Assembly: GCA_024235615.1 (NCBI GenBank)
Contig: JACKMB010000003.1
Coordinates: 186,001-250,000, forward strand
Origin: Thauera sp.
Lineage (GTDB): Bacteria > Pseudomonadota > Gammaproteobacteria > Burkholderiales > Rhodocyclaceae
Reading direction: 5' to 3'
DNA length: 64,000 nucleotides
Below the pieces are notes generated by a model. It worked only from the letters and a program-made list of their open reading frames with translations. It searched no databases and was not told where the DNA came from. Positions 1 through 64,000 of this stretch are shown here, in pieces; the first letter of the stretch is position 1; each line of letters starts with the position of its first letter. The translations under genes and the position numbers were made by a program.

Positions 1-1
1 G

Positions 2-595
2 TACGCCGCGCGCAGCTTCTATGCGCGCGTGGCCGAAGCCTTCGGCGCACGTCCTCCCTTCGCCAACATCGTCCGTTCCGAGGAACAACACATCGCGGTC
101 TTGCTCGGGCTGTGCGAGCGCTTCGGCATCCCGCGCCCGCTCGATCCCTTCCCGCAGGAAACCACCGTCGCACCGACCTGGCTAGCCAATTGCCAGCGTG
201 CGGTCAATGGCGAAATCGCCAACGTCCGCTTGTACGCGTACCTGCTGACCCAGGTGGCGGAGCCGGAAATCCGTCAGGTGTTCCAGCGCCTGCAGGCGGC
301 CTCGCTGCAGAACCACCTGCCCGCATTCCGTCAGGCCGCCGCCGCTGCGCAGGCGCAGGAGAACTACCACGCTGCCCACGGCATCCCGCCGCAGCAGGCC
401 TACGTGAGGCATGGGCCGCTGTCCGACTTTCTCGAGACGGCCTTCTCGCAACTCGGGCCCTACGCCGGGCCGCTCGGCCTCTTCAGTCCGCTTCTGCGCC
501 GTGCTCACCCCGCCATGCTGGCCGGCATGGTCACAGGGGGCGCAGGAGTCTATCTGTTGAAAGACAGGATCGGCCGTCATCGCAAGGAGAACTGA
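2..595 (+). CDS. Ferritin-like domain protein with C-terminal membrane anchor (5' partial)
   Basis: The reading frame is open from base 2, so the true start lies upstream of the window; the GTG at 29 is internal to conserved sequence. The visible 197 residues resemble the DUF2202-type ferritin-like four-helix family: an AxxFYxRVxEAFG helix, an SEEQH motif, and a later helix with NEI/YAYLL-type and NHLPAF sequence that would supply further carboxylate and histidine ligands. After the helical domain comes a linker and a glycine-rich hydrophobic stretch (AMLAGMVTGGAGVYLL) ending in basic residues, which looks like a single membrane anchor. The next gene starts 1 base after the stop, with an AAGGAG ribosome site inside the 3' end. 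The role inferred from the ATPase and Feo genes downstream is iron binding or oxidation at a membrane. Confidence 0.75.
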   Translation, partial: YAARSFYARVAEAFGARPPFANIVRSEEQHIAVLLGLCERFGIPRPLDPFPQETTVAPTWLANCQRAVNGEIANVRLYAYLLTQVAEPEIRQVFQRLQAASLQNHLPAFRQAAAAAQAQENYHAAHGIPPQQAYVRHGPLSDFLETAFSQLGPYAGPLGLFSPLLRRAHPAMLAGMVTGGAGVYLLKDRIGRHRKEN

Positions 596-596
596 C

Positions 597-923
597 ATGT
601 TCCCGCTCTTTCCCTTCGTCGCAGGGGTGCTGACCGGCGCCGTCGCCCTCCGCCTCATCAAGACCGACAAGACCAAGGCCGGGCTGGACAAGGCGCAGGA
701 CAAGCTGCGTGACGCCACGGTGTCCAGCCTGGAGGCCATCGAACACGCTTCGGCCCGCGCCCGCAAGCGCCTGACCGCTGCCGAGGCGGACGAAGATGGC
801 GAGTCGATGCCAGCGGAGGCCGCCGAGCCATCCGCACCCGCGGCGCGCAAGCGTGCGCCGCGTGCCGCCAAGGCCGCGCCCAAGGTGGACGCTGCCGCAG
901 GCAAGGAGGACGCCGAGTCATGA
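597..923 (+). CDS. Small membrane protein with basic Ala/Lys/Pro-rich tail
   Basis: This 108-residue protein starts with one hydrophobic segment (about residues 3-21, PFVAGVLTGAVALRLI), followed by a charged amphipathic helix (about 24-60) rich in Lys, Asp and Ala. It ends in a low-complexity tail of Ala, Pro, Arg and Lys resembling histone H1-like tails. The layout recalls YtxH-type proteins, but I do not assign it to a family. It begins 1 base after the ferritin-like gene and overlaps the next gene by 4 nt, so it is almost certainly translated in the same operon. A structural role at an iron-storing membrane compartment is inferred from the neighbours only. Confidence 0.7.
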   Translation: MFPLFPFVAGVLTGAVALRLIKTDKTKAGLDKAQDKLRDATVSSLEAIEHASARARKRLTAAEADEDGESMPAEAAEPSAPAARKRAPRAAKAAPKVDAAAGKEDAES

Positions 924-1204
924 GAACCCCGATCCTGCCCCATCTGCCCTCCGCGCCGCTTGTCACGGTGAGCCGCGCCGCGGGCGGCGGCTTCGTCCAG
1001 GGTTTCGTCGCCGCAGGCTGCGTGTCCGCTTTCCAGGATCACCCCGCGCCGGCGTGCGCAGTCGATCTGAAGCGGGTGCTGCGCCACGCCCTGCAGGGTG
1101 GCGCCGCGCTGGTCGCGACCGCGGCCGGTGCAGCCGGCGTGCTGCTGATCGAACGACTGCTGCGCGATTCCGCGAAAGCCGTACAGGAGAGGAAGGATGT
1201 CTAA
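920..1204 (+). CDS. Small hypothetical membrane protein
   Basis: This 94-residue protein is not recognised by sequence. Its N-terminal half is glycine- and alanine-rich (GGGFVQGFVAAG) with two cysteines. A hydrophobic alanine/glycine segment lies at about residues 59-80 (GGAALVATAAGAAGVLLI), followed by a short charged end. Small-residue spacing of the GxxxG type fits helix packing in a membrane. It overlaps the preceding gene by 4 nt (ATGA) and the following gene by 8 nt, tying it firmly to the operon with the P-type ATPase. No catalytic motif is visible. Confidence 0.65.
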   Translation: MRTPILPHLPSAPLVTVSRAAGGGFVQGFVAAGCVSAFQDHPAPACAVDLKRVLRHALQGGAALVATAAGAAGVLLIERLLRDSAKAVQERKDV

Positions 1205-1706
1205 GAAGCACAAGAAAGCCCATCGCCGTGGCGACCGCGGGATGCAGGGCGGGCAGGGCGCCGGCGGGCCGATGTACCAGGGCCAGTACGGGCAATATGG
1301 ACAATACGGCATGGGCGGCATGGGCGCGGACCCGGCTGCCGGCCCGTACGCGGCGGAGACTGCGTTCGCTCAGGGAGCCGGCGCGGGCTACGGTCCGGGC
1401 GCCGGGGCCTGGCCGGGCGGCGTTCAGGCCGGTCTTCAGGCCGGCCTCGGCGCGGCCGGCCTCGATGGTGGCCTGTTGCAGGGCATGCCGGCCTTCCTGC
1501 GCACGCGCAACAGCGAGCAGTTCCTGCTCGGCGCCCTGATCGGCGCTGCCGCGGCCTGGGTGCTGAGCGACGAGGAACTGCGCGGCAAGATCGTCAAGTC
1601 GGCGATGAAGCTTTATGCCGGCGTCGCCGGCGGCTTCGAGGAGATGAAGGAGCAGATGGCCGACATCCGCGCCGAGGTCGAAGCGGAGCAGCACGGAGAC
1701 GCATGA
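1197..1706 (+). CDS. Gly/Tyr/Gln low-complexity protein with one membrane segment
   Basis: The 169-residue product has three parts. Residues 1-13 are strongly basic (KKHKKAHRR). Residues about 15-100 are low-complexity Gly/Tyr/Gln/Ala with a GQYGQYGQYGMGGMG repeat. Residues about 108-125 form a hydrophobic segment (FLLGALIGAAAAWVL), followed by an amphipathic helix containing KIVKSAMKLY and an acidic end, as in YtxH-like proteins. The disordered tyrosine/glycine part is of the kind that can self-associate. The gene overlaps the one before by 8 nt and the ATPase gene by 4 nt. I infer a scaffold or assembly role; no enzyme motif is seen. Confidence 0.65.
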   Translation: MSKKHKKAHRRGDRGMQGGQGAGGPMYQGQYGQYGQYGMGGMGADPAAGPYAAETAFAQGAGAGYGPGAGAWPGGVQAGLQAGLGAAGLDGGLLQGMPAFLRTRNSEQFLLGALIGAAAAWVLSDEELRGKIVKSAMKLYAGVAGGFEEMKEQMADIRAEVEAEQHGDA

Positions 1707-3841
1707 TGAGCGGCGGCTGGGTGTCCGCGCTGGAGCCGGTTCATGCGACGCGTGGTCGCGTGCGCTGGCGCTACGCCTGCCGCCCGGGGGCGCCGGCCGA
1801 CCCACATGCGCTGGAGCGCGCGGTGGCGACGGTGGCCGGTGTGCGCAAGGCGCGGACCAATGCTGCCGCACGCGCGCTGGTGGTCGAGTTCGACGCCGCA
1901 CAAACCTCCGCGGAGCGCATCGCCCTCGACATCCTGCGCATGGTGCCCGCGCAAGCCCGCAAGGCGGGGGCACGCAACGGCGAGCCCAGCGTCGCGCCGG
2001 TCGCGCTGAGCGCGGCGACGCTGCTGGCGACGCGCTCGCTGCAGCCCGGCCTGCAGGCGCCGGTGGCCTTCGGCACGGCGATCCCGCTGCTCGGCGAGGC
2101 GGTGGACGACTTCCTCGAGAAAGGCGTCACCTCGCATGTCCTCGAGGCGATGGCGGTGGCGATCTCGATCGGGCGGCGCGATTACCTCGCCGCCAATACC
2201 ACCTCGTTTTTGCTCGCGCTCGGCGAGTACCTGGAGTCCTCGATCGAGCGCCGCTCCGACGACCTGCTCAAGCACCTGCTCAAGCCCGCGGTCGACGAGA
2301 TCTGGGTGGAGCGCGACGGTGCCGAGATCCAGATCGAGGCTGCGGAGGTCCGCGTCGGCGACACGGTGATCGCCGCCACCGGTTCCGTGATCGCGGTCGA
2401 CGGAACGGTGCTGGGTGGCGAGGCCATGGTCAACGAGGCCACCATGACCGGCGAGAGCGTGCCGGTGGCGCGCCGGCGTGGCGACGCGGTGCTGTCCGGC
2501 ACGCTGGTCCAGGAAGGCCGGCTACGCATCTATGCCGAGAAGGTCGGCGCGCAGGCCGCGGCAGCCCGCATCGCGGATTTCGTCGAGCAGTCGCTCGCGG
2601 TCAAGAGCACGACCCAGCTCGAGGCCTCGCGCATGGCCGATCGCCTGGTGCCGATGGTGCTGGGCCTGGCGGGTGCGACCTGGCTGGTGTCGCGCGACTG
2701 GGAACGCGTCGCGGCGGTGCTGCAGGCGGACTACTCCTGCGCGCTCAAGCTGTCGACCCCGGTCGCCTTCAAGTCGGCGATGTACGCCGCCGGCAAGTCG
2801 GGCATGCTGGTCAAGGGCGCCAAGGCGCTCGAGCGCCTGGCCGAGGCCGACACCTTCGTATTCGACAAGACCGGCACCCTGAGCACCGGCAAGCTCGAGG
2901 TGACCGACTCGGTCGCCTTCAAGCCGGGCTATTCACCCGAGGACCTGATCAACCTGGCGGCCTCGGTGGAGGAGCATTACTTCCACCCGCTGGCGCTCGC
3001 GGTGGTCGAGGCTTCCCGGCGCCTGGACAGCCCGCGCCACTTCGACCACAAGGAGGTCGAGTTCATCGTCGCCCATGGTGTGGCCAGCGTCATCGACGGC
3101 CGCCGCATCGTGGTCGGTTCGCGCCACTTCGTCGAGGACGACGAGGGCATTCCCGTGGCTGGGCATCGCGAGGTCATCGACCGGCTCCACCTCGAGGGCA
3201 AGACGCTGCTCTACATCGGCTTCGGTGGCGAGCTGCTCGGCGTGCTGGCGCTGCGCGACGGCCTGCGCGCCAACAGCGCGGCGACCATCCGCCGCCTGCG
3301 CCGACTCGGCGTGAAGCGCGTGCTGATGCTGACCGGAGACCATCCCGAGCGGGCACGCACGATGGCCGAGGAACTCGGCCTCGACGACTTCCACGCCGGC
3401 CTGCTGCCGCAGGACAAGGCGGACATCCTGCAGCGCCTGGCGGCGCAAGGTGCGCGCATCGCCTTCGTCGGCGACGGCGTCAATGATGCACCGGCGCTCA
3501 GCGGCGCCCACGTCGGCATCTCGATGCACAACGGCGCCGATGTCGCGCGGCTGGCGTCGGACCTTGCGCTGCTCGAGGACGACATCGCCCGCGTCGCCGA
3601 CGCCAAGGCGCTGGCGCTCGCCACGCGCCACCTGATCGACAGCAATTTCAAGCTCACGGTGGGGCTCAACACCACGATCCTGTCGGCCGCCGCGTTCGGC
3701 CTGCTGACCCCGATCGCGGCCTCCGCCCTGCACAACGGTACGACGATCGCGATCCTGCTGCGCGCGCTCGCCGGCGCCGGCCTGCCGCGCGATCGACGCA
3801 CGGGGCCGGCGGCCACCCGACGCGGCACGGTGTCCGCATGA
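1703..3841 (+). CDS. P1B-type metal-transporting ATPase, FezB-like
   Basis: The 712-residue protein has all P-type ATPase landmarks: TGES near residue 249, DKTGT with phosphorylated Asp388, an HP-containing nucleotide-domain motif (HYFHPLA), TGD, and GDGVNDAP near 590. The N-terminus has an HMA-like fold length (about residues 8-85) but no CxxC; instead it carries GRVRWRYACRPG (R19 to G29). The usual CPC membrane motif is replaced by SCALKLSTP (Cys346). Both traits fit the P1B-6 group, which includes FezB of ferrosome (iron-storage organelle) operons; that link is from family knowledge, and the substrate Fe(II) is inferred. ATG at 1703 overlaps the previous stop by 4 nt. A FeoA-like gene overlaps its end by 4 nt, coupling it to iron uptake. 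The alternative is another divalent-metal exporter. Confidence 0.85.
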   Translation: MMSGGWVSALEPVHATRGRVRWRYACRPGAPADPHALERAVATVAGVRKARTNAAARALVVEFDAAQTSAERIALDILRMVPAQARKAGARNGEPSVAPVALSAATLLATRSLQPGLQAPVAFGTAIPLLGEAVDDFLEKGVTSHVLEAMAVAISIGRRDYLAANTTSFLLALGEYLESSIERRSDDLLKHLLKPAVDEIWVERDGAEIQIEAAEVRVGDTVIAATGSVIAVDGTVLGGEAMVNEATMTGESVPVARRRGDAVLSGTLVQEGRLRIYAEKVGAQAAAARIADFVEQSLAVKSTTQLEASRMADRLVPMVLGLAGATWLVSRDWERVAAVLQADYSCALKLSTPVAFKSAMYAAGKSGMLVKGAKALERLAEADTFVFDKTGTLSTGKLEVTDSVAFKPGYSPEDLINLAASVEEHYFHPLALAVVEASRRLDSPRHFDHKEVEFIVAHGVASVIDGRRIVVGSRHFVEDDEGIPVAGHREVIDRLHLEGKTLLYIGFGGELLGVLALRDGLRANSAATIRRLRRLGVKRVLMLTGDHPERARTMAEELGLDDFHAGLLPQDKADILQRLAAQGARIAFVGDGVNDAPALSGAHVGISMHNGADVARLASDLALLEDDIARVADAKALALATRHLIDSNFKLTVGLNTTILSAAAFGLLTPIAASALHNGTTIAILLRALAGAGLPRDRRTGPAATRRGTVSA

Positions 3842-4089
3842 ACAGCCCGAACCGTTCCGATGCCTTTCCGCTGGCGATGGCTGCCGAGGGCGAAGCCGTC
3901 CGCGTCGTTGCGATCCTTGGCGGGTCGGGCATGGCGCTGCGCGTCGCCGAGCTCGGCCTGAACGTCGGCAGCGAGCTCGTGGTGCGCCAGCGCCAGGGTG
4001 GCGGCTTGGTGGTCGGGCGCGGCGAGACGCGCTTCGCGCTCGGCGGCGGCATGGCGCACAAGATCCTCGTGGCGCGGCTGCAGGGCTGA
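3838..4089 (+). CDS. feoA: FeoA-like protein coupled to the ATPase gene
   Basis: The 83-residue protein has the small SH3-like FeoA fold pattern: VRVVAILGG..., a LGLNVGSELVV strand pair, and the ending HKILVARL typical of FeoA (metal-independent, basic half). FeoA proteins assist FeoB in Fe(II) import at the inner membrane. The gene starts inside the end of the P-type ATPase gene (ATGA overlap), so translation is probably coupled. A second, more canonical FeoA follows 66 bases later after a hairpin. Because of its position this copy could serve the ATPase rather than FeoB; that is inference. Confidence 0.8.
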   Translation: MNSPNRSDAFPLAMAAEGEAVRVVAILGGSGMALRVAELGLNVGSELVVRQRQGGGLVVGRGETRFALGGGMAHKILVARLQG

Positions 4090-4109
4090 GCCGCGACGCT
4101 TTCGAACCG

Positions 4110-4131
4110 TGCCGGGCCGCTTGGCCCGGCA
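4110..4131 (+). terminator. Hairpin between the two feoA genes
   Basis: A perfect 9-bp inverted repeat (TGCCGGGCC / GGCCCGGCA) with loop GCTT lies 20 bases after the first feoA stop. It is followed only by ATTC, with no U-run, so it may be an attenuator or an mRNA-stabilising processing hairpin rather than a full terminator. It would allow different expression of the upstream storage-type genes and feoAB. Confidence 0.5.
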
Positions 4132-4155
4132 TTCACGTCAGTTGGAGTAGGTCGG

Positions 4156-4383
4156 ATGATGCTCAAGCAACTCGCGGTCGGTGACCGCGCGAAGGTCAGC
4201 GGCTTTGCCGAGGCGGGCGGTCCTTACCGTCGCAAGCTCCTGTCCATGGGGCTCACGCCGGGGGCCGAACTGGAGGTCGTGCGCGTGGCGCCGATGGGCG
4301 ACCCGGTGGAGATCCGCGTGCGCGGCTTCGCGCTCACCCTGCGCAAGGGCGAAGCCGATGCCCTGAACGTCGACAAGCTGTGA
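4156..4383 (+). CDS. feoA: Ferrous iron transport protein A
   Basis: This 75-residue protein is a canonical FeoA: LKQLAVGDRAKVSGF, RRKLLSMGLTPGAELEVVR, then the strand VEIRVRGFALTLRKGEA and a DxL-type ending. FeoA is a small cytoplasmic SH3-like partner of the FeoB permease in ferrous-iron uptake. A GGAG-containing ribosome site (TTGGAGTAGG) lies upstream of the start, and the feoB ATG overlaps its stop. It is a stand-alone protein, not fused to FeoB. Its neighbours place it in a feoA-feoA-feoB-feoC order. Confidence 0.93.
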   Translation: MMLKQLAVGDRAKVSGFAEAGGPYRRKLLSMGLTPGAELEVVRVAPMGDPVEIRVRGFALTLRKGEADALNVDKL

Positions 4384-6725
4384 TGAAGATCCCTGCAATG
4401 AAGAACGAACACCTCATCGCCCTGGTGGGCAACCCGAACTGCGGCAAGACCACCCTGTTCAACGCCCTCACCGGCTCGCGCCAGCGCGTGGGCAACTGGC
4501 CCGGCGTCACGGTCGAGAAGAAGAGCGGCGAATACCGTCACGACGGCCTGCGCTTCGAGGTCGTAGATCTGCCCGGCACCTACTCGCTGGACGTCGTCGA
4601 CCGCGAGGTCTCGCTCGACGAGAGCGTCGCGCGCGACTACGTCCATGGCAACGAGGCCGAGCTCGTCGTCAATATCGTCGATGCGGCCAACCTCGAGCGC
4701 AACCTGTACCTCACCACCCAGCTCGTCGAGATGCGGGTGCCGCTGCTGGTGGTGCTCAACATGGTCGACGTGGCCCAGGACAAGGGGCTCGCGATCGACG
4801 TCGAGGCGCTGGCGCACAGGCTCGGTTGCCCGGTGGTCCCGGTGGTGGCGTCCGAGGGGCGCGGCGTCGATGCGCTCAAGGCGGCAATCCTCGCCGCGGT
4901 GAAGGTGCGCAAGCCGGCCAGTGCCCGCGTGGACTACCAGGCGGCGCTCGAGCAGGCGGTCGCCGCGCTTGTGCCGCGGCTCGAGTCGGCCGCGCAGGCG
5001 GCGGGGACGTCGGCCCGCTGGCTGGCCGTGCGCCTGCTCGAGGGCGACGACCTCGCGCTAGGCGCCGCGGGCACCGACACCGCGGCCGAGGCGAAGCGGC
5101 TCGCGGGCGAGCTCGGCGACGACATCGACATCATGGTGGCGGACGCGCGCTACGGGCTTGCCAACCGCGTCGCCTCGGCCGCGGTCACGGTGAGCGGCCG
5201 CGCCGGTCGCGACCTCACCGACCGCATCGACCGTGTCGTGCTCAACCGGGCACTGGGCGTGCCGATCTTCCTGCTGATGATGTATCTGATGTTTCTGTTC
5301 ACCATCAGCATCGGCGGCGCCTTCATCGACTTCTTCGACCAGTTCGCCGGGGCGCTGCTGGTCGATGGCGTGGCCGCGGTGCTCACCGGCCTCGGTTCGC
5401 CCGAGTGGCTGACGGTGCTGCTGGCGCAGGGCATCGGCGGCGGCATCCAGGTCGTCGCCACCTTCATCCCGGTGGTCGGCTTCCTGTTCCTGTTCCTGTC
5501 GGTGCTGGAGGACTCGGGCTACATGGCGCGCGCGGCCTTCGTCATGGACCGTTTCATGCGTTGGGTGGGCCTGCCCGGCAAGTCCTTCGTGCCGCTGATC
5601 GTCGGTTTCGGCTGCAATGTGCCGGCGATCATGGCGACACGAACGCTCGAGCATCGTCGCGACCGCCTGATGACGATCGCGATGGCGCCCTTCATGTCCT
5701 GCGGCGCGCGTCTGCCAGTGTATGTGCTGTTTGCTGCCGCCTTCTTCCCGTCCGGGGCGCAGAACGTGGTGTTCGGGCTCTATCTGATCGGCATCGCGGT
5801 GGCGGTGATGACCGGCCTGGTGCTGCGCAACACCCTGCTCAAGGGCGAGCCGACCCCCTTCATCATGGAGCTGCCGCCCTACCACCTGCCCACGGTGCGG
5901 GGCGTGCTGCGCCATGCGTCGGAGCGCCTGATGGCCTTCATCGTGCGCGCCGGCCGGGTGATCGTGCCGATGGTGCTGGTGCTCAATGTGCTCAACTCGG
6001 TCGGCACCGACGGTAGCTACGGCAACGAGGACAGCGAGTCCTCGGTGCTCGCCGAGATCGGCCGCAGCATCACCCCGGCGTTCGCACCGATGGGCCTGAC
6101 CGAGGAGAACTGGCCGGCCGCGGTCGGGATCTTCACCGGCGTGCTCGCCAAGGAGGCGGTGGTCGGCACGCTGGATGCCGCCTACACCGCGCTTGCGGCC
6201 GAGGACGCCGGCGAGGCGGGCGCCGAGGAGGTCGCCTTCAGCCTTGCCGACAGCCTTGTCGCGGCCTTCGCCACCATCCCGGTGAACCTTGCCGATGCGC
6301 TCGGCGCGTGGGCGGACCCGATCGGGCTGGACGTCGGTGACCTCAGCGACCAGGCCGCGGTGGCCGAGGAGCAGGAAGTCTCGACCGGCACCTTCGGCGC
6401 CATGGCGGCGCGCTTCGACGGGGCGGCCGGCGCCTTCGCCTACCTGCTTTTCATCCTGCTCTACGCGCCATGCACCGCGGCGATCGCGGCGATCTACCAG
6501 GAGTCGGGTGCGCGCTGGGCCGCCTTCGTCACCGCATGGACCACCGGCCTGGGCTGGGGCGTGGCTACCGTGTATTACCAGGCCGCGACATGGGCACAGC
6601 ATCCGAGCTCGTCCTTCGGCTGGATCGCGGCGGTGGGCGCGTGCCTGTTGCTTGCACTGTGGGCGCTGCGACGCTATGGCGCGCGCGAGGCGGACGGCCG
6701 CCTGCCGCTGCCGCAGCAGGCCTGA
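4383..6725 (+). CDS. feoB: Ferrous iron transporter FeoB
   Basis: The 780-residue inner-membrane Fe(II) transporter has an N-terminal G-protein domain with G1 GNPNCGKTT (residues 16-24), G3 DLPG and G4 NMVD. A helical GDI region follows, then a membrane part from about residue 290 with two Gate-type repeats (GFGCNVPAIMATRTL and MAPFMSCGARLPVY, conserved cysteines present). Length is normal for FeoB. ATG at 4383 overlaps the feoA stop; a GTG at 4380 and an ATG at 4398 are alternatives with no clear ribosome site to separate them. A stretch of about 100 residues near 590-680 (acidic, Ala-rich) precedes the last membrane segments. feoC follows 10 bases later. Confidence 0.97.
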   Translation: MKIPAMKNEHLIALVGNPNCGKTTLFNALTGSRQRVGNWPGVTVEKKSGEYRHDGLRFEVVDLPGTYSLDVVDREVSLDESVARDYVHGNEAELVVNIVDAANLERNLYLTTQLVEMRVPLLVVLNMVDVAQDKGLAIDVEALAHRLGCPVVPVVASEGRGVDALKAAILAAVKVRKPASARVDYQAALEQAVAALVPRLESAAQAAGTSARWLAVRLLEGDDLALGAAGTDTAAEAKRLAGELGDDIDIMVADARYGLANRVASAAVTVSGRAGRDLTDRIDRVVLNRALGVPIFLLMMYLMFLFTISIGGAFIDFFDQFAGALLVDGVAAVLTGLGSPEWLTVLLAQGIGGGIQVVATFIPVVGFLFLFLSVLEDSGYMARAAFVMDRFMRWVGLPGKSFVPLIVGFGCNVPAIMATRTLEHRRDRLMTIAMAPFMSCGARLPVYVLFAAAFFPSGAQNVVFGLYLIGIAVAVMTGLVLRNTLLKGEPTPFIMELPPYHLPTVRGVLRHASERLMAFIVRAGRVIVPMVLVLNVLNSVGTDGSYGNEDSESSVLAEIGRSITPAFAPMGLTEENWPAAVGIFTGVLAKEAVVGTLDAAYTALAAEDAGEAGAEEVAFSLADSLVAAFATIPVNLADALGAWADPIGLDVGDLSDQAAVAEEQEVSTGTFGAMAARFDGAAGAFAYLLFILLYAPCTAAIAAIYQESGARWAAFVTAWTTGLGWGVATVYYQAATWAQHPSSSFGWIAAVGACLLLALWALRRYGAREADGRLPLPQQA

Positions 6726-6735
6726 GGCGGCGGCG

Positions 6736-6972
6736 ATGATCCTGTCCCGCCTGAGCGACTACCTGCGCGAGCGCCGCCGCGCCAACCTGGCCGACATGGC
6801 GATCGGCCTCGACAGCTCGGTCTCGGCGCTCGAGCCCATGCTCGCCACGCTCGAACGCAAGGGCCGTGTGCGGCGCGTCCCCGCAGCCGCGGGCTGCGGC
6901 ACGAGCTGCTGCAAGTGCGACCCGGCGAGCACCGTCGTCTTCGAGTGGGCCGGCGACGCGCCGGCCTCCTGA
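6736..6972 (+). CDS. feoC: FeoC-like winged-helix protein
   Basis: The 78-residue product is too small to stand out by length, but its sequence is that of FeoC: LSRLSDYLRERRRANLADMA, then ALEPMLATLERKGRVRRV (winged-helix pattern), followed by a cysteine cluster CGTSCCKC at about residues 54-61. In FeoC such cysteines can hold an iron-sulphur cluster and the protein stabilises or regulates FeoB. It starts 10 bases after the feoB stop and is followed by another plus-strand gene 19 bases on, so it belongs to the feo operon. Confidence 0.88.
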   Translation: MILSRLSDYLRERRRANLADMAIGLDSSVSALEPMLATLERKGRVRRVPAAAGCGTSCCKCDPASTVVFEWAGDAPAS

Positions 6973-6991
6973 GGCCGGAGGCCTTCGGCTC

Positions 6992-7558
6992 GTGCCCGGC
7001 ACCCGCACGCTGCTGGTGATCGGCATCCATCGCGAGGAGCTCGCCTTCGGTCGCGATGTGGTGCAAGGGCTGGAGGTCGAGGATCTCGACGTGCTGGAGA
7101 TTCCAGAGGGGCTATCGGGGCGCCGGCCCCTGCCTGATGAGACCTTCCGCTACGGCGCGCTGCACCGGGCGCTCTACCTGCAGCTGCTGCCCTATGTCGG
7201 AGGGACGCACCGCCTGCTGATCGACCTGCATTCGGGCCTCGACCAGCAGGGACCGAGCGCCGACCTGCTGTGTGCGGATACGGCGTTGCGTGCGCGCCTG
7301 CGTCGCGCACTGGATGCGGAAGGCTGTAAGGAGCGGCCTGACGCCTCGGTGCGGATCGTGCCGCTGGGTCAGGCGGGCGTGGTGCAGGCGCGTACGGTGA
7401 TCCCCGAGGCGATCTGGAACAACCCCGCGTTCGCCTATCTGGGAATGGAGCTTTATCTTCCGGTCACGGTCGAGGGGCGCGCAAGCGGGGCGATTCTCGC
7501 CCGACGGCTGGTCCGCCTTGTGACGGGGTGCATGCAGGAGCGGGGCGACGAGCCGTAG
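6992..7558 (+). CDS. Small M14/aspartoacylase-like metallohydrolase, function unknown
   Basis: From a GTG at 6992 the product has 188 residues. The frame is open further upstream, but that part would run through feoC. LLVIGIHREELAFG places a His-x2-Glu pair where the succinylglutamate desuccinylase/aspartoacylase (M14-type) families hold zinc, and LLIDLHSGLD supplies the third His. A WNNPAFAYLGMELYLP block lies near the end. The similarity is weak and the protein is shorter than the usual 320 or so residues of AstE. It is co-directional and 19 bases from feoC, so probably co-transcribed. The substrate is unknown. Confidence 0.6.
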   Translation: MPGTRTLLVIGIHREELAFGRDVVQGLEVEDLDVLEIPEGLSGRRPLPDETFRYGALHRALYLQLLPYVGGTHRLLIDLHSGLDQQGPSADLLCADTALRARLRRALDAEGCKERPDASVRIVPLGQAGVVQARTVIPEAIWNNPAFAYLGMELYLPVTVEGRASGAILARRLVRLVTGCMQERGDEP

Positions 7559-7580
7559 GGCTATCGTCCACGCGCGTGAA

Positions 7581-8006
7581 TCAGCGCAGCAAGGCCTTGC
7601 GATGCAGCCCGAGGTGCACCCCGAGACAGGCGACGAAGACGCCGCCGGTGACTGCATGCCAGCGCTTGTTGCCGGTCGCCGCCAGCGCCAGCGATGCGCC
7701 CAGGCTGCCGAGCATGCCGATCTTGGCGGCGCGGTTGACACGGTTGTGGATCGAGCGCCTTGCCTTTCGCGGGGCGGCGAGTGCCGCATCCAAGGCCTGT
7801 TCGATCCGTTGCTCAAGCTTGGCGGGGCTTACCTCGCCGTGGTCAAAAAAAACCACGATACTTCCCGCGACAAGATTAGGGCGCAGTTCTCGAACACCCT
7901 CGAGTGGCGCAAGTTCCTTATGTACGCGGGAGAGGCAGTCCCGTCCGCGCAGCGCAGGATCCTTTACGCGGATGCGACCCGGGGAAGATGAGGCGATTCT
8001 GGTCAT
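7581..8006 (-). CDS. Small membrane protein with cysteine-free HMA-like domain
   Basis: The start is ATG 8006, preceded by GAGGA at a good distance, giving 141 residues. Residues about 4-80 form an HMA-like beta-alpha domain without CxxC but with SSPGRIRVKDPALRG (R11 to G21), the same Arg-x9-Gly pattern as in the N-terminus of the P-type ATPase at 1703. A basic linker is followed by two hydrophobic segments (about 98-112 and 120-136, AKIGMLGSLGASLALAA and VTGGVFVACLGVHLGL). Such small HMA-plus-two-helix proteins occur in ferrosome-type loci; the link is inferred. The gene contains a run of eight T at 7846-7853 and its 5' half looks less GC-rich than its neighbours. It ends convergently against the M14-like gene. 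Confidence 0.75.
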   Translation of the reverse strand: MTRIASSSPGRIRVKDPALRGRDCLSRVHKELAPLEGVRELRPNLVAGSIVVFFDHGEVSPAKLEQRIEQALDAALAAPRKARRSIHNRVNRAAKIGMLGSLGASLALAATGNKRWHAVTGGVFVACLGVHLGLHRKALLR

Positions 8007-8141
8007 GGGCAGGTTCCTCAACGGGTTGCTTCGGTTGCGGTCGAATCGAGGCCGAAGAGTGGAGAGTTTGACACCAATCCCTGGTCGACCTGCCGATGGT
8101 TGCTTCCCGCAGAGCCCCCAGGGGAGTCCGAGGGTGAAAGA

Positions 8142-9320
8142 TCATGCTTTGACCACCGTCCAGTGGTTGTCTGGTGCGATCTCCACCGGCCAGCGCAGCA
8201 ATACCGGGTCACGTTGCGGGTGCCAGAAGCCGAGGCCACGCGGCGAGCCGATCAGGCTGGCATGAGTGCCGTCGAGTGCGACCTCGGCGAGTGCGCCTGC
8301 CTTGTTGAGTTCGGCGATGACCTCCAGGCGCTCGGGCGCCGCCGGATGCCAGCGCGTCACCCGGTTACTGCGTTCGGCGGATAGGTAGAAACCTCCGTCC
8401 ATGCCGATGGCGATGTCGCCGCAGTAACCTGCGCCGACGGTCTCGCGACTGGGGATCTGCAGCGTCTCTCCGTTCCACACCGCCAGGATGGGCGCTGCGG
8501 CGCGCTCGGCCGCGTCGTCGTGCTCGGCCTGCAGCGCCACGCCGACCAGCGTGCGCCCGCCCGCGACCGGCACCGCGCCGAGCGCAAGATGGCGCACACT
8601 CAGGCGCTTGTCCTTCAGCCACCACTGGCCGAGGCGTTCGCCACTCTGCGGATCGAGTCGCACCAGCGAGGAGTCCATGCGGTCGAGGTCGCGCTTGCGG
8701 TCACCGGCTGCGCGCAGGATGCCGCCGTTGGCCACCACCAGCTTGCCCTCGGCGTCGAACAGCAGCTCGTGCGGCTCGATGCCGCGGGTGGGGAACTCCG
8801 CTTCCTTGCGCAGACTGTCGCGCCGGCGCACGGCGATCCAGCCTTGGGTGGAGCCGGTCTCGGATTCGGTGGTGTACAGCCACTCGCCCGCGGGGTCGAA
8901 GACCGCGTGACCGTTGAGAGTGCGCCCGCTCTTCTCGTCCTCGAGCACCTGGCGGGCGAGGACTTCGCCGTCGGCGGCGCAGCGCATCAGCCAGGGGCCG
9001 GGGCGGTTGGCGCAAACCAGGAAGCCGCCATCGCGGTCGGGCAGCAGGCCGTGGACGCGATCCGGGACGGCGATGGCGGTCTCGATGCGGGCGACGCCTT
9101 GCTGCCAGTCGGGCACCAGGATACCGACGTAGTCGGTGGTGCCTTCGGCCTTTGCGCCGCGCGCGGCGCCGTCGCGGCCGAGGTCATGAAGGCTGCGCCA
9201 CGCGGCGATCAGGCGGATTTCGGGAAACTCACCGGGTGTGGTCGCGGCGAGCAGGTGGCGTGGCAGCAGGGCGAGCGAGAGGCCGCCGCCCAGCGTGCGC
9301 AGGAAGTCGCGTTTGTTCAT
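8142..9320 (-). CDS. DUF1513 periplasmic protein
   Basis: The 392-residue product starts with a Tat-like signal (NKRDFLRTLGGGLSLALLP). The remainder is a beta-propeller-like DUF1513 protein, with repeated blocks such as VHGLLPDRDGGFLVCANRPG, EPHELLFDAEGKLVVANGG and a GYCGDIAIGMDGGFYLSAERSNRV segment. DUF1513 genes are usually found beside imelysin-type (IrpA) and dihaem genes in periplasmic iron-uptake operons; here those partners are absent and the gene sits 59 bases downstream of a siderophore receptor. A role in handling ferric complexes in the periplasm is inferred from that context. Confidence 0.85.
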   Translation of the reverse strand: MNKRDFLRTLGGGLSLALLPRHLLAATTPGEFPEIRLIAAWRSLHDLGRDGAARGAKAEGTTDYVGILVPDWQQGVARIETAIAVPDRVHGLLPDRDGGFLVCANRPGPWLMRCAADGEVLARQVLEDEKSGRTLNGHAVFDPAGEWLYTTESETGSTQGWIAVRRRDSLRKEAEFPTRGIEPHELLFDAEGKLVVANGGILRAAGDRKRDLDRMDSSLVRLDPQSGERLGQWWLKDKRLSVRHLALGAVPVAGGRTLVGVALQAEHDDAAERAAAPILAVWNGETLQIPSRETVGAGYCGDIAIGMDGGFYLSAERSNRVTRWHPAAPERLEVIAELNKAGALAEVALDGTHASLIGSPRGLGFWHPQRDPVLLRWPVEIAPDNHWTVVKA

Positions 9321-9379
9321 CGGGGTGTTCCAGTGGAAACGACGGACCCCGCTGGGGCCCGTCGATCGATGCGCTCGGA

Positions 9380-11551
9380 TCAGAACTTGTATTCGCCGGT
9401 CAGGATGATCGCGCGGCCGGTGCCGGGGATGGCGAAGCCGCCCTGGTCATACACGGCGTCGTAGTACACACGGTCGAAGATGTTCTTGACGTTCAGGCGC
9501 GCGGCCCAGCTCTTCTGCTCATACGCGAGCATCGCATCCCAGCGCGCGTAGCCGGGCGCGGCGTTGGGCGTGAACTTGCCGTCGATGAAGTTGCTGTTCG
9601 CGTTGGCGGCCGTGGGCACGTAGGCGTAGCGATCGCTCTTGGCTTCGACGCCGCCGCCGATCTTCCAGCCGCCGCCGAGCGCATAGGTTGACCACAGGTT
9701 GAAGGTCAGCTTGGGCGTGTTGCGCGGGCGCTGACCCTCGAGGCGCGGGTCCGCGCCGGGTGCGGCCTCGAGGATCTCCGCGTCCATCACCGAGAAGCCG
9801 CTGAACACCTCCCAGTTCGGCGTCACGCGGCCGGCGACCTCCAGTTCCAGGCCGTCGGTGCGGCGCTTCCTGGTCAGGATCGCGGCGCTCGACTCGAGGT
9901 CGGTATTGCGCTCCCACTCCTTGTCGGCACGGTACAGTGCTGCACGCAGGGCGAGATCGCCTTCCATCAGCATCCACTTGGCGCCGAGCTCGGTGACCTT
10001 GCTACGCTCGGCCGGGAAGCTTCCGCCGGAGAGCTGGTAGAGGTCGGCGGTCGGGCTGAACGAGTCGCTGTAGCTGATGTAGTAGTGGGTGTACTCGGTC
10101 GGATGCCAGGACAGGCCGGTGCGCAGGCTGGTCTCGCTGAAGTCGAGCTGCGGCGAGTTCAGGCTGGAGTATTCGGCGTCGAGCGAGTCGTGGCGTGCCC
10201 CCAGGGTCAGCTTCCAGTCCGGGATGAACTCGATGGTGTCCTGGGCGTAGAAGGCCAGGGTGTCGCCCTCGTAGGTGATCGCCGGCGCGGAGGTGAAGGC
10301 GCCCGGACGATAGAAGCGACCCGCGCCCGGGTCCAGGTCCTGCAGGCTGCGGCGGCTGGAGTCTTCCTTCAGGTACTCGACGCCGGCGAGCAGCTCGTGC
10401 TTCATGCCGAACAGGTCGGCACGTGCGGTGAGGTCGGATTGCAGGGTCAGGTTCTCGGTTTCGGTCTGGCGCACCTTGGGGCTACCGGTGCTGCCGTCGA
10501 AGCTCGGTGCTGCGGTCCGGTTGGGCGCCTGCGCCCAGTACACGCGCTCGTAGCTCGCGTGGCGCAACTGGGTGCGGATTTCGGCCTGCGAGGACAGCTT
10601 ATGCTGGTGCACCAGCGAGGTCATCGAGGTGTCGCTGTCGTCGAAGGTGTTGTTGGTGCCCCAGAAGGTGTCGGCGGAGAAGTCCTTCGTCGGGCGCTTG
10701 GTGGCTGGATCGAAGGAGATGCCGTAATCGGGGTTGTCGCGCGTCTTCAGGTAGTAATGATTGAAGGTGAATTCGTTGTCCGTAAACAGGCCGGTGACCA
10801 GGCTGAGGCCGACGCCCTCGCGATGGATTTCGGGTTCGGCCCCGTCCGCGGGGTTGCTGCGCCAGCTGCCCTCGTCGCGCTTCATCACGTTCAGTCGCAC
10901 CGCGGTGCTGTCGCCCAGTTCCTTGTTGAAGTCGCCGGTCACTTCGCGGTAATCGTCGATGCCGACGCTGCCGGTGATCCTGCCGCGGTTGCCGAGCAGC
11001 GGCGTCTTGGTGACCTGGTTGATTACGCCGCCAGCCTGGCCGCGTCCGAACAGCATGGCGGCCGAGCCACGCAGTACGTCGATCTGCTCGAGGTTGAAGG
11101 TCTCGCGGTTGTACTGTGCGGTGTCGCGGATGCCGTCGAGATACATGTCTCCGAAGGTGTAGAAGCCGCGCAGGTTCATGTTGTCGCCCGAGCGGCCGCC
11201 TTCCGCAGCGTTGAACGATAGGCCGGAGACGTTGCGCAGTGCTTCCTTCAGACTGCCGACCTGCTGCTCCTCCATCAACGTGTTGGTGACTGTGGTGACC
11301 GCCTGCGGGATATCGTGCGGGTCCTGCAGGACCTTGCCGACGCGCGTCGCAGTGGCACGGTGGCCGTCCTGCGGAGCAGCGTCTTCGGCAGCGTTGACGG
11401 TGACCGTCGGCAGTGTCTTGGCCGAGGAGGGAGTGGCTTGTGCCTGCGCGCCTGCCGACAGGACGGCGAGCATGATCGCGCTCAGGGGCAGCAGGGGGCG
11501 AGTGGGGGCGTGCGCGGGCCGCGCCGCGCCGGAACGAACGGCAGCTTTCAT
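9380..11551 (-). CDS. TonB-dependent siderophore receptor
   Basis: The 723-residue outer-membrane receptor has a signal peptide ending near AQA, a TonB-box-like LPTVTVNA, then a plug domain (DIPQAVTTVT, LRNVSGLSFNA, NLRGF, LEQIDVLRGSAAMLFGRG, GGVINQVTK) and a 22-strand barrel ending in an aromatic residue (GEYKF). The plug motifs fit the catecholate/hydroxamate siderophore receptors (Fiu/FhuE-like); the ligand cannot be told. A Fur-like operator lies about 100-135 bases upstream. DUF1513 follows on the same strand. Energy would come from the TonB-ExbB-ExbD set at 18.6-20.7 kb. Confidence 0.95.
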   Translation of the reverse strand: MKAAVRSGAARPAHAPTRPLLPLSAIMLAVLSAGAQAQATPSSAKTLPTVTVNAAEDAAPQDGHRATATRVGKVLQDPHDIPQAVTTVTNTLMEEQQVGSLKEALRNVSGLSFNAAEGGRSGDNMNLRGFYTFGDMYLDGIRDTAQYNRETFNLEQIDVLRGSAAMLFGRGQAGGVINQVTKTPLLGNRGRITGSVGIDDYREVTGDFNKELGDSTAVRLNVMKRDEGSWRSNPADGAEPEIHREGVGLSLVTGLFTDNEFTFNHYYLKTRDNPDYGISFDPATKRPTKDFSADTFWGTNNTFDDSDTSMTSLVHQHKLSSQAEIRTQLRHASYERVYWAQAPNRTAAPSFDGSTGSPKVRQTETENLTLQSDLTARADLFGMKHELLAGVEYLKEDSSRRSLQDLDPGAGRFYRPGAFTSAPAITYEGDTLAFYAQDTIEFIPDWKLTLGARHDSLDAEYSSLNSPQLDFSETSLRTGLSWHPTEYTHYYISYSDSFSPTADLYQLSGGSFPAERSKVTELGAKWMLMEGDLALRAALYRADKEWERNTDLESSAAILTRKRRTDGLELEVAGRVTPNWEVFSGFSVMDAEILEAAPGADPRLEGQRPRNTPKLTFNLWSTYALGGGWKIGGGVEAKSDRYAYVPTAANANSNFIDGKFTPNAAPGYARWDAMLAYEQKSWAARLNVKNIFDRVYYDAVYDQGGFAIPGTGRAIILTGEYKF

Positions 11552-11649
11552 CGTGACTCTCTAGGGTGTTGGATCGGGAAGTCGGTGCTGGCTGGCTTCC
11601 CGATCGACGGAGTGACGATGACCGTTTCAGGTGGCTGGCTGGGCGAGAC

Positions 11650-11686
11650 GTTGCGAATTATGGTAAAAACGCGAATCGTTCGCAAC
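11650..11686 (-). promoter_or_regulatory. Fur-like operator upstream of the siderophore receptor
   Basis: The AT-richer stretch has GTTGCGAA (11650-11657) and its exact reverse complement TTCGCAAC (11679-11686). Within it GCGAATCGTTCGC (11671-11683) has perfect 5-bp arms around TCG. GCGAAT hexamers are the form of the Fur repeat seen in many betaproteobacteria, and the clear Fur box at 21719 in this window uses a nearly identical hexamer. It sits about 100 bases before the receptor start. Confidence 0.55.
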
Positions 11687-11775
11687 AAGTTTTAACGAGT
11701 CCAGAAGATTTCCGGCCTGCGGTCGCGACGTTTTCGCTACTACGAGCGCCTCGCGGTGGCGCTGGCGGCTGCGGC

Positions 11776-13149
11776 TCAGTCGGCCGGCCGCCCCGCACCC
11801 CACCCGCCCCCGAGCGCCTTGTACAGATTCACCGCATCGCCGAGCCGTGCGAGGCGCAACTGCGCGAGCTGGTCCTGCGCCGAGAACAGGGTGCGCTGGG
11901 CGTCGAGCACGGTGAGCAGGCCGTCGGCGCCTTCGCGGTAGCGCAGCTCCGCCAGGCGCAGGCTGCGCCTGGCTTCGGCGAGGATCTCGCGCTGGGCGGC
12001 CTCCTGGTTGGCGTCGCGGAGGCCGTCGGCGAGGGCGTCCTCGACCTCTTTGAGGGCGACGAGGATGGCGCGGCGGTGGGCCTCCAGCAACTCGCGCTGG
12101 CGCGAGCGCTGCACCTCGACCTCGGCGCGCAGGCGGCCGCCGTCGAAGATCTTCTGCACCACGCTGGCCGACAGCGACAGCGTGCGCGTGGTGTCGGCGA
12201 GCGAGAGCAGGGCGGCGCTGCCGACGCCCGCGCCCGCCGCGAGGTCGATGCCGGGCAGCAGCGCGGCGCGCGCCGCGGCGACGTTGGCCGCCGCCGCGGC
12301 GAGGCGGGCCTCGCTGGCAGCGAGGTCGGGGCGGCGCAGCAGCAGTTCGGAGGGCAGACCGGCGTCGATGCCCGGGACCTGCAAGGCCTCGAGGCGCTCG
12401 TCGCCCGCGATGCCGTCCTGCGGATTGCGCCCGAGCAGGATGGCGAGCGCGCTGCGGGTCTGGCGCAGCTGTACCTCCAGGGGCTCGATGGCCTTGCGCT
12501 GGTTGAGCACGGTGCTGCGCTGCTGGCTGAGCTCGAGCGCCGAGGCGGCGCCGTTGTCGTAGCGTGCCTGCACCACGCGCAGCACGCCCTCGGCGATGGC
12601 GAGGTTTTGGCGGGCGATCTCCACGCGCTCCTGCAGCGCGAGGCTCTGGAACCAGGTCGTGGCGACGCTCGCGCTCAGCGACAGGCGGGCGGCGTCGTAG
12701 TCGTGGCGGGTGGCGGCGAGGCTGGCGCGGCTGGCGTCCACGCCGGCGGCGATGCGGCCCCACAGGTCGAGCTCGTAGCTCGCGCCCAGGCTCAGGTCGG
12801 TGCTGCCGGACTCGTTGCCGCCCACGTTGCGCGTGGCGCTGCCGCCGCCCAGGTTCAGCGCCGGCAACAGCGACGCCCCCGCCTGGCGCAGCGCGAGCTC
12901 TGCCTGCACCACGCGCTCGGCCTGGATGCGCAGGTCCGGCGCGGCGGCCATCGCTTCGGCGACCAGGGCGTCGAGCCGGGCCGAGCCGAAGCCTTGCCAC
13001 CAGGCTGCGTCGACCGCCGCGCCCTCCGCGGGGGCGGTCTCCGCCCATGCGTCCGGCAGGGGCTGGTCGGGTCGGGCGACGGGTTCGGTGATCGCGCAGC
13101 CGGCCGCGAGCAGGGCGGTCAGCAAGGGCAGCAGGCGGCTGCGCAGCAA
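11776..13149 (-). CDS. NodT-family outer-membrane efflux lipoprotein
   Basis: The product is a TolC/NodT-type outer-membrane channel. It has a lipobox LLAAGC (Cys18 from the chosen start), two OEP repeats with ELDLWGRI and [12 protein letters not shown] landmarks, long coiled-coil helices, and a C-terminal YKALGGGW. The frame is open far upstream into macB. I chose TTG 13149 because it gives a normal 17-residue lipoprotein signal ([18 protein letters not shown]); an ATG at 13266 would add 39 unlikely residues encoded by a hairpin-rich intergenic segment. It is the last gene of a macA-macB-nodT set, which together would form a tripartite exporter. Confidence 0.88.
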
Positions 13150-13164
13150 CGAGCCTGCCGAGAT

Positions 13165-13185
13165 GCGGGCTTGCCCGCGACTACG
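13165..13185. repeat. REP-like hairpin between macB and nodT
   Basis: GCGGGC-TT-GCCCGC followed by GACTAC resembles the short palindromic REP-type elements common in GC-rich gammaproteobacteria and betaproteobacteria. A related GTAGGAGCGGC...GCCGC element lies at 42292. Only these two were noticed here, so the assignment is tentative. Confidence 0.4.
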
Positions 13186-13274
13186 GGGGCGTGAGGAGCG
13201 TCCCCCACGGGCGGAGCCGACCGTCTCCCCGCAGTCGCGGCCGTTCGTGATCGATTGGGTATGCATGTACAAGC

Positions 13275-15302
13275 CTATTCCGAAGCCAGCGCAACCACCG
13301 GGTCGAGCCGGGCGGCCTTGCGCGCGGGCAGGTAGCCGAACACCAGGCCGGTGAGGAAGGCGCAGCTGAAGGCGAGCACCACCGGCGTGAGCGAGTACTG
13401 CACCGCGGTGTCGAAGGCCTCGATGATGGCGGCGGCGCCGAGCCCGACGGCGACGCCGATCAGCCCGCCCACCGCCGACACCACCAGGGCCTCGATGAGG
13501 AACTGCTGCAGGATGTTGCGCGTGCGCGCGCCGGTGGCCATGCGGATGCCGATCTCGCGGGTGCGCTCGGTGACCGACACCAGCATGATGTTCATGACCC
13601 CGATGCCGCCCACCAGCAGCGAGATCGCCGCCACCGTGCCGAGCAGCACGGTGAGCGTGTTCTGTGTTTCCGACACGGTGTCGATCACCGAGGCCATGTT
13701 GCGGATCTGGAAGTCCTCCACGCCGTGGCGTGCAAGCAGCAGGCTCTGCACTGCGGCCTGGGTGTCGTCGATCTGGCCGACGTCCTCGACCGCCACCGTC
13801 ACGTTGCGCAGGAAGCGCTGCCCGGTGATGCGCAGGCTGGCGGTGGTGAAGGGCATGAATACGATGTCGTCCTGGTCCTGCCCCCAAGGGGTGGCGCCCT
13901 TGGGGGTCATCACGCCCATGACCTGGAAGGGGATGTTGTTCACCAGGATGAACTCGCCCACCGCGTCGCGCCCCGGGAACAGCGCGCGCGCCACGGTCTG
14001 GCCGAGCACGGCGACGGTGGCGTAGCGCGCCTCGTCCTCGGCGCTGAAGAAGGTGCCGCTCGCCGGCGCCCAGTTGCGCGCGACGACGTAGTCGGCCGAG
14101 GTGCCGTTGACGCTGCTGCGGTGGTCGAGGTTGCCGGCGCGCAGCGTGATCGTTGCGCCCTGCTCGGGCACCGAGGCGAGCACGTTGGGCAGCTCGGCGA
14201 TGGCCTGCACGTCCTCGATCACCAGCGTGGCGGGGGCGTCGCGCCCGCGTGTGTTGGGCGCGCCCGGACGCACGGTGAGCAGGTTGGTGCCCATCGCGCT
14301 GACCTGGTCGATCACCTTCTGCTTGGCGCCGTCGCCGATCGCCAGCATGGCGATCACCGAGGCCACGCCGATGACGATGCCGAGCAGGGTGAGGATGGTG
14401 CGGAAGAGGTTGGCGCGCAGCGCGCGCAGCGCGGTGCGGGTGGCCTCCACCACGTCGGACAGCGGCGAGGTGCGATCGACGTGAGGGGCGAAGTCCGGCT
14501 CCGGCACCTGCGGCGGGCGCGGCCCGGGGTCGGCGACGATGCGGCCGTCGCGGATCTCGATGATGCGCTGCGCCTGCTCGGCGACCTCGCGCTCGTGCGT
14601 GATCAGCACGATGGTGTGGCCGGCGGAGGAGAGCTCGGCGAGCAGCTTCATGACCTCGGCGCCGCTCCGGCTGTCGAGCGCGCCGGTGGGCTCGTCGGCG
14701 AAGATGATGCGACCGCCGTTCATCAGCGCGCGCGCGATCGACACGCGCTGTTGCTGGCCGCCGGAGAGCTGGCCGGGGCGGTGGTGGATGCGCTCGCCCA
14801 GGCCCAGGCGGGCGAGCAGCTCTTCGGCGCGGGCGTGGCGCTCCTCGCGCGGCATGCCGGAGTACACCGCCGGCACCTCGACGTTGTCGCGCGCGGTGGC
14901 GCCGCCGAGCAGGTTGTAGCTCTGGAACACGAAGCCGAAGGCCTCGCGGCGCAGGCGCGCGAGCGCGTCGCGGTCGAGCGCGGCGACGTCCTCGCCCATG
15001 AAGCGGTAGGTGCCGCCGCTGGGGCGATCGAGGCAGCCGAGGATGTTCATCAGCGTCGACTTGCCCGAGCCCGAGGCCCCCATGATGGCGACGAACTCGC
15101 CGGCGTGGATGGTCAGGTCGATGCCGTGCAGCACGCGGGTCTCGACCTCGCCATTGACGAAGCTGCGCGTGATGCCGCGGAGCTCGATGAGCGGGGCTGC
15201 AGTCGACGACGCCACGCGGGGGGCCGCCCGCGTCGCCGTGGCGGCCGCCGGCGGATCGGAGGAGGGGCGCGCGCCCTCGCCTGGAAGGCGTTCGACCTTC
15301 AT
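13275..15302 (-). CDS. macB: MacB-type ABC transporter (ATPase-permease fusion)
   Basis: The 675-residue protein has an N-terminal ABC ATPase with Walker [10 protein letters not shown] (about residue 75), signature LSGGQQQR and Walker [13 protein letters not shown]. These are followed by a FtsX-type membrane domain: one helix near 305, a large periplasmic MacB core, and three C-terminal helices. MacB uses ATP to drive periplasmic export of macrolides, haem-related compounds, siderophores or peptides through an outer-membrane channel. It overlaps macA by 4 nt and precedes the NodT gene. An extra Ala/Pro-rich lead of about 35 residues precedes the ATPase domain. The substrate is unknown; siderophore export is possible given the iron genes on both sides. 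Confidence 0.95.
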
Positions 15303-16627
15303 AGCCGCGGGGTCATCTGCGGGCGGCCGGTGCCGTTGCCGACCACCAGGCCGGAGACCACGCGCTCGCCCTCGGCCAGCCCGGACAGCACCTGCGCCTG
15401 CACACGGTTGGAGACGCCGAGCTCGACCTTGCGCTCTTCCAGCGCGCCGCGTGCGTCCGCCACCCGCACCGTCCCCGAGCGCGGCGCCGCGCCGGTCGCG
15501 CCCGGTGTGAGGCCACGCCCCTGGCCCGCGCCCATGCCGCCTCCCCGGCCCGGGCCGCCATTGCCGGCGGGCTGCGCGCGTGCCCGGCGGGGCGCGGCGG
15601 CGGGGCGGCCGCGCCCGCCCGCCTGGGGCGCGCGCGCCTGGCCCTGCGCGAGCGCGGCCATCGGGATCAGCAGCGCGTCCTTCGCCTGCGCGACCACGAA
15701 GAAGACCTGCGCGGTCATCTGCGTCATCAGCCGGCCGTCGGGGTTGGGCACGTCGAAGAGCGCGTTGTAGAGCACCACGTTGTTGGTCACCGTGGGCGTG
15801 GGCTCGACCTTCTCGAGCTTGCCGTGCCAGCGCTTGCCGCTGCCGCCCAGGGTGGTGAAGTAGGCCTCCATGCCCAGCTTGACGCGGCCGATGTCGGCCT
15901 CCGACACCTGTGTCTGCACGGTCATCGTGGACAGGTCGGCGATGCGCATCACCACCGGTGCCTGCTGGTTGGTGTTGAGCGTCTGGCCCTGGCGCGCGCT
16001 GATCGACACCACGGTGCCGGCCATCGGCGACAGGATGCGGGCGTACTGCAGGTTGGCCTCGTCGGCGCGCAGGGTGGATTCGATCTGCTCGATCTGCGCG
16101 CGCAGCGCGTCGAGCTGGGCTGCCGCCGACTTGGCCGAGGCCTCGGCGGTCTGCAGGCTCTCCTTGGTGGTGGCGTCCTCGGCCATCAGCGCGCGCTGGC
16201 GGCGGAGCTGGATCTGCGCGAGGGCGAGCTGGGCCTCGCGGTCCTGGAGCTGCGCACGCAGGTTCCTGAGCTGGGCGCGCGAGGCGTCGACGCGCGCGCG
16301 ATACACCGTGGGGTCGATCTCGGCGAGCAACTGGCCGGCCTCCACCGTGTCGCCGACCTCGACGTGGATCTTGCGCAGCTGGCCGGAGACCTGCGCGCCC
16401 ACGTCCACGTAGTCGCGCGGCTGCAGGGTGCCGGTGGCGGTGACGACGTCCTCGATGTCGCCACGCTGTACGGCGGAGAACTGGTAGTTGGTGGCGGCGT
16501 CGCGCTCGCCGAGGAAGGCGCTGCGGCCGTACCAGCCGCCGGCGAGCAGCAGCGGCACCAGGATCAGCACGGCGCGGCGTCCCCAGCGCGGGCGGGCGGT
16601 TCGGGTGGAGGGCTTGTCGTCGTTCAT
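15299..16627 (-). CDS. macA: MacA-type periplasmic adaptor
   Basis: The 442-residue membrane-fusion protein has one N-terminal membrane helix (about 16-32), a split lipoyl domain ([22 protein letters not shown] ... [10 protein letters not shown]), a coiled-coil hairpin between (about 115-195), and beta-barrel and membrane-proximal domains. Near residues 327-382 it carries an unusual insert of about 55 residues rich in Gly, Arg, Pro and Ala ([21 protein letters not shown]). It is the first gene of the macA-macB-nodT operon and diverges from the peroxidase gene; the FNR-type site at 16789 lies between the two starts. Confidence 0.93.
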
Positions 16628-16788
16628 GGAGTTCCGCGTTCTCGGCCGATGGGCCGGGTCGTTCGTCGAGTCATGGGTGAGAGGATAGCGGGTGGGCGGA
16701 AGGCTGCTTGTATCGGAATGCAGCGCCGCCGCGAACAGCGGGAAGACCTCGACGAAGGTGCTGCGTTCCGTCCTAAGGTGCCCAAAGG

Positions 16789-16802
16789 TTGATCATGATC
16801 AA
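16789..16802. promoter_or_regulatory. FNR/ANR-type operator
   Basis: TTGATCATGATCAA is a perfect match to the FNR/CRP-family consensus TTGATnnnnATCAA and a perfect palindrome. It lies 109 bases before the dihaem peroxidase start and 162 bases before the divergent macA start. Dihaem cytochrome c peroxidases are commonly induced by FNR/ANR under low oxygen, so the peroxidase is the likely target. Confidence 0.8.
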
Positions 16803-16910
16803 GAAAGCATTGCTTTAGACGAGATCTAATAAGTGCATCGAAACACTCCGTCCCAAGCGGGGTGCGTATCCTGGAAGTGGCAATTCGCCGAGCTGGCAAG
16901 GAGAAGCATC

Positions 16911-17915
16911 ATGATGATGAAGTTGAAGGCAACGAGCGTGGCAGTGGCTTTGGTGGTGGCGGGCAGTGCGTGGGCCGCGTCGACCGTCCGGGATGAATTG
17001 ATCAAGCCGATCGAACCCGCGAAGGTGGACAACGCCGCCAAGGTAGAGCTCGGCAAGAAGCTGTGGTTCGAGCCGCGCCTGTCGATGTCGGGCATCATCT
17101 CCTGCAACACCTGCCACAACCTGTCGATGGGCGGCACCGACAACCTGAAGACCTCGATCGGCCACGGCTGGAAGGCCGGCCCGGTCAACTCGCCCACGGT
17201 CTACAACTCCAGCCTGGCGATCGCCCAGTTCTGGGACGGCCGCGCGGCCGACCTCAAGGAGCAGGCCGGCGGCCCGATCCAGGCCGACGTCGAGATGAAC
17301 ATGCCGCACACCCTGGCGATCGGCATCCTGCAATCGATCCCGGGCTACGTCGCCGAGTTCAAGTCGGTGTATGGCAAGGACAAGATCGACATCGACATGA
17401 TCACCGACTCGATCGCCGAGTTCGAGAAGACCCTGGTCACGCCCGACTCGCGCTTCGACAAGTGGCTCAAGGGTGATGACAAGGCGCTGTCCGAGAAGGA
17501 GCTCGCAGGCTACACCCTGTTCAAGGAGAGCGGCTGCGTGGCCTGCCACAACGGCCCGGCGGCCGGCGGCACCTCCTTCCAGCGCATGGGCGTGGTCGAG
17601 CCGTACAAGAGCAGTTCGCCCGCCGAAGGCCGCTCCGCGGTCACTGGCGCCGATGCCGACCGCTTCAACTTCAAGGTGCCGACCTTGCGCAACGTCGAGC
17701 TGACCTATCCGTACTTCCACGACGGCGAGGCGGCGACGCTCGAGCAGGCGGTGGATACGATGGGTCGCCTGCAGCTTGGTCGCACCTACAGCAAGGACGA
17801 GATCGGCCAGATCGTCGCCTTCCTGAAGACGCTGACCGGCGAGCTGCCGCAGATCGCGATGCCGATCCTGCCGCCGTCGAGCAACGAGACACCGCGTCCG
17901 GATCCGTTCAAGTAA
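16911..17915 (+). CDS. ccpA: Dihaem cytochrome c peroxidase
   Basis: This periplasmic enzyme reduces hydrogen peroxide with electrons from c-type cytochromes. ATG 16911 is chosen because AAGGAG sits 7 bases before it; the frame extends upstream without a ribosome site. Three Met codons in a row start a signal peptide cut after AWA. Two haem-binding CxxCH sites are present, C65-C68-H69 (CNTCH) and C209-C212-H213 (CVACH). Other family blocks are FDKWLKG, KVPTLRNVELTYPYFHDG and IVAFLKTLTG. The 334-residue length is normal. An FNR-type site lies upstream, a strong hairpin terminator downstream, and a Fur-family regulator gene follows. Confidence 0.96.
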   Translation: MMMKLKATSVAVALVVAGSAWAASTVRDELIKPIEPAKVDNAAKVELGKKLWFEPRLSMSGIISCNTCHNLSMGGTDNLKTSIGHGWKAGPVNSPTVYNSSLAIAQFWDGRAADLKEQAGGPIQADVEMNMPHTLAIGILQSIPGYVAEFKSVYGKDKIDIDMITDSIAEFEKTLVTPDSRFDKWLKGDDKALSEKELAGYTLFKESGCVACHNGPAAGGTSFQRMGVVEPYKSSSPAEGRSAVTGADADRFNFKVPTLRNVELTYPYFHDGEAATLEQAVDTMGRLQLGRTYSKDEIGQIVAFLKTLTGELPQIAMPILPPSSNETPRPDPFK

Positions 17916-17947
17916 TCCGGCGAGTCATCGAGCTTGCCGCAGGAATG

Positions 17948-17977
17948 CCGGGGCACGGACGCGAGTTCGTGCCCCGG
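17948..17977 (+). terminator. Terminator after the peroxidase gene
   Basis: A perfect 10-bp stem (CCGGGGCACG / CGTGCCCCGG) with a 10-base loop lies 33 bases after the stop. It is followed by TACTAGTTCT rather than a pure T-run. Confidence 0.65.
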
Positions 17978-18087
17978 TACTAGTTCTCATGGATTATTGA
18001 CACGATCCGGGACCCGGTCCAGCATTCAGACAGGGTCCAATGCATATCCGCAGTGGTTGCGGAGTCGCTACCAGAAGGTCGATCGCC

Positions 18088-18513
18088 ATGATGAACACCT
18101 GCACCTACGCCTCCTCCGACGCCATCGCCTGCCTGCGCCAGGCCGGCATTCCGGTCACGCACCAGCGCATCGAGATCGCGCGGGCGCTGTTCTCGGCGCC
18201 GGTTCATCTCTCCGCTGACCAGATCTGGGCCAAGGTGCTCGATGCCTCGCCCGACGTCTCGCGTGCGACGGTGTACAACACCCTGCGGCTGTTCAGCGAG
18301 AAGAAGATGATCCGCGAGCTGTTCGTGGACCCCCAGCGCGTCGTGTACGACTCCACGACCACGCCGCATCACCACCTCTACAACATCGACACCGGCGAGG
18401 TGCGCGACATCTCCGACGACGAGCTGCGCGTGATCGGCGAGCCCCGCCTGCCCGCTGGCGTCGTGCTCGACGAGATCGACGTCATCGTCCGCGTGCGTAA
18501 CCGCGTGGCCTGA
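18088..18513 (+). CDS. Fur-family transcriptional regulator (PerR/Irr-like)
   Basis: The 141-residue regulator has the Fur-type winged helix (LRQAGIPVTHQRIEIARALF, VSRATVYNTLRLFSEKKMI) and the metal-site motif HHHLYNIDTGEV in the dimerisation domain. It has no CxxC pairs, so it lacks the structural zinc site of many Fur and Zur proteins. ATG 18088 is preferred to an upstream in-frame ATG at 18040 because it gives the normal family start. A TTGACA at 17997 may be part of its promoter. Position after a peroxidase suggests peroxide or haem/iron response; that is inference. Confidence 0.9.
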   Translation: MMNTCTYASSDAIACLRQAGIPVTHQRIEIARALFSAPVHLSADQIWAKVLDASPDVSRATVYNTLRLFSEKKMIRELFVDPQRVVYDSTTTPHHHLYNIDTGEVRDISDDELRVIGEPRLPAGVVLDEIDVIVRVRNRVA

Positions 18514-18555
18514 TCGTCGCGTCCCGGGAGCCGGGACGGAGAGGTGGTCGATGAA

Positions 18556-18598
18556 AAAGGCGCCATGGCGCGGATTCGTTCCGCGTCCTGGCGCCTTT
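18556..18598. terminator. Bidirectional terminator
   Basis: AAAGGCGCCA (18556-18565) pairs with TGGCGCCTTT (18589-18598), giving a strong stem with A-run on one side and T-run on the other. It lies between the convergent Fur-family gene and exbD and would serve both. Confidence 0.8.
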
Positions 18599-18618
18599 CT
18601 TCGTTGCGGCCTCGATGC

Positions 18619-19035
18619 TCAGCGTTCCGGAACCGTCACGAAGCCCATCTTCTCGATGCCGGCGCTGCGCGCCTGGGCCATCACGTCCGCGATCACCTCG
18701 TAGCGCGTGTTGCGGTCGGCGCGCAGGTGCAGCTCGGGCTGGGGTTTCTGCGCCGCGGCGGCGGCGAGCCGCGCGGGCAGGGCCACCTCGTCGACCGCCT
18801 CGTTGTTCCAGAACACCCGGCCATCGCCGTCGATCGACAGCGCGACCGTCTCGGGCTTCTGCTCGGTGGGCGCGCTGGAGGCCTGCGGCAGGTCGATCTT
18901 GACCGAGTGGGTCAGCAGCGGCGCGGTGATCATGAACACGATCAGCAGCACCAGCATGACGTCGATCAGCGGCACCATGTTGATGTCGCTCTGCGGGGCG
19001 CGTGTCTCACCCTGGCTGAATCCACCGAAGGCCAT
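18619..19035 (-). CDS. exbD: Biopolymer transport protein ExbD
   Basis: The 138-residue product has a short cytoplasmic start, one membrane helix with the conserved aspartate (MVPLIDVMLVLLIVFMITAPL), and the periplasmic domain with LRADRNTRYEVIADVM and GIEKMGFVT. ExbD with ExbB uses the proton gradient to energise TonB. The ATG at 19035 overlaps the exbB stop (ATGA), so the pair is translationally coupled. The frame is open further upstream, but that would duplicate exbB sequence. It ends before a bidirectional terminator. Confidence 0.95.
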   Translation of the reverse strand: MAFGGFSQGETRAPQSDINMVPLIDVMLVLLIVFMITAPLLTHSVKIDLPQASSAPTEQKPETVALSIDGDGRVFWNNEAVDEVALPARLAAAAAQKPQPELHLRADRNTRYEVIADVMAQARSAGIEKMGFVTVPER

Positions 19036-19796
19036 CACGCCGCTCCGTGCGCGGCGGCCGGCGTGCCCGCGGCGACTTCGGCCGCGCGCGGGGCGGCGCC
19101 GGCTACCGCGGCGATGCGTGAGCCGGTGGCGAACCAGGCATGCAGGTCGTGCGCGAAGGCGTCGAGCTCGGAGAGCTCGACGCGGTTGGCGCGCGTGATG
19201 GCGTTGTATGCCAGCACCGCCGGGATGGCGACGAAGAGGCCGAAGGCGGTCATGATCAGGGCCTCGCCGACCGGGCCCGCCACCTTGTCCAGCGTCGCCA
19301 TGCCCGAGACGCTGATGTTCACCAGCGCGTGATAGATGCCCCACACCGTGCCGAAGAGGCCGACGAAGGGCGCGGTCGAGCCGATCGAGGCGAGCATGGT
19401 GAGGCCGGACTCGAGCGCCGCGGTCGACAGCGCGATCGACTTGCGCAGGGCGCGGGTGATGACCTCGTCGCCATCGAGCGTGCCGCCGAGCGTGTTGCCG
19501 TGGGTGTGACGGCGCAGGTGCTGGGCGGCGGCTGCGCCCTGCTGGGCGAGCGCCTCGACGGGCGACTCGGGGGCGCGTTCGGCGAGCACGCGCAGTCCGG
19601 CGTCGAGGTCGGGGGCGGCCCAGAAGGCCTCGACCGCGCCGTTGTGGCCGCGCGCGCGCAACTGGCGCAGGGCGCGGCTGAGGATCAGGTACCAGCTGGT
19701 GATCGACATCACCAGCAGGATGAGCGCGACCGCGCGGATGATGTTGTCGGATTGCGCCCACAGGTGGGCGAGGCCGAAGGCCTGCGAACTGTCCAT
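19035..19796 (-). CDS. exbB: Biopolymer transport protein ExbB (MotA/TolQ/ExbB)
   Basis: The 253-residue inner-membrane protein has three helices: an N-terminal one (IIRAVALILLVMSITSWYLI) and two in the conserved MotA/TolQ/ExbB domain (LASIGSTAPFVGLFGTVWGI, MTAFGLFVAIPAVLAYNAI). It forms the proton channel with ExbD that drives TonB. It starts 2 bases after the tonB stop and overlaps exbD. The siderophore receptor at 9.4-11.6 kb is a likely client. Confidence 0.95.
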   Translation of the reverse strand: MDSSQAFGLAHLWAQSDNIIRAVALILLVMSITSWYLILSRALRQLRARGHNGAVEAFWAAPDLDAGLRVLAERAPESPVEALAQQGAAAAQHLRRHTHGNTLGGTLDGDEVITRALRKSIALSTAALESGLTMLASIGSTAPFVGLFGTVWGIYHALVNISVSGMATLDKVAGPVGEALIMTAFGLFVAIPAVLAYNAITRANRVELSELDAFAHDLHAWFATGSRIAAVAGAAPRAAEVAAGTPAAAHGAA

Positions 19797-19798
19797 GC

Positions 19799-20671
19799 TC
19801 AGTTTCCTTGGAGTTTGAAGACGATGGGCACCAGGACCCAGGATTCGATCGCGGTGTCGCCGCGGCGTGCGGGCACGAAGCGCCAGCGCGCCACCGCCTC
19901 GCGCGCGGCGCGGTCGAGACGGTCGGAGCCGGAGCTGGTGCGCAGCTCGACCTGCGCGGGCTGGCCGTCGGGCGAAACCAGCACGCGCAGCGTCACCTGG
20001 CCCTCTTCGCGCAGGCGGCGCGACAAGGCCGGATAGCCGGGGCGCGGGTTGTTGAGGTAGGCGGCGTCGAAGCGCGCGGCGGTGACCGTTGCGGGCGCGG
20101 CCGTCGCCGCGGCTGCGGCGGCAGGCGGTGCGGGCGCGGGCGGTGGCGGCGGCGCGGCTTCCTCGGCCGCGCTCAGCGCGGTGGGTGACTCGGTGACCGG
20201 CGCGGGCTTCTTCACCACCGGCTTGGGCGTCGGCTTCTTCACCACCGGCTTGGGCGGCGGTGGCGGCGCGGGCTCGGGCGGACGCACCACCGGGGGCGGC
20301 TCGGGTTCGGGCGGGCGCGGCGGCTCGACGACGGGCTCAGGCGGCGGCGCGGGCGCGGGTTCGACGGCCGCGGGCGCCTCGATCAACGCGACCTGGATCG
20401 GTATCAGCTCGGCGGGCAGCGGGCGCTCGTCGGCGAGGCGGGCGAGCAGCGCGGCGCCGCCGAGGTGGGCGGCGACGACCAGGCCGAGGAGGATGCTGCG
20501 CCGCAGCGGCGAGCTTCCCAGACCGCGTGCCGCGTGGATCGGGAGAAAGGTGCCATCCGATCCGTGCGCGCGTGGATCGATGGCCGCCGCTTCGTGGTCG
20601 AGATCAGGCTCGACCGACAGCGATGGGGAGGAGGGGGGCAGCAGCGACAATGCCTGGGCAGCTTGGTGCAT
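19799..20671 (-). CDS. tonB: TonB energy transducer
   Basis: The 290-residue protein has a cytoplasmic lead of about 57 residues, one membrane helix (about 59-79, ILLGLVVAAHLGGAALLA), and a long periplasmic Pro-rich region (about 100-195) with EPxPP and KPVVKKP repeats. The C-terminal TonB domain has NPRPGYPALSRRLREEGQVTLRVLV and DRAAREAVARWRFVPAR. It links ExbBD to outer-membrane receptors. The lead before the helix is longer than in most TonB proteins. The gene lies 63 bases after bfr and directly before exbB. Confidence 0.95.
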   Translation of the reverse strand: MHQAAQALSLLPPSSPSLSVEPDLDHEAAAIDPRAHGSDGTFLPIHAARGLGSSPLRRSILLGLVVAAHLGGAALLARLADERPLPAELIPIQVALIEAPAAVEPAPAPPPEPVVEPPRPPEPEPPPVVRPPEPAPPPPPKPVVKKPTPKPVVKKPAPVTESPTALSAAEEAAPPPPPAPAPPAAAAAATAAPATVTAARFDAAYLNNPRPGYPALSRRLREEGQVTLRVLVSPDGQPAQVELRTSSGSDRLDRAAREAVARWRFVPARRGDTAIESWVLVPIVFKLQGN

Positions 20672-20734
20672 CGGAGCGGAGGCGGCGAGCCGCCTCCGCG
20701 GAGGCAGCGTTGGGTTGGTCGGGGTCGAGCGGGC

Positions 20735-21214
20735 TCAGGAAGCGCTCGGTTCCATCTGCGACTGCAGGTAGTTCTGCAGGCCGACGCTGTCGACCAGGCC
20801 GAGCTGGGTTTCCAGGTAGTCGATGTGTTCCTCGGTGTCTTCCAGGATGTGCTCGAAGAGCTCGCGCGACACGTAGTCCTTGCAGGATTCACAGTACGCG
20901 ATGGCCTCGACCAGGTTCTCGCGCCCGCCGAGCTCGAGCTTGAGGTCGCCCTGCATGCATTCGGGTACGTTCTCGCCGATCAGCAGCTTGTTGAGGTTCT
21001 GCAGGTTGGGCAGGCCCTCGAGGAAGAGCACGCGCTCGATCAGCATGTCGGCGTGCTTCATCTCCTCGATCGACTCGTCGTATTCATGCTTGCCGAGCCG
21101 CTCGAAACCCCAGTTCTTGTACATGCGCGCATGCAGGAAGTACTGGTTGATCGCGGTGAGTTCGATGGTGAGCTGCTTGTTGAGGTACTGGATGACTTTC
21201 TTGTCGCCTTTCAT
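20735..21214 (-). CDS. bfr: Bacterioferritin
   Basis: The 159-residue protein is the haem-containing iron-storage ferritin. It shows the family helices [48 protein letters not shown] (ferroxidase Glu and His, and the haem-ligand Met), and [19 protein letters not shown] (further Glu/His ligands). ATG 21214 is preceded by GGAGG and overlaps the bfd stop by 4 nt; the longer open frame upstream is bfd sequence in another frame. It sits between bfd and tonB in a Fur-box operon. Confidence 0.97.
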
Positions 21215-21450
21215 GTTGCCTCCAGGGATACGGTGAATGCTGGCGAGATGCCCGCGAGCAAGCCTGTCATCCCCGTACGTGGCGCCGGGATGACGGCCGA
21301 GCGCAGGCAGTCGTGCGCGCAGCGCGCGCAACGACCGCACTCGGCCGTGACGCCGAGCGACTGGCGCAGGTCGCGCAAGGTCCGCGCGCCCTGCGCGGCG
21401 GCGTGATGGATCTGGCGCTCGGTGACCGCGTTGCATACGCACACGTACAT
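21211..21450 (-). CDS. bfd: Bacterioferritin-associated ferredoxin
   Basis: The 79-residue protein has the four cysteines of Bfd (C4, C6, C38, C41) that bind a [2Fe-2S] cluster, within [14 protein letters not shown] and ECGRC. Bfd reduces the ferric core of bacterioferritin to release iron. The tail after about residue 50 is longer than in the standard 64-residue protein. It overlaps bfr by 4 nt and follows hemP by 50 bases. Confidence 0.92.
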
Positions 21451-21500
21451 AGTCTAGCCTCCCCGCGGGGTTTTGCCCCGATATGGCAGCATCTGGAAGA

Positions 21501-21701
21501 TCACTTGGTGAGGATCAGCTTGCCGTTGCGCGTCGCGCGCAGCACGTACTCGCTGCCCTCGTGTTCGATCCGCACCTCGCGACGCTCGCCGAGGAGTTCC
21601 TTGCTGGTGAGCAGGAATCGCGGCGGAGCCACCGAAGACTCTTCGACGAGCCTGTCCGGCGCGGAAGCGGAAGCGGTGACAGGAACGTCCGGTGGGTGCA
21701 T
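21501..21701 (-). CDS. hemP: Hemin uptake protein HemP/HmuP
   Basis: The 66-residue product ends in the diagnostic HemP block: [31 protein letters not shown], split here as [14 protein letters not shown] and [15 protein letters not shown]. HemP/HmuP proteins act as small regulators or accessories of haem and siderophore uptake. A Fur box lies 18 bases upstream of the start. No haem transporter genes are adjacent; the downstream genes are bfd, bfr and tonB-exbB-exbD. Confidence 0.9.
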
Positions 21702-21718
21702 GATCGAATGGCGTTAAA

Positions 21719-21737
21719 AATACGAATGATTCGCATT
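21719..21737 (-). promoter_or_regulatory. Fur box of the hemP operon
   Basis: AATACGAATGATTCGCATT is a near-perfect 9-1-9 palindrome (8 of 9 positions pair) of the betaproteobacterial Fur type. It lies 18-36 bases upstream of the hemP start, where it would block transcription when iron is sufficient. It could control the whole hemP-bfd-bfr-tonB-exbB-exbD run. Confidence 0.85.
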
Positions 21738-21792
21738 AGAACACGAGCGCGGAGTGCATGCAACGCTTGCGTGCTCGGAATGTCTCCGCGCG

Positions 21793-22248
21793 TTACTCGA
21801 GGCGCAGCAGCACGTTCAGGGGCTGGCCGACGACAGATGCAGCCGGCAGGTAGGCGAGTGCGCTCGGGTCGGTGAGTACGCGGCGGAGCGCGTCTTCCTG
21901 GTCGTTTGCCTCGTGCGGCGGGTGGGCACGCCCGGTGAACACCATGCGCGACCAGTAGGCGCGGATCTGGCTGGGGTTCTTGGCGGTGAGGCGCTCGTAG
22001 AAAAGGTCGCGCTCGGGGCCGGCGGGCAGGTCGAGCAGGCGGGCGCTGCGCCCGTCCGGCAGGGAGGTGCGTCGGCCGAGGTAGAGCTGGGCGGCCGTCT
22101 CGCGGTCGAGTTCGGGGATGCCGCCGGCGCGTGCGCTGACCAGCACGACGCCCTGTGCGCGTGCCGCCTGCCCGAACGAGAGCGCGACCAGGAGGATGAG
22201 CACGCGGCCGATGCGTCGGCGGCGATGTGGCGGATCAGAACACCACAT
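21793..22248 (-). CDS. Small periplasmic phosphate-binding-like protein
   Basis: The 151-residue product has a signal peptide (RVLILLVALSFGQAARA) and one PBP-like domain: a start VVLVSARAGGIPELDRETAAQLYLG, then PAGPERDLFYERL, YWSRMVFTGRAHPP and a VLTDPSALAYLP ending. These motifs are shared with small phosphate-ABC-substrate-binding-like proteins, but it is too short for full PstS. It overlaps the porin-like gene by 14 nt and is last in the minus-strand cluster with the GGDQF/EAL gene. The ligand is unknown. Confidence 0.75.
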   Translation of the reverse strand: MWCSDPPHRRRRIGRVLILLVALSFGQAARAQGVVLVSARAGGIPELDRETAAQLYLGRRTSLPDGRSARLLDLPAGPERDLFYERLTAKNPSQIRAYWSRMVFTGRAHPPHEANDQEDALRRVLTDPSALAYLPAASVVGQPLNVLLRLE

Positions 22249-23461
22249 CGACCGACACGCTCAGCAGATTGATGTTGCGATCGTCCAGCCCGGGTGCAAA
22301 GGGGTCGCCACGAGCGATGAAGGTGCCGTGCGCGTCGCGGCTGGTGTCGATGTGGCTGAATTCCGCCTTGAGCGCGGCGTGCGGCGTCAGGTCCCAGCGC
22401 GTGCCCACGGTGATGCTGCGCTGCGCCTGGTTGCGCGAGCGATTGAACGCTGCCAGCGCGTTGGCGCTCATGTCCGAATTCGCCAGCGCCGGGTCGGCGA
22501 TCGGCTCGTCCTGGCGCTGCCGGGCCAGGCCGACATAGGGCATCAGCGCACCGAAGCGCCGTCCGACCGATACGTAGGCTCCGGTCGCACTATTGGTGAA
22601 CGCGCTCGCCTTCATGCGCGCGAGCTCGGCGATCACCCGCCAGCGCCCGTCGTCCCATTGCATGCCGAGCGAGCTGAAGCTTGCATGAGCCCCCTTGCCG
22701 CTAAGGCGCGCCTGCAGCGCCGGCGGGATATTCCATGACTCGACGAGATCCTGGTACGACTGCGAGGTCCGGATCACCGACAGTTCCGCTTCGGCGTGGC
22801 TTGCACTGAAGCTGAACTCGTCGCGCTCGAGGGTTGCCGTGAGCCCGCGCAGCCGCCTGAGATGGCCGCGACCGCCGCCGATCACCGGAATGCGGCTGGT
22901 GCCGAAATACGGGTGCAGTTCGATGAAGGAATCGCCGAGGCGGCTGCGGTAAAGCAGATCGACGCCGTCCATGTCGGTGAAGGGGTTCAGGCCGTAGACC
23001 TCGACCGGAGGGCGCACCCAGGGCTGGCTGTAGTTGATGTCTGCGGTGTCGGACAGCATGAAGAAGGGGCTGCGCAGGCGGCCGGCCCGCACGGTCAGCG
23101 CTGGGTTGAGGCTGTGGCTCAGGAAGGCGAGGGCGGGGCGGGGGGTGTAGTCGCCACGCTGGGTCTCGCGTGTCACCAGTTGCAGCACCGCGCCACTGCC
23201 GTTACCCGCTTGCCAGCCGAACTGCAGCCCGAGCACCGAGTCCGGACCGGTGTCGACCCGATTGCCTCCCGGTGCGTCGATGCCCACGCGGGCGAACTCC
23301 AGCTCATCCGAGCGGGTGTAGGCGGCTCCGAGGGTGGCGAAGCCCGAGACCTGCAGGTCGGAGGCGGTTGCCGGATCGATGCCGCCTGCAAGTGCAGCGA
23401 TCGCGGCCAGCAGCGTGACCGCGCGGTGCAGGGTATGGCGAAGGGGGTGGCGAGTACTCAT
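22235..23461 (-). CDS. Porin-like outer-membrane beta-barrel protein
   Basis: The 408-residue product has a signal peptide ending at ATAS and a barrel-like remainder with alternating polar and hydrophobic strands. It contains SGFATLGAAYTRSDELEF near the start, LQLVTRETQRGDYTPRPALAF, RAGRLRSPFFMLSD and a VSVDVVF ending with a terminal Phe. It resembles porin-like proteins found beside signalling genes. ATG 23461 overlaps the stop of the GGDQF/EAL gene by 4 nt, so it is translated with it. Confidence 0.8.
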   Translation of the reverse strand: MSTRHPLRHTLHRAVTLLAAIAALAGGIDPATASDLQVSGFATLGAAYTRSDELEFARVGIDAPGGNRVDTGPDSVLGLQFGWQAGNGSGAVLQLVTRETQRGDYTPRPALAFLSHSLNPALTVRAGRLRSPFFMLSDTADINYSQPWVRPPVEVYGLNPFTDMDGVDLLYRSRLGDSFIELHPYFGTSRIPVIGGGRGHLRRLRGLTATLERDEFSFSASHAEAELSVIRTSQSYQDLVESWNIPPALQARLSGKGAHASFSSLGMQWDDGRWRVIAELARMKASAFTNSATGAYVSVGRRFGALMPYVGLARQRQDEPIADPALANSDMSANALAAFNRSRNQAQRSITVGTRWDLTPHAALKAEFSHIDTSRDAHGTFIARGDPFAPGLDDRNINLLSVSVDVVF

Positions 23462-25920
23462 CGGCCCGGCTCCGGATGGAGGCTTTGCAAGTGTCTTAGG
23501 GTGGCGTCGCCGTCGAGCGGCCGCGAGAACAGGTAGCCCTGGCCGAAGTCGCAGCCCATCGCCCGCAGGATCTCGAGCTGCGCCTCGTCCTCGATGCATT
23601 CGGCGACGACGGTCATGCCGAGGTCGTGGGCGAGCTCGATGCTGTGGCGCACGATCGCGCGCAGGCGCTGGTCGTGGGGGAGCGAGCGTACGAAGGAGCC
23701 GTCGAGCTTGACCTGGTTGCAGGGCATGGTGTGCAGGTAGCTCAGCGTCGAGTAGCCGGTGCCGAAATCGTCGATCAGGATGTCGATCCCGGCGGCGCGC
23801 AGGGCGTGGAGGTGGTCGATCGCCGGGCCGTCGGGGTGCGCCAGTACGCTCTCGGTGACCTCGAAACGGATGCGGTCGTGCGCCACGCCGCTGCGATCGA
23901 TGACGTCGAGCAGTTCGGCCGCGAGATCGGGACGCGCGAGCTGGCGCGCGGAGAGATTCACGCTGACGCGCAGCGGGGCATCGAAAGGCAGCTGGCTCGA
24001 CCATGCCTGCAGATCCGTGCAGGTTCGCTCGAGTACGATCATCCCGATGTCGTGGATGAGGTCGAGCGCCTCGGCGAGCGGAATGAATTCGGCAGGGGAG
24101 AGCAGGCCGAGCGTCGGGTGCGGCCAGCGCACCAGGGCCTCGAAGCCGGTCGGGCGCCGGTTCGCCAGTTCCACGATCGGCTGGTACCAGGTCTGCAGCC
24201 CGCCCTGGGTGAGCGCCTTGCGCAATTCGGCTTCCACCTGCAGCGCGCGCACCGCGGCCGCATGCATCTCGGTCTGGAAGAACTCGATCGGGCCGGTGTC
24301 GCTGCGGCGGGCCTTGTGCAGCGCGTTGTCGGCGTCGCGCAGCAAGGATTCGGCGTCCTCGCGCTCGTTGTCGCTGATCGCAACGCCCACCCTGCAGCGT
24401 GGATGCAACTGCTGGCCGTTGCCGTTGGGTGAGAAGGCCGGGAGCGCGACGAGTTGTTCGCAGATGCGCAGCGCGTCGATCGAGTTCTCCACGCCGTTGA
24501 GCAGCACGGCGAACTGGTCGCCGCCGACGCGCGCGCATACGTCCCCGTCGCGCATCAGCGCGGCGATGTGGGCGCCGATTCGGCGCAGCAGCTCGTCGCC
24601 GACGAGATGGCCGTAGCTGTCGTTGACCAGGCTGAAGCGCTCGAGGTTGATCGCCAGCACCGCAATCTGTGCGAGGTCGCCGCGCCTGCGCTGGGCGAGT
24701 GCACGGTTGGCGTGCTCGATGAACATCGCCCGGTTGGGCAGGCCGGTGAGGCCGTCGTGCAGGGCATCGTGCACCAGTTGCTGCTCGGCGCGCTTGCGCA
24801 GGTCGATGTCGCCGAGCGATCCCGCCATCCGGTAGGCGCGCAGATCCTCGTCCCGATCGGCGACCCCGCGCATCAGGACCCAGCGGTAGGCGCCGTCGGG
24901 CAGGCGGGCGCGCAACTCCATGATGAAGTGGTTGCTGTTGCCCTTGAGGTGGTCGATGAGGCGCTGGCGGTAGGCCTCGACCTCGTGCGGGTGCAGGTAG
25001 GCGAGGATGTCCTCGGGCTTGCTGGAGAGGCTGCCAGGCTCCACGCCAAGAATCTGGCAGAAGCGTTCGGAGTAGTAGACGTCGTCGGCGTCGATGTCCC
25101 AGTCCCACAGGCCGTCGTTCGAGCCGCGCAGCGCGAGGGCGTAGCGTTCCTCGCTCGCCTGCAGGCGCTCGGCCGTGTCCTGCAACTCGGCAATGCGGTT
25201 CTGAAGTGTCGCCGCCATCACGTTGAAGTGGTCGGCGATCACGGCGAGCTCGTCCTTGCCGCGCGACTCCACCCGGTGGTCGAGGAAGCCGCTGGCGATC
25301 GCACGGCTGCCTTCCAGGAGCAGGCGAAGGTTGCGGGTCAGGAGATATCCGAGCGAGGAGAGCAGGACGAAGGTCAGCAGGATCTCCGCGATCGCGATCG
25401 CGAGGCCCTGCTGCATGATCGCCTCGCGCGCCGCTGCGAGCACCGACACCGAGACGCCGAACTGGAGCGTGCCGACCTCATTGCGCGCCAGCAGCAGTTG
25501 TCGGCGCACGTGTACGAGGTCGTCGGCCAGCAAGGTCTCGAAGAAGCGGCGGCGGTGCTCGTTGGGTTCGGGGACGTGCGTCAGATCGGGCATGCCGGCG
25601 CTCACCAGCAGATCGTCGCGGGCGTCCCGGATGCGCACGTAGAGCAGCCCTTCGTCGGCATCGGCCAGCAACTCGCCGAGGACGTCCTCGAGTGCGTCGA
25701 GCCGCCGCTGTTCGCCATACGCGGTGGCCATCGCGTGCAGCATGCTCGCGGTCTGGCCGATGGTCGTCTCCAGGCTCGCCGACATCGCGTTGTTCATCAG
25801 CCGTACGCTGTTGGCGAGCAGCAGGCTGAGCAGGACGACCTGCACCACCGTGCTGGCGAGCAGCAGGCGGATCCGGATCGAGGAGGGGCGCAGATCGAAC
25901 GAGATGGGCGGCACGCGCAC
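23458..25920 (-). CDS. Membrane HAMP-PAS-GGDEF(degenerate)-EAL protein
   Basis: The 820-residue protein has a first membrane helix (about 19-40), a periplasmic sensor segment (about 41-170), a second helix (about 171-195), HAMP (about 195-250), PAS/PAC (about 262-385), a GGDEF domain with the signature changed to GGDQF (near 465), and an EAL domain with GFEALVRW intact (near 593) plus later DDFGTGYS and KLDGSFVR motifs. The active-site change suggests that cyclic-di-GMP synthesis is lost or reduced and that the protein mainly degrades c-di-GMP. It is nearly contiguous with malonyl-CoA decarboxylase upstream and overlaps the porin-like gene downstream. Its signal may be linked to the porin and binding protein. 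Confidence 0.92.
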   Translation of the reverse strand: MRVPPISFDLRPSSIRIRLLLASTVVQVVLLSLLLANSVRLMNNAMSASLETTIGQTASMLHAMATAYGEQRRLDALEDVLGELLADADEGLLYVRIRDARDDLLVSAGMPDLTHVPEPNEHRRRFFETLLADDLVHVRRQLLLARNEVGTLQFGVSVSVLAAAREAIMQQGLAIAIAEILLTFVLLSSLGYLLTRNLRLLLEGSRAIASGFLDHRVESRGKDELAVIADHFNVMAATLQNRIAELQDTAERLQASEERYALALRGSNDGLWDWDIDADDVYYSERFCQILGVEPGSLSSKPEDILAYLHPHEVEAYRQRLIDHLKGNSNHFIMELRARLPDGAYRWVLMRGVADRDEDLRAYRMAGSLGDIDLRKRAEQQLVHDALHDGLTGLPNRAMFIEHANRALAQRRRGDLAQIAVLAINLERFSLVNDSYGHLVGDELLRRIGAHIAALMRDGDVCARVGGDQFAVLLNGVENSIDALRICEQLVALPAFSPNGNGQQLHPRCRVGVAISDNEREDAESLLRDADNALHKARRSDTGPIEFFQTEMHAAAVRALQVEAELRKALTQGGLQTWYQPIVELANRRPTGFEALVRWPHPTLGLLSPAEFIPLAEALDLIHDIGMIVLERTCTDLQAWSSQLPFDAPLRVSVNLSARQLARPDLAAELLDVIDRSGVAHDRIRFEVTESVLAHPDGPAIDHLHALRAAGIDILIDDFGTGYSTLSYLHTMPCNQVKLDGSFVRSLPHDQRLRAIVRHSIELAHDLGMTVVAECIEDEAQLEILRAMGCDFGQGYLFSRPLDGDATLRHLQSLHPEPGR

Positions 25921-25921
25921 C

Positions 25922-27304
25922 TCAGCGCCGGGCGAGCCTGCGCACCGCGGACGAGGCCGCGATGCTGCCGTTGGCTGCGAAGTTCTCGAGGTTGGCTTCC
26001 AGGCTGTCCGGGTCGTAGAGGTAATTGACCATCATCCCCCAGGACTGGCGGAGCCCCTTGTCGGAGCGGTCGGCAAGCCAGTTCAGGCGCTCGATGCGGG
26101 CGCCGTTGCCGAGGTGGAAGCGCGCCACCGAATCGACCGGGCGGTCGCCGCGGCGCGCCTCGCTCAGATAGCGCGCGCCCAGACGCAGCAGCGGCTCGCG
26201 CAAGGCCAGGGCGAGCGCCTCGTCCGCGACCCACGCCGGATCGCCGGCGAGCAGCGCGGCGAGGCGGGGTGAGTCGCCGCCTTCGACACCCAGCGCGGCA
26301 AGGCGCTTCCAGTCGGTTGCATTGAACGCCTCGGCGAAGGCTTCCGGGTCGCGCTGCGCCCAGCGCACCAGGCCGGGGATGGGCGAGAGCGTGGCGAAGG
26401 TCTTCAGGCGCGGGAAGTCGCGCTTGAGGTCGTCGATCACCCGCTTGAGGAGGAAGTTGCCGAAGCTCACGCCACGCAGGCCCTTCTGCGTGGCGCTGAT
26501 CGAATAGAAGATCGCCGTGGTCGCCCGGCCCGCGTCGGCGAGCGGCGCCTCGATGTCGAGCAGGCGCTGCACATCGTCGGCGATCTCCTCGAGCAGCGCG
26601 ACCTGCACGAAGATCAGCGGCTCGAGGGGCATGCGCGGATGGAAGAAGGCATAGCAGCGCCGGTCGGAGTCCAGCCGGTTCTTGAGATCCTTCCACGAGC
26701 GGATCTCGTGCACCGCCTCGTACTCGACGAGCTTCTCGAGCAGGGCGGCCGGCGAACTCCAGGTGATGCGCTGCAGTTCGAGGAAGCCGACGTCGAACCA
26801 TGCCGACAGCCGGGTCTCGAGCTCGCGGTCTAGCGGCTTGAGCAGCGGATCGTCGGCGATGAAGCGCAGCAGGTCGGCGCGCAGGTCGACGAGGAACTTG
26901 ACGCCCTGCGGGATGGCGTTGAACTGGGTGAGGATGCGCAGCCGGCGCGAGCGCAGCGCGGTGCGCAGCTCGGCCTCCGCATCCCACTGTCCTGCGGTGC
27001 CGATCGCCGCCTGGTAGGCGGCATGGGCCGCGGCCACGCGCGAGGGGTCCGGGCCGAACTCATGGGCGATCAGGCGCAGGAAGGCATGGCGGCCGGCGTC
27101 GTCCAGGCGCAGGTAGGTCTCCGCCAGGCGGGCGGCGCGCTGCCGGGTCGACACCTCGCCACCGCGACCTTCGGCGCACTCCTGGAGCTGGGTGCGCAGG
27201 CGTTCGAGGTCGCTCTCGTCCGGCGCCTTGCCGAGATGCGCGGCGCTCGCGACGAGTTCGCGCACGCGGCTCAGTCCGCGGGAGACCAGTCCTGCTCCGC
27301 TCAT
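25922..27304 (-). CDS. Malonyl-CoA decarboxylase
   Basis: The 460-residue enzyme converts malonyl-CoA to acetyl-CoA and CO2. It shows family blocks including VKFLVDLRADLL, RCYAFFHPRMPLEPLIFVQVAL, TAIFYSISATQKGLRGVSFGNFLLKRV, FATLSPIPGL and a VARFHLGNGARIERLNWLAD segment with the conserved histidine. ATG 27304 has AGGAGGAC immediately upstream; the frame remains open further but without a ribosome site. It is 1 base from the next gene, though a functional link with c-di-GMP signalling is not evident. Confidence 0.93.
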   Translation of the reverse strand: MSGAGLVSRGLSRVRELVASAAHLGKAPDESDLERLRTQLQECAEGRGGEVSTRQRAARLAETYLRLDDAGRHAFLRLIAHEFGPDPSRVAAAHAAYQAAIGTAGQWDAEAELRTALRSRRLRILTQFNAIPQGVKFLVDLRADLLRFIADDPLLKPLDRELETRLSAWFDVGFLELQRITWSSPAALLEKLVEYEAVHEIRSWKDLKNRLDSDRRCYAFFHPRMPLEPLIFVQVALLEEIADDVQRLLDIEAPLADAGRATTAIFYSISATQKGLRGVSFGNFLLKRVIDDLKRDFPRLKTFATLSPIPGLVRWAQRDPEAFAEAFNATDWKRLAALGVEGGDSPRLAALLAGDPAWVADEALALALREPLLRLGARYLSEARRGDRPVDSVARFHLGNGARIERLNWLADRSDKGLRQSWGMMVNYLYDPDSLEANLENFAANGSIAASSAVRRLARR

Positions 27305-27401
27305 GTCGTCCTCCTGCCGATTCGATTCGGATATCGCTCTTACATGATAGCCCGCTTTGGGGAGTGGCTTGTCGGCGCCCCGGAGCGCTCGTGTGCGATA
27401 T

Positions 27402-28223
27402 TCACGATCCCGCCTTGCCCCCGGCCTGCGGGCCGTGCTCATGCCGCTTTGCGGCGGCGAGCAGCAGCAGGCCGGCGAGCACCATCGGCACGCACAGCCA
27501 TTGCGCGGTGGACAGGCCGAGCGAGAGGGTGCCGAAAATGCCCGGGTCGGGCGTGCGGAAGAACTCCGCCATGAAGCGGAGCGTGCCGTAGCCGACCAGG
27601 AACATGGCCGACACCGCGCGCAGTGGCCGCGGGCTTGCGGAGTAGAGCCAAAGCACCAGGAACAGCAGCAGGCCCTCGCCCGCGGCCTGGTAAAGCTGCG
27701 AGGGGTGGCGCGGCACCGCGTCCACCCAGGGGAAGACCATCGCCCACGGCAACTCCGCCTCCACCGGGCGGCCCCACAGTTCGCCGTTGATGAAGTTGCC
27801 GATCCGTCCGGCCGCCAGCCCGGTCGGCACCAGCGGCGCGATGAAGTCGGTGACCTGCCAGAAGTCCTTGCCGTGGCGGCGACCGTACAGCCACATCGCC
27901 GCCAGCACGCCGAGAAAACCGCCGTGGAAGCTCATCCCGCCCTTCCACACGGCCAGGATCTCACCGGGGTGTTGCAGGTAATAGCCGGGCTGGAAGAACA
28001 GCACTTCGCCGAGGCGCCCCCCCAGGATCACCCCGATCACCCCGTACATGAGCAGGTCGTCGATACCCTGCGCATCCCAGCCCAGTTCGGGACGCCGCCG
28101 CGCGTGACGACGGCCGAGCACGACGAAGAGCACGAAGGCGACCAGGTACATGAGCCCGTACCAGCGCACCGAGAGCGGGCCGAGGGAGAGTGCGATCGGA
28201 TCGAATTGCGGATGAACGAGCAT
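27402..28223 (-). CDS. lgt: Prolipoprotein diacylglyceryl transferase
   Basis: The 273-residue inner-membrane enzyme adds diacylglycerol to the lipobox cysteine of prolipoproteins. It has about seven membrane helices and the Lgt signature [15 protein letters not shown], with the conserved HGG block ([10 protein letters not shown]) and [16 protein letters not shown] 28223 gives the normal family start ([25 protein letters not shown]). Five copies of a GTGAGGC heptamer lie directly upstream. Its products in this window include several lipoproteins. Confidence 0.97.
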
Positions 28224-28230
28224 GGGGGGC

Positions 28231-28265
28231 GTGAGGCGTGAGGCGTGAGGCGTGAGGCGTGAGGC
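28231..28265. repeat. Tandem heptamer, five GTGAGGC copies
   Basis: Five exact copies in 35 bases, immediately upstream of the lgt start and downstream of the YceH-like gene. The same heptamer (reverse complement GCCTCAC) recurs at 31777 and 52328. Confidence 0.9.
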
Positions 28266-28288
28266 ACCGCGTGCGCGGCGGGCGGCGG

Positions 28289-28966
28289 TCAGTCGAACTG
28301 CTTGCGGAACGCAGCGAACTCGCCGCGCAGCGCGTCGAGCTCCTCGCGCAGACGGCGGACCTCGTCCTCGAGTTCCCCGATGCGCCCGCGCCCGCCGCTG
28401 CCCGCGCCGGCGGACTGCGCCTCGGCCATCTCCTGCACCGCGGCGTCGCCGCCGAGCAGATGAACGTGGCGGGTCTCCTTGGTGCCGGGCGCGCGCGGCA
28501 GCGCGGCGACCAGGGGTGGGTACTTCTCGGCCAGGTGCTCGAGCACGGCATCCACCGCGGCGACGTCGTCGAAGCGGTGCAGGCGCTCGCAGCGCTGGCG
28601 CAGCTCGCCCGCGGTCTGTGCGCCGCGCAGCAGCAGGATCGCCAGCACCGCCTGCTCGGCGGGCGGCAGCGAGTGACGCAGGCGGACCAGGTGCTCGTAC
28701 TTGGCCACGCGTGCGCTCTGCTGGTCGCGCTTGGACACCAGGCGGCGGGCGATGAGGCGGTCGACCGCGTCCTGCACCTCGGTCTCGGAAAGGCTCATCA
28801 CCGGCTCGCGCGCGGTGAGCTGGTTGCAGCCGGTGGTGATGGCGTTGACCGACAGCGGATAGGCGTCGGGGGTGATGAAGGATTTCTCGATCAGCACGCC
28901 GAGCACGCGGATCTCGGCGGGGTCGAGGTCGAAGCCGGCCTCGGTCGTGGGGGTCGTGTCCTGCAT
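28289..28966 (-). CDS. YceH/DUF480 family protein
   Basis: The 225-residue protein belongs to the UPF0502 (YceH) family of paired winged-helix proteins: [41 protein letters not shown] and [21 protein letters not shown]-like blocks, then a coiled coil at the end ([20 protein letters not shown]). Function is not established. ATG 28966 has GGAGG upstream. It diverges from ilvD and precedes lgt. Confidence 0.9.
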
Positions 28967-29049
28967 GGAACCTCCTGCGGTGTCGGGCCCCGGATGATAC
29001 GCCAGCCGGATCGTCCGCCCCACCGCGGCGTCCCCGCATGCGCCGGCGC

Positions 29050-29081
29050 TTGTCGCAAGCCTGCGCACCGCGCGTTAGAAT
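29050..29081 (+). promoter_or_regulatory. Possible ilvD promoter
   Basis: TTGTCG at 29050-29055 and TAGAAT at 29076-29081 lie before ilvD. The 20-base spacing is longer than ideal, so only the -10-like element is convincing. Confidence 0.3.
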
Positions 29082-29115
29082 CGAGCCCTTTACCGCTGAT
29101 TTCCCGGAGCGCGCC

Positions 29116-30966
29116 ATGCCCCAGTACCGTTCCCGCACCTCCACCGCCGGCCGCAACATGGCGGGCGCCCGCGCGCTGTGGCGCGCCACCGGCATGAAGG
29201 ACGGAGACTTCGAGAAGCCGATCATCGCCATCGCCAACAGCTTCACCCAGTTCGTGCCCGGCCACGTGCACCTGAAGGACCTCGGCCAGCTCGTCGCGCG
29301 CGAGATCGAGGCCGCGGGCGGCGTCGCCAAGGAGTTCAACACCATCGCGGTCGATGACGGCATCGCCATGGGCCACGGCGGCATGCTGTACTCGCTGCCC
29401 TCGCGCGAGCTCATCGCCGACAGCGTCGAGTACATGTGCAACGCCCACACCGCCGACGCGCTGGTGTGCATCTCGAACTGCGACAAGATCACCCCGGGCA
29501 TGCTGATGGCCGCGCTGCGCCTCAACATCCCGGCGATCTTCGTCTCCGGCGGGCCGATGGAGGCCGGCAAGGTCAAGTGGGAGGCCAAGGTCATCTCGCT
29601 CGACCTCGTCGACGCGATGGTCAAGGCCGCCGACAAGTCGTGTTCGGACGAGGAGGTCGACGCCATCGAGCGCTCGGCCTGTCCGACCTGCGGCTCGTGC
29701 TCGGGCATGTTCACCGCCAACTCGATGAACTGCCTCACCGAGGCGCTCGGCCTGTCGCTGCCCGGCAACGGCACCACGCTCGCCACCCACGCCGACCGCG
29801 AGCGCCTGTTCAAGGAAGCCGGCCGCCGCATCGTCGACCTCGCCCGCCGCTATTACGAAAAGGACGACGCCTCGGTGCTGCCGCGCTCGATCGCCAGCTT
29901 CCAGGCCTTCGAGAACGCCATCAGCCTGGATGTGGCCATGGGAGGTTCGACCAACACCGTGCTGCACCTGCTCGCCGCCGCGCGCGAGGCCGGCGTCGAC
30001 TTCACCATGAAGGACATCGACCGCATCAGCCGCCACGTGCCCTGCCTGTGCAAGGTCGCGCCGGCGATCGCCGACGTGCATATCGAGGACGTGCATCGCG
30101 CCGGCGGCATCATGAGCATCCTCGGCGAGCTCGACCGTGCCGGCCTGCTGCACACCGGCGTGCCCACCGTGCACAGCGCCTCGATGGCCGAGGCGCTCGA
30201 CAAGTGGGACATCAAGCGCACTTCCGACGAGGCGGTGCATGCCTTCTACCGCGCCGCGCCCGGCGGCGTGCCCACCCAGGTCGCCTTCAGCCAGGACCGG
30301 CGCTGGAAGCAACTCGACGCCGACCGCGAGCACGGCATCATCCGCGACAAGGCCCACGCCTTCACCGCCGACGGCGGCCTCGCCGTGCTCTACGGCAACA
30401 TCGCCGAGAAGGGCTGCATCGTGAAGACCGCCGGCGTGGACGAGTCCATCTGGAAGTTCACCGGCAAGGCGCGCGTCTACGAGAGCCAGGAAGATGCGGT
30501 CGAGGGCATCCTCGGCGAGCAGGTGCAGGCCGGCGACGTCGTCGTCATCCGCTACGAAGGGCCCAAGGGTGGCCCCGGCATGCAGGAGATGCTGTATCCG
30601 ACCTCCTACCTGAAGAGCCGCGGCCTCGGTGCGCAGTGCGCGCTGCTGACCGACGGGCGCTTCTCGGGCGGCACCTCGGGCCTGTCGATCGGCCATGCTT
30701 CGCCCGAGGCGGCCTGCGGTGGCGCGATCGCGCTGGTCGAGGACGGCGACACCATCGAGATCGACATCCCGAACCGCAGCATCAACCTGGCGATCCCGGC
30801 CGAAGAGCTCGCCCGCCGGCGCGCAGCGATGGAGGCGAAGGGCAATGCCGCGTGGAAGCCGGTGAAACGCGAGCGCGTCGTCTCCGCCGCGCTGCAGGCC
30901 TATGCCGCGCTCACCACCTCGGCCGATACCGGCGCGGTGCGGGACGTCACCCAGGTTCAGCGCTGA
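29116..30966 (+). CDS. ilvD: Dihydroxy-acid dehydratase
   Basis: The 616-residue iron-sulphur enzyme catalyses the dehydration step common to isoleucine, valine and leucine/pantothenate synthesis. Diagnostic blocks are [52 protein letters not shown], and [24 protein letters not shown] 29116 begins [10 protein letters not shown] as in the family; the longer open frame starting at 29038 overlaps promoter-like sequence. It stands alone, with a small coiled-coil gene 50 bases downstream. Confidence 0.97.
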
Positions 30967-31016
30967 CCGTCCCCGGCCGATTGACCCGTCATCGGCCGCT
31001 CACTACCATCGACGCC

Positions 31017-31211
31017 ATGGATACCGAACTCGCACAGCTCGAAGCCCAGCTCGAGCACCTGATCAGCCACTACGAGCGCCTGAAGGCCGACAACGCCGCC
31101 CTGCGCGGTCGCGTCGTGCAGCTCGAGGGCGAGAATCGCCGGCTCTCCGACAAGGTCCGTGTCGCCGCGGACCGCCTCGAGGGCCTGCTCGACAAACTGC
31201 CGGAGGCCTGA
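31017..31211 (+). CDS. Small coiled-coil protein (ZapB-like)
   Basis: The 64-residue product is almost wholly heptad coiled coil (ELAQLEAQLEHLISHYERLKADN, RRLSDKVRVAADRLEGLLDKL). Proteins of this size directly upstream of zapA in betaproteobacteria are usually annotated as TIGR02449 or ZapB-like. ATG 31017 lies 4 bases before the zapA start region's partner; the zapA ATG follows the stop by 4 bases. A role with ZapA at the division ring is inferred. Confidence 0.8.
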   Translation: MDTELAQLEAQLEHLISHYERLKADNAALRGRVVQLEGENRRLSDKVRVAADRLEGLLDKLPEA

Positions 31212-31215
31212 AGCG

Positions 31216-31518
31216 ATGTCCGCCGAACACCTCGACATGACGCTGCTGGGCAAGGAGTACCGCATCTCCTGCACGGCCGAAACGCGCGACGAACTGCTCG
31301 CCACCGTAGCCTTTCTCGACGACAAGCTGCGTGAAATCGGTGCCCGCACCGGCTCGTCGGGCGAGAAGCTGGCGGTCATGACCGCCCTCAATATCGCCCA
31401 CGAGTTCCTCCAGCACCAGCGCGGCAACGGGTTTGACATGCCGGGCATGAAGCGTAGAATCGGACTCATGAAAGCGCGCCTGGACGGTGTCCTGGGGCAG
31501 CAGGAAAAGCTTTTCTGA
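31216..31518 (+). CDS. zapA: Cell division protein ZapA
   Basis: The 100-residue protein matches ZapA, which bundles FtsZ filaments: LDMTLLGKEYRISCTAETRDELL, AVAFLDDKLREI-like region and the helix KLAVMTALNIAHEFL, then a coiled-coil end. It starts 4 bases after the upstream coiled-coil gene. 6S RNA follows, which is the usual order in proteobacteria and supports the call. Confidence 0.95.
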   Translation: MSAEHLDMTLLGKEYRISCTAETRDELLATVAFLDDKLREIGARTGSSGEKLAVMTALNIAHEFLQHQRGNGFDMPGMKRRIGLMKARLDGVLGQQEKLF

Positions 31519-31544
31519 AGGCAGTTCGAGCAATACCGGTCAAT

Positions 31545-31722
31545 CCCCTGCAGTGTTCGTCGAAGTCGTAGACTCCTTGAACCAATAGTCGAGAGACTCG
31601 GTCGCCGACCATCGATGCCGCTGGTGTGAACGCCCCTTGCCGGGTGATCCTGAAGCGGAAGGAACGCGACCTCCCTGAACCCAAGGTTCAGGATGCCCGG
31701 CGGAGACGGCACAGGCGGGGGA
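31545..31722 (+). ncRNA. ssrS: 6S RNA
   Basis: The gene-free stretch after zapA has the features of 6S RNA, the RNA polymerase sigma-70 holoenzyme regulator. It begins CCCCTGCAGTGTTCGTCG, has opposed half-stems TTGAACC and GGTTCAGG in the centre, and a GTGTGAACGCCCCTTGCCGG bulge segment and a GC-rich closing side GACGGCACAGGCGGGGG. Position downstream of zapA is the conserved one. Exact ends are estimated. Confidence 0.8.
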
Positions 31723-31731
31723 CCTACAAAG

Positions 31732-31763
31732 AGAGGGCGCGGTGAGCGATCACCGCGCCCTCT
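31732..31763 (+). terminator. Hairpin downstream of 6S RNA
   Basis: AGAGGGCGCGGTGA and its exact reverse complement TCACCGCGCCCTCT form a 14-bp stem with loop GCGA. No clear T-run follows, so it may stop transcription with help or act as an RNA processing boundary. Confidence 0.65.
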
Positions 31764-31776
31764 GCGCTTGTACGCA

Positions 31777-31789
31777 CCTCACGCCTCAC
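31777..31789. repeat. Two-copy version of the GCCTCAC heptamer
   Basis: CCTCACGCCTCAC lies between the 6S terminator and trkH and is the same unit as the arrays at 28231 and 52328. Confidence 0.6.
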
Positions 31790-31889
31790 GCTCGTGCTGC
31801 ACTGCAAACTCTTAACGCCATCTTTACGCCCGCCGGCCTAGCATCCGCTGCATCCATAACGCTTTGCGGCCCTTGCCGCTCATGTTGCG

Positions 31890-33347
31890 ATGCAAGCCTA
31901 CTTTCCCGTCCTCGGTGTGCTCGGCATGATGCTGATGCTGTTCGGGCTGGTGATGGGCTTTCCCCTCGCGGTCTCGTTCGCGCTCGACGACGGCGCCACC
32001 CAGGCCTACGACCTCGCCATCCTCGCCACCTTCGCCACCGGGCTGGCGATGTGGCTGGGCGGGCGGCGGACGCGGCGCGACCTGCACGTCTCGGACGGCT
32101 TCCTGCTCGTGGCTGCGACCTGGCTGATCACCCCGGTGTTCGGTGCGCTGCCGCTGATGTTCTACCTTCCGGAGCTGTCCTTCACCGACGCCTACTTCGA
32201 GGCCGCCTCCGGGCTCACCACCACCGGCGCCACGGTGCTCACCGGGCTCGACACGATGCCGGTGTCGATCAACCTGTGGCGCTGCTTCATGCACTGGGTG
32301 GGCGGCATGGGCGTCATCGTGCTGATGGTGGCGGTGCTGCCGCTGCTGGGCATCGGTGGGCGGCAGATCTTCCGCGCCGAGACGCCGGGGCCGATGAAGG
32401 AGTCCAGCCTCACCCCGCGCATCGCCGAGACCGCGAAGGGCCTGTGGGGTGTCTACGTAGTGCTCACCGTGGCCTGCGGAATCGCGCTCTGGCAGGCCGG
32501 GATGCTGCCCTGGGACGCGGTGATCCACGCCTTCTCGATCATGGGGCTGGGCGGCTTCTCCACCCGCGACGCCAGCCTCGGCGCCTTCGACAGCGTACCG
32601 ATCGAGACGGTCACCATCGTGTTCGCGCTGCTCTCGGGGATCAACTACGCCACCCACTACCTCGCCCTGGTGCATCGAACGCCGCGCCCCTACGGCCAGG
32701 ACCCCGAACTGCGCTGGTTCTTCGGCGTGCTCGCGGTCACCGTGGTGTTCCTGACCGTCTATCTGCTCGAGGGCGGCGCCTACCGGGATGGCGCGCTCGC
32801 CTTCCGCCACGTCTCCTTCCACGCCGTCTCGCTGGCGACCTCGCTCGGCCTGGCGACCTACGACTACACGCTGTGGCCGATGTTCGCCCAGGTGTGGATC
32901 CTGTTCCTGAGCAGCTTCGCCGCCTGCTCGGGCTCGACCGGCGGCGGCATCAAGATGATGCGTGCGATCATCCTTTACAAGCAGGTGCATCGCGAGATCG
33001 TGCGCTCGCTGCATCCGAGCGCGGTGGTGCCACTGCGCCTGGGCAGCCAGCGCGTCTCCGACAACGTGCTGCACGCCGTACTGGCGTTCAGCTTCATGTA
33101 CATGGTCAGCATCGTCAGCCTGACCCTCGTTCTCGCCGCCTCCGGGATGGACCTGATCACCGCGTTCTCGGGTGTGGTCGCCTGCCTCAACAACGCCGGC
33201 CCCGGCCTGGCTTCGGTAGGCCCCGCGGGCAACTATCAGGGCCTGGGCGATTTCCAGACCTGGGTACTGAGCTTCGCGATGATCCTCGGCCGGCTGGAGA
33301 TCTTTACCCTGCTGGTGGTGCTGACGCCGGCGTTCTGGCGGCGCTGA
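31890..33347 (+). CDS. trkH: Trk potassium uptake protein TrkH
   Basis: The 485-residue membrane protein has four pore-loop repeats with selectivity-filter regions: ASGLTTTGATVL, IMGLGGFSTRDAS, ACSGSTGGGIKMM and NNAGPGLASVG. It carries K+ through the inner membrane and normally works with TrkA, which is not in the window. Its 3' end overlaps the convergent response-regulator gene by 44 bases (33304-33347). A KdpE/KdpD-like pair next to it suggests potassium-linked control. Confidence 0.95.
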   Translation: MQAYFPVLGVLGMMLMLFGLVMGFPLAVSFALDDGATQAYDLAILATFATGLAMWLGGRRTRRDLHVSDGFLLVAATWLITPVFGALPLMFYLPELSFTDAYFEAASGLTTTGATVLTGLDTMPVSINLWRCFMHWVGGMGVIVLMVAVLPLLGIGGRQIFRAETPGPMKESSLTPRIAETAKGLWGVYVVLTVACGIALWQAGMLPWDAVIHAFSIMGLGGFSTRDASLGAFDSVPIETVTIVFALLSGINYATHYLALVHRTPRPYGQDPELRWFFGVLAVTVVFLTVYLLEGGAYRDGALAFRHVSFHAVSLATSLGLATYDYTLWPMFAQVWILFLSSFAACSGSTGGGIKMMRAIILYKQVHREIVRSLHPSAVVPLRLGSQRVSDNVLHAVLAFSFMYMVSIVSLTLVLAASGMDLITAFSGVVACLNNAGPGLASVGPAGNYQGLGDFQTWVLSFAMILGRLEIFTLLVVLTPAFWRR

Positions 33348-34050
33348 GCGGTTCGGGCACGAGCCGGTAGCCCACACCGGGCTCGGTGAGGATGCGCTTC
33401 GGCAGGCGAGGGTCGGCCTCGAGCTTGCGGCGCAATCCGGCCATATAGACGCGCAGGTAGTGGGCATGCTCGACGTGGTTCGGCCCCCAGGCTCCGGCGA
33501 GGAGCTGACGCTGCGTCACCACTCGCCCGGCGGCCGCGGCGAGCAGGCTGAGCAGGCGGAACTCGATCGGGGTGAGGTGCACCGGCACGCCTGCACGCGT
33601 CACGCGGCGCTGCTCGAGATCGAGCTCGACGTCGCCGAAGGCGATGCGCGCGGCGGCTTGCGCCGGACGCAAGGCGCGGCGCAGCAGGGCGCGCACGCGG
33701 GCGAGGAACTCGCCGACGCCGAAGGGCTTGGCGAGGTAGTCGTCGGCACCGGCGTCGAGCGCGGCGACCTTGTCGGCCTCGTCGCTGCGCGCCGACAGCA
33801 CCAGCACCGGCATGCCGCTCCAGCCGCGCAGTTCGGCCAGCAGGGTCATGCCGTCGCCGTCGGGCAGGCCGAGGTCGAGCACCAGCAGGTCGGGGCGACG
33901 GCTGGCGAGCTCGATGCGACCGCGCTCGAGCGCGGTGGCCTCGTGCGCCGTGCAACCCTCGGATTCCAGCGCTGTGCGCACGAAGCGGCGGATGCCGGCG
34001 TCGTCCTCGACCAGCAGCACGACCGGGGAACGGGCGTGGGGGCTCTTCAT
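33304..34050 (-). CDS. OmpR/KdpE-type response regulator
   Basis: The 248-residue regulator has a receiver domain (VVLLVEDDAGIRRFV acidic pair, LLVLDLGLPDGDGM phospho-Asp, VLSARS and a KPF lysine) and a winged-helix effector domain (VHLTPIEFRLLSLLA, HYLRVYMAGLRRKLE, ILTEPGVGYRL). The HVEHAHYLRVY motif is typical of KdpE. ATG 34050 overlaps the sensor kinase stop by 4 nt. No kdpFABC is nearby; trkH is convergent with a 44-base overlap. A fairly long Ala/Pro tail ends the protein. Confidence 0.93.
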   Translation of the reverse strand: MKSPHARSPVVLLVEDDAGIRRFVRTALESEGCTAHEATALERGRIELASRRPDLLVLDLGLPDGDGMTLLAELRGWSGMPVLVLSARSDEADKVAALDAGADDYLAKPFGVGEFLARVRALLRRALRPAQAAARIAFGDVELDLEQRRVTRAGVPVHLTPIEFRLLSLLAAAAGRVVTQRQLLAGAWGPNHVEHAHYLRVYMAGLRRKLEADPRLPKRILTEPGVGYRLVPEPLSAARTPASAPPAG

Positions 34051-35324
34051 CGAGTGGGCTCTCCGGCCTCGTCCTCGGGCGGCGGTCGTTCGGGCTGCGC
34101 TGGCAGCGGCAGTTGCAGCTCGAAGCAGGCGCCGCCGCCGGCGCGGTTGTGCGCGCTCACGCTGCCGCCGTGCGCCGCCATGATCGCGTGCACGATCGCC
34201 AGGCCGAGGCCCGTGCCGCTGTCCCCGGTCGCGGTCGCTGCATCGCTTGGGCCTCGCGGATGTGGCGCACGCACGAAGCGTTCGAAGATCGCCTGTTCGC
34301 GGCCGGGCGGCAGACCGCAGCCGTCGTCGCACACGCGGATGCGGAGCCAGCCGGCGCCGGATCGCGGTCCTGGGTCCGCAGCCCGATCCGACGGACTGCC
34401 GCGCCCGGCGCTGGCCGCGTGCGATGGCGCAGACGCCGGGTTCATTGTGCAGCTCGGCGCATCCGCAGGCGGGGCGCCAACCTGTGCCGACAGTGTGATG
34501 TGCCCGCCCGCGGGAGTGTGCGCGATCGCGTTGTCGATCAGGTTGCAGACCACCCGCTCCATCAGCACCGCGTCCGCGTGCAGCAGCGGCAGTTCCTCGG
34601 GCAGGTCGAGCGTGAGCATGTGTTCGCGCAGGGCGTGGCCGCGCGCCTGCAGGGCGCTGCCGACCAGTTCGTCCACCGCCAGCCAGTCGAGCGCGAGGCG
34701 CGGCGTGTCCGACTGCAGGCGGGCGAGATCGAGCAGGTCACGCGCGAGCGCATGGGTGCGCACGGCCTCGGCACGAATCGCCTCAGCGAGCTCGGCCTGC
34801 GCCGGCGGCAGCGGCGGACCGGCCAGCGGCAGCGATTCGGCCAGCCCGGCGAGTGCGGTGAGCGGCGTGCGCAGGTCGTGCGACAGGGAGGCGAGCAAGG
34901 TGTTGCGCAGGCGCTCGCTGTCCGCGGCCAGGCGCGCCTGTGCCACCTCTTGCGCGCGCGCCTCGGCGGAGTCGCGCTCGCGGCGCAGGCGCGCGGCCAG
35001 CTCGGCGGTGGTCAGCGCCACGGCGAGCAGCACGGCGAAGGTCAGCAGGTACTGCAGGTCCGACACCGCCAGGGTGAAGTGCGGATGCACGAAGAAGAAG
35101 TCGAACAGCGCCACCGCCAGGAAGGCGGCGAATACCGCCGGGCCGCGCCCGAGCCGGATCGCGGCGAACAGGACCGCGAGCGGGAACAGCATCGCGATGT
35201 TGGCGAGGTCGAACTGCCCGAGCAGCGGCGCGCCGAGCAAGGCCACCGCAGCGACCACGAGCGCGGCGAGCAGGTAGTTGCGCGACGGCGCGAGACGCGG
35301 GGCGGATGAGGAGGCGCGCTTCAT
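34047..35324 (-). CDS. Truncated KdpD-like sensor histidine kinase
   Basis: The 425-residue kinase starts directly with the KdpD-type four-helix membrane domain (DUF4118; LLAALVVAAVALLGAPLL ... AVFAAFLAVALFDFFFV), followed by DHp with LASLSHDLRTPLTAL (phospho-His) and an HATPase domain (NLIDNAIAHT, GTGLGLAIVHAIM). It lacks the N-terminal KdpD and universal-stress-like domains of the 900-residue KdpD. Between the N and G1 boxes there is a low-complexity Ser/Pro/Ala insert of about 40 residues. It is coupled to the response regulator downstream. Confidence 0.92.
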   Translation of the reverse strand: MKRASSSAPRLAPSRNYLLAALVVAAVALLGAPLLGQFDLANIAMLFPLAVLFAAIRLGRGPAVFAAFLAVALFDFFFVHPHFTLAVSDLQYLLTFAVLLAVALTTAELAARLRRERDSAEARAQEVAQARLAADSERLRNTLLASLSHDLRTPLTALAGLAESLPLAGPPLPPAQAELAEAIRAEAVRTHALARDLLDLARLQSDTPRLALDWLAVDELVGSALQARGHALREHMLTLDLPEELPLLHADAVLMERVVCNLIDNAIAHTPAGGHITLSAQVGAPPADAPSCTMNPASAPSHAASAGRGSPSDRAADPGPRSGAGWLRIRVCDDGCGLPPGREQAIFERFVRAPHPRGPSDAATATGDSGTGLGLAIVHAIMAAHGGSVSAHNRAGGGACFELQLPLPAQPERPPPEDEAGEPTR

Positions 35325-35490
35325 GCGGAGATGGTAGCAGCGCGGCCGCCCCCGATCTCGTGTCGGCGCTGCCGACGCTCGCGATTCCGCTTCCATCCTG
35401 CCGGTCGTCCTGGCGCGAGGGGTGGGTAGAATGCCGGATGGGGCCGGATGTGGGGCCGAGTGAGGATGGAGGCGGGATGGGGGACCTACG

Positions 35491-35874
35491 ATGAATCTTG
35501 CGGCATTCGCGGCGGTGGGCGTCGGCGCGGCGTGCGGCGCCTGGCTGCGCTGGGGCTTGGGTCTGTGGCTGAATCCGCTGTTCGTGCTGCTCCCGCTCGG
35601 CACCTTGGTGGCGAACCTGCTCGGCGGCTTCCTGATGGGCATCGCGCTGGCGGCGGTGCAGGCCTGGCCAACGATGTCGCCGGCGCTCAAGCTCCTGCTC
35701 ACCACCGGCCTGCTCGGCGGATTGACCACTTTTTCCACCTTTTCCGCCGAGGCCTTCCACCTGCTGCAGCGTGGTGCGCTCGGCTGGCTGGGCGCACACC
35801 TGGTCGTCCATGTGGCCGGATCCGTGCTGATGACCTGGGCCGGTTATGCGCTTTTCAACGCCCTGCGCGCGTGA
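35491..35874 (+). CDS. crcB: Fluoride channel CrcB/Fluc
   Basis: The 127-residue product has four membrane helices and the Fluc signature GGLTTFSTFSAEA, with GTLVANLLGGFLMG before it. Fluc dimers export fluoride. A TAGAAT at 35427 may be its -10 element. I looked for a fluoride riboswitch upstream and did not find its conserved pairing blocks. Confidence 0.94.
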   Translation: MNLAAFAAVGVGAACGAWLRWGLGLWLNPLFVLLPLGTLVANLLGGFLMGIALAAVQAWPTMSPALKLLLTTGLLGGLTTFSTFSAEAFHLLQRGALGWLGAHLVVHVAGSVLMTWAGYALFNALRA

Positions 35875-36008
35875 CCTACGGCGCAAGGCGGGCGGCAGCT
35901 TCATTTTCTGTTTCACTCCGATGGGCTAGAGTGAATGCACGGCACATCCATAATTCACGCCGAACCGCATCCCCGGCAGTACCCCCTCAACGCAACGGAG
36001 GCCATTAC

Positions 36009-36680
36009 ATGAAGAAAATCATCGTTACCCTTTCCGCGATCTCGCTTTCGATGGCAGGTCTCTCGGGCTGCGCCAACATGAACGAGACCCAGCGCGACAC
36101 GGGCATGGGCGCCGCGATCGGTGCCGTGGCCGGCGGCCTGATCGGTGCCGCCACGGCGGGCGGCAACAAGGGCAAGAGCGCCGCCACCGGCGCGGCGATC
36201 GGCGCCGCACTGGGTGCGGGCGGGGGCTACCTGTGGTCGCAGAACATGCAGAAGCAGCGCGCCGAGATGGAGCAGGCGACCGCGGGCACCGGCATCGGCA
36301 TCAGCCAGACCACCGACAACCAGCTCAAGGTCGATATTCCCGCGGACGTGTCCTTCGATGTCGGCCGCTACGCGATCAAGTCCAACATGCGCCCGGTGCT
36401 CGACCGCCTCGCGTCCACGCTGAACCAGCACCCGGTGACGACCGTGACCATCATCGGCCACACCGACAGCACCGGCTCCGATGCGGTCAACGACCCGCTG
36501 TCGATCAACCGTGCCGCCGCCACCCGCGATTACCTGGTGCAGCGTGGCGTGTCCGCGCAGCGCATCGCGGTCGATGGCCGCGGCTCGCGCCAGCCGGTCG
36601 CCGACAACTCGACGGCCTCCGGCCGCGCGATGAACCGCCGCGTGGAGATCTTCATCGCGGAGCCGGCGCAGCAGCGCTGA
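36009..36680 (+). CDS. OmpA-family lipoprotein with glycine-zipper region
   Basis: The 223-residue protein has a lipoprotein signal with lipobox LSGC, a glycine-zipper stretch (about residues 35-80, GAAIGAVAGGLIGAATAGG and a second similar run), and a C-terminal OmpA peptidoglycan-binding domain with DVSFDVGRYAIK, IIGHTDSTGSDAVND and INRAAATRDYL...NRRVEIF. It resembles YiaD. CAACGGAGG precedes the start. It anchors the outer membrane to the cell wall by family knowledge. Confidence 0.93.
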   Translation: MKKIIVTLSAISLSMAGLSGCANMNETQRDTGMGAAIGAVAGGLIGAATAGGNKGKSAATGAAIGAALGAGGGYLWSQNMQKQRAEMEQATAGTGIGISQTTDNQLKVDIPADVSFDVGRYAIKSNMRPVLDRLASTLNQHPVTTVTIIGHTDSTGSDAVNDPLSINRAAATRDYLVQRGVSAQRIAVDGRGSRQPVADNSTASGRAMNRRVEIFIAEPAQQR

Positions 36681-36783
36681 TTCCGATGCCGGCGGGACGA
36701 GGGGCCGTGGCTGGAAGGCCGCTTGCGGTCTCTCGATCGTCGCTGTCGCATCCGGACACATGAGGGCAGGTTTTGCCTCTTCC

Positions 36784-36805
36784 GACGCCCCCACACGGGG
36801 GCGTC
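36784..36805. terminator. Terminator between the OmpA lipoprotein and SNF2 genes
   Basis: GACGCCCCC-ACAC-GGGGGCGTC, a perfect 9-bp stem, lies between two convergent genes and is followed by GTCGTTT on the plus side and AGAGGCAAAA-type sequence on the other. Confidence 0.7.
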
Positions 36806-36821
36806 GTCGTTTCAGCCCTGC

Positions 36822-39800
36822 TCAGCGCCCGCTCGTCGGCAGCGGCGCGAGGAGTGCGGCGATATCGGCCTCGCCGAACTTGGCCAGTGCATCGGCGTCC
36901 TCCGACAGCACGCTCTCGGCGAGCGCCGCCTTCCTCTCCTGCAAGGCGAGGATCTTCTCCTCGATGCTGCCCGCGCACACCAGCTTGAACACGAACACCG
37001 GCTTGTCCTGGCCGATGCGGTGGGCGCGGTCGGTGGCCTGGTTCTCGGCCGCTGGGTTCCACCACGGGTCGTAGTGGATCACGGTGTCGGCCGCGGTGAG
37101 GTTGAGGCCCACGCCGCCCGCCTTCAGGCTGATCAGGAACACCGGCACGCGACCCTTCTGGAAGTCTTCCACCGGGATGCGGCGGTCGCGGGTGTCGCCG
37201 GTCAGCGCGACCCAGCCGATCTTCGCCTTGTCGAGTTCGGCCGCGATCAGGCCGAGCATGGTGGTGAACTGCGAGAACACCAGGATGCGCCGGCCCTCGT
37301 CGATCAGCTCGGGCAGCATGTCCATCAGCAGGTCGAGCTTGGCGCGCTCCTTGACCCGCAGGGCGGCCGGCGACTTCAGCAGGCGCGGGTCGCAGCACAC
37401 CTGGCGCAGCTTCAGCAGCGCATCCAGGATCACGATCTGGCTGCGTGCGAAGCCCTTGCCGGCGATCTCGGCGCGCACCTTCTCGTCCATCGCCGCGCGC
37501 ACCGTCTCGTAGAGGTCGCGCTGGCCGCCCTCGAGGCCGACGCTGCGCACGATGATGGTCTTGGGCGGCAGCTCGGTGGCGACGTCTTCCTTGCGCCGGC
37601 GCAGGATGAAGGGTCGCAGGCGCGCCGCGAGCAGGTCGCGGCGGACCGTGTCGCCGTGCTTCTCGATCGGCGTGCGCCAGGTCGCGGTGAAGTCCTTGTG
37701 GCTGCCGAGGAAGCCCGGCAGCAGGAAGTCGAACTGCGCCCACAGCTCGCCGAGGTGGTTCTCCAGCGGCGTGCCGGTGAGGCCCAGGCGGTGGCGGGCC
37801 TTCAGCTGCCGGATCACCTGCGCGCCCTTGCTGGCGGCGTTCTTCACCGTCTGTGCCTCGTCCAGGATCAGCAGGCTCCACTCGCGCGCCTGCAGCAGCT
37901 CGGCGTCGCGCCACAGCAGGGGGTAGGTGGTGAGGGCGATGTCGACGTTGCCGTCGCCCGCGTCCAGCTCCTCGAAGCGCGCGTGGCGGTCGGCGCCGTG
38001 CAGGTTCAGCACCTTCAGGTCGGGGGCGAAGCGCTCGGCCTCGGCCTGCCAGTTGAACACCAGCGAGGTCGGCAGCACGACCAGGGCGGGGACGTCCAGG
38101 CGGCCCGCCTGCTTCTCGGTGAGCAGGTGGGCGAGCGTCTGCGCGGTCTTGCCCAGGCCCATGTCGTCGGCGAGGATGCCGGCGAGGTCGTGGCGCACCA
38201 GGTGCTGCAGCCAGGCGAGGCCCTCGAGCTGGTAGGGACGCAGCTCGGCGCGGAAGCCCGCCGGGGCGGCGACGGCGCGGATGCGCTCGGCGTCGCGCAG
38301 GCGGGCGGCGATCGCGGCGACCTGCTCGCGTCCGCGGCCGGGCAGGTCGAGGTCGGCGAGGCGGGCGGCGTCGAGCCTCGACAGCCGCCAGTCGTGGTCA
38401 GGACGGTCGAAGAGGTCGACCAGCGCGCGCACCAGCGGCTTGATGCGCGCGGCACCGATGCGCAGGCGGCCGAGGGTCTCGTCCTCCAGGATCACCGCCT
38501 CGCGGTCGTCGATGTCGTCCAGGCGGCCGGACAGCCAGCGTGGATCGTGCGCGAACAGGCCGGCGAGGAGCGGTGCCAGCGGCAGCGCCCTGCCGTCGAT
38601 CTCGATGCCGGGCGACAGGCCCAGCCAGCCGTCCTCGTGCTCGTCGATGTCGAGCATCAGGTGATCGATGTCGATCGCGTGGTGGCGGAAGTCGCTCGGG
38701 AAGGCCACCTCCCAGCCTTCCGTGCGCAGCGCCGGCACGGTCTCCGCCATGAAGTCGGGCCAGGCGGCCTCGCTCGCCAGCCCGAGCGCGTCGGTCGGCA
38801 GGCTGCCGAAGCTGGTCTGCACGGCGCCCGGCGGGATGCGCGTGAAGCCGGCGGCGGCGAGACGCTGCGCGGCGGTGCGCTCGGCCTCCTCGTCGCGGGT
38901 CAGGCGCGCGCTGCGGCCGTCGGGCAGGGGATGGAAGAGGCGGGCGTCGCCGGCCTCGACGCTGACCGTGCCATAGCGGAAGGCGAGCAGGGCGAAGTCG
39001 AACTGGTAGGTGCCGTGGGGCGCGTACTGGCGAAAGCGCGCGTGGTAGGCGGGGCGGGTCTCCAGCCGCAGCACAGGCACCGGGACGCCGCCGAGCTCGA
39101 CCGGCGGTTCCCCACGCTGCGTGGGCGCGGGCAGGGCGGGGGCGACCTCGGCCAGGGTGTCGGCGACCAGCTCGGATTCGGCCTGGCTGAGCGGCGGCAG
39201 CCAAAGCAGGCGCTGCACCAGCTCGGCGGGCACCTGCAGGGTGATGGGGCCGGCCTCGGCCCTGGCGGTGTCGATGTACCAGGGTGGCAGCAGAGGCAGC
39301 ACGCGGTCGGCGGCGGGCTCCACGCGCAGCACCGGGGCGCGCAGGCCTTCGGCGGTGATCGTCCAGTCGGGCGTGCCGGCGCGCGCCTCCCCCAGGCCCA
39401 GCATCGGGCCGGCGAGGCTGCCGAAGTGCGCGCGGCCGCTGGCGAGCAGCCGGCTCATCAGCTCGTCGCTGTGGCGCCCCTCGAGCGGCAGCCCGTCGCT
39501 CGCGTCGAAGTGGCCGCGTGCCCGGTGCGCCCACAGCAGGCGCAGCAGGTCGAGGTCGGTGTCATCGACGAAGGTGGGCGGGGCCTGCAGCGCACGCTCG
39601 ATGTTGCTCCAGCGCTCGTGCTGGCGGATCTCGCCGTGCTGGTCGAGGCGGACCTTGTGGCATTTGACGCTGAAGTCGCCGCCGTACAGGCTGGGCTCGA
39701 CGACATAGCGCAGCGCGTAGGTGGCCGAGGCCGGCTTGCGCTTTCGGCTGCCGTCCATCGCGAGGCTGCCCGCGGCCTCGCGAAAGCCCTTCACCCAGGC

Positions 39801-40127
39801 CAGCACCTGCTCGCGCGGGCGGTCGGGGCGCCGGCGCTGGTGCAGCCACACCAGCATCATCGCCGCCACGTGCTTGCAGCCGAAGCCCATCGGGCAGGTG
39901 CATGAGCTGGTCAGGATCGAGGCGCCGTCCGCAAGGCCGGATTCCTCTTCCACCTCGGCTTCGACCGTGTAGGGCGTGCGCTGGCGACCCTTCACCAGGG
40001 CCGAGACCGTGTTGCCCTCGGCAGAGAGCGCACTGACCCTGCTCACGTAGCCCAGGCCCTTGGCCACGGTCTCCACGCCGAGCGCGGCGATCAGGTCGTC
40101 CTGGGTGAAGGCTTCGAGGAGGTTCAT
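36822..40127 (-). CDS. SWIM zinc-finger SNF2-family helicase
   Basis: The 1101-residue protein has an N-terminal SWIM zinc motif (CTCPMGFGCKHVAAMML, near residue 75-92). A long middle region without motifs follows (about 100-600), then a SNF2 ATPase: RPYQLEGLAWLQHLV, DDMGLGKTAQTLA (Walker A), LILDEAQTVKN (DEAQ box), LTGTPLENHLGELWAQFDFLLPG. A helicase C domain ends it (ILVFSQFTTMLGLI, VFLISLKAGGVGLNLTAADTVI, ATDRAHRIGQ). It probably moves along DNA or remodels protein-DNA complexes, possibly with RNA polymerase like RapA. It is monocistronic. Confidence 0.94.
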   Translation of the reverse strand: MNLLEAFTQDDLIAALGVETVAKGLGYVSRVSALSAEGNTVSALVKGRQRTPYTVEAEVEEESGLADGASILTSSCTCPMGFGCKHVAAMMLVWLHQRRRPDRPREQVLAWVKGFREAAGSLAMDGSRKRKPASATYALRYVVEPSLYGGDFSVKCHKVRLDQHGEIRQHERWSNIERALQAPPTFVDDTDLDLLRLLWAHRARGHFDASDGLPLEGRHSDELMSRLLASGRAHFGSLAGPMLGLGEARAGTPDWTITAEGLRAPVLRVEPAADRVLPLLPPWYIDTARAEAGPITLQVPAELVQRLLWLPPLSQAESELVADTLAEVAPALPAPTQRGEPPVELGGVPVPVLRLETRPAYHARFRQYAPHGTYQFDFALLAFRYGTVSVEAGDARLFHPLPDGRSARLTRDEEAERTAAQRLAAAGFTRIPPGAVQTSFGSLPTDALGLASEAAWPDFMAETVPALRTEGWEVAFPSDFRHHAIDIDHLMLDIDEHEDGWLGLSPGIEIDGRALPLAPLLAGLFAHDPRWLSGRLDDIDDREAVILEDETLGRLRIGAARIKPLVRALVDLFDRPDHDWRLSRLDAARLADLDLPGRGREQVAAIAARLRDAERIRAVAAPAGFRAELRPYQLEGLAWLQHLVRHDLAGILADDMGLGKTAQTLAHLLTEKQAGRLDVPALVVLPTSLVFNWQAEAERFAPDLKVLNLHGADRHARFEELDAGDGNVDIALTTYPLLWRDAELLQAREWSLLILDEAQTVKNAASKGAQVIRQLKARHRLGLTGTPLENHLGELWAQFDFLLPGFLGSHKDFTATWRTPIEKHGDTVRRDLLAARLRPFILRRRKEDVATELPPKTIIVRSVGLEGGQRDLYETVRAAMDEKVRAEIAGKGFARSQIVILDALLKLRQVCCDPRLLKSPAALRVKERAKLDLLMDMLPELIDEGRRILVFSQFTTMLGLIAAELDKAKIGWVALTGDTRDRRIPVEDFQKGRVPVFLISLKAGGVGLNLTAADTVIHYDPWWNPAAENQATDRAHRIGQDKPVFVFKLVCAGSIEEKILALQERKAALAESVLSEDADALAKFGEADIAALLAPLPTSGR

Positions 40128-40237
40128 CGGCGCGCGGCAGGCCCGAGGCGGGCATGAACGGGAAAACCCGATAGTTTATACGCCAGCCCGCAGCGCACGT
40201 GTGCGGCGAATGGGAAAAATGCGCGCGCGCAATGCAA

Positions 40238-40259
40238 ACGGGCCGCGATCGCGGCCCGT
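40238..40259 (-). terminator. Terminator after thiC
   Basis: ACGGGCCGCG-AT-CGCGGCCCGT, a 10-bp perfect stem, followed on the minus strand by TTTGCATT, 26 bases after the thiC stop. Confidence 0.7.
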
Positions 40260-40285
40260 CGTGGTTCACCTCGGGGGAGGGTGCA

Positions 40286-42286
<2,001 letters not shown>

Positions 42287-42291
42287 TCACA

Positions 42292-42316
42292 TGTAGGAGC
42301 GGCGGCAGCCGCGAAC
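42292..42316. repeat. REP-like element in the thiD-thiC gap
   Basis: TGTAGGAGCGGCGGCAGCCGCGAAC contains a GCGGC/GCCGC hairpin after GTAGGAGC, as in dispersed REP-type sequences of many GC-rich bacteria. The 147-base gap between thiD and thiC holds nothing else that I recognise. Confidence 0.45.
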
Positions 42317-42352
42317 CCCGGCCCGTGACCCCCGCCCTGCCTCGGCCCGAGC

Positions 42353-43246
42353 TCACCGCTTCCACAGCGCGTGGAAGTGATGCACCGGCCCGTGCCCGCT
42401 GCCGACCGCGAGCTCGCCCGAGTGCACGATCGCGCCCAGCAGCCACTGGCGCGCATGGCGCACCGCGGTCTCGACCGGGCGGAACTGGCCTTCGGCCTGC
42501 GGCAGCAGCGCGGCGATGGCCGAGCTGAGCGTGCACCCGGTGCCGTGGGTGTTTTTGGTGTCGATGCGCTGCGCCGGCAGCTCGACCATGCGGTCGCCGT
42601 CGAACAGCAGGTCTACGAGGTCGTTGCCGGGCAGGTGGCCGCCCTTCAGCAGCACCCAGCGCTCGGAGGCCAGCGGCAGCAGCTCGCGCAGGCGTTCGGC
42701 GGCGCGGTACATCTCCTTGACCGTGTCGGGCGCGCGCTGCTCGAGCAGCACGCCGGCCTCGGGCAGGTTGGGGGTGATCAGGAAGGCCTGCGGGAACAGC
42801 GCCTCGCGCATCGCCGAGATCGCGCTCTTCGCCAGCAGGCTGTCGCCGCTCTTGGCCACCATGACCGGGTCGAGCACCACATTCGCCGCCCGCCAGTGCG
42901 CCAGGCGCTCGGCCACCGTGGTGGTGACCTCGGCGCTGCCGAGCATGCCGATCTTGGTGGCGTGGATGGAGACGTCGGCGAACAGGGTGTCGATCTGCAG
43001 GCGCAGGAAGTCGGTGGGCGGCACATGCACGCCGGTGACCGCCTGCGTGTTCTGCGCGGTGAGCGCGGCGACCACGCCGCAGCCGTAGGCGCCGAGCGCG
43101 GAAAAGGCCTTGAGGTCGGCGAACACGCCGGCGCCACCGGACGGGTCGACGCCGGCGATGGTGACCACGTTGGGGATGTGGGAGGACGTCCCGGAAGAGC
43201 GGGACGAGGCGCTGCCGGAGGCAGCGGAGCTTGCGGACGAACTCAT
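42353..43246 (-). CDS. thiD: Hydroxymethylpyrimidine (phosphate) kinase
   Basis: The 297-residue ribokinase-fold enzyme phosphorylates HMP and HMP-P for thiamine synthesis. Motifs are TIAGVDPSGGAGVFADLKAFSALGAYG, DPVMVAKSGDSLL, WVLLKGGHLPG and KNTHGTGCTLSSAIAA (anion hole and catalytic base). The first 22 residues are a serine-rich lead ([10 protein letters not shown]) not found in the family core, and no better internal start exists. A TPP riboswitch lies directly upstream. Confidence 0.95.
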   Translation of the reverse strand: MSSSASSAASGSASSRSSGTSSHIPNVVTIAGVDPSGGAGVFADLKAFSALGAYGCGVVAALTAQNTQAVTGVHVPPTDFLRLQIDTLFADVSIHATKIGMLGSAEVTTTVAERLAHWRAANVVLDPVMVAKSGDSLLAKSAISAMREALFPQAFLITPNLPEAGVLLEQRAPDTVKEMYRAAERLRELLPLASERWVLLKGGHLPGNDLVDLLFDGDRMVELPAQRIDTKNTHGTGCTLSSAIAALLPQAEGQFRPVETAVRHARQWLLGAIVHSGELAVGSGHGPVHHFHALWKR

Positions 43247-43254
43247 GAAGGACG

Positions 43255-43328
43255 TTTCCCTACGCCGGTGCGAGCCGGATCAGGTTCCAAGGGTGTTTCT
43301 CAGCCCGTGCGCGGCGGGCACCCCCAAC
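43255..43328 (-). promoter_or_regulatory. TPP (THI-box) riboswitch
   Basis: Read on the minus strand, the segment has the conserved TPP aptamer parts in order: GGGTGCCC, GGGCTGAGA, ACCCTTGGAACCTGATCCGG, and the closing GCACCGGCGTAGGGAA. It ends about 9 bases before the thiD start, so it likely controls translation initiation of the thiD-thiC operon in response to thiamine pyrophosphate. Confidence 0.93.
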
Positions 43329-43405
43329 GAGAGCGAAGGAAGATACTGTATGCACTTTAGCGTGGCAAGCCGCTCAAGATCCCGCCCTCGTGGTCGTTTA
43401 GCAGG

Positions 43406-45346
43406 ATGGAACGCCACGCCATGCCGACGCCGATGAAAAACCCGCGCCCTCTCCTCCTCGCCCTGCTGCTCGCCCACTTCGCCGGCGCGGCCTGCGCCGC
43501 CGACTGGCAGCTCGTGCTCAGCGACCGCGACCGCCGCATCGAGATCGATCGCGCCAGCATCCTGCGCTCGGACGCTGGCACCAAGGTCTCCTGGGGGCGG
43601 GTGGTGCTGACCTCGGAGGAGGCGCAGCGCTCCGGCTACGCCATGATCAAGGCGCTCAACCGTTACGACTGCCGCAACCGCACGTTCGCCACGGTCAAGC
43701 GGGTATATGTCGATGCCGAGGACAACATCGTGCGCGAGGAGCCGGTGTCGGCCGAGGCGCCGATCGCGGTGGCGCGCAACACCGTGGATGAGCGCATGTG
43801 GCGCGAGGTGTGCGATCCGCCCTCGGCGGTCGAGCTGCAGAAGCTGGCGGCCGAGGCCGCCCGGGTCGCGAGCGAACAGCCGGCAGCTCCAGGCGTCGCG
43901 CCACCCCAGGCCTCCGCTGCCGCAACCCCCGCTGCCGTCCCCCCCGCGGTGCCGGTCCAGGTCCCCGCCGCGGCTGCGCAGCCGCCGGTGCCGAAGCCTG
44001 CGGAGTCGGCGCGCGCGCAGTCGGGCAGCGTACGCCAGCCGGGCGAGGAGTCCGTCTCCGCCGAGGTGGTGCGTACGGCGGGCGGAGGTGGCGAGCCTGC
44101 CGCGGCGACCCCCGCCCTCGAGACCCACGTCGAGATTCCGGCCAAGTTCCTGCCCGGCGGGCAGGGGGCCGCGGAGCCCGAGAGTCCGCGCAAGTCCATC
44201 CTGCCGCCGCTGCCCAGGCTGTCGGCGACGGCCGCGCCCGAACCGAAGGCTCCGCCGGCCACCAAGCCTGCCGTGCGCGAGTCGCCACGAGCGCAGGCGG
44301 GCGGCCCGCCCGCTCCGCAAGCGCCCGCGCCGACGCGATCGGCAGCGGCGCCGGAGCGGCGGGTCGTGCCGGAGGCGGAGAAAACGCCTGCGTCGGTGCG
44401 GGCCGAGGTGTCGCCCGCGCGTGCTCGGCCCCGTCCGCAGCGCGCGGAGAGTGCGCCGCCGGAGCGTCCCGTCGTGCGCGAGAAGCCGCTCGTGGCCAGG
44501 GCCGAGCCTGCCACGCCGGCACGACCGACGTCGCCCGGCGCGCGCGCCCTCGCGCCGAAGCGCGCCGCGGTGGCGGAGCCATCGGATTCGCCGGCCGCGA
44601 CGCCTGCGTCCGCCCGCGCGGAGGCCTTGCGCGCGGCCGGCATCGAGCTCACCCGCCTCGCCGTGGGCATGCCCGAGTGGAGCTACGAGGGCGAGACCGG
44701 TCCGGACAACTGGGGCCGGATGCGTCCCGAGTGGCGGATCTGCGAGGAGGGTTTGCGCCAGTCGCCGATCGATTTGCGCGATGGCATCGCCGTCGATCTC
44801 GCCCCGGTGCAGTTCGACTACCGTCGCACGGGCTTCCGCATCCGCGACACCGGCAACACCCTGCAGGTCGAGGTCGGCGAGGGCATGGGCATCACCGTGC
44901 GCGGGGTGCGCTACGCGCTCGAGCGCTTCACCCTGCACCGGCCCTCGCAGGACCGCGTCGGCGGCATGGCGCACGACATGGCGCTCTACCTGCAGCATCG
45001 CGCCGAGGACGGCCGCATGGCGATCCTGTCGCTGCTGCTGTCGGCCGGCGGCGAGGCCAACCCGGCGCTGCAGACACTGTGGAACAACCTGCCGCTCGAC
45101 CGCGGGCGCGAGTTCACCCCCGACGCCGTGCTCGACCTGCCGGCGCTGCTGCCGGCCGAGCCGGGGCATTACCTCTACACCGGCTCGCTGCCGATGCCGC
45201 CCTGCACCGAGGACGTGCTGTGGGTGGTGATGAAGCAGCCGGTGGCCATCTCCGCCGACCAGCTCGACGTCTTCGCCCGCCTGTATCCGCGCAACGGTCG
45301 GCCGATCCAGCCGACCAACGGGCGGCCGCTGCTCGAGTCGCGCTGA
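43406..45346 (+). CDS. Secreted protein with surface-adhesin-like and degenerate alpha-carbonic anhydrase domains
   Basis: The 646-residue product has a signal peptide (LLLALLLAHFAGAACA), an N-terminal domain like surface-adhesin E/CNP1-type proteins (DWQLVLSDRDRRIEIDRASI, about 33-145), a Pro/Ala-rich linker (about 155-415), and a C-terminal alpha-carbonic anhydrase fold (QSPIDL, ERFTLHRPS, GSLPMPPC, about 425-640). By motif alignment with human CA II, His94 is Thr509, His96 is His511, His119 is Tyr528, His64 is Asn484 and Thr199 is Pro596, so zinc binding and catalysis are probably lost. ATG at 43421 or 43433 are also possible starts; 43433 gives the neatest signal. Confidence 0.85.
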   Translation: MERHAMPTPMKNPRPLLLALLLAHFAGAACAADWQLVLSDRDRRIEIDRASILRSDAGTKVSWGRVVLTSEEAQRSGYAMIKALNRYDCRNRTFATVKRVYVDAEDNIVREEPVSAEAPIAVARNTVDERMWREVCDPPSAVELQKLAAEAARVASEQPAAPGVAPPQASAAATPAAVPPAVPVQVPAAAAQPPVPKPAESARAQSGSVRQPGEESVSAEVVRTAGGGGEPAAATPALETHVEIPAKFLPGGQGAAEPESPRKSILPPLPRLSATAAPEPKAPPATKPAVRESPRAQAGGPPAPQAPAPTRSAAAPERRVVPEAEKTPASVRAEVSPARARPRPQRAESAPPERPVVREKPLVARAEPATPARPTSPGARALAPKRAAVAEPSDSPAATPASARAEALRAAGIELTRLAVGMPEWSYEGETGPDNWGRMRPEWRICEEGLRQSPIDLRDGIAVDLAPVQFDYRRTGFRIRDTGNTLQVEVGEGMGITVRGVRYALERFTLHRPSQDRVGGMAHDMALYLQHRAEDGRMAILSLLLSAGGEANPALQTLWNNLPLDRGREFTPDAVLDLPALLPAEPGHYLYTGSLPMPPCTEDVLWVVMKQPVAISADQLDVFARLYPRNGRPIQPTNGRPLLESR

Positions 45347-45484
45347 GCTCCCGGCCTTGCATCAGGCCGCGCTCGTCTGCGGATCGGGCGCGGGCCGTGC
45401 GCAGGGTCATCGCACGAACGGGCACCCCGCCTCGAGCCACGCTTTCACGGCGTTCTCGTGCGACCGCCCCGGGGCTGTGCCTGG

Positions 45485-45498
45485 GTGACCATGGTCAC
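45485..45498. promoter_or_regulatory. Palindromic operator-like site before the RND genes
   Basis: GTGACCATGGTCAC is a perfect 14-base palindrome 82 bases before the adaptor gene. TACACT at 45512-45517 could be a -10 element, which puts the palindrome at the -35 position, the usual place for a TetR- or MarR-type repressor site. No regulator gene is adjacent. Confidence 0.5.
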
Positions 45499-45579
45499 AC
45501 GGGCGAGGCGCTACACTAGCGGCCTCGCCCCGCGTCTGCGCCTTGTCGCCAGGGGGCTCCCGATCGCCGCGAGATTTCC

Positions 45580-46692
45580 ATGCGTTTCCGCTCCCTCCCC
45601 TCCGTGCTGGCCGGCCTGTCCGTGCTGGCCGCCTGTTCCGCGCCCGCGCCCCACACCCCGCCGCCGCCTGCGGTCCTCGTCCGCAGTGTTGACGCTGCCA
45701 GCGCCCCGCCGGCGGCGCAGGTCTATGCCGGCGAGGTGAGGGCGCGCATCGAGTCGGATCTGGGTTTCCGCATCGGCGGCAAGCTGGTCGAGCGCCTCGT
45801 CGATGTCGGTGCCGAGGTTGCCGCCGGTGCGCCGCTGGCGCTGCTCGACGCGCAGGACGTGCGCCTGGCGCTGGCCTCGGCGCAGGCGGCGGCCGCGGCG
45901 GCCGAGTCCGACCTCGCGCTCGCACGCAGCGAGTTCGCCCGCGCGCGCGAGTTGCAGGCGCGCAACTTCATCTCGTCTTCGTCGCTCGACGCCCGCCGCA
46001 CCGCGCTGCAGGCCGCCGAGGCGCGCCTGCGCCAGGCGCGTGCGCAGGCCGAGGTCGCCGCCAACCAGGCCGGCTACGCCCGCCTCGAGGCACCCGCCGC
46101 CGGCGTGGTCACCGCGGTGCTCGCCGAGCCGGGGCAGGTGGTGGGGGCGGGCCAGGCGGTGCTGCGCCTCGCTCGTCCCGACGAGCGCGAGGTACTGATC
46201 CACGTGCCCGAGGGGCGCGCCGCCGGCCTCGTGCCGGGCAGTGCCGCGCAGGTGCGGCCGTGGGCCGCGCCCGAACGCGAGTACGCCGGCCGCGTGCGCG
46301 AGGTCGCACCGGCGGCCGACGCCGCCACCCGCACCCACGCGGTGCGTGTCGCGGTGCCCGGGGCGGACACGGCGCTCGCGCTCGGCGCCAGCGCGAGCGT
46401 GGCCTTCGCCGCGGCGCAGGCCGAGGCCCCCGGCGTGCTGTTGCCCTTGCCCGCGGTGACGCGGCAGCCGGGCCAGGCCGACGCCGGCACGGTGTGGGTG
46501 GTGGGCGAGGACGCCGCCGTGAAGCCGCTGGCGGTCGAACTCGGCGCCTGGCGCGAGGACGGCGTGGTGGTGCGCGCCGGCCTGCCCGCACAGGCCCGCG
46601 TGGTGGTGGCCGGGGTGCACAAGCTGATCGAGGGCATGCGCGTGCGTGCCGTCGAGGAAGGCGCGCCGGTGCTGCTGGACGTGCGGCGATGA
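45580..46692 (+). CDS. RND efflux periplasmic adaptor lipoprotein
   Basis: The 370-residue membrane-fusion protein has a lipobox (LSVLAACS), split lipoyl halves (IESDLGFRIGGKLVERLVDVGAEV and RLEAPAAGVVTAVLAEPGQVV), a coiled-coil hairpin (about 85-165) and a beta-barrel part. It connects an RND pump to an outer-membrane channel. It overlaps the pump gene by 4 nt (ATGA). A palindromic site lies upstream. The substrate is unknown. Confidence 0.93.
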   Translation: MRFRSLPSVLAGLSVLAACSAPAPHTPPPPAVLVRSVDAASAPPAAQVYAGEVRARIESDLGFRIGGKLVERLVDVGAEVAAGAPLALLDAQDVRLALASAQAAAAAAESDLALARSEFARARELQARNFISSSSLDARRTALQAAEARLRQARAQAEVAANQAGYARLEAPAAGVVTAVLAEPGQVVGAGQAVLRLARPDEREVLIHVPEGRAAGLVPGSAAQVRPWAAPEREYAGRVREVAPAADAATRTHAVRVAVPGADTALALGASASVAFAAAQAEAPGVLLPLPAVTRQPGQADAGTVWVVGEDAAVKPLAVELGAWREDGVVVRAGLPAQARVVVAGVHKLIEGMRVRAVEEGAPVLLDVRR

Positions 46693-49600
46693 GCGCTCGT
46701 GGCGAGGGACCGATCGGCGGCGGGCGTTTCAATCTGTCGGAATGGGGGCTGACCCACCGCTCCCTGGTGCTGTACTTCCTCATCGTCTGCACCTTGATCG
46801 GGCTGTTCTCCTACACCCGGCTCGGCCAGTCCGAGGATCCGCCCTTCACCTTCAAGGTCATGGTGGTGCGCGCCGAGTGGCCGGGGGCGAGCGCACGCGA
46901 GATCGGGGAGCAGGTCACCGACAAGATCGAGAAGAAGCTGCAGGAGATCGCCCAGGCCGACGTCATCCGCAGCTACTCCAAGCCCGGCGAGGCGATGGTC
47001 TTCTTCGTCGTCAAGGACGCTACGCGCTCGCGCGACATCCCCGACATCTGGTACCAGGCGCGCAAGAAGATCGGCGACATCGCCCACACCTTCCCGACCG
47101 GGGTGCGCGGGCCGTATTTCAACGACGAGTTCGGCGACACCTACGGCAACCTCTTCGCCCTGCTCGGCGAGGGGGTGAGCCACGCCGAACTCAAGCGCCA
47201 CGCCGAGGCGATCCGCGGCGAACTGCTGCGCGTGAAGGACGTGGCCAAGGTGAGCTTCTTCGCCGAGCAGCCGCAGCGCGTGTTCGTGGAGATCTCCAAC
47301 ACCCGTCTCGCCACCCTGGGCGTGCGCCTGGACGACATCGTCGCCGCGCTCGCCCGCCAGAACGCGGAGACCGGCGCCGGCTTCTTCGAGACCGGCGACG
47401 AGCGCATCTGGCTGCGCCCGTCGGGCCAGTTCGAGGACCTCGACGCGATCCGTGCCACGGTGATCCGCGCCGGCGGGCGCAGCCTGCGCCTGGGCGACAT
47501 CGCCGAGGTGCGCCGCGGCTACGCCGAGCCACCGGCCGAGCGCCTGCGCTACATGGGGCAGGAGGCGCTCGGTATCGGCGTGTCGATGCGCAGCGGCGGC
47601 GACATCGTCGCGCTCGGCCGCCAGCTCGATGCGGCGGTGGAGAAGATCGACGCGCAACTGCCGACCGGCATTCGCCTGGAGCGCGTGGCCGACCAGCCGC
47701 GCGCCGTGACGCGGGCGGTCAACGAGTTCGTCAAGGTGCTCGCCGAGGCGGTGCTCATCGTCATGGCGGTGAGCCTGCTGTCGCTGGGCTTCCGCACCGG
47801 CGTGGTGGTGCTGGTGATCATCCCGGTGGTGCTGGCGATCACCTTCATGTTCATGCACCTGCTCGACATCGGCCTGCACAAGATCTCGCTCGGCGCGCTG
47901 ATCATCGCGCTCGGCCTGCTGGTGGACGACGCGATCATCGCGGTCGAGATGATGGCGAGCAAGATGGAGCAGGGCTGGGGTCGGGTGCGCGCGGCGAGCT
48001 ACGCGTGGACCTCGACGGCGATGCCGATGCTCTCGGGCACCCTGGTGACCGCGGCCGGCTTCCTACCGGTGGCGCTGGCGGCGTCCTCGGTGGGGGAGTT
48101 CACGCGCTCGATCTTCCAGGTCACGGTGACCGCGCTGCTGGTGTCGTGGATCGCCGCGGTGCTCTTCGTTCCCTACCTCGGCTATTACCTGCTGCCCGAC
48201 TTCAGCAAGCGCGCGGGCAAGCCCTCCTGGCTGGCCCGCCTGGTCGGGCGGATCTGGCCGGCGCTGGGGCGGCGGATGGCGGAGCGCGACCTCCACGCCC
48301 ACGAGCAGCACGACGAGTTCGCGATCTACCACACGCCCTTCTACAACCGCCTGCGCGGCGTGGTGGATGCCTGCGTGCGCTGGCGCTGGGTCGTCATCGT
48401 GCTGACGGCAGCCATCTTCGTCGGCTCGCTGTTCGTGTTCGCCCGCTTCGTGCCGCAGCAGTTCTTCCCCGACTCGACGCGCCCCGAGCTGCTGGTCGAC
48501 CTGCGCCTCGCCGAGGGCGTGTCGCACCACGCCACCGAGGCCGCGGTGAAGCGGCTGGAGGGCTTCCTCGACGCGCAGGAGGGCATCGAGAACTACGTGG
48601 CCTGGGTGGGCAGCGGCAGCCCGCGCTTCTACCTGCCGCTCGACCAGCAGCTCGCGCAGACCAACTTCGCCCAGGTCGTGATCCTCACCGCCGGCCTGGC
48701 CGAGCGCGAGGCGCTGCGCGCGAAGCTGATCCGCCTCTTCGAGGACGAGCCCTGGCCGCTGCGCGGCATCGTCAATCGGCTCGAGAACGGGCCACCGGTC
48801 GGCTTTCCGGTGCAATACCGGGTGAGCGGGCCGGACCTGGCGGAGCTGCACCGGCGCGCCGCGACCGTGGCCGAGACGATGCGTGCCAATCCGCACCTGT
48901 CCAACGTGCATATGGACTGGGTGGAGCCGTCCAAGGTGGTGCGGGTGGTGATCGACCAGGAGAAGGCGCGCCTGCTCGGGGTGTCTACACAGGACCTCTC
49001 CAGCCTGCTCGCCACCTCGCTGCAGGGCATGACGGTGACGCAGTTCCGCGAGGGCACCGAGACCATCGCGCTGGTGCTGCGCGGGGCGGAGCGCGAGCGT
49101 GCCCACCTGTCGCAGCTGCCCGACCTCGCCCTGCCGGTGCGGGGAGGGCGCAGCGTGCCGCTGGCGCAGGTGGTGCGCCTCGAGCACGACTTCGAGCCGG
49201 GGGTGATCTGGCGGCGCAACCGCATCCCCACGGTGACCGTGCGCGCCTCGCTCTACGACGGCACCCAGCCCGCGGTGGTGGTGGGCCAGCTCGCGCCGCG
49301 CATGGCCGAGCTCTCCGCGCAGCTGCCGCTCGGCTATCGCCTCGAGGTCGGCGGCGCGGTCGAGGAGAGCGCCAAGGGCAGCGGCTCGGTGGGTGCGGGC
49401 ATGCCGGTCTTCGTGCTGACCGTGCTGACCGTGCTGATGCTGCAGCTGAAGAGCTTCTCGCGCACCATCATGGTGGTGCTCACCGCGCCGCTCGGCCTCA
49501 TCGGCGTCGCCGCCTTCCTGCTCGCCTTCGGCAAGCCCTTCGGCTTCGTCGCGCTGCTCGGCACGATCGCGCTGTCGGGCATGATCATGCGCAACTCGGT

Positions 49601-49919
49601 GATCCTGGTGGACCAGATTCGCCAGGACGTCGAGGCCGGACGCACGCAGTGGGAGGCTATCGTCGAGTCGGCGGTGCGGCGTTTCCGCCCGATCATGCTC
49701 ACCGCCGCGGCGGCCATCCTCGCCATGGTGCCGCTGTCTCGCAGCACCTTCTTCGGGCCGATGGCGGTGGCGATCATGGGCGGGCTCGCCGTGGCCACGG
49801 TGCTCACCATCCTGTTTCTGCCCGCACTCTATGCAGCCTGGTACCGGGTGAAGCCGGCCGCAGCGGAGCGCGCGGAGCGCGCGGAGGCGGATCGCAGCGC
49901 AGCAACTGCGCTAGAATGA
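46689..49919 (+). CDS. RND-family efflux pump, inner-membrane subunit
   Basis: The 1076-residue pump has 12 membrane helices in the RND plan with two large periplasmic loops. Landmarks are WPGASAREIGEQVTDKIEKKL near the start, the fourth-helix proton-relay region GLLVDDAIIAVEMM, and the tenth/eleventh-helix block LLGTIALSGMIMRNSVILVDQI. It belongs to the HAE-type group pumping hydrophobic or amphipathic compounds by proton antiport. ATG 46689 overlaps the adaptor stop. A TolC-family gene lies 1.1 kb downstream beyond pcm and rhodanese and could complete the complex. Confidence 0.95.
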   Translation: MSARGEGPIGGGRFNLSEWGLTHRSLVLYFLIVCTLIGLFSYTRLGQSEDPPFTFKVMVVRAEWPGASAREIGEQVTDKIEKKLQEIAQADVIRSYSKPGEAMVFFVVKDATRSRDIPDIWYQARKKIGDIAHTFPTGVRGPYFNDEFGDTYGNLFALLGEGVSHAELKRHAEAIRGELLRVKDVAKVSFFAEQPQRVFVEISNTRLATLGVRLDDIVAALARQNAETGAGFFETGDERIWLRPSGQFEDLDAIRATVIRAGGRSLRLGDIAEVRRGYAEPPAERLRYMGQEALGIGVSMRSGGDIVALGRQLDAAVEKIDAQLPTGIRLERVADQPRAVTRAVNEFVKVLAEAVLIVMAVSLLSLGFRTGVVVLVIIPVVLAITFMFMHLLDIGLHKISLGALIIALGLLVDDAIIAVEMMASKMEQGWGRVRAASYAWTSTAMPMLSGTLVTAAGFLPVALAASSVGEFTRSIFQVTVTALLVSWIAAVLFVPYLGYYLLPDFSKRAGKPSWLARLVGRIWPALGRRMAERDLHAHEQHDEFAIYHTPFYNRLRGVVDACVRWRWVVIVLTAAIFVGSLFVFARFVPQQFFPDSTRPELLVDLRLAEGVSHHATEAAVKRLEGFLDAQEGIENYVAWVGSGSPRFYLPLDQQLAQTNFAQVVILTAGLAEREALRAKLIRLFEDEPWPLRGIVNRLENGPPVGFPVQYRVSGPDLAELHRRAATVAETMRANPHLSNVHMDWVEPSKVVRVVIDQEKARLLGVSTQDLSSLLATSLQGMTVTQFREGTETIALVLRGAERERAHLSQLPDLALPVRGGRSVPLAQVVRLEHDFEPGVIWRRNRIPTVTVRASLYDGTQPAVVVGQLAPRMAELSAQLPLGYRLEVGGAVEESAKGSGSVGAGMPVFVLTVLTVLMLQLKSFSRTIMVVLTAPLGLIGVAAFLLAFGKPFGFVALLGTIALSGMIMRNSVILVDQIRQDVEAGRTQWEAIVESAVRRFRPIMLTAAAAILAMVPLSRSTFFGPMAVAIMGGLAVATVLTILFLPALYAAWYRVKPAAAERAERAEADRSAATALE

Positions 49920-49934
49920 CGCGGTTTTGCCTTC

Positions 49935-49968
49935 ATGGATAACGCTATCCATTAGCGTGTGCTAATAT
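49935..49968 (+). promoter_or_regulatory. Two palindromes and a -10 element before the Pcm-family gene
   Basis: ATGGATA-ACGC-TATCCAT (49935-49952) and TTAGC-GTGT-GCTAA (49952-49965) abut each other; TAATAT at 49963-49968 is a good -10. The stretch is AT-rich in a GC-rich window, so it is probably the promoter and operator of the pcm-rhodanese-tolC run. Confidence 0.5.
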
Positions 49969-49985
49969 TTCGCCGGGAGCCCCTG

Positions 49986-50639
49986 ATGAACTTCGAGAAA
50001 GCGCGCTTCAACATGGTCGAGCAGCAGATCCGCCCCTGGGAGGTGCTGGATCAGGACGTGCTCGACCTCCTGATGACGGTCAAGCGCGAGGAATTCGTTC
50101 CCGCCGCGCACCGCGAGCTGGCCTTCGCCGACGTCGAGATCCCGATCGGCTGCGGCCAGGTCATGCTCAAGCCGGTGATCGAGGGCAAGATCCTGCAGGC
50201 GCTGCGCGTCACCAAGTCCGACACCGTGCTCGAGATCGGCGCCGGCTCGGGCTGGTTCGCCGCACTGCTGGCGGCGCGCGCCGAGTGGGTGCGCACCATG
50301 GAGATCGAGCCCGAACTGGTCAAGCTGGCGAGCGCCAACCTCGAGCGCAACGGCGTGCAAAACGTGGTCGTGGTCGACGGCGATGGCGTGCAGGGCTGGT
50401 CGGGCCGCGCGCCCTACGATGTGATCGTCGTCTCCGGCGGCCTGCCCTTCGTGCCGCAGTCGCTGCTCGAGCAGCTCAAGGTCGGTGGCCGCCTGTTCGC
50501 CTTCGTCGGCGAGGCGCCGGTCATGAAGGCGCGCCTGATCACCTGCGAGGCAGAAGGCCGATTCCGCACAGAGGACGTGTTCGAGACCGTGGTGCCGATG
50601 CTCAAGAACGCCCCCCAGCGCGAAGCGTTCAGCTTCTGA
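49986..50639 (+). CDS. pcm: Protein-L-isoaspartate O-methyltransferase family protein
   Basis: The 217-residue SAM-dependent methyltransferase has the PCMT pattern: MVEQQIRPWEVLD, RELAFADVEIPIGCGQVMLKP, motif I VLEIGAGSGWFAALLA, and DVIVVSGGLPFVPQSLLEQLKVGGRLFAFVG. Family members methylate damaged isoaspartyl residues. The order pcm, rhodanese, tolC, waaA is common in betaproteobacteria, where this copy may be a divergent paralogue of Pcm. GGGAG precedes the start. Confidence 0.9.
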   Translation: MNFEKARFNMVEQQIRPWEVLDQDVLDLLMTVKREEFVPAAHRELAFADVEIPIGCGQVMLKPVIEGKILQALRVTKSDTVLEIGAGSGWFAALLAARAEWVRTMEIEPELVKLASANLERNGVQNVVVVDGDGVQGWSGRAPYDVIVVSGGLPFVPQSLLEQLKVGGRLFAFVGEAPVMKARLITCEAEGRFRTEDVFETVVPMLKNAPQREAFSF

Positions 50640-50646
50640 GGCGACG

Positions 50647-50970
50647 ATGCTGCAGATCACGCCGAAGATGCTCGCCGAGCGCCTCCAGGACGCGCAACGG
50701 CCTGCCCCCCTGCTGCTCGACGTGCGCGAGCCCTGGGAGGTGCAGATCTGCCAGATCCCCGGATCGGTCACGATGCCGATGGGCAGCGTTCCGGCGCGTT
50801 ACCCGGAACTGGAACGCGACCGCGAGACGGTGGTGATCTGCCATCACGGCGGGCGCAGCTGGCAGGTCGCGATGTTCCTCGAGCGGCAGGGTTTCTCCAA
50901 CGTGGCCAACCTGTCCGGCGGCGTCGCCGGCTGGGCGAACGAGGTCGACCTCAACATGCCGCAGTACTGA
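50647..50970 (+). CDS. Rhodanese-domain protein
   Basis: The 107-residue single-domain rhodanese has LLLDVREPWEVQICQIPGSVTMPMGSV and the active-site loop VVICHHGGRS with the catalytic cysteine, then FSNVANLSGGVAGW. It would transfer sulphane sulphur in the cytoplasm; the physiological acceptor is unknown. It starts 7 bases after the pcm-family stop. Confidence 0.93.
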   Translation: MLQITPKMLAERLQDAQRPAPLLLDVREPWEVQICQIPGSVTMPMGSVPARYPELERDRETVVICHHGGRSWQVAMFLERQGFSNVANLSGGVAGWANEVDLNMPQY

Positions 50971-50995
50971 ACGCGGCGCAGCAGTGGAGAGCACG

Positions 50996-52300
50996 ATGAA
51001 GCGAGTCCTGGCAGTTCTGGTGGCGGGTCTGTTCGCGGGAGGCGCCGCGGGGGCCGACCTGATGCAGGTGTACCAGGACGCGCTCGCCAACGATGCGAAG
51101 TTCTCCGCGGCGCGCGCGCAGTTCGAGGCCGGGCAGGAGAAGGTGGTTCAGGGGCGCGCGGGGCTGCTGCCGCAGATCGGGGTGTCGGCGAACACGACCC
51201 GTAACGATGCCGAGCTCACACCGACGGGAGCGGCTGCGCGCGACTACAGCTACAGCAGCAACGGCTATGGCGTGCAGCTCACCCAGCCGCTGTTCCGCTG
51301 GCAGAACTGGGTGCAGTTCAAGCAGGGCGAGCTGCAGACCGCGCTCGCGGAAACCCAGTTCGGGATCGCCCGCCAGGACCTCGTGCTGCGCGTCGCCGAG
51401 GCCTACTTCAACGTGCTCAACGCGCAGGATGCGCTCGCCGCGGTGACGCAGCTGCGCACCGCCGCGGGCGAGCAGCTCGAGCTCGCGAAGACCAGCTTCG
51501 AGGTCGGCACGGTGACGATCACCGACGTGCATGAGGCGCAGTCGCGCTTCGACCTCGCCTCGGCGCAGGAGATCGCCGCACAGAACCAGCTCGAGGTTGC
51601 CCGCCAGACATTGGCGCAGATCATCGGCAGGCAGCCCGAGGCGCTCGCTGGCCTGCGCGAGGGCGTGGCGCTGCAGCGCCCCCAGCCCGAGAACATCGCC
51701 GACTGGGTGGCCGCCGCCGAGTCTGGCAGCTTCGGCGTGCAGGCCCAGCAGCTCGCGCGCGAGATCGCCGCGCGCGAGGTCGAGCGCGCGCGCGCCGGCC
51801 ACCTGCCGACGGTGGATATCGTCGCCAGCCACGGCCTGAACAACCGTCCGCAGCCCAGCACCGAGCGCTCCGAGGCGACCACCATCGGCCTGCAGTTGAA
51901 CGTGCCCTTGTATGCCGGCGGGCGCGTGTCCTCGGTGTCGCGCGAGGCCGCGGCGCTGCGCCTGAAGGCCGACGCCGACCTCGAGGACGCCCGCCGCAGC
52001 GCCGCGCTCGCCGCCCGCCAGTCCTGGCTGGGGGTTACCAGCGGCATGGCGCAGGTGAGGGCGCTCGAGGCTGCGCGCGTGTCGTCGAGCTCCGCGCTCG
52101 ACGCCAACAAGCTCGGCTACGAGGTCGGCGTGCGTATCAACATCGACGTGTTGAACGCCCAGACCCAACTCGCCGACACCTTGCAGAAGCTCGCCCGTGC
52201 GCGCTACGACACCCTGCTTGCGCAGCTGCGCCTGAAGGCCGCAGCCGGCACCCTGGGCGAGGACGACGTGCTCGCGATCAACGCGCTGCTCGTGCCCTGA
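50996..52300 (+). CDS. tolC: TolC-family outer-membrane channel
   Basis: The 434-residue protein has a signal peptide (VLAVLVAGLFAGGAAGA), then the TolC pattern: DLMQVYQDALANDAKFSAARAQF, RWQNWVQFKQGEL, VLRVAEAYFNVLNAQDAL, ELAKTSFEVGTVTITDVHEAQSRFD and the second-half LNVPLYAGGRVSS and NIDVLNAQTQL. It is the type I secretion/efflux TolC without lipobox. ATG 50996 is used because the open frame's GTG at 50984 lacks a ribosome site; GGAGA lies before 50996. It probably serves the RND pair upstream and other pumps. Confidence 0.95.
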   Translation: MKRVLAVLVAGLFAGGAAGADLMQVYQDALANDAKFSAARAQFEAGQEKVVQGRAGLLPQIGVSANTTRNDAELTPTGAAARDYSYSSNGYGVQLTQPLFRWQNWVQFKQGELQTALAETQFGIARQDLVLRVAEAYFNVLNAQDALAAVTQLRTAAGEQLELAKTSFEVGTVTITDVHEAQSRFDLASAQEIAAQNQLEVARQTLAQIIGRQPEALAGLREGVALQRPQPENIADWVAAAESGSFGVQAQQLAREIAAREVERARAGHLPTVDIVASHGLNNRPQPSTERSEATTIGLQLNVPLYAGGRVSSVSREAAALRLKADADLEDARRSAALAARQSWLGVTSGMAQVRALEAARVSSSSALDANKLGYEVGVRINIDVLNAQTQLADTLQKLARARYDTLLAQLRLKAAAGTLGEDDVLAINALLVP

Positions 52301-52327
52301 GCGCCTCGGGCCGATCACACTCCCTGC

Positions 52328-52390
52328 GCCTCACGCCTCACGCCTCACGCCTCACGCCTCACGCCTCACGCCTCACGCCTCACGCCTCAC
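52328..52390. repeat. Tandem heptamer, nine GCCTCAC copies
   Basis: Nine exact copies in 63 bases between tolC and waaA. The array reaches into waaA: the last codons and the TGA of waaA (stop at 52373) are made of repeat units. Confidence 0.95.
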
Positions 52391-53644
52391 GGCCAGCGCC
52401 CTGAGCAGCGCCACGCTGCGCGCGGTCGCACCCTGGTGCGTGGTCGCGAAGGCGCGCCCCGCGGCCGCGATCTCGTCCCGGCGCGCGGGGTCTGCCACCA
52501 GTGCGAGCGCCACGCGCATGCCCGCCTCCGCATCCTGCGCGCGCACTGCGGCGCCGGCGCGCTCGGCGTCCTCGGCCACCGCCTGGAAATTGAAGGTGTG
52601 CGGGCCGATCACCACCGCGGTGCCGACCGCGCAGGCCTCGATCAGGTTCTGCCCGCCGAAGGCCAGCCAGCTGCCGCCGATGAGCGCGACGTCGGCCGCG
52701 GCGTAGTAGGCGAACATCTCGCCCATCGAATCACCGAGCAGTACGCGGGTCTGTGCGCGCACCGCCTCTTCGGTGCTGCGCCGCTGCAGAGCCAGGCCGC
52801 GCGCGCTGGCGAGCGCGGCGACTTCGTCGAAGCGCTGCGGGTGGCGCGGCACCAGCAGCAGCAAGGCCTCGGGTGTCGCCTGGCGCACGAAGGCGTCGAG
52901 CAGCAGTGCCTCCTCGCCCTCGCGGGTGCTGGCGGCGAGCAGCACCGGACGGTTGCCGATTCGTTCGCGCAGGCTGCGGCCGAGTACGAGCATCGCCCCT
53001 GGTGGGGCGATGTCGAACTTGAGGTTGCCGGTGACGGTGACCCGGCGCGCACCGAGCTGGGTGAGGCGGGAGGCGTCGGCGGCGGTCTGCGCGCCGATGG
53101 CGGCGAGCGCCTTCAGGGTGAGCGCGGTGAGCGCGGGCAGGCGGGCGTAGCGCCGGGCGGAGCGCTCGGACAGGCGGGCGTTGGCGAGCATCACCGGGAC
53201 GCGGCGGCGTTTGCAGGCCGCGAGCAGGTTGGGCCATAGCTCGGTCTCCATCACCACTCCGAACAAGGGGCGGAAGTGGCGCAGGAAGGCATGGGCGAAG
53301 CAGCCGAGGTCGTAGGGCAGGTAGGCGCGGAGGACGCGCGCCTCGTCGCGGAAAAGGGCCTTCGAGGTCTCGCGCCCGGTCGGCGTCATGTGGGTGAGCA
53401 GCACCGAGTGCTCCGGCCATTCGGCGAGCAGGGCGCGCACCAGGGGTTCGGCGGCGCGGGTCTCGCCCACGGACACTGCATGCACCCAGATCACTCCCAC
53501 CGGTGCCCGCGTCCGGTAGCGTCCGAAGCGTTCGCCAAGGTGGCGCAGGTAGGCCGGCTGGCGCCGGGCCCGCCACGCAAGGCGCAGCAGCACCAGGGGC
53601 AGGGCAAGGATCCACAGCAAGGTGTAGGGCAGGCGGGTCAGCAT
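52373..53644 (-). CDS. waaA: 3-deoxy-D-manno-octulosonic acid transferase
   Basis: The 423-residue enzyme adds Kdo to lipid IVA in lipopolysaccharide core synthesis. It has an N-terminal membrane helix ([20 protein letters not shown]), the glycosyltransferase motifs [31 protein letters not shown], and the C-terminal GGSW and [23 protein letters not shown] 53644 gives the standard family start; the frame is open to 53782. The end of the gene runs into the heptamer array, which encodes the last residues VRREA and the stop. Confidence 0.96.
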
Positions 53645-53790
53645 CGGGTGGGACGGTAAGGCGACCGCCGCAGTATAAGCAAGGATGCTGGCGGCGGTCC
53701 TGCGCACGTGCTGAAGGAAACCGTTCACACTGTGTCCCGGCGGGGGCATGCGATAATTCGTCCAATCCATCCCCCAGCCCAAGTTCCTCC

Positions 53791-54798
53791 ATGAAGATCC
53801 TCGTCACCGGCGCCGCCGGGTTCATCGGCATGCACGCCACGCTACGCCTGCTCGCGCGTGGCGACGAGGTGGTCGGCCTCGACAACCTCAACGACTATTA
53901 CGATCCCACGCTCAAGGAGGCGCGGCTGGCGCGGCTGCTGCCGCACGCGGGTTTCCGCTTCGTGAAGCTGGACGTGGCGGACCGCGCCGGCATCGAAGCC
54001 TTGTTCGCCGCCGAGAAGTTCGACCGCGTGATCCATCTGGCCGCCCAGGCCGGCGTGCGCTATTCGTTGCAGAACCCGCATGCCTACGTCGACAGCAACC
54101 TGGTCGGCTTCATGAACATCCTCGAGGGCTGCCGGCATGCGAAGGTGCAGCACCTGGTCTATGCGTCGAGTTCCAGCGTTTACGGTGGCAACACGAAGAT
54201 GCCGTTCTCCGAGGCCGACAGCGTCGACCACCCGGTGAGCATCTATGCGGCGACCAAGAAGGCCAACGAGCTGATGGCGCATACCTACAGCCACCTTTAT
54301 GGCCTGCCCACCACCGGCTTGCGCTTCTTCACCGTGTATGGTCCGTGGGGGCGGCCGGACATGGCGCTGTTCCTGTTTACCAAGGCGATCCTGGAAGGGC
54401 GCCCGATCGATGTGTTCAACCACGGTCGCATGCGGCGCGACTTCACGTACGTGGACGACATCGTCGAGGGCGTGATCCGCACCCTGGACCGCGTCGCCGA
54501 GCCCGATCCCGCCTTCGATCCGATGCAGCCGAACCCGGGTACCGGCAGCGCGCCCTACCGCGTGTTCAACATCGGCAACCACGATCCCGTAGAGCTGATG
54601 GAGTTCGTCGCCGCGATCGAGGATGCGCTGGGCACCACCGCGCAGAAGAACTTCCTGCCGCTGCAGGACGGCGACGTGCCGGCGACCTACGCCGACACCG
54701 CGGCGCTGAACGCCTGGACCGGCTTCGCTCCCGCGACCAGCGTGCGCGAGGGCGTCGGCCGCTTCATCGCCTGGTACCGGGAGTACTACCGGGTCTGA
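53791..54798 (+). CDS. NAD-dependent UDP-sugar epimerase
   Basis: The 335-residue short-chain epimerase has the Rossmann motif GAAGFIG, the [17 protein letters not shown] block typical of UDP-glucuronate 4-epimerase, the catalytic Ser-x-Ser and YAATKK (YxxxK), and [15 protein letters not shown]. It likely makes UDP-galacturonate for surface polysaccharide or lipopolysaccharide. It diverges from waaA. Confidence 0.93.
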
Positions 54799-54887
54799 TC
54801 CGCCCGGGGGCGGCCCGGCGCCGCGGCCGCTCCCGATCTTCAACTGTCCATGCGCTGCCGGCTGTCGGCCGGCAGCGGCAGGAATCG

Positions 54888-55685
54888 ATGGCCACCTACG
54901 CAATCGGCGACATCCAGGGCTGCTATGCCCCGCTGGACCGCATGCTCGAGCTGATCGCCTTCGACGCGGCCGTCGACCGGCTGTGGATCGTCGGCGACCT
55001 CGTCAATCGCGGCCCAGAATCCTTGCGCGTGCTGCGCTTCCTGCGCGGGCTGGGCGACGCGGCGAGCATCGTGCTCGGCAACCACGACCTCTACCTGCTG
55101 ATGGTCGCCGCCGGCTACAAGCGGCGCGACAGCGACGACACCCTCTTCCAGGTGCTCGAGGCGGACGACCGCGACGAGCTGCTGGAGTGGCTGAGCTTCC
55201 AGCCCCTGATGAGGGTCCAGGGCGACCACGTGCTGGTGCATGCGGGCCTCCTCCCGGGGTGGACGGTGACGCGTGCGCAGGCGCTCGCCGCCGAGGTGGG
55301 TGCGGCGCTCGCCGGCCCGAAGTCGCGCGAGTTCCTGCTCCACCTCGCGGGCAACCGTCCGGATCGCTGGTCGGACGGGCTCAAGAGCTGGGACCGGCTG
55401 CGCGTCATCGTCAACGCCATGACGCGGCTGCGCTTCTGCACCGCGCAGGGGCGCATGGACCTGGGCGCCAAGGGTGCGCCGCACAAGGCACCGCCGGGCA
55501 TGCTGCCGTGGTTTCGCGTGCCCGATCGCTTCAGTCGCACCCACACCATCGTCTGCGGGCACTGGTCGGCGCTGGGCTTCTACCGCGAGCCGGGGTTGAT
55601 CGCGCTCGATTCGGGCTGCGTCTGGGGCGGAAAGCTCACCGCGCTGCGCATCGAGGACGATGCGGTGTTCCAGGTCCCGGGCTGA
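54888..55685 (+). CDS. apaH: Bis(5'-nucleosyl)-tetraphosphatase, symmetrical
   Basis: The 265-residue metallophosphatase splits Ap4A into two ADP. It has YAIGDIQGCYAPLDRML, LWIVGDLVNRGPESL, VLGNHDLYLL, and the ApaH-specific GHWSALGF and DSGCVWGGKLTALR. It follows the epimerase by 89 bases and converges with the acyltransferase gene. Confidence 0.97.
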   Translation: MATYAIGDIQGCYAPLDRMLELIAFDAAVDRLWIVGDLVNRGPESLRVLRFLRGLGDAASIVLGNHDLYLLMVAAGYKRRDSDDTLFQVLEADDRDELLEWLSFQPLMRVQGDHVLVHAGLLPGWTVTRAQALAAEVGAALAGPKSREFLLHLAGNRPDRWSDGLKSWDRLRVIVNAMTRLRFCTAQGRMDLGAKGAPHKAPPGMLPWFRVPDRFSRTHTIVCGHWSALGFYREPGLIALDSGCVWGGKLTALRIEDDAVFQVPG

Positions 55686-55701
55686 GCCTGCGCCGGTGGT
55701 T

Positions 55702-56535
55702 TCAGTCCTGCGCGTCGAGCGTGATGCCGATTACGGTGGCGATCTCGGCGCGCGTGCGCGTAGCCAGCGTGCGCCGGTCGGCGCCGTCGGCGGTGGTGAT
55801 CGGTGCCGCCACCGTGATGCGTGCGACCGTGCGTGGCGCGGCGATGATGTTGGCGATGCACTCGCCCAGGCTGAGCTCGCCGTCGTAGGCGGGCGTGCGG
55901 CTGAAGCGGTCGTCCGGCGTCCGGTATTGCAGTGCCAGTGGCTGCACCGGATGACCGCAGGCGATCGCCGGCTGCAGCAGCGCGGCGTGAAAGTGCAGCA
56001 AGGCGGCGCCGTCGGTGGTCGTGCCCTCGGGGAAGATCGCCACGTTGCAGCCTGCATCGAGCAGCGCCGCGGTCTCCTCGTTGATGATGCGGGCGTGGCC
56101 GCGGCTGCCGCGGCGCAGGAAGATGGTGTCGTTCTTCGCCGCCAGCCAGCCGATCACCGGCCAGGCGCGCACCTCGGCCTTGGAGACGAAGGCTGCGGGG
56201 GCGAGCGCGTTGATCGCGAAGATGTCTACCCAGGAGACGTGGTTGGCGACCAGCATGCAGCCGGGCGCGACCGCCTCGCCGCGATGTTCCAGGCGCATGC
56301 CGAGCACGCGCAGCAGCCCCAGCGACCAGCGTCGACGCAGGGCCTGATGAGTGTCGCGCCCGGTGAAGGGGTAGACCGCCGCGATCGTCAGCACGCCCTG
56401 CAGCAGATGCAGGCCGAGCCGGGTCCAGCGCGTCGCGCGCAGCATCGCGCCGGCGCGCGCTGCGCCCACCCCGGCCTCGACGGCGGGCGTGGTGGTCGAG
56501 GAGGGCGGCGGGGCGGTGTCGGCACCGGCATGCAT
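55702..56535 (-). CDS. 1-acyl-glycerol/lyso-ornithine lipid acyltransferase, OlsA-like
   Basis: The 277-residue PlsC-family enzyme has the catalytic NHVSWVDIFAIN (HxxxxD box) and FPEGTTTDG, with a hydrophobic N-terminal segment (LGLHLLQGVLTIAAVYPF). ATG 56535 is used; the frame is open into the next gene upstream. Its pairing with an OlsB-like gene 38 bases upstream suggests that it O-acylates lyso-ornithine lipid, although glycerophospholipid acylation is possible. Confidence 0.85.
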   Translation of the reverse strand: MHAGADTAPPPSSTTTPAVEAGVGAARAGAMLRATRWTRLGLHLLQGVLTIAAVYPFTGRDTHQALRRRWSLGLLRVLGMRLEHRGEAVAPGCMLVANHVSWVDIFAINALAPAAFVSKAEVRAWPVIGWLAAKNDTIFLRRGSRGHARIINEETAALLDAGCNVAIFPEGTTTDGAALLHFHAALLQPAIACGHPVQPLALQYRTPDDRFSRTPAYDGELSLGECIANIIAAPRTVARITVAAPITTADGADRRTLATRTRAEIATVIGITLDAQD

Positions 56536-56573
56536 GGCGCGATCCTGGGCGAGGTCGGGGTGGCGGGGGGCGT

Positions 56574-57341
56574 TCAGTCCTTGCGTCCCATGAAGTGGCG
56601 GGCGTAGCGGTCGTCCACCCGGCCGATCGGCATCAGGATGGGCAGGTCCGCGGTGTTGAAGTCGGGGTCCCATGCCGGCTCGCCGCAGATCCACGCGCCC
56701 GCGCGCAGGTAGCCCTTGACCAGCGGCGGCGCCTCGGCGTCGAGGTCGCCGCGCAGGCTGGCGAGCGGCAGCGGGCAGCGCGGGAAGACGTGGTACTCGA
56801 GCGGGGCGAGGTGTTTTTCGCGCAGCCGATTATACAGGCTGGCTGCGACGTGCCCGCCGTCGGCCATGCTCACCGAGGCGCAGCCGATCAGGTATTCGTA
56901 GCCGTTCTCCTGCATGTAGCGCGCGAGCCCCGACCACAGCAGCGCGATCACCGCGCCGCTGCGGTAGTCGGCGTCGATGCACGAGCGCCCGATCTCCACC
57001 AGCTGGCCGCGCAGGTGCTGCAGGCGGGTGAGGTCGAACTCGTTCTCGGAGTAGTAGCCGCCCACCCGGCGCGCGGCCGAGGGCGACAGGATGCGATAGG
57101 TGCCGACGATGCGGCCGGCGTCCTCGTCGCGCACGATCAGGTGCTCGCAGAAGGGGTCGTAGAGGTCGCGGTCTACGCCCGGGCTGCGCGTGGGCAGGCG
57201 GGCGCCCATCTCGTCGGCGAAGACCCGGTAGCGCAGCTTCTGCGCCTCGAGGATCTCGGTCTCGCTGCTGGCGAGGCCGACGTGCAGGTTGCGCGTCTTG
57301 CGCGCGGTGGTTTGCTGGCGGGGCTGGAGGTGCTGGAGCAT
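56574..57341 (-). CDS. OlsB-like N-acyltransferase (GNAT fold)
   Basis: The 255-residue protein fits the OlsB-type GNAT/hemolysin-like acyltransferases: AQKLRYRVFADEMGARL, DEDAGRIVGTYRIL, VEIGRSCIDADYRSGAVIALLWSGLARYM, YLIGCASVSMADGG, and PPLVKGYLRAGAWICGEPAWD. OlsB transfers a 3-hydroxyacyl chain to ornithine, the first step of ornithine lipid synthesis. The adjacent OlsA-like gene supplies the second step. Confidence 0.88.
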   Translation of the reverse strand: MLQHLQPRQQTTARKTRNLHVGLASSETEILEAQKLRYRVFADEMGARLPTRSPGVDRDLYDPFCEHLIVRDEDAGRIVGTYRILSPSAARRVGGYYSENEFDLTRLQHLRGQLVEIGRSCIDADYRSGAVIALLWSGLARYMQENGYEYLIGCASVSMADGGHVAASLYNRLREKHLAPLEYHVFPRCPLPLASLRGDLDAEAPPLVKGYLRAGAWICGEPAWDPDFNTADLPILMPIGRVDDRYARHFMGRKD

Positions 57342-57452
57342 GGCCTGTTTCCGTCCTGTTGGGTGCGGACCATTCTCGAAACCCGGCGTTGCGACGCGGT
57401 GACGTGCTGGTTACGATGCGATGACGCCACCCTGGCCCAAGGAGGACCCCGC

Positions 57453-57902
57453 ATGCCGCCCACGACCCCGCCTGATCACGACCCGAATTGCGTGTTCTGC
57501 CGCATCGCGCGCGGCGAACTGCCGTCCTCGAAGGTGTATGAGGATGCGGACACGCTCGCGATCATGGACATCCAGTCGGTCAATCCCGGCCACATGCTGG
57601 TGCTGGTCAAGCCGCACCGCGCCAACGTCTACGCGCTCGACGACGCCCTCGCCGGCGCGGTCTTCCGCACCGCGGCGCGGATGGCGCGCGTGGCGAAGAA
57701 GGCGACAGGCTGCCAGGGGGTGACGCTGCTGCAGGCCAACGAGAAGGCCGGCGCGCAGACCGTGTTCCACTTCCACATTCACGTGCTGCCGCGCTGGGAG
57801 GGCGACGGCATGGAGCTGGCCTGGCCGGTCAAGAACCCGCCGCGCGAGGCGCTCGAGGAGATGGCGGCGAAGCTGCGCGAGGCGCTCGCCGGCGAGGTGT
57901 GA
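57453..57902 (+). CDS. HIT-family hydrolase
   Basis: The 149-residue protein has CVFCRIARGELPSSKVYE and the histidine triad HFHIHVLPRW, with a VNPGHMLVLVKPHR block. HIT proteins hydrolyse nucleotide phosphoramidates or related compounds. ATG 57453 has GGAGG 7 bases before; the open frame starts far upstream over the olsB promoter region. Confidence 0.93.
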   Translation: MPPTTPPDHDPNCVFCRIARGELPSSKVYEDADTLAIMDIQSVNPGHMLVLVKPHRANVYALDDALAGAVFRTAARMARVAKKATGCQGVTLLQANEKAGAQTVFHFHIHVLPRWEGDGMELAWPVKNPPREALEEMAAKLREALAGEV

Positions 57903-57984
57903 CCAGCCGGGAGGTGCCGGGGAGGGGGGGCGGAGGGGGCGCGTATAATCCGGCTTCCGCTCACCCACCGCCTATCTGTCTCCC

Positions 57985-58920
57985 ATGTCCATCCTCGTCT
58001 GCGGATCGGTCGCCTACGACTCGATCATGGTCTTCCACGACCGCTTCAAGAACCACATCCTCCCCGAGCAGATCCACATCCTCAACGTCTCCTTCCTGGT
58101 GCCCGACCTGCGCCGGGAGTTCGGTGGCTGCGCCGGCAACATCGCCTACGGGCTCAAGCTGCTCGGCAGCGACCCGCTGATCGTCGCTACCGTCGGCGAG
58201 GACGCCGGCCCCTATCGCGCGCGCCTGCGCACGCTCGGGCTGCGCGAGGACTTCGTGCGCGAGGTGCCGGGCAGCTTCACCGCGCAGGCCTTCATCACCA
58301 CCGACCTCGACGACAACCAGATCACCGCCTTCCATCCGGGAGCGATGTTCCATTCGCACCTGAACGACGTGCGCTCCGCGACCGATGCGACGCTGGGCAT
58401 CGTCTCGCCCGACGGCGCCGACGGAATGCTGCGCCACGCCGACGGCTTCGCCGCCTGCGGCGTGCCCTTCGTGTTCGATCCGGGCCAGGCGCTGCCCATC
58501 CTCGGTAGCGAAGCGTTACTGAAATGCCTGCAACAGGCGCGCTACTGTACGGTCAATGACTACGAGGCCCGGCTGATGTGCGAGAAGACCGGGCGCAACG
58601 AAGCCGAACTCGCGCGCGAGGTCGAGGCGCTGGTGGTGACGCTGGGCGCCGAGGGTTCGCGCGTGCACTGGCGCGGCGAGGTGTTCGAGGTGCCGGCGGT
58701 GAAGGCGGATGCGATCGTCGACCCGACCGGCTGCGGTGATGCCTACCGCGCCGGCCTGCTGCACGGCATCGCCGCGGGCTGGGATCTGCCGAGGAGTGCA
58801 CGCCTGGCCGCGGTCATGGGGGCGCTCAAGATCGCCGAGCGTGGTGGACAGAACTACAAGCCCTCGCGTGCGGACATTGCGTCGCGCTACCGCGGGGCTT
58901 TCGGAGAGAATCCATGGTGA
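57985..58920 (+). CDS. PfkB-family carbohydrate/nucleoside kinase
   Basis: The 311-residue kinase has the ribokinase-fold signatures: CGSVAYDSIMVF, FGGCAGNIAYGLKLLG, and DPTGCGDAYRAGLLHGI with the catalytic Asp. It resembles adenosine-kinase-like members annotated as carbohydrate kinase in betaproteobacteria. The sugar or nucleoside is unknown. It overlaps the next gene by 7 bases. Confidence 0.92.
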   Translation: MSILVCGSVAYDSIMVFHDRFKNHILPEQIHILNVSFLVPDLRREFGGCAGNIAYGLKLLGSDPLIVATVGEDAGPYRARLRTLGLREDFVREVPGSFTAQAFITTDLDDNQITAFHPGAMFHSHLNDVRSATDATLGIVSPDGADGMLRHADGFAACGVPFVFDPGQALPILGSEALLKCLQQARYCTVNDYEARLMCEKTGRNEAELAREVEALVVTLGAEGSRVHWRGEVFEVPAVKADAIVDPTGCGDAYRAGLLHGIAAGWDLPRSARLAAVMGALKIAERGGQNYKPSRADIASRYRGAFGENPW

Positions 58921-59387
58921 ATCGAAGCAGGATGAAGTGGCGCGCCTTGGCCGGCGCGGCGATCGCGGTGCTGGTCCTTGGCGGATGCGCGCAGGGACTG
59001 GGCGGCGGCACCTATTCGCGCACCGAGGCGCGGCGCGCGATGACGGTGCAGTTCGGCACCGTCGAGTCGGTGCGCGCGGTGCAGCTCGAAGGCACGAAGA
59101 CGCCGGTCGGCTCGGTTGCGGGTGCGGCCATCGGCGGCATCGCGGGCAATACGGTCGGGGGCGGACGCGGGCAGGCGATCGCGACCGTGATCGGTGCGGT
59201 GGCCGGCGGGCTCGCCGGCTCGGCGGTGGAGGAGGGTGCGACCCGGCAACCGGGAGTCGAGGTCACCGTGCGCCTCGACAACGGCCAGTTCCTTGCCGTC
59301 GTGCAGGCCGACGAGGGCGAACGCTTCCGCCTCGGCGAGCGCGTTCGCATCCTGCGCGACGCCGGCACCACCCGCGTCTCGCGCTGA
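58914..59387 (+). CDS. Glycine-zipper outer-membrane lipoprotein (SlyB-like)
   Basis: The 157-residue product has a lipobox LVLGGC, then RAMTVQFGTVESVRAVQLEG, a glycine-zipper block (GSVAGAAIGGIAGNTVGGG, GAVAGGLAGSAVEEG), and a short beta domain VEVTVRLDNGQF. This is the SlyB/PcP family of small outer-membrane lipoproteins, which stabilise the outer membrane under stress. It overlaps the kinase gene by 7 bases. Confidence 0.9.
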   Translation: MVNRSRMKWRALAGAAIAVLVLGGCAQGLGGGTYSRTEARRAMTVQFGTVESVRAVQLEGTKTPVGSVAGAAIGGIAGNTVGGGRGQAIATVIGAVAGGLAGSAVEEGATRQPGVEVTVRLDNGQFLAVVQADEGERFRLGERVRILRDAGTTRVSR

Positions 59388-59417
59388 ACTTCCGCCTTCC
59401 GGCTGACGCCTAAAGCC

Positions 59418-60605
59418 TCACGGATAAAACGCATAAATCCGATACCCTGTCGGCGCCAGCGCCGGTGCGGCAAAGGGGATGCGCAATTCGATCGCGCTGC
59501 GCGCAGTGAAGGCTTCGCGCGGCTGCGTCGGCGGCAGCCAGTCCGAGGGCGGCAGGACGCGGCGCGAGATCGGGTTGTCGCCGGCGTCGGTGAGGGTGAG
59601 TTCCAAATGCGGCCACTGCTGCGGATAGTCCCCGCGGTTGTTGAGCGTGGCCTGCAGCAGGTAGTACCCGGGGCGCCCGGGCTCGGCCTGCAGGTCGGAG
59701 GCCTCGATCGCGATGTGCTCCGCGTCGCGCGGATACGGCACGCTGCAGCCCAGGCGCGCGCAAGCCTCGCTCAGGATGGGACGCAGGCCGGGCAGCGCAC
59801 GGGCGATCTCCATGCGATACAGATAAGTGGCCTGGGCTGCGAGCAGCGCGGACAAGCCGACCGTGAGCAGCCACGCGAGCGCGCGGAAGAGCGGATGGAT
59901 TTCCTTGCGCGGCCGCCCGTAGTTGGCGTCGAGACGGGCGAGGTCGGGCTCGGGAGCAAAGGGCGCCACTTCCTCCTCGTGCGCGGGGACGGGCTCCGGC
60001 TCGGGATGTCTGGGCTCGGGGGGCGATTCGGCGAGCCCGGGGATCTCGGTGGCCGGCTCGTCGTCGAAGTGTGGCGGTGGCGCATAGGAGATCGTCGGCG
60101 CGAAGGCGGTGTCTTCCGCGACGGTCATGCCGCGGCCATGGGGGCGGCCTTCGTCGTCGCGGCTGGATGGGCCCCGGCGGGCGCTGCGCAGGACCTCGGG
60201 AAACGGCGGGGGCGATGCGGTGGACTCGTCGGGGGAAAGGCCCACGTCGGCCCCGGCGCCATCCTCTGCGGGCGCGGGCGATGTCACGGACCTGGGCGGT
60301 GGCGCCAGCCAATCCTCGTAATCGTCCAGGTCGGGCTGCGGCGCACGGATGGGCGGCGACGGCGCGACCTCCGGGATGTCGAAGTCGAGAAGCGGATCTG
60401 GGCGTGTTTCGCGCACCGGCCTTGCCGCAGGGGGCGGGGGGGGCGGTGCGGTTGCGGTCACGTCGTCACGAACCTCGACCGTGTTCTCGAGCGCGTTGAA
60501 GGGGTGGAAGCAATGCCCGCAGCGGACCTCGCCGCCCCGTGCGTGAAGCTGCTCCGGGCGCAGCCGGAACACCGTCTGGCAGGCGGGGCAGCGGGTGATC
60601 ATCAT
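59418..60605 (-). CDS. DUF3426 zinc-ribbon membrane protein
   Basis: The 395-residue protein starts with an MJ0042-type zinc ribbon (C6, C9, C29, C32: CPAC and CGHC), then a long acidic Pro-rich linker (about 45-225), one membrane helix (about 240-260, [22 protein letters not shown]), and the periplasmic DUF3426 domain with [29 protein letters not shown]. Function is unknown. ATG 60605 overlaps the prmA stop. The order accB-accC-prmA-DUF3426 is conserved in betaproteobacteria. Confidence 0.92.
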
Positions 60606-61504
60606 GGTCCCGGTCGCCGTCCTTCGAGACGGATCCAGCCCTCGTGGGCGGCGCCGACGTGCAGTGCGATGTAGGGCGCCCAGGCCTCGATGACCTGCGC
60701 GGCCTGGGTCTCGAGCACACCCGAAAGCGCCACCCGGCCGCCCGGTGCGACACGCGCCGAGATCGCCGGCGCGAGCACGCACAGCGGGTTGGTGAGGATG
60801 TTGGCGACGACCAGGTCGAAGGCATCGCCCAGCGGCACGGCGGAGTGCTGCAGGCGCATGTCCGCGTGGTTGCGCGCGGCGTTGTCGCGCGCGGCGTCCA
60901 CCGCCTTCTCGTCGATGTCGATGCCGAGCACCTCGCCCGCGCCCAGCTTCGCTGCGGCGATGCCGAGGATGCCCGAGCCGCAGCCGTAGTCGAGTACGCT
61001 GCAGCCGGGTACGACCGCCTCGCACAGCCACTCCAGGCACAGCCGGGTGGTGGGATGCGAGCCGGTACCGAAGGCCATGCCGGGGTCGAGCTCGATGTTG
61101 ATCGCGTCGGCGTCGGGCGCCTCGTGCCAGGAAGGCACGATCCACAGCCGGTCGGTGATACGGATCGGGTCGAACTGGCTCTGGGTGAGTTGCACCCAGT
61201 TCTGCTCGGCGACGGTCTCGGTGGTGAACGGCGGGACGGCGTCGAAGCCCGCCGCGCGGGCAGCCTCGGCGAGCATCGCGCCGAGTTCGGCCGGATCGGC
61301 GGCGGCGTCGAAGAGCGCGATCACCCGGCTATGGTCCCACAGCGCGGTGGGCAGGTGGCCGGGTTCGCCGAACTGGGGCCGCTCGGCCTCGGTGCCGGCA
61401 TCGGCGTCCTCGATCGAGACCGAGAGCGCCCCCGCCTCCATCAGCGCGTCGGAGAGCGCCTCGGCCTTGTCGGCCTCGGCCTGCAGGGTCACCGAGATCC
61501 ACAT
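60602..61504 (-). CDS. prmA: Ribosomal protein L11 methyltransferase
   Basis: The 300-residue SAM-dependent enzyme trimethylates ribosomal protein L11. It has the N-terminal substrate-binding part and the methyltransferase core with [42 protein letters not shown] and [10 protein letters not shown] (NPPY-like loop). It starts 6 bases after accC and overlaps the DUF3426 gene. Confidence 0.96.
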
Positions 61505-61510
61505 CGCGCG

Positions 61511-62869
61511 TCAGCTCCGGACTTCGTTGCGGTCGGCGAGCTTGTGCTCGAGGTAGTGGATGCTGGTGCAGCCCTCGTTGAAGCGCGGATCGAGCATCAG
61601 CGTCTGGTGCAGCGGGATGTTGGTCTTGATGCCCTCGACCATCATCTCGGAGAGCGCGATGCGCATGCGCCGGATCGCCTGGTCGCGCGTGTCGCCGAAG
61701 GCGATCAGCTTGCCGATCATCGAGTCGTAGTGCGGCGGCACGGTGTAGCCGTTGTAGACGTGCGAGTCGACGCGAATGCCAGGCCCGCCCGGCGTGTGCC
61801 AGTTGGTGATGCGGCCGGGCGAGGGGGTGAACTTGAACGGGTCCTCGGCGTTGATCCGGCACTCGATGGCGTGGCCGCGGAACTCGATGTCGCGCTGGCG
61901 GAACCACAGCTTCTCGCCGGCGGCGATGCGGATCTGCGCCTGCACGATGTCGATGCCGGTGATGAGCTCGGTGACCGGGTGCTCGACCTGCACGCGGGTG
62001 TTCATCTCGATGAAGTAGAACTCGCCGTTCTCGAACAGGAACTCGAAGGTGCCGGCGCCGCGATAGCCGATCTTGCGGCAGGCCTCGGCGCAACGTTCGC
62101 CGACCTTGGCGATCGCCTTGCGGTCGATGCCGGGAGCGGGCGCCTCCTCGATCACCTTCTGGTGGCGACGCTGCATCGAGCAGTCGCGTTCGCCAAGATA
62201 GACCGCGTTGCCGTGCTGGTCGGCGAGTACCTGGATCTCGACGTGGCGCGGGTTCTCGAGGAACTTCTCCATGTACACCACCGGGTTGCCGAAGGCCGCT
62301 TGGGCCTCGGCGCGGGTGGTGGTCACGGCGTTGAGCAGCGCAGCCTCGGTGTGCACCACGCGCATGCCGCGTCCGCCGCCGCCGCCGGCGGCCTTGATGA
62401 TCACCGGGTAGCCGACCGCGCGCGCGACCTTGACGATCTCCTTCGGGTCCTCGGGCAGCGCGCCCTCCGAGCCCGGTACGCAGGGGACGCCGGCGGCCTT
62501 CATGGCGTCCTTGGCGGAGACCTTGTCGCCCATCAGGCGGATGGTCTCGGGGCGCGGGCCGATGAAGACGAAGCCGGACTGCTCGACGCGCTCGCCGAAG
62601 TCGGCGTTCTCGGAGAGGAATCCGTAGCCGGGGTGGATGGCCTCGGCGTCGGTGACTTCGGCGGCGGAGATGATGGCCGGCACGTTGAGGTAGCTCTGCG
62701 CCGAGGGCGGCGGGCCGATGCAGACCGACTCGTCGGCCAGGCGCACGTACTTGGCGTGGGTGTCGGCCTCGGAGTGCACCGCGACGGTCTTGATGCCGAG
62801 CTCGCGGCAGGCGCGCAGGATGCGCAGGGCGATTTCCCCGCGGTTGGCGATGAGGATCTTCTCGAACAT
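61511..62869 (-). CDS. accC: Biotin carboxylase, acetyl-CoA carboxylase subunit
   Basis: The 452-residue enzyme carboxylates biotin on AccB. It shows the ATP-grasp and carboxylase motifs [65 protein letters not shown] and a C-terminal [17 protein letters not shown]. It lies 7 bases after accB, and starts the shared operon with prmA and the DUF3426 gene. Confidence 0.98.
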
Positions 62870-62876
62870 GGCGGCC

Positions 62877-63326
<450 letters not shown>

Positions 63327-63770
63327 GGTGTTCTCCGGACGGGACCGCGTTCGCCACGGCGGGCGCTGCGGTCGGGAAGATTCAGTGTTCGGGTTTCGTA
63401 CACACGCCGAAACCGCCGCGCTCGCGCGGCGGGCGGGGGAAACGGTTCGTGCTGGGGAGCTGGTTCGCGGACACACTCCGCCGCCGCGGCTCGCCCAAGC
63501 GTGCGGAGTGCAGGCGAGACGCCTCGTGAAGCACCGCCCCGCCATTCCGAAGAGATGGGCCGTCTTCTCCGTGAGGAGGAGTGGGCGAGCATTTTGAGTG
63601 CTTCATGGATGCAAGTTTGCCGCAAATCGCTGCAAATTGTCCACATTGGGGTGTGGCCTCGAGCCGCCGGGCAGGCGGGTGTGGCGCGGTGGCGTGCGCG
63701 GATTCTGCGCTCGCGCGGCGCCCGCCGCAAGCCGGTCGAGGTTGTGCGGTCGCTGTGGCCGGGCGCGCGC
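63327..63770. other. Intergenic region upstream of accB
   Basis: This 444-base stretch has no supportable gene. Open frames across it lack codon pattern, ribosome sites or family motifs. Around 63590-63650 it is AT-rich for this window and holds repeated GCAAGT/GCAAAT units, so it probably contains the accB promoter, but no single -35/-10 pair is clear enough to mark. Confidence 0.5.
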
Positions 63771-63998
63771 TCAAGGCACGGATGGGTGTGGAGCGATGGT
63801 GCTTTCCGCTGCGGCGACGAGCGCCTCGACCTGGGCGAGGCGGGCGCGCTCCTGGCCGCGGCGCGGGCTGCGCTCGGCTGCGGAAGGGTAGATCGACACC
63901 TTCACCGGCACATCGTCCCAATCGAAGCCGAGGATGGCCTCGGGGGTGTGCGGCGCGGGGCGGCGCGGCTCGCGGTGTTCGTAGGCGAAGTCCTGGTT
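63771..63998 (-). CDS. C-terminal end of an unidentified protein (partial)
   Basis: A minus-strand frame enters from the right edge and ends at TGA 63771-63773, giving 75 visible residues. It has good codon use for this GC-rich genome and ordered sequence (TPEAILGFDWDDVPVKVSIYP followed by an Arg-rich helix and LAQVEALVAAAE). I do not recognise the family. The gene begins beyond the window. Confidence 0.55.
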   Translation of the reverse strand, partial: NQDFAYEHREPRRPAPHTPEAILGFDWDDVPVKVSIYPSAAERSPRRGQERARLAQVEALVAAAESTIAPHPSVP

Positions 63999-64000
63999 GA

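Follow-up and report, generated by a model that had tools for sequence, protein, structure and literature searches.

The operon and its gene calls

The stretch of DNA analysed here (the window; 64,000 nucleotides, base 1 being L005:10001) opens inside a packed operon on the + strand, the first gene of which lies upstream of the window. The operon runs in the order RxR/HMA_2-like protein, ferritin-like protein, three small membrane proteins (sA, sB and sC), P1B ATPase, FeoA-like protein, FeoA, FeoB and FeoC. The leading gene (L005:9575-9916) encodes a 113 aa RxR/HMA/HMA_2-like protein and overlaps the start of the ferritin-like gene, which is cut by the window edge, beginning at L005:9900 and occupying 2..595 in the window, with the whole four-helix product being 231 aa. 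After a 1-base gap comes sA (597..923, 108 aa), which has an N-terminal transmembrane (TM) segment and a charged, Ala-rich tail, followed with a 4 nt overlap by sB (920..1204, 94 aa) and with a further overlap of 8 nt by sC (1197..1706, 169 aa), in which a Gly/Tyr/Gln-rich N-terminal part precedes a TM segment and a YtxH/DUF5132-like helix. The sC gene adjoins and overlaps by 4 nt the gene for a FezB-type P1B-6 ATPase of 712 aa (1703..3841; Pfam E1-E2_ATPase/Hydrolase), which in turn overlaps by 4 nt the gene for an 83 aa FeoA-like protein (3838..4089; Pfam FeoA 52 bits). The remaining genes encode FeoA (4156..4383; Pfam FeoA 80 bits), FeoB (4383..6725; 780 aa from a probable ATG at 4383; Pfam FeoB domains, NCBIfam FeoB 834 bits) and FeoC (6736..6972; Pfam FeoC 74.7 bits). 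In the ORF list the start of FeoB is a GTG at 4380. The initial annotation had described these ORFs as separated by a 1-base gap or by overlaps of 4-8 nt, with the ATPase gene overlapping a feoA-like gene that leads into feoA-feoB-feoC, and both descriptions are borne out by the coordinates and by the Pfam matches to FeoA (twice), FeoB and FeoC.

In comparison with the relative L041, whose ATPase is 84% identical, pN/pS was below 1 in 11/11 genes compared (range 0.13-0.76), being 0.31 for the ferritin-like gene, 0.25 for sA (59 of 108 codons alignable) and 0.50 for sB (66 of 94 codons); for sC 93 of 169 codons could be aligned. Together with the conserved gene order these ratios rule out chance ORFs.

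Outside the operon on the - strand lies a gene that the initial annotation had missed (7581..8006, with the ORF extending to 8021), which from an internal ATG encodes a 141 aa FezC-like protein comprising an HMA_2 domain (Pfam HMA_2 35.4 bits) and a His-bearing hairpin (KRWHAVTGGVFVACLGVHLGLHRK).

No Fur box was found in L005 within three mismatches of the consensus. Eight FNR-like matches were found in L005 within two mismatches where 1.67 were expected, two of them having a single mismatch. One of these two, at L005:8174, falls between genes, preceding a DUF6746 gene and lying some 1.4 kb ahead of the HMA gene of the operon. A narrower FNR-like pattern run over nine loci matched in L005 and L040 only, such that the case for FNR is weak.

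The P1B-6 ATPase and its small partners

The ATPase carries an RxR N-terminal domain, DYSCALK in TM4, DKTGT and LHN in TM6, with C346 and K349 (TM4), H677 and N678 (TM6) and the N-terminal R19xR21 being invariant among 20 aligned relatives. Its TM4 motif fits [SA]Cxx[KR], a criterion for P1B-6 derived from the sequences compared in this analysis, rather than CPC, CPH or SPC, while TM6 reads ALHNGTT. In a 60-row tree built by a quick method the ATPase falls inside a 34-row P1B-6 clade (SH-aLRT 100), 31 rows of which have the HN motif by pattern, and the clade includes pumps with DUF6110 partners such as that of L072 (DUF6110 partner 100.5 bits). The tree and the TM4/TM6 motifs exclude a plain copper/zinc exporter. 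The initial annotation had called the ATPase P1B-6-like and had named a grouping outside P1B-6 as an outcome that would count against its reading of the locus; the invariant residues and the tree place the pump within P1B-6. No CxxC was seen in the N-domain of the pump, the HMA protein or the FezC-like protein. In the literature P1B-6 pumps have been tied to Fe(II) (PMC7558416) and associated with DUF6110 proteins and with an HN motif in TM6 (PMC9374683).

With the window's genome counted, the ATPase was detected (E <= 1e-100) in 14/150 genomes of the same GTDB family, 11/250 of the order and 8/349 of the phylum. Relatives from genome contigs were the best 80 matches, and plasmids were searched for the pump up to 5000 records, so that the distribution given here is a lower bound.

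Neither sA nor sB has a Pfam match at E 1, and the matches of sC to YtxH and DUF5132 both lie below the curated Pfam cutoffs. The initial annotation could match none of the small proteins to named Fez proteins. Profile searches have since found counterparts beside P1B-6 pumps, at the same place in related loci for sA, in related loci for sB and at 41/48 P1B-6 loci for the sC type, and sA is itself related to sC (hhalign, prob 95). Compared directly, neither sC with Firmicutes DUF6110 (E 0.04, prob 0.7) nor sA with the f20 partner protein (prob 3) gave a significant match, and sC is linked to DUF6110 only indirectly, by way of an intermediate set.

FeoB was encoded within 8 kb at 10/48 P1B-6 loci compared to 0/64 other P1B loci. 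Direct joining of a P1B-6 operon to feo genes was seen in three genomes only among the matches listed. An operon in which a Feo importer is attached to a ferrosome-like set suggests that the uptake of iron and its storage may be coupled in a single unit.

The ferritin-like and FezC-like proteins

The ferritin-like protein matches DUF2202 and rubrerythrin below the curated Pfam cutoffs, and its gammaproteobacterial homologue L067 matches DUF2202 above cutoff. An AF2 model of L067, taken in place of the window's own protein, is a four-helix bundle with helical core blocks at pLDDT 84-91, one loop block at 63 and a whole-chain mean of 67, for which Foldseek returned MJ0754 together with PDB ferritin folds of weaker E-value. 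The window's protein is predicted to share the four-helix ferritin-like fold of DUF2202/MJ0754-type proteins but differs from them in its place in an operon with a pump, in lacking Glu at the expected helix-4 position and in having a C-terminal hydrophobic segment, which is read as a membrane anchor, with the side of the membrane on which the domain would lie being likewise a prediction.

The canonical diiron ligand pattern has six residues (E, ExxH, E, ExxH). Five of the six have candidates in the window's protein (E34, E61, H64, E105 and H139), fewer being present in several relatives; across 11 sequences E34 is kept in 6, E61 in 7, H64 in 6, E105 in 8 and H139 in 7. As the site is degenerate in several relatives the term ferritin may overstate the protein. 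Such variation would suit a decayed ferritin fold serving as a scaffold, in which the protein has a structural or recruiting role within a fez operon rather than oxidising or storing iron, a reading we regard as a serious possibility short of an even chance. Against it, all five candidates are kept in the window's protein and L041 and also in L067 and Arcobacter, the two ferritin-like members outside the window's gene order.

Among the matches listed, the ferritin-like gene occurs at nine loci in the window's order, in one gammaproteobacterial MAG and on two Arcobacter plasmids. Within the family a strong match was found in 5/150 genomes, each of which is one of the 14 that encode the ATPase, and one genome of the same genus lacks the gene. 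This clustered distribution, reaching Arcobacter plasmids, lends support to the earlier suggestion of a distinct type defined by the ferritin-like protein.

The FezC-like protein is above the Pfam cutoff for HMA_2 and below it for DUF4405 (19.7 bits against a cutoff of 26.7). It belongs to a 13-sequence set matching the HMA_2-plus-hairpin proteins beside the P1B-6 pumps of the f20 genomes (prob 99.4), although the His hairpin was found at only 20/48 P1B-6 loci, and an AlphaFold model was confident for the HMA part alone, leaving the hairpin unresolved. In PMC10979944, which mentions the FezC of Desulfovibrio magneticus, FezC is related to DUF4405-like haem-b proteins. Taken by its description, this ferrosome cytochrome has a candidate counterpart in the product of 7581-8006.

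A probable fez-type operon joined to Feo, and its alternatives

Ferrosomes are bacterial membrane-bound compartments that store iron. Shewanella putrefaciens has a six-gene fez operon, the pump of Rhodopseudomonas palustris is FezB and the gene set of D. magneticus is fezABC. Six fez genes, RPA2333-2338, underlie the ferrosomes made by R. palustris CGA009 (PMC12016538), and the fezAB genes of Clostridioides difficile are CD630_05910-05920 (PMC11651100). Compared by description only, the window shares with the R. palustris and Shewanella operons a P1B-6 ATPase clustered with several small proteins, and differs in the added ferritin-like gene, the downstream feoA-like-feoA-feoB-feoC genes and the position of the FezC-like gene on the opposite strand. 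Compared likewise by description, it shares with D. magneticus fezABC and C. difficile fezAB a pump of the FezB type that has a small membrane protein as partner and, putatively, a DUF4405-like FezC, and differs in having more small proteins, the RxR/HMA_2 protein, the ferritin-like protein and Feo. On the p3 plasmid of Azospirillum brasilense (L153) six genes are ordered FezC-like, HMA, sA-like, sB-like, YtxH and ATPase, which is the window's set minus ferritin and Feo. The P1B-6 placement, the small-protein counterparts and the Azospirillum order point to the gene content of a fez (ferrosome) operon. We consider it probable that the locus, known here from its genes, is a fez-type operon to which the genes of the ferrous-iron importer Feo have been joined, with the ferritin-like gene and the direct joining to feo being its two variant features. 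The frequency of FeoB near P1B-6 pumps and the restriction of the ferritin-like gene to family genomes with the ATPase favour this reading, while the ligand losses in ferritin-like relatives, the small number of directly joined Feo loci and the missing Fur box weigh against it.

The pump might instead sit in the inner membrane and export excess Fe(II), clustered by small TM proteins in a platform like that of mycobacterial PacL/CtpC, with no organelle formed and the pairing with Feo balancing uptake against toxicity. PMC9374683 describes a P1B pump that has the HN motif in TM6 and is paired with a small TM protein; sA and sC, each consisting of one TM segment and a charged helix, match that description of PacL, and three pumps with CPC and LHN group with P1B-6 (support 97). 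As described there, CtpC has CPC in TM4 and a DUF1490 partner with a metal-binding His motif and acts in zinc resistance, whereas the window's pump has SCALK in TM4 and belongs to P1B-6 as a clade of its own, no window protein matches DUF1490 in Pfam at E 1, and sA, sB and sC have no His-rich end like the DLHDHDH of PacL1 (PMC9374683). The HMA_2 protein, the FezC-like protein and the several small proteins are also more in keeping with ferrosome-type clusters than with a two-gene system, and we judge an export platform unlikely. Far less likely still is that the pump and small proteins handle another metal (Zn, Co, Ni or Mn) beside an ordinary Feo operon, as might be taken from the ATPase being above cutoff in the generic heavy-metal and cadmium-family models of NCBIfam and from the rarity of direct Feo joining. 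The 4-nt overlap of the pump gene with the FeoA-like gene, which adjoins the pump also in L041 and L066, argues against this, as do the greater frequency of FeoB near P1B-6 than near other P1B pumps and the neighbours of two further clusters, namely TonB receptors and a ChaN lipoprotein in Arcobacter and a FeoA gene in Cereibacter.

Returning to the fez-type reading, we infer a route in which iron is the substrate and vesicles are formed. FeoB with FeoA, the FeoA-like protein and FeoC would import Fe(II) to the cytoplasm, and the P1B-6 ATPase, kept within a complex in the membrane by sA, sB, sC and the RxR/HMA_2 protein, would pump cytosolic Fe(II) into the vesicle lumen for storage. The ferritin-like protein at the same membrane may bind or oxidise iron before it reaches the pump, or may buffer it, while the FezC-like protein, putatively a haem protein, would shuttle the stored iron between Fe(III) and Fe(II) so that it can be released. 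More tentatively, and with odds somewhat against it, the locus may represent a ferrosome subtype with a membrane-anchored ferritin-like protein as a standing part, fused in some lineages to Feo such that one transcript would serve Fe(II) import, hand-over and storage. Such a subtype, found on plasmids in Arcobacter, may have been gained once and lost repeatedly.

A literature search, the reach of which stopped short of the two primary ferrosome papers, found no paper combining the ferrosome with FeoB and ferritin, nor any pairing two of DUF2202, ferritin-like, DUF6110, P1B-6, YtxH and HMA2 domain. How ferrosomes receive and handle iron is, to our knowledge, an open question, for which an operon that links an importer and a ferritin-like protein with a P1B-6 pump and a probable haem protein offers a testable route from the entry of iron to its storage. 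Through the ferritin-like member it can be asked whether protein-based and membrane-based iron storage cooperate, with the relatives that do not have its gene, one in the window's own genus, providing a natural comparison with and without it. If true, the subtype would merge two bacterial iron stores, the protein fold and the lipid-bounded compartment.

Organisation of the operon

The operon is already under way at the start of the window, and its first gene was found by reading the same genome further upstream (L005, in which window base 1 is L005:10001). This gene (L005:9575-9916, + strand) encodes an RxR/HMA_2-like protein of 113 aa and overlaps by 17 bases the start of the second, which begins at L005:9900 (+) and encodes a ferritin-like protein of 231 aa. 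There follow on the + strand, in this order, genes for three small membrane proteins, sA (108 aa), sB (94 aa) and sC (169 aa), directly after sC the P1B ATPase (712 aa) and directly after the ATPase a FeoA-like protein (83 aa), with FeoA (75 aa), FeoB (780 aa) and FeoC (78 aa) beginning 66 bases past the FeoA-like gene. From the ferritin-like to the FeoA-like gene all lie on the same strand, joined by a 1-base gap or by overlaps of 4-8 bases, the spacing described in the initial annotation being seen in the ORF coordinates. Because of this tight spacing, a single transcript is predicted. Just upstream lie genes for a DUF6746 protein and an outer-membrane beta-barrel-like protein (below cutoff; L005:8298-9542, +), with an FNR-like site with one mismatch at L005:8174, upstream of the DUF6746 gene.

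The operon genes are real. Comparison with L041, a genome of the same GTDB family with an 84% identical ATPase, gave pN/pS below 1 in 11/11 genes, ranging from 0.13 (sC) to 0.76 (FeoC), with only 59, 66 and 93 codons aligned for sA, sB and sC, respectively. At a threshold of E ≤ 1e-100 the ATPase is present in 14 of 150 genomes of this family, the window's own included, which carries no second close copy (other matches ≤ 37% identical). Comparing gene neighbourhoods, as the initial annotation had suggested, revealed sA, sB and sC together in 13 of the 14 family clusters (profile map; exception L052).

The pump and its partner proteins

The ATPase carries DYSCALK in TM4 and ALHNGTT in TM6, with R19, R21, C346, K349, H677 and N678 invariant among 20 aligned relatives. 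A tree of 60 of the 112 loci with an ATPase sequence (48 P1B-6-type, 64 others), built by a quick method with SH-aLRT only and with tool warnings about long branches and uneven sequence composition, places it within a 34-row [SA]C-motif clade (SH-aLRT 100), in which 31 rows also match the LHN pattern and which includes pumps of Lachnospiraceae, Faecalibacterium, methanogens and Rhodobacter capsulatus. Three CPC+LHN pumps branch just outside (support 97), with the remaining CPC, CPH and SPC pumps more distant. On motifs and tree position the pump is assigned to P1B-6, bearing out the earlier "P1B-6-like" label; Fe(II) is given as the P1B-6 substrate in a table of one source (PMC7558416).

The initial annotation could match none of the small proteins to named Fez proteins, and this is revised in part for sC: iterated profiles found sC-type matches at 41 of 48 P1B-6 loci (counting L040 and L066, pieces of one cluster), but direct profile-profile comparison with the Firmicutes DUF6110 set was not significant (E 0.04, prob 0.7). 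The sC set matches the partner protein of four f20 genomes (prob 92, E 7.5e-8), which is itself linked to the Firmicutes set at prob 90 (E 1.8e-7). The link running through the f20 partner, "FezA-like" would be a reasonable but indirect name for sC. The sC-type partner in Blautia locus L072 is Pfam DUF6110 (100.5 bits). In profile-profile comparison sA is related to sC (prob 95), with no significant match to the f20 partner (prob 3).

A candidate FezC-like protein, comprising HMA_2 and a C-terminal hairpin, is encoded at 7581-8021 (-). Thirteen such proteins, the window's included, match those next to the P1B-6 pumps of six f20 genomes (prob 99.4, E 6.7e-22, 136 columns). Among HMA profile matches near the pump, or any nearby ORF in the case of the gammaproteobacterial L067, a His-bearing hairpin pattern turned up at 20 of 48 P1B-6 loci, with no such pattern at the remaining 28. 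FezC is described as a DUF4405-like haem-b cytochrome in PMC10979944; the window protein scores 19.7 for Pfam DUF4405, under the 26.7 cutoff. DUF1513 and TonB-dependent receptor genes (8142-11551, -) precede it on that strand, perhaps in one transcript with it.

The ferritin-like protein and the link to Feo

A ferritin-like gene is present at 10 of 48 P1B-6 loci and on two Arcobacter plasmids. The 150 family genomes hold six matches, of which the five strong ones are all in pump-bearing genomes and inside the gene cluster; the sixth is weak (E 2.9e-4, contains a stop), and its genome gave no pump match at the threshold applied. On a pump tree of 32 rows, with L028 excluded from the label count (its contig begins within the cluster), the ferritin-like label required 5 changes vs. 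9.2 when shuffled. A single gain at the root of a 20-row subclade (support 94, short of the tool's star) followed by four losses would fit this number, and loss with regain inside the subclade would fit equally well; one loss is in L042, from the window's own genus. A model of the L067 homologue (2-row alignment) has four confident helices, with a whole-chain mean pLDDT of 67, and Foldseek at E ≤ 0.001 returned two MJ0754 structures only, ferritin folds appearing at weaker E-values. Candidate ligands are E34, E61, H64, E105 and H139, while the helix-4 Glu of the canonical ferritin-like pattern is absent from the window protein. All five are kept in L041, L067 and Arcobacter, L038 keeps 0/5 and L039 1/5, and the remaining relatives are mixed.

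The joining to Feo genes noted initially also holds, the pump gene overlapping the feoA-like gene by 4 bases with feoA-feoB-feoC next, an order shared with L041; in L066 the contig stops within feoB after pump, feoA-like and feoA. FeoB lies within 8 kb at 10/48 P1B-6 loci vs. 0/64 loci with other P1B pumps. This is an association rather than a test, given non-independent loci and controls taken from different organisms. Some 3.1-5.3 kb before the window, a second, shorter FeoB (654 aa; L005:4933-6897, -) is encoded beside a FeoA-like partner (88 aa; L005:4654-4920, -) whose match is weak and below cutoff, giving two Feo systems in this iron region. Adjoining this second feoB is a ribosomal protein S4 family gene (S4 N-terminal and S4 domains; L005:7000-7749, +), possibly an alternative RpsD paralogue.

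Named clusters and proposed function

Azospirillum brasilense plasmid p3 carries six genes, encoding an HMA2+hairpin protein, an HMA protein, two hypotheticals resembling sA and sB by reading, a YtxH protein and a pump 63% identical to the window's; their order is the one inferred for the window's family, with ferritin and Feo missing. Six fez genes are given for ferrosome formation in R. palustris CGA009 in PMC12016538; the shared number is suggestive. Among the matches listed, two Arcobacter plasmids (L154 and L157) bear a ferritin-containing fez-type cluster of HMA-like, DUF2202 ferritin-like, two small proteins, YtxH and pump; in L157 the series closes with a gene for a separate hairpin protein that matches DUF4405 weakly. 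Within about 8 kb after the L154 cluster are TonB receptors, a ChaN lipoprotein gene and a Tn3-family transposase. A Cereibacter azotoformans plasmid, typed as conjugative, has a FeoA family gene (L155:4182-4424) immediately upstream of its P1B-6 cluster and oriented divergently from it.

By gene content, the locus is a putative fez-type operon with two additions. Reasoning from the families named, Fe(II) imported through Feo would be handed over by the ferritin-like protein and pumped into a vesicle by the P1B-6 ATPase, with release driven by the putative haem protein. The kind of system is already known; the interest lies in the combination of its parts.
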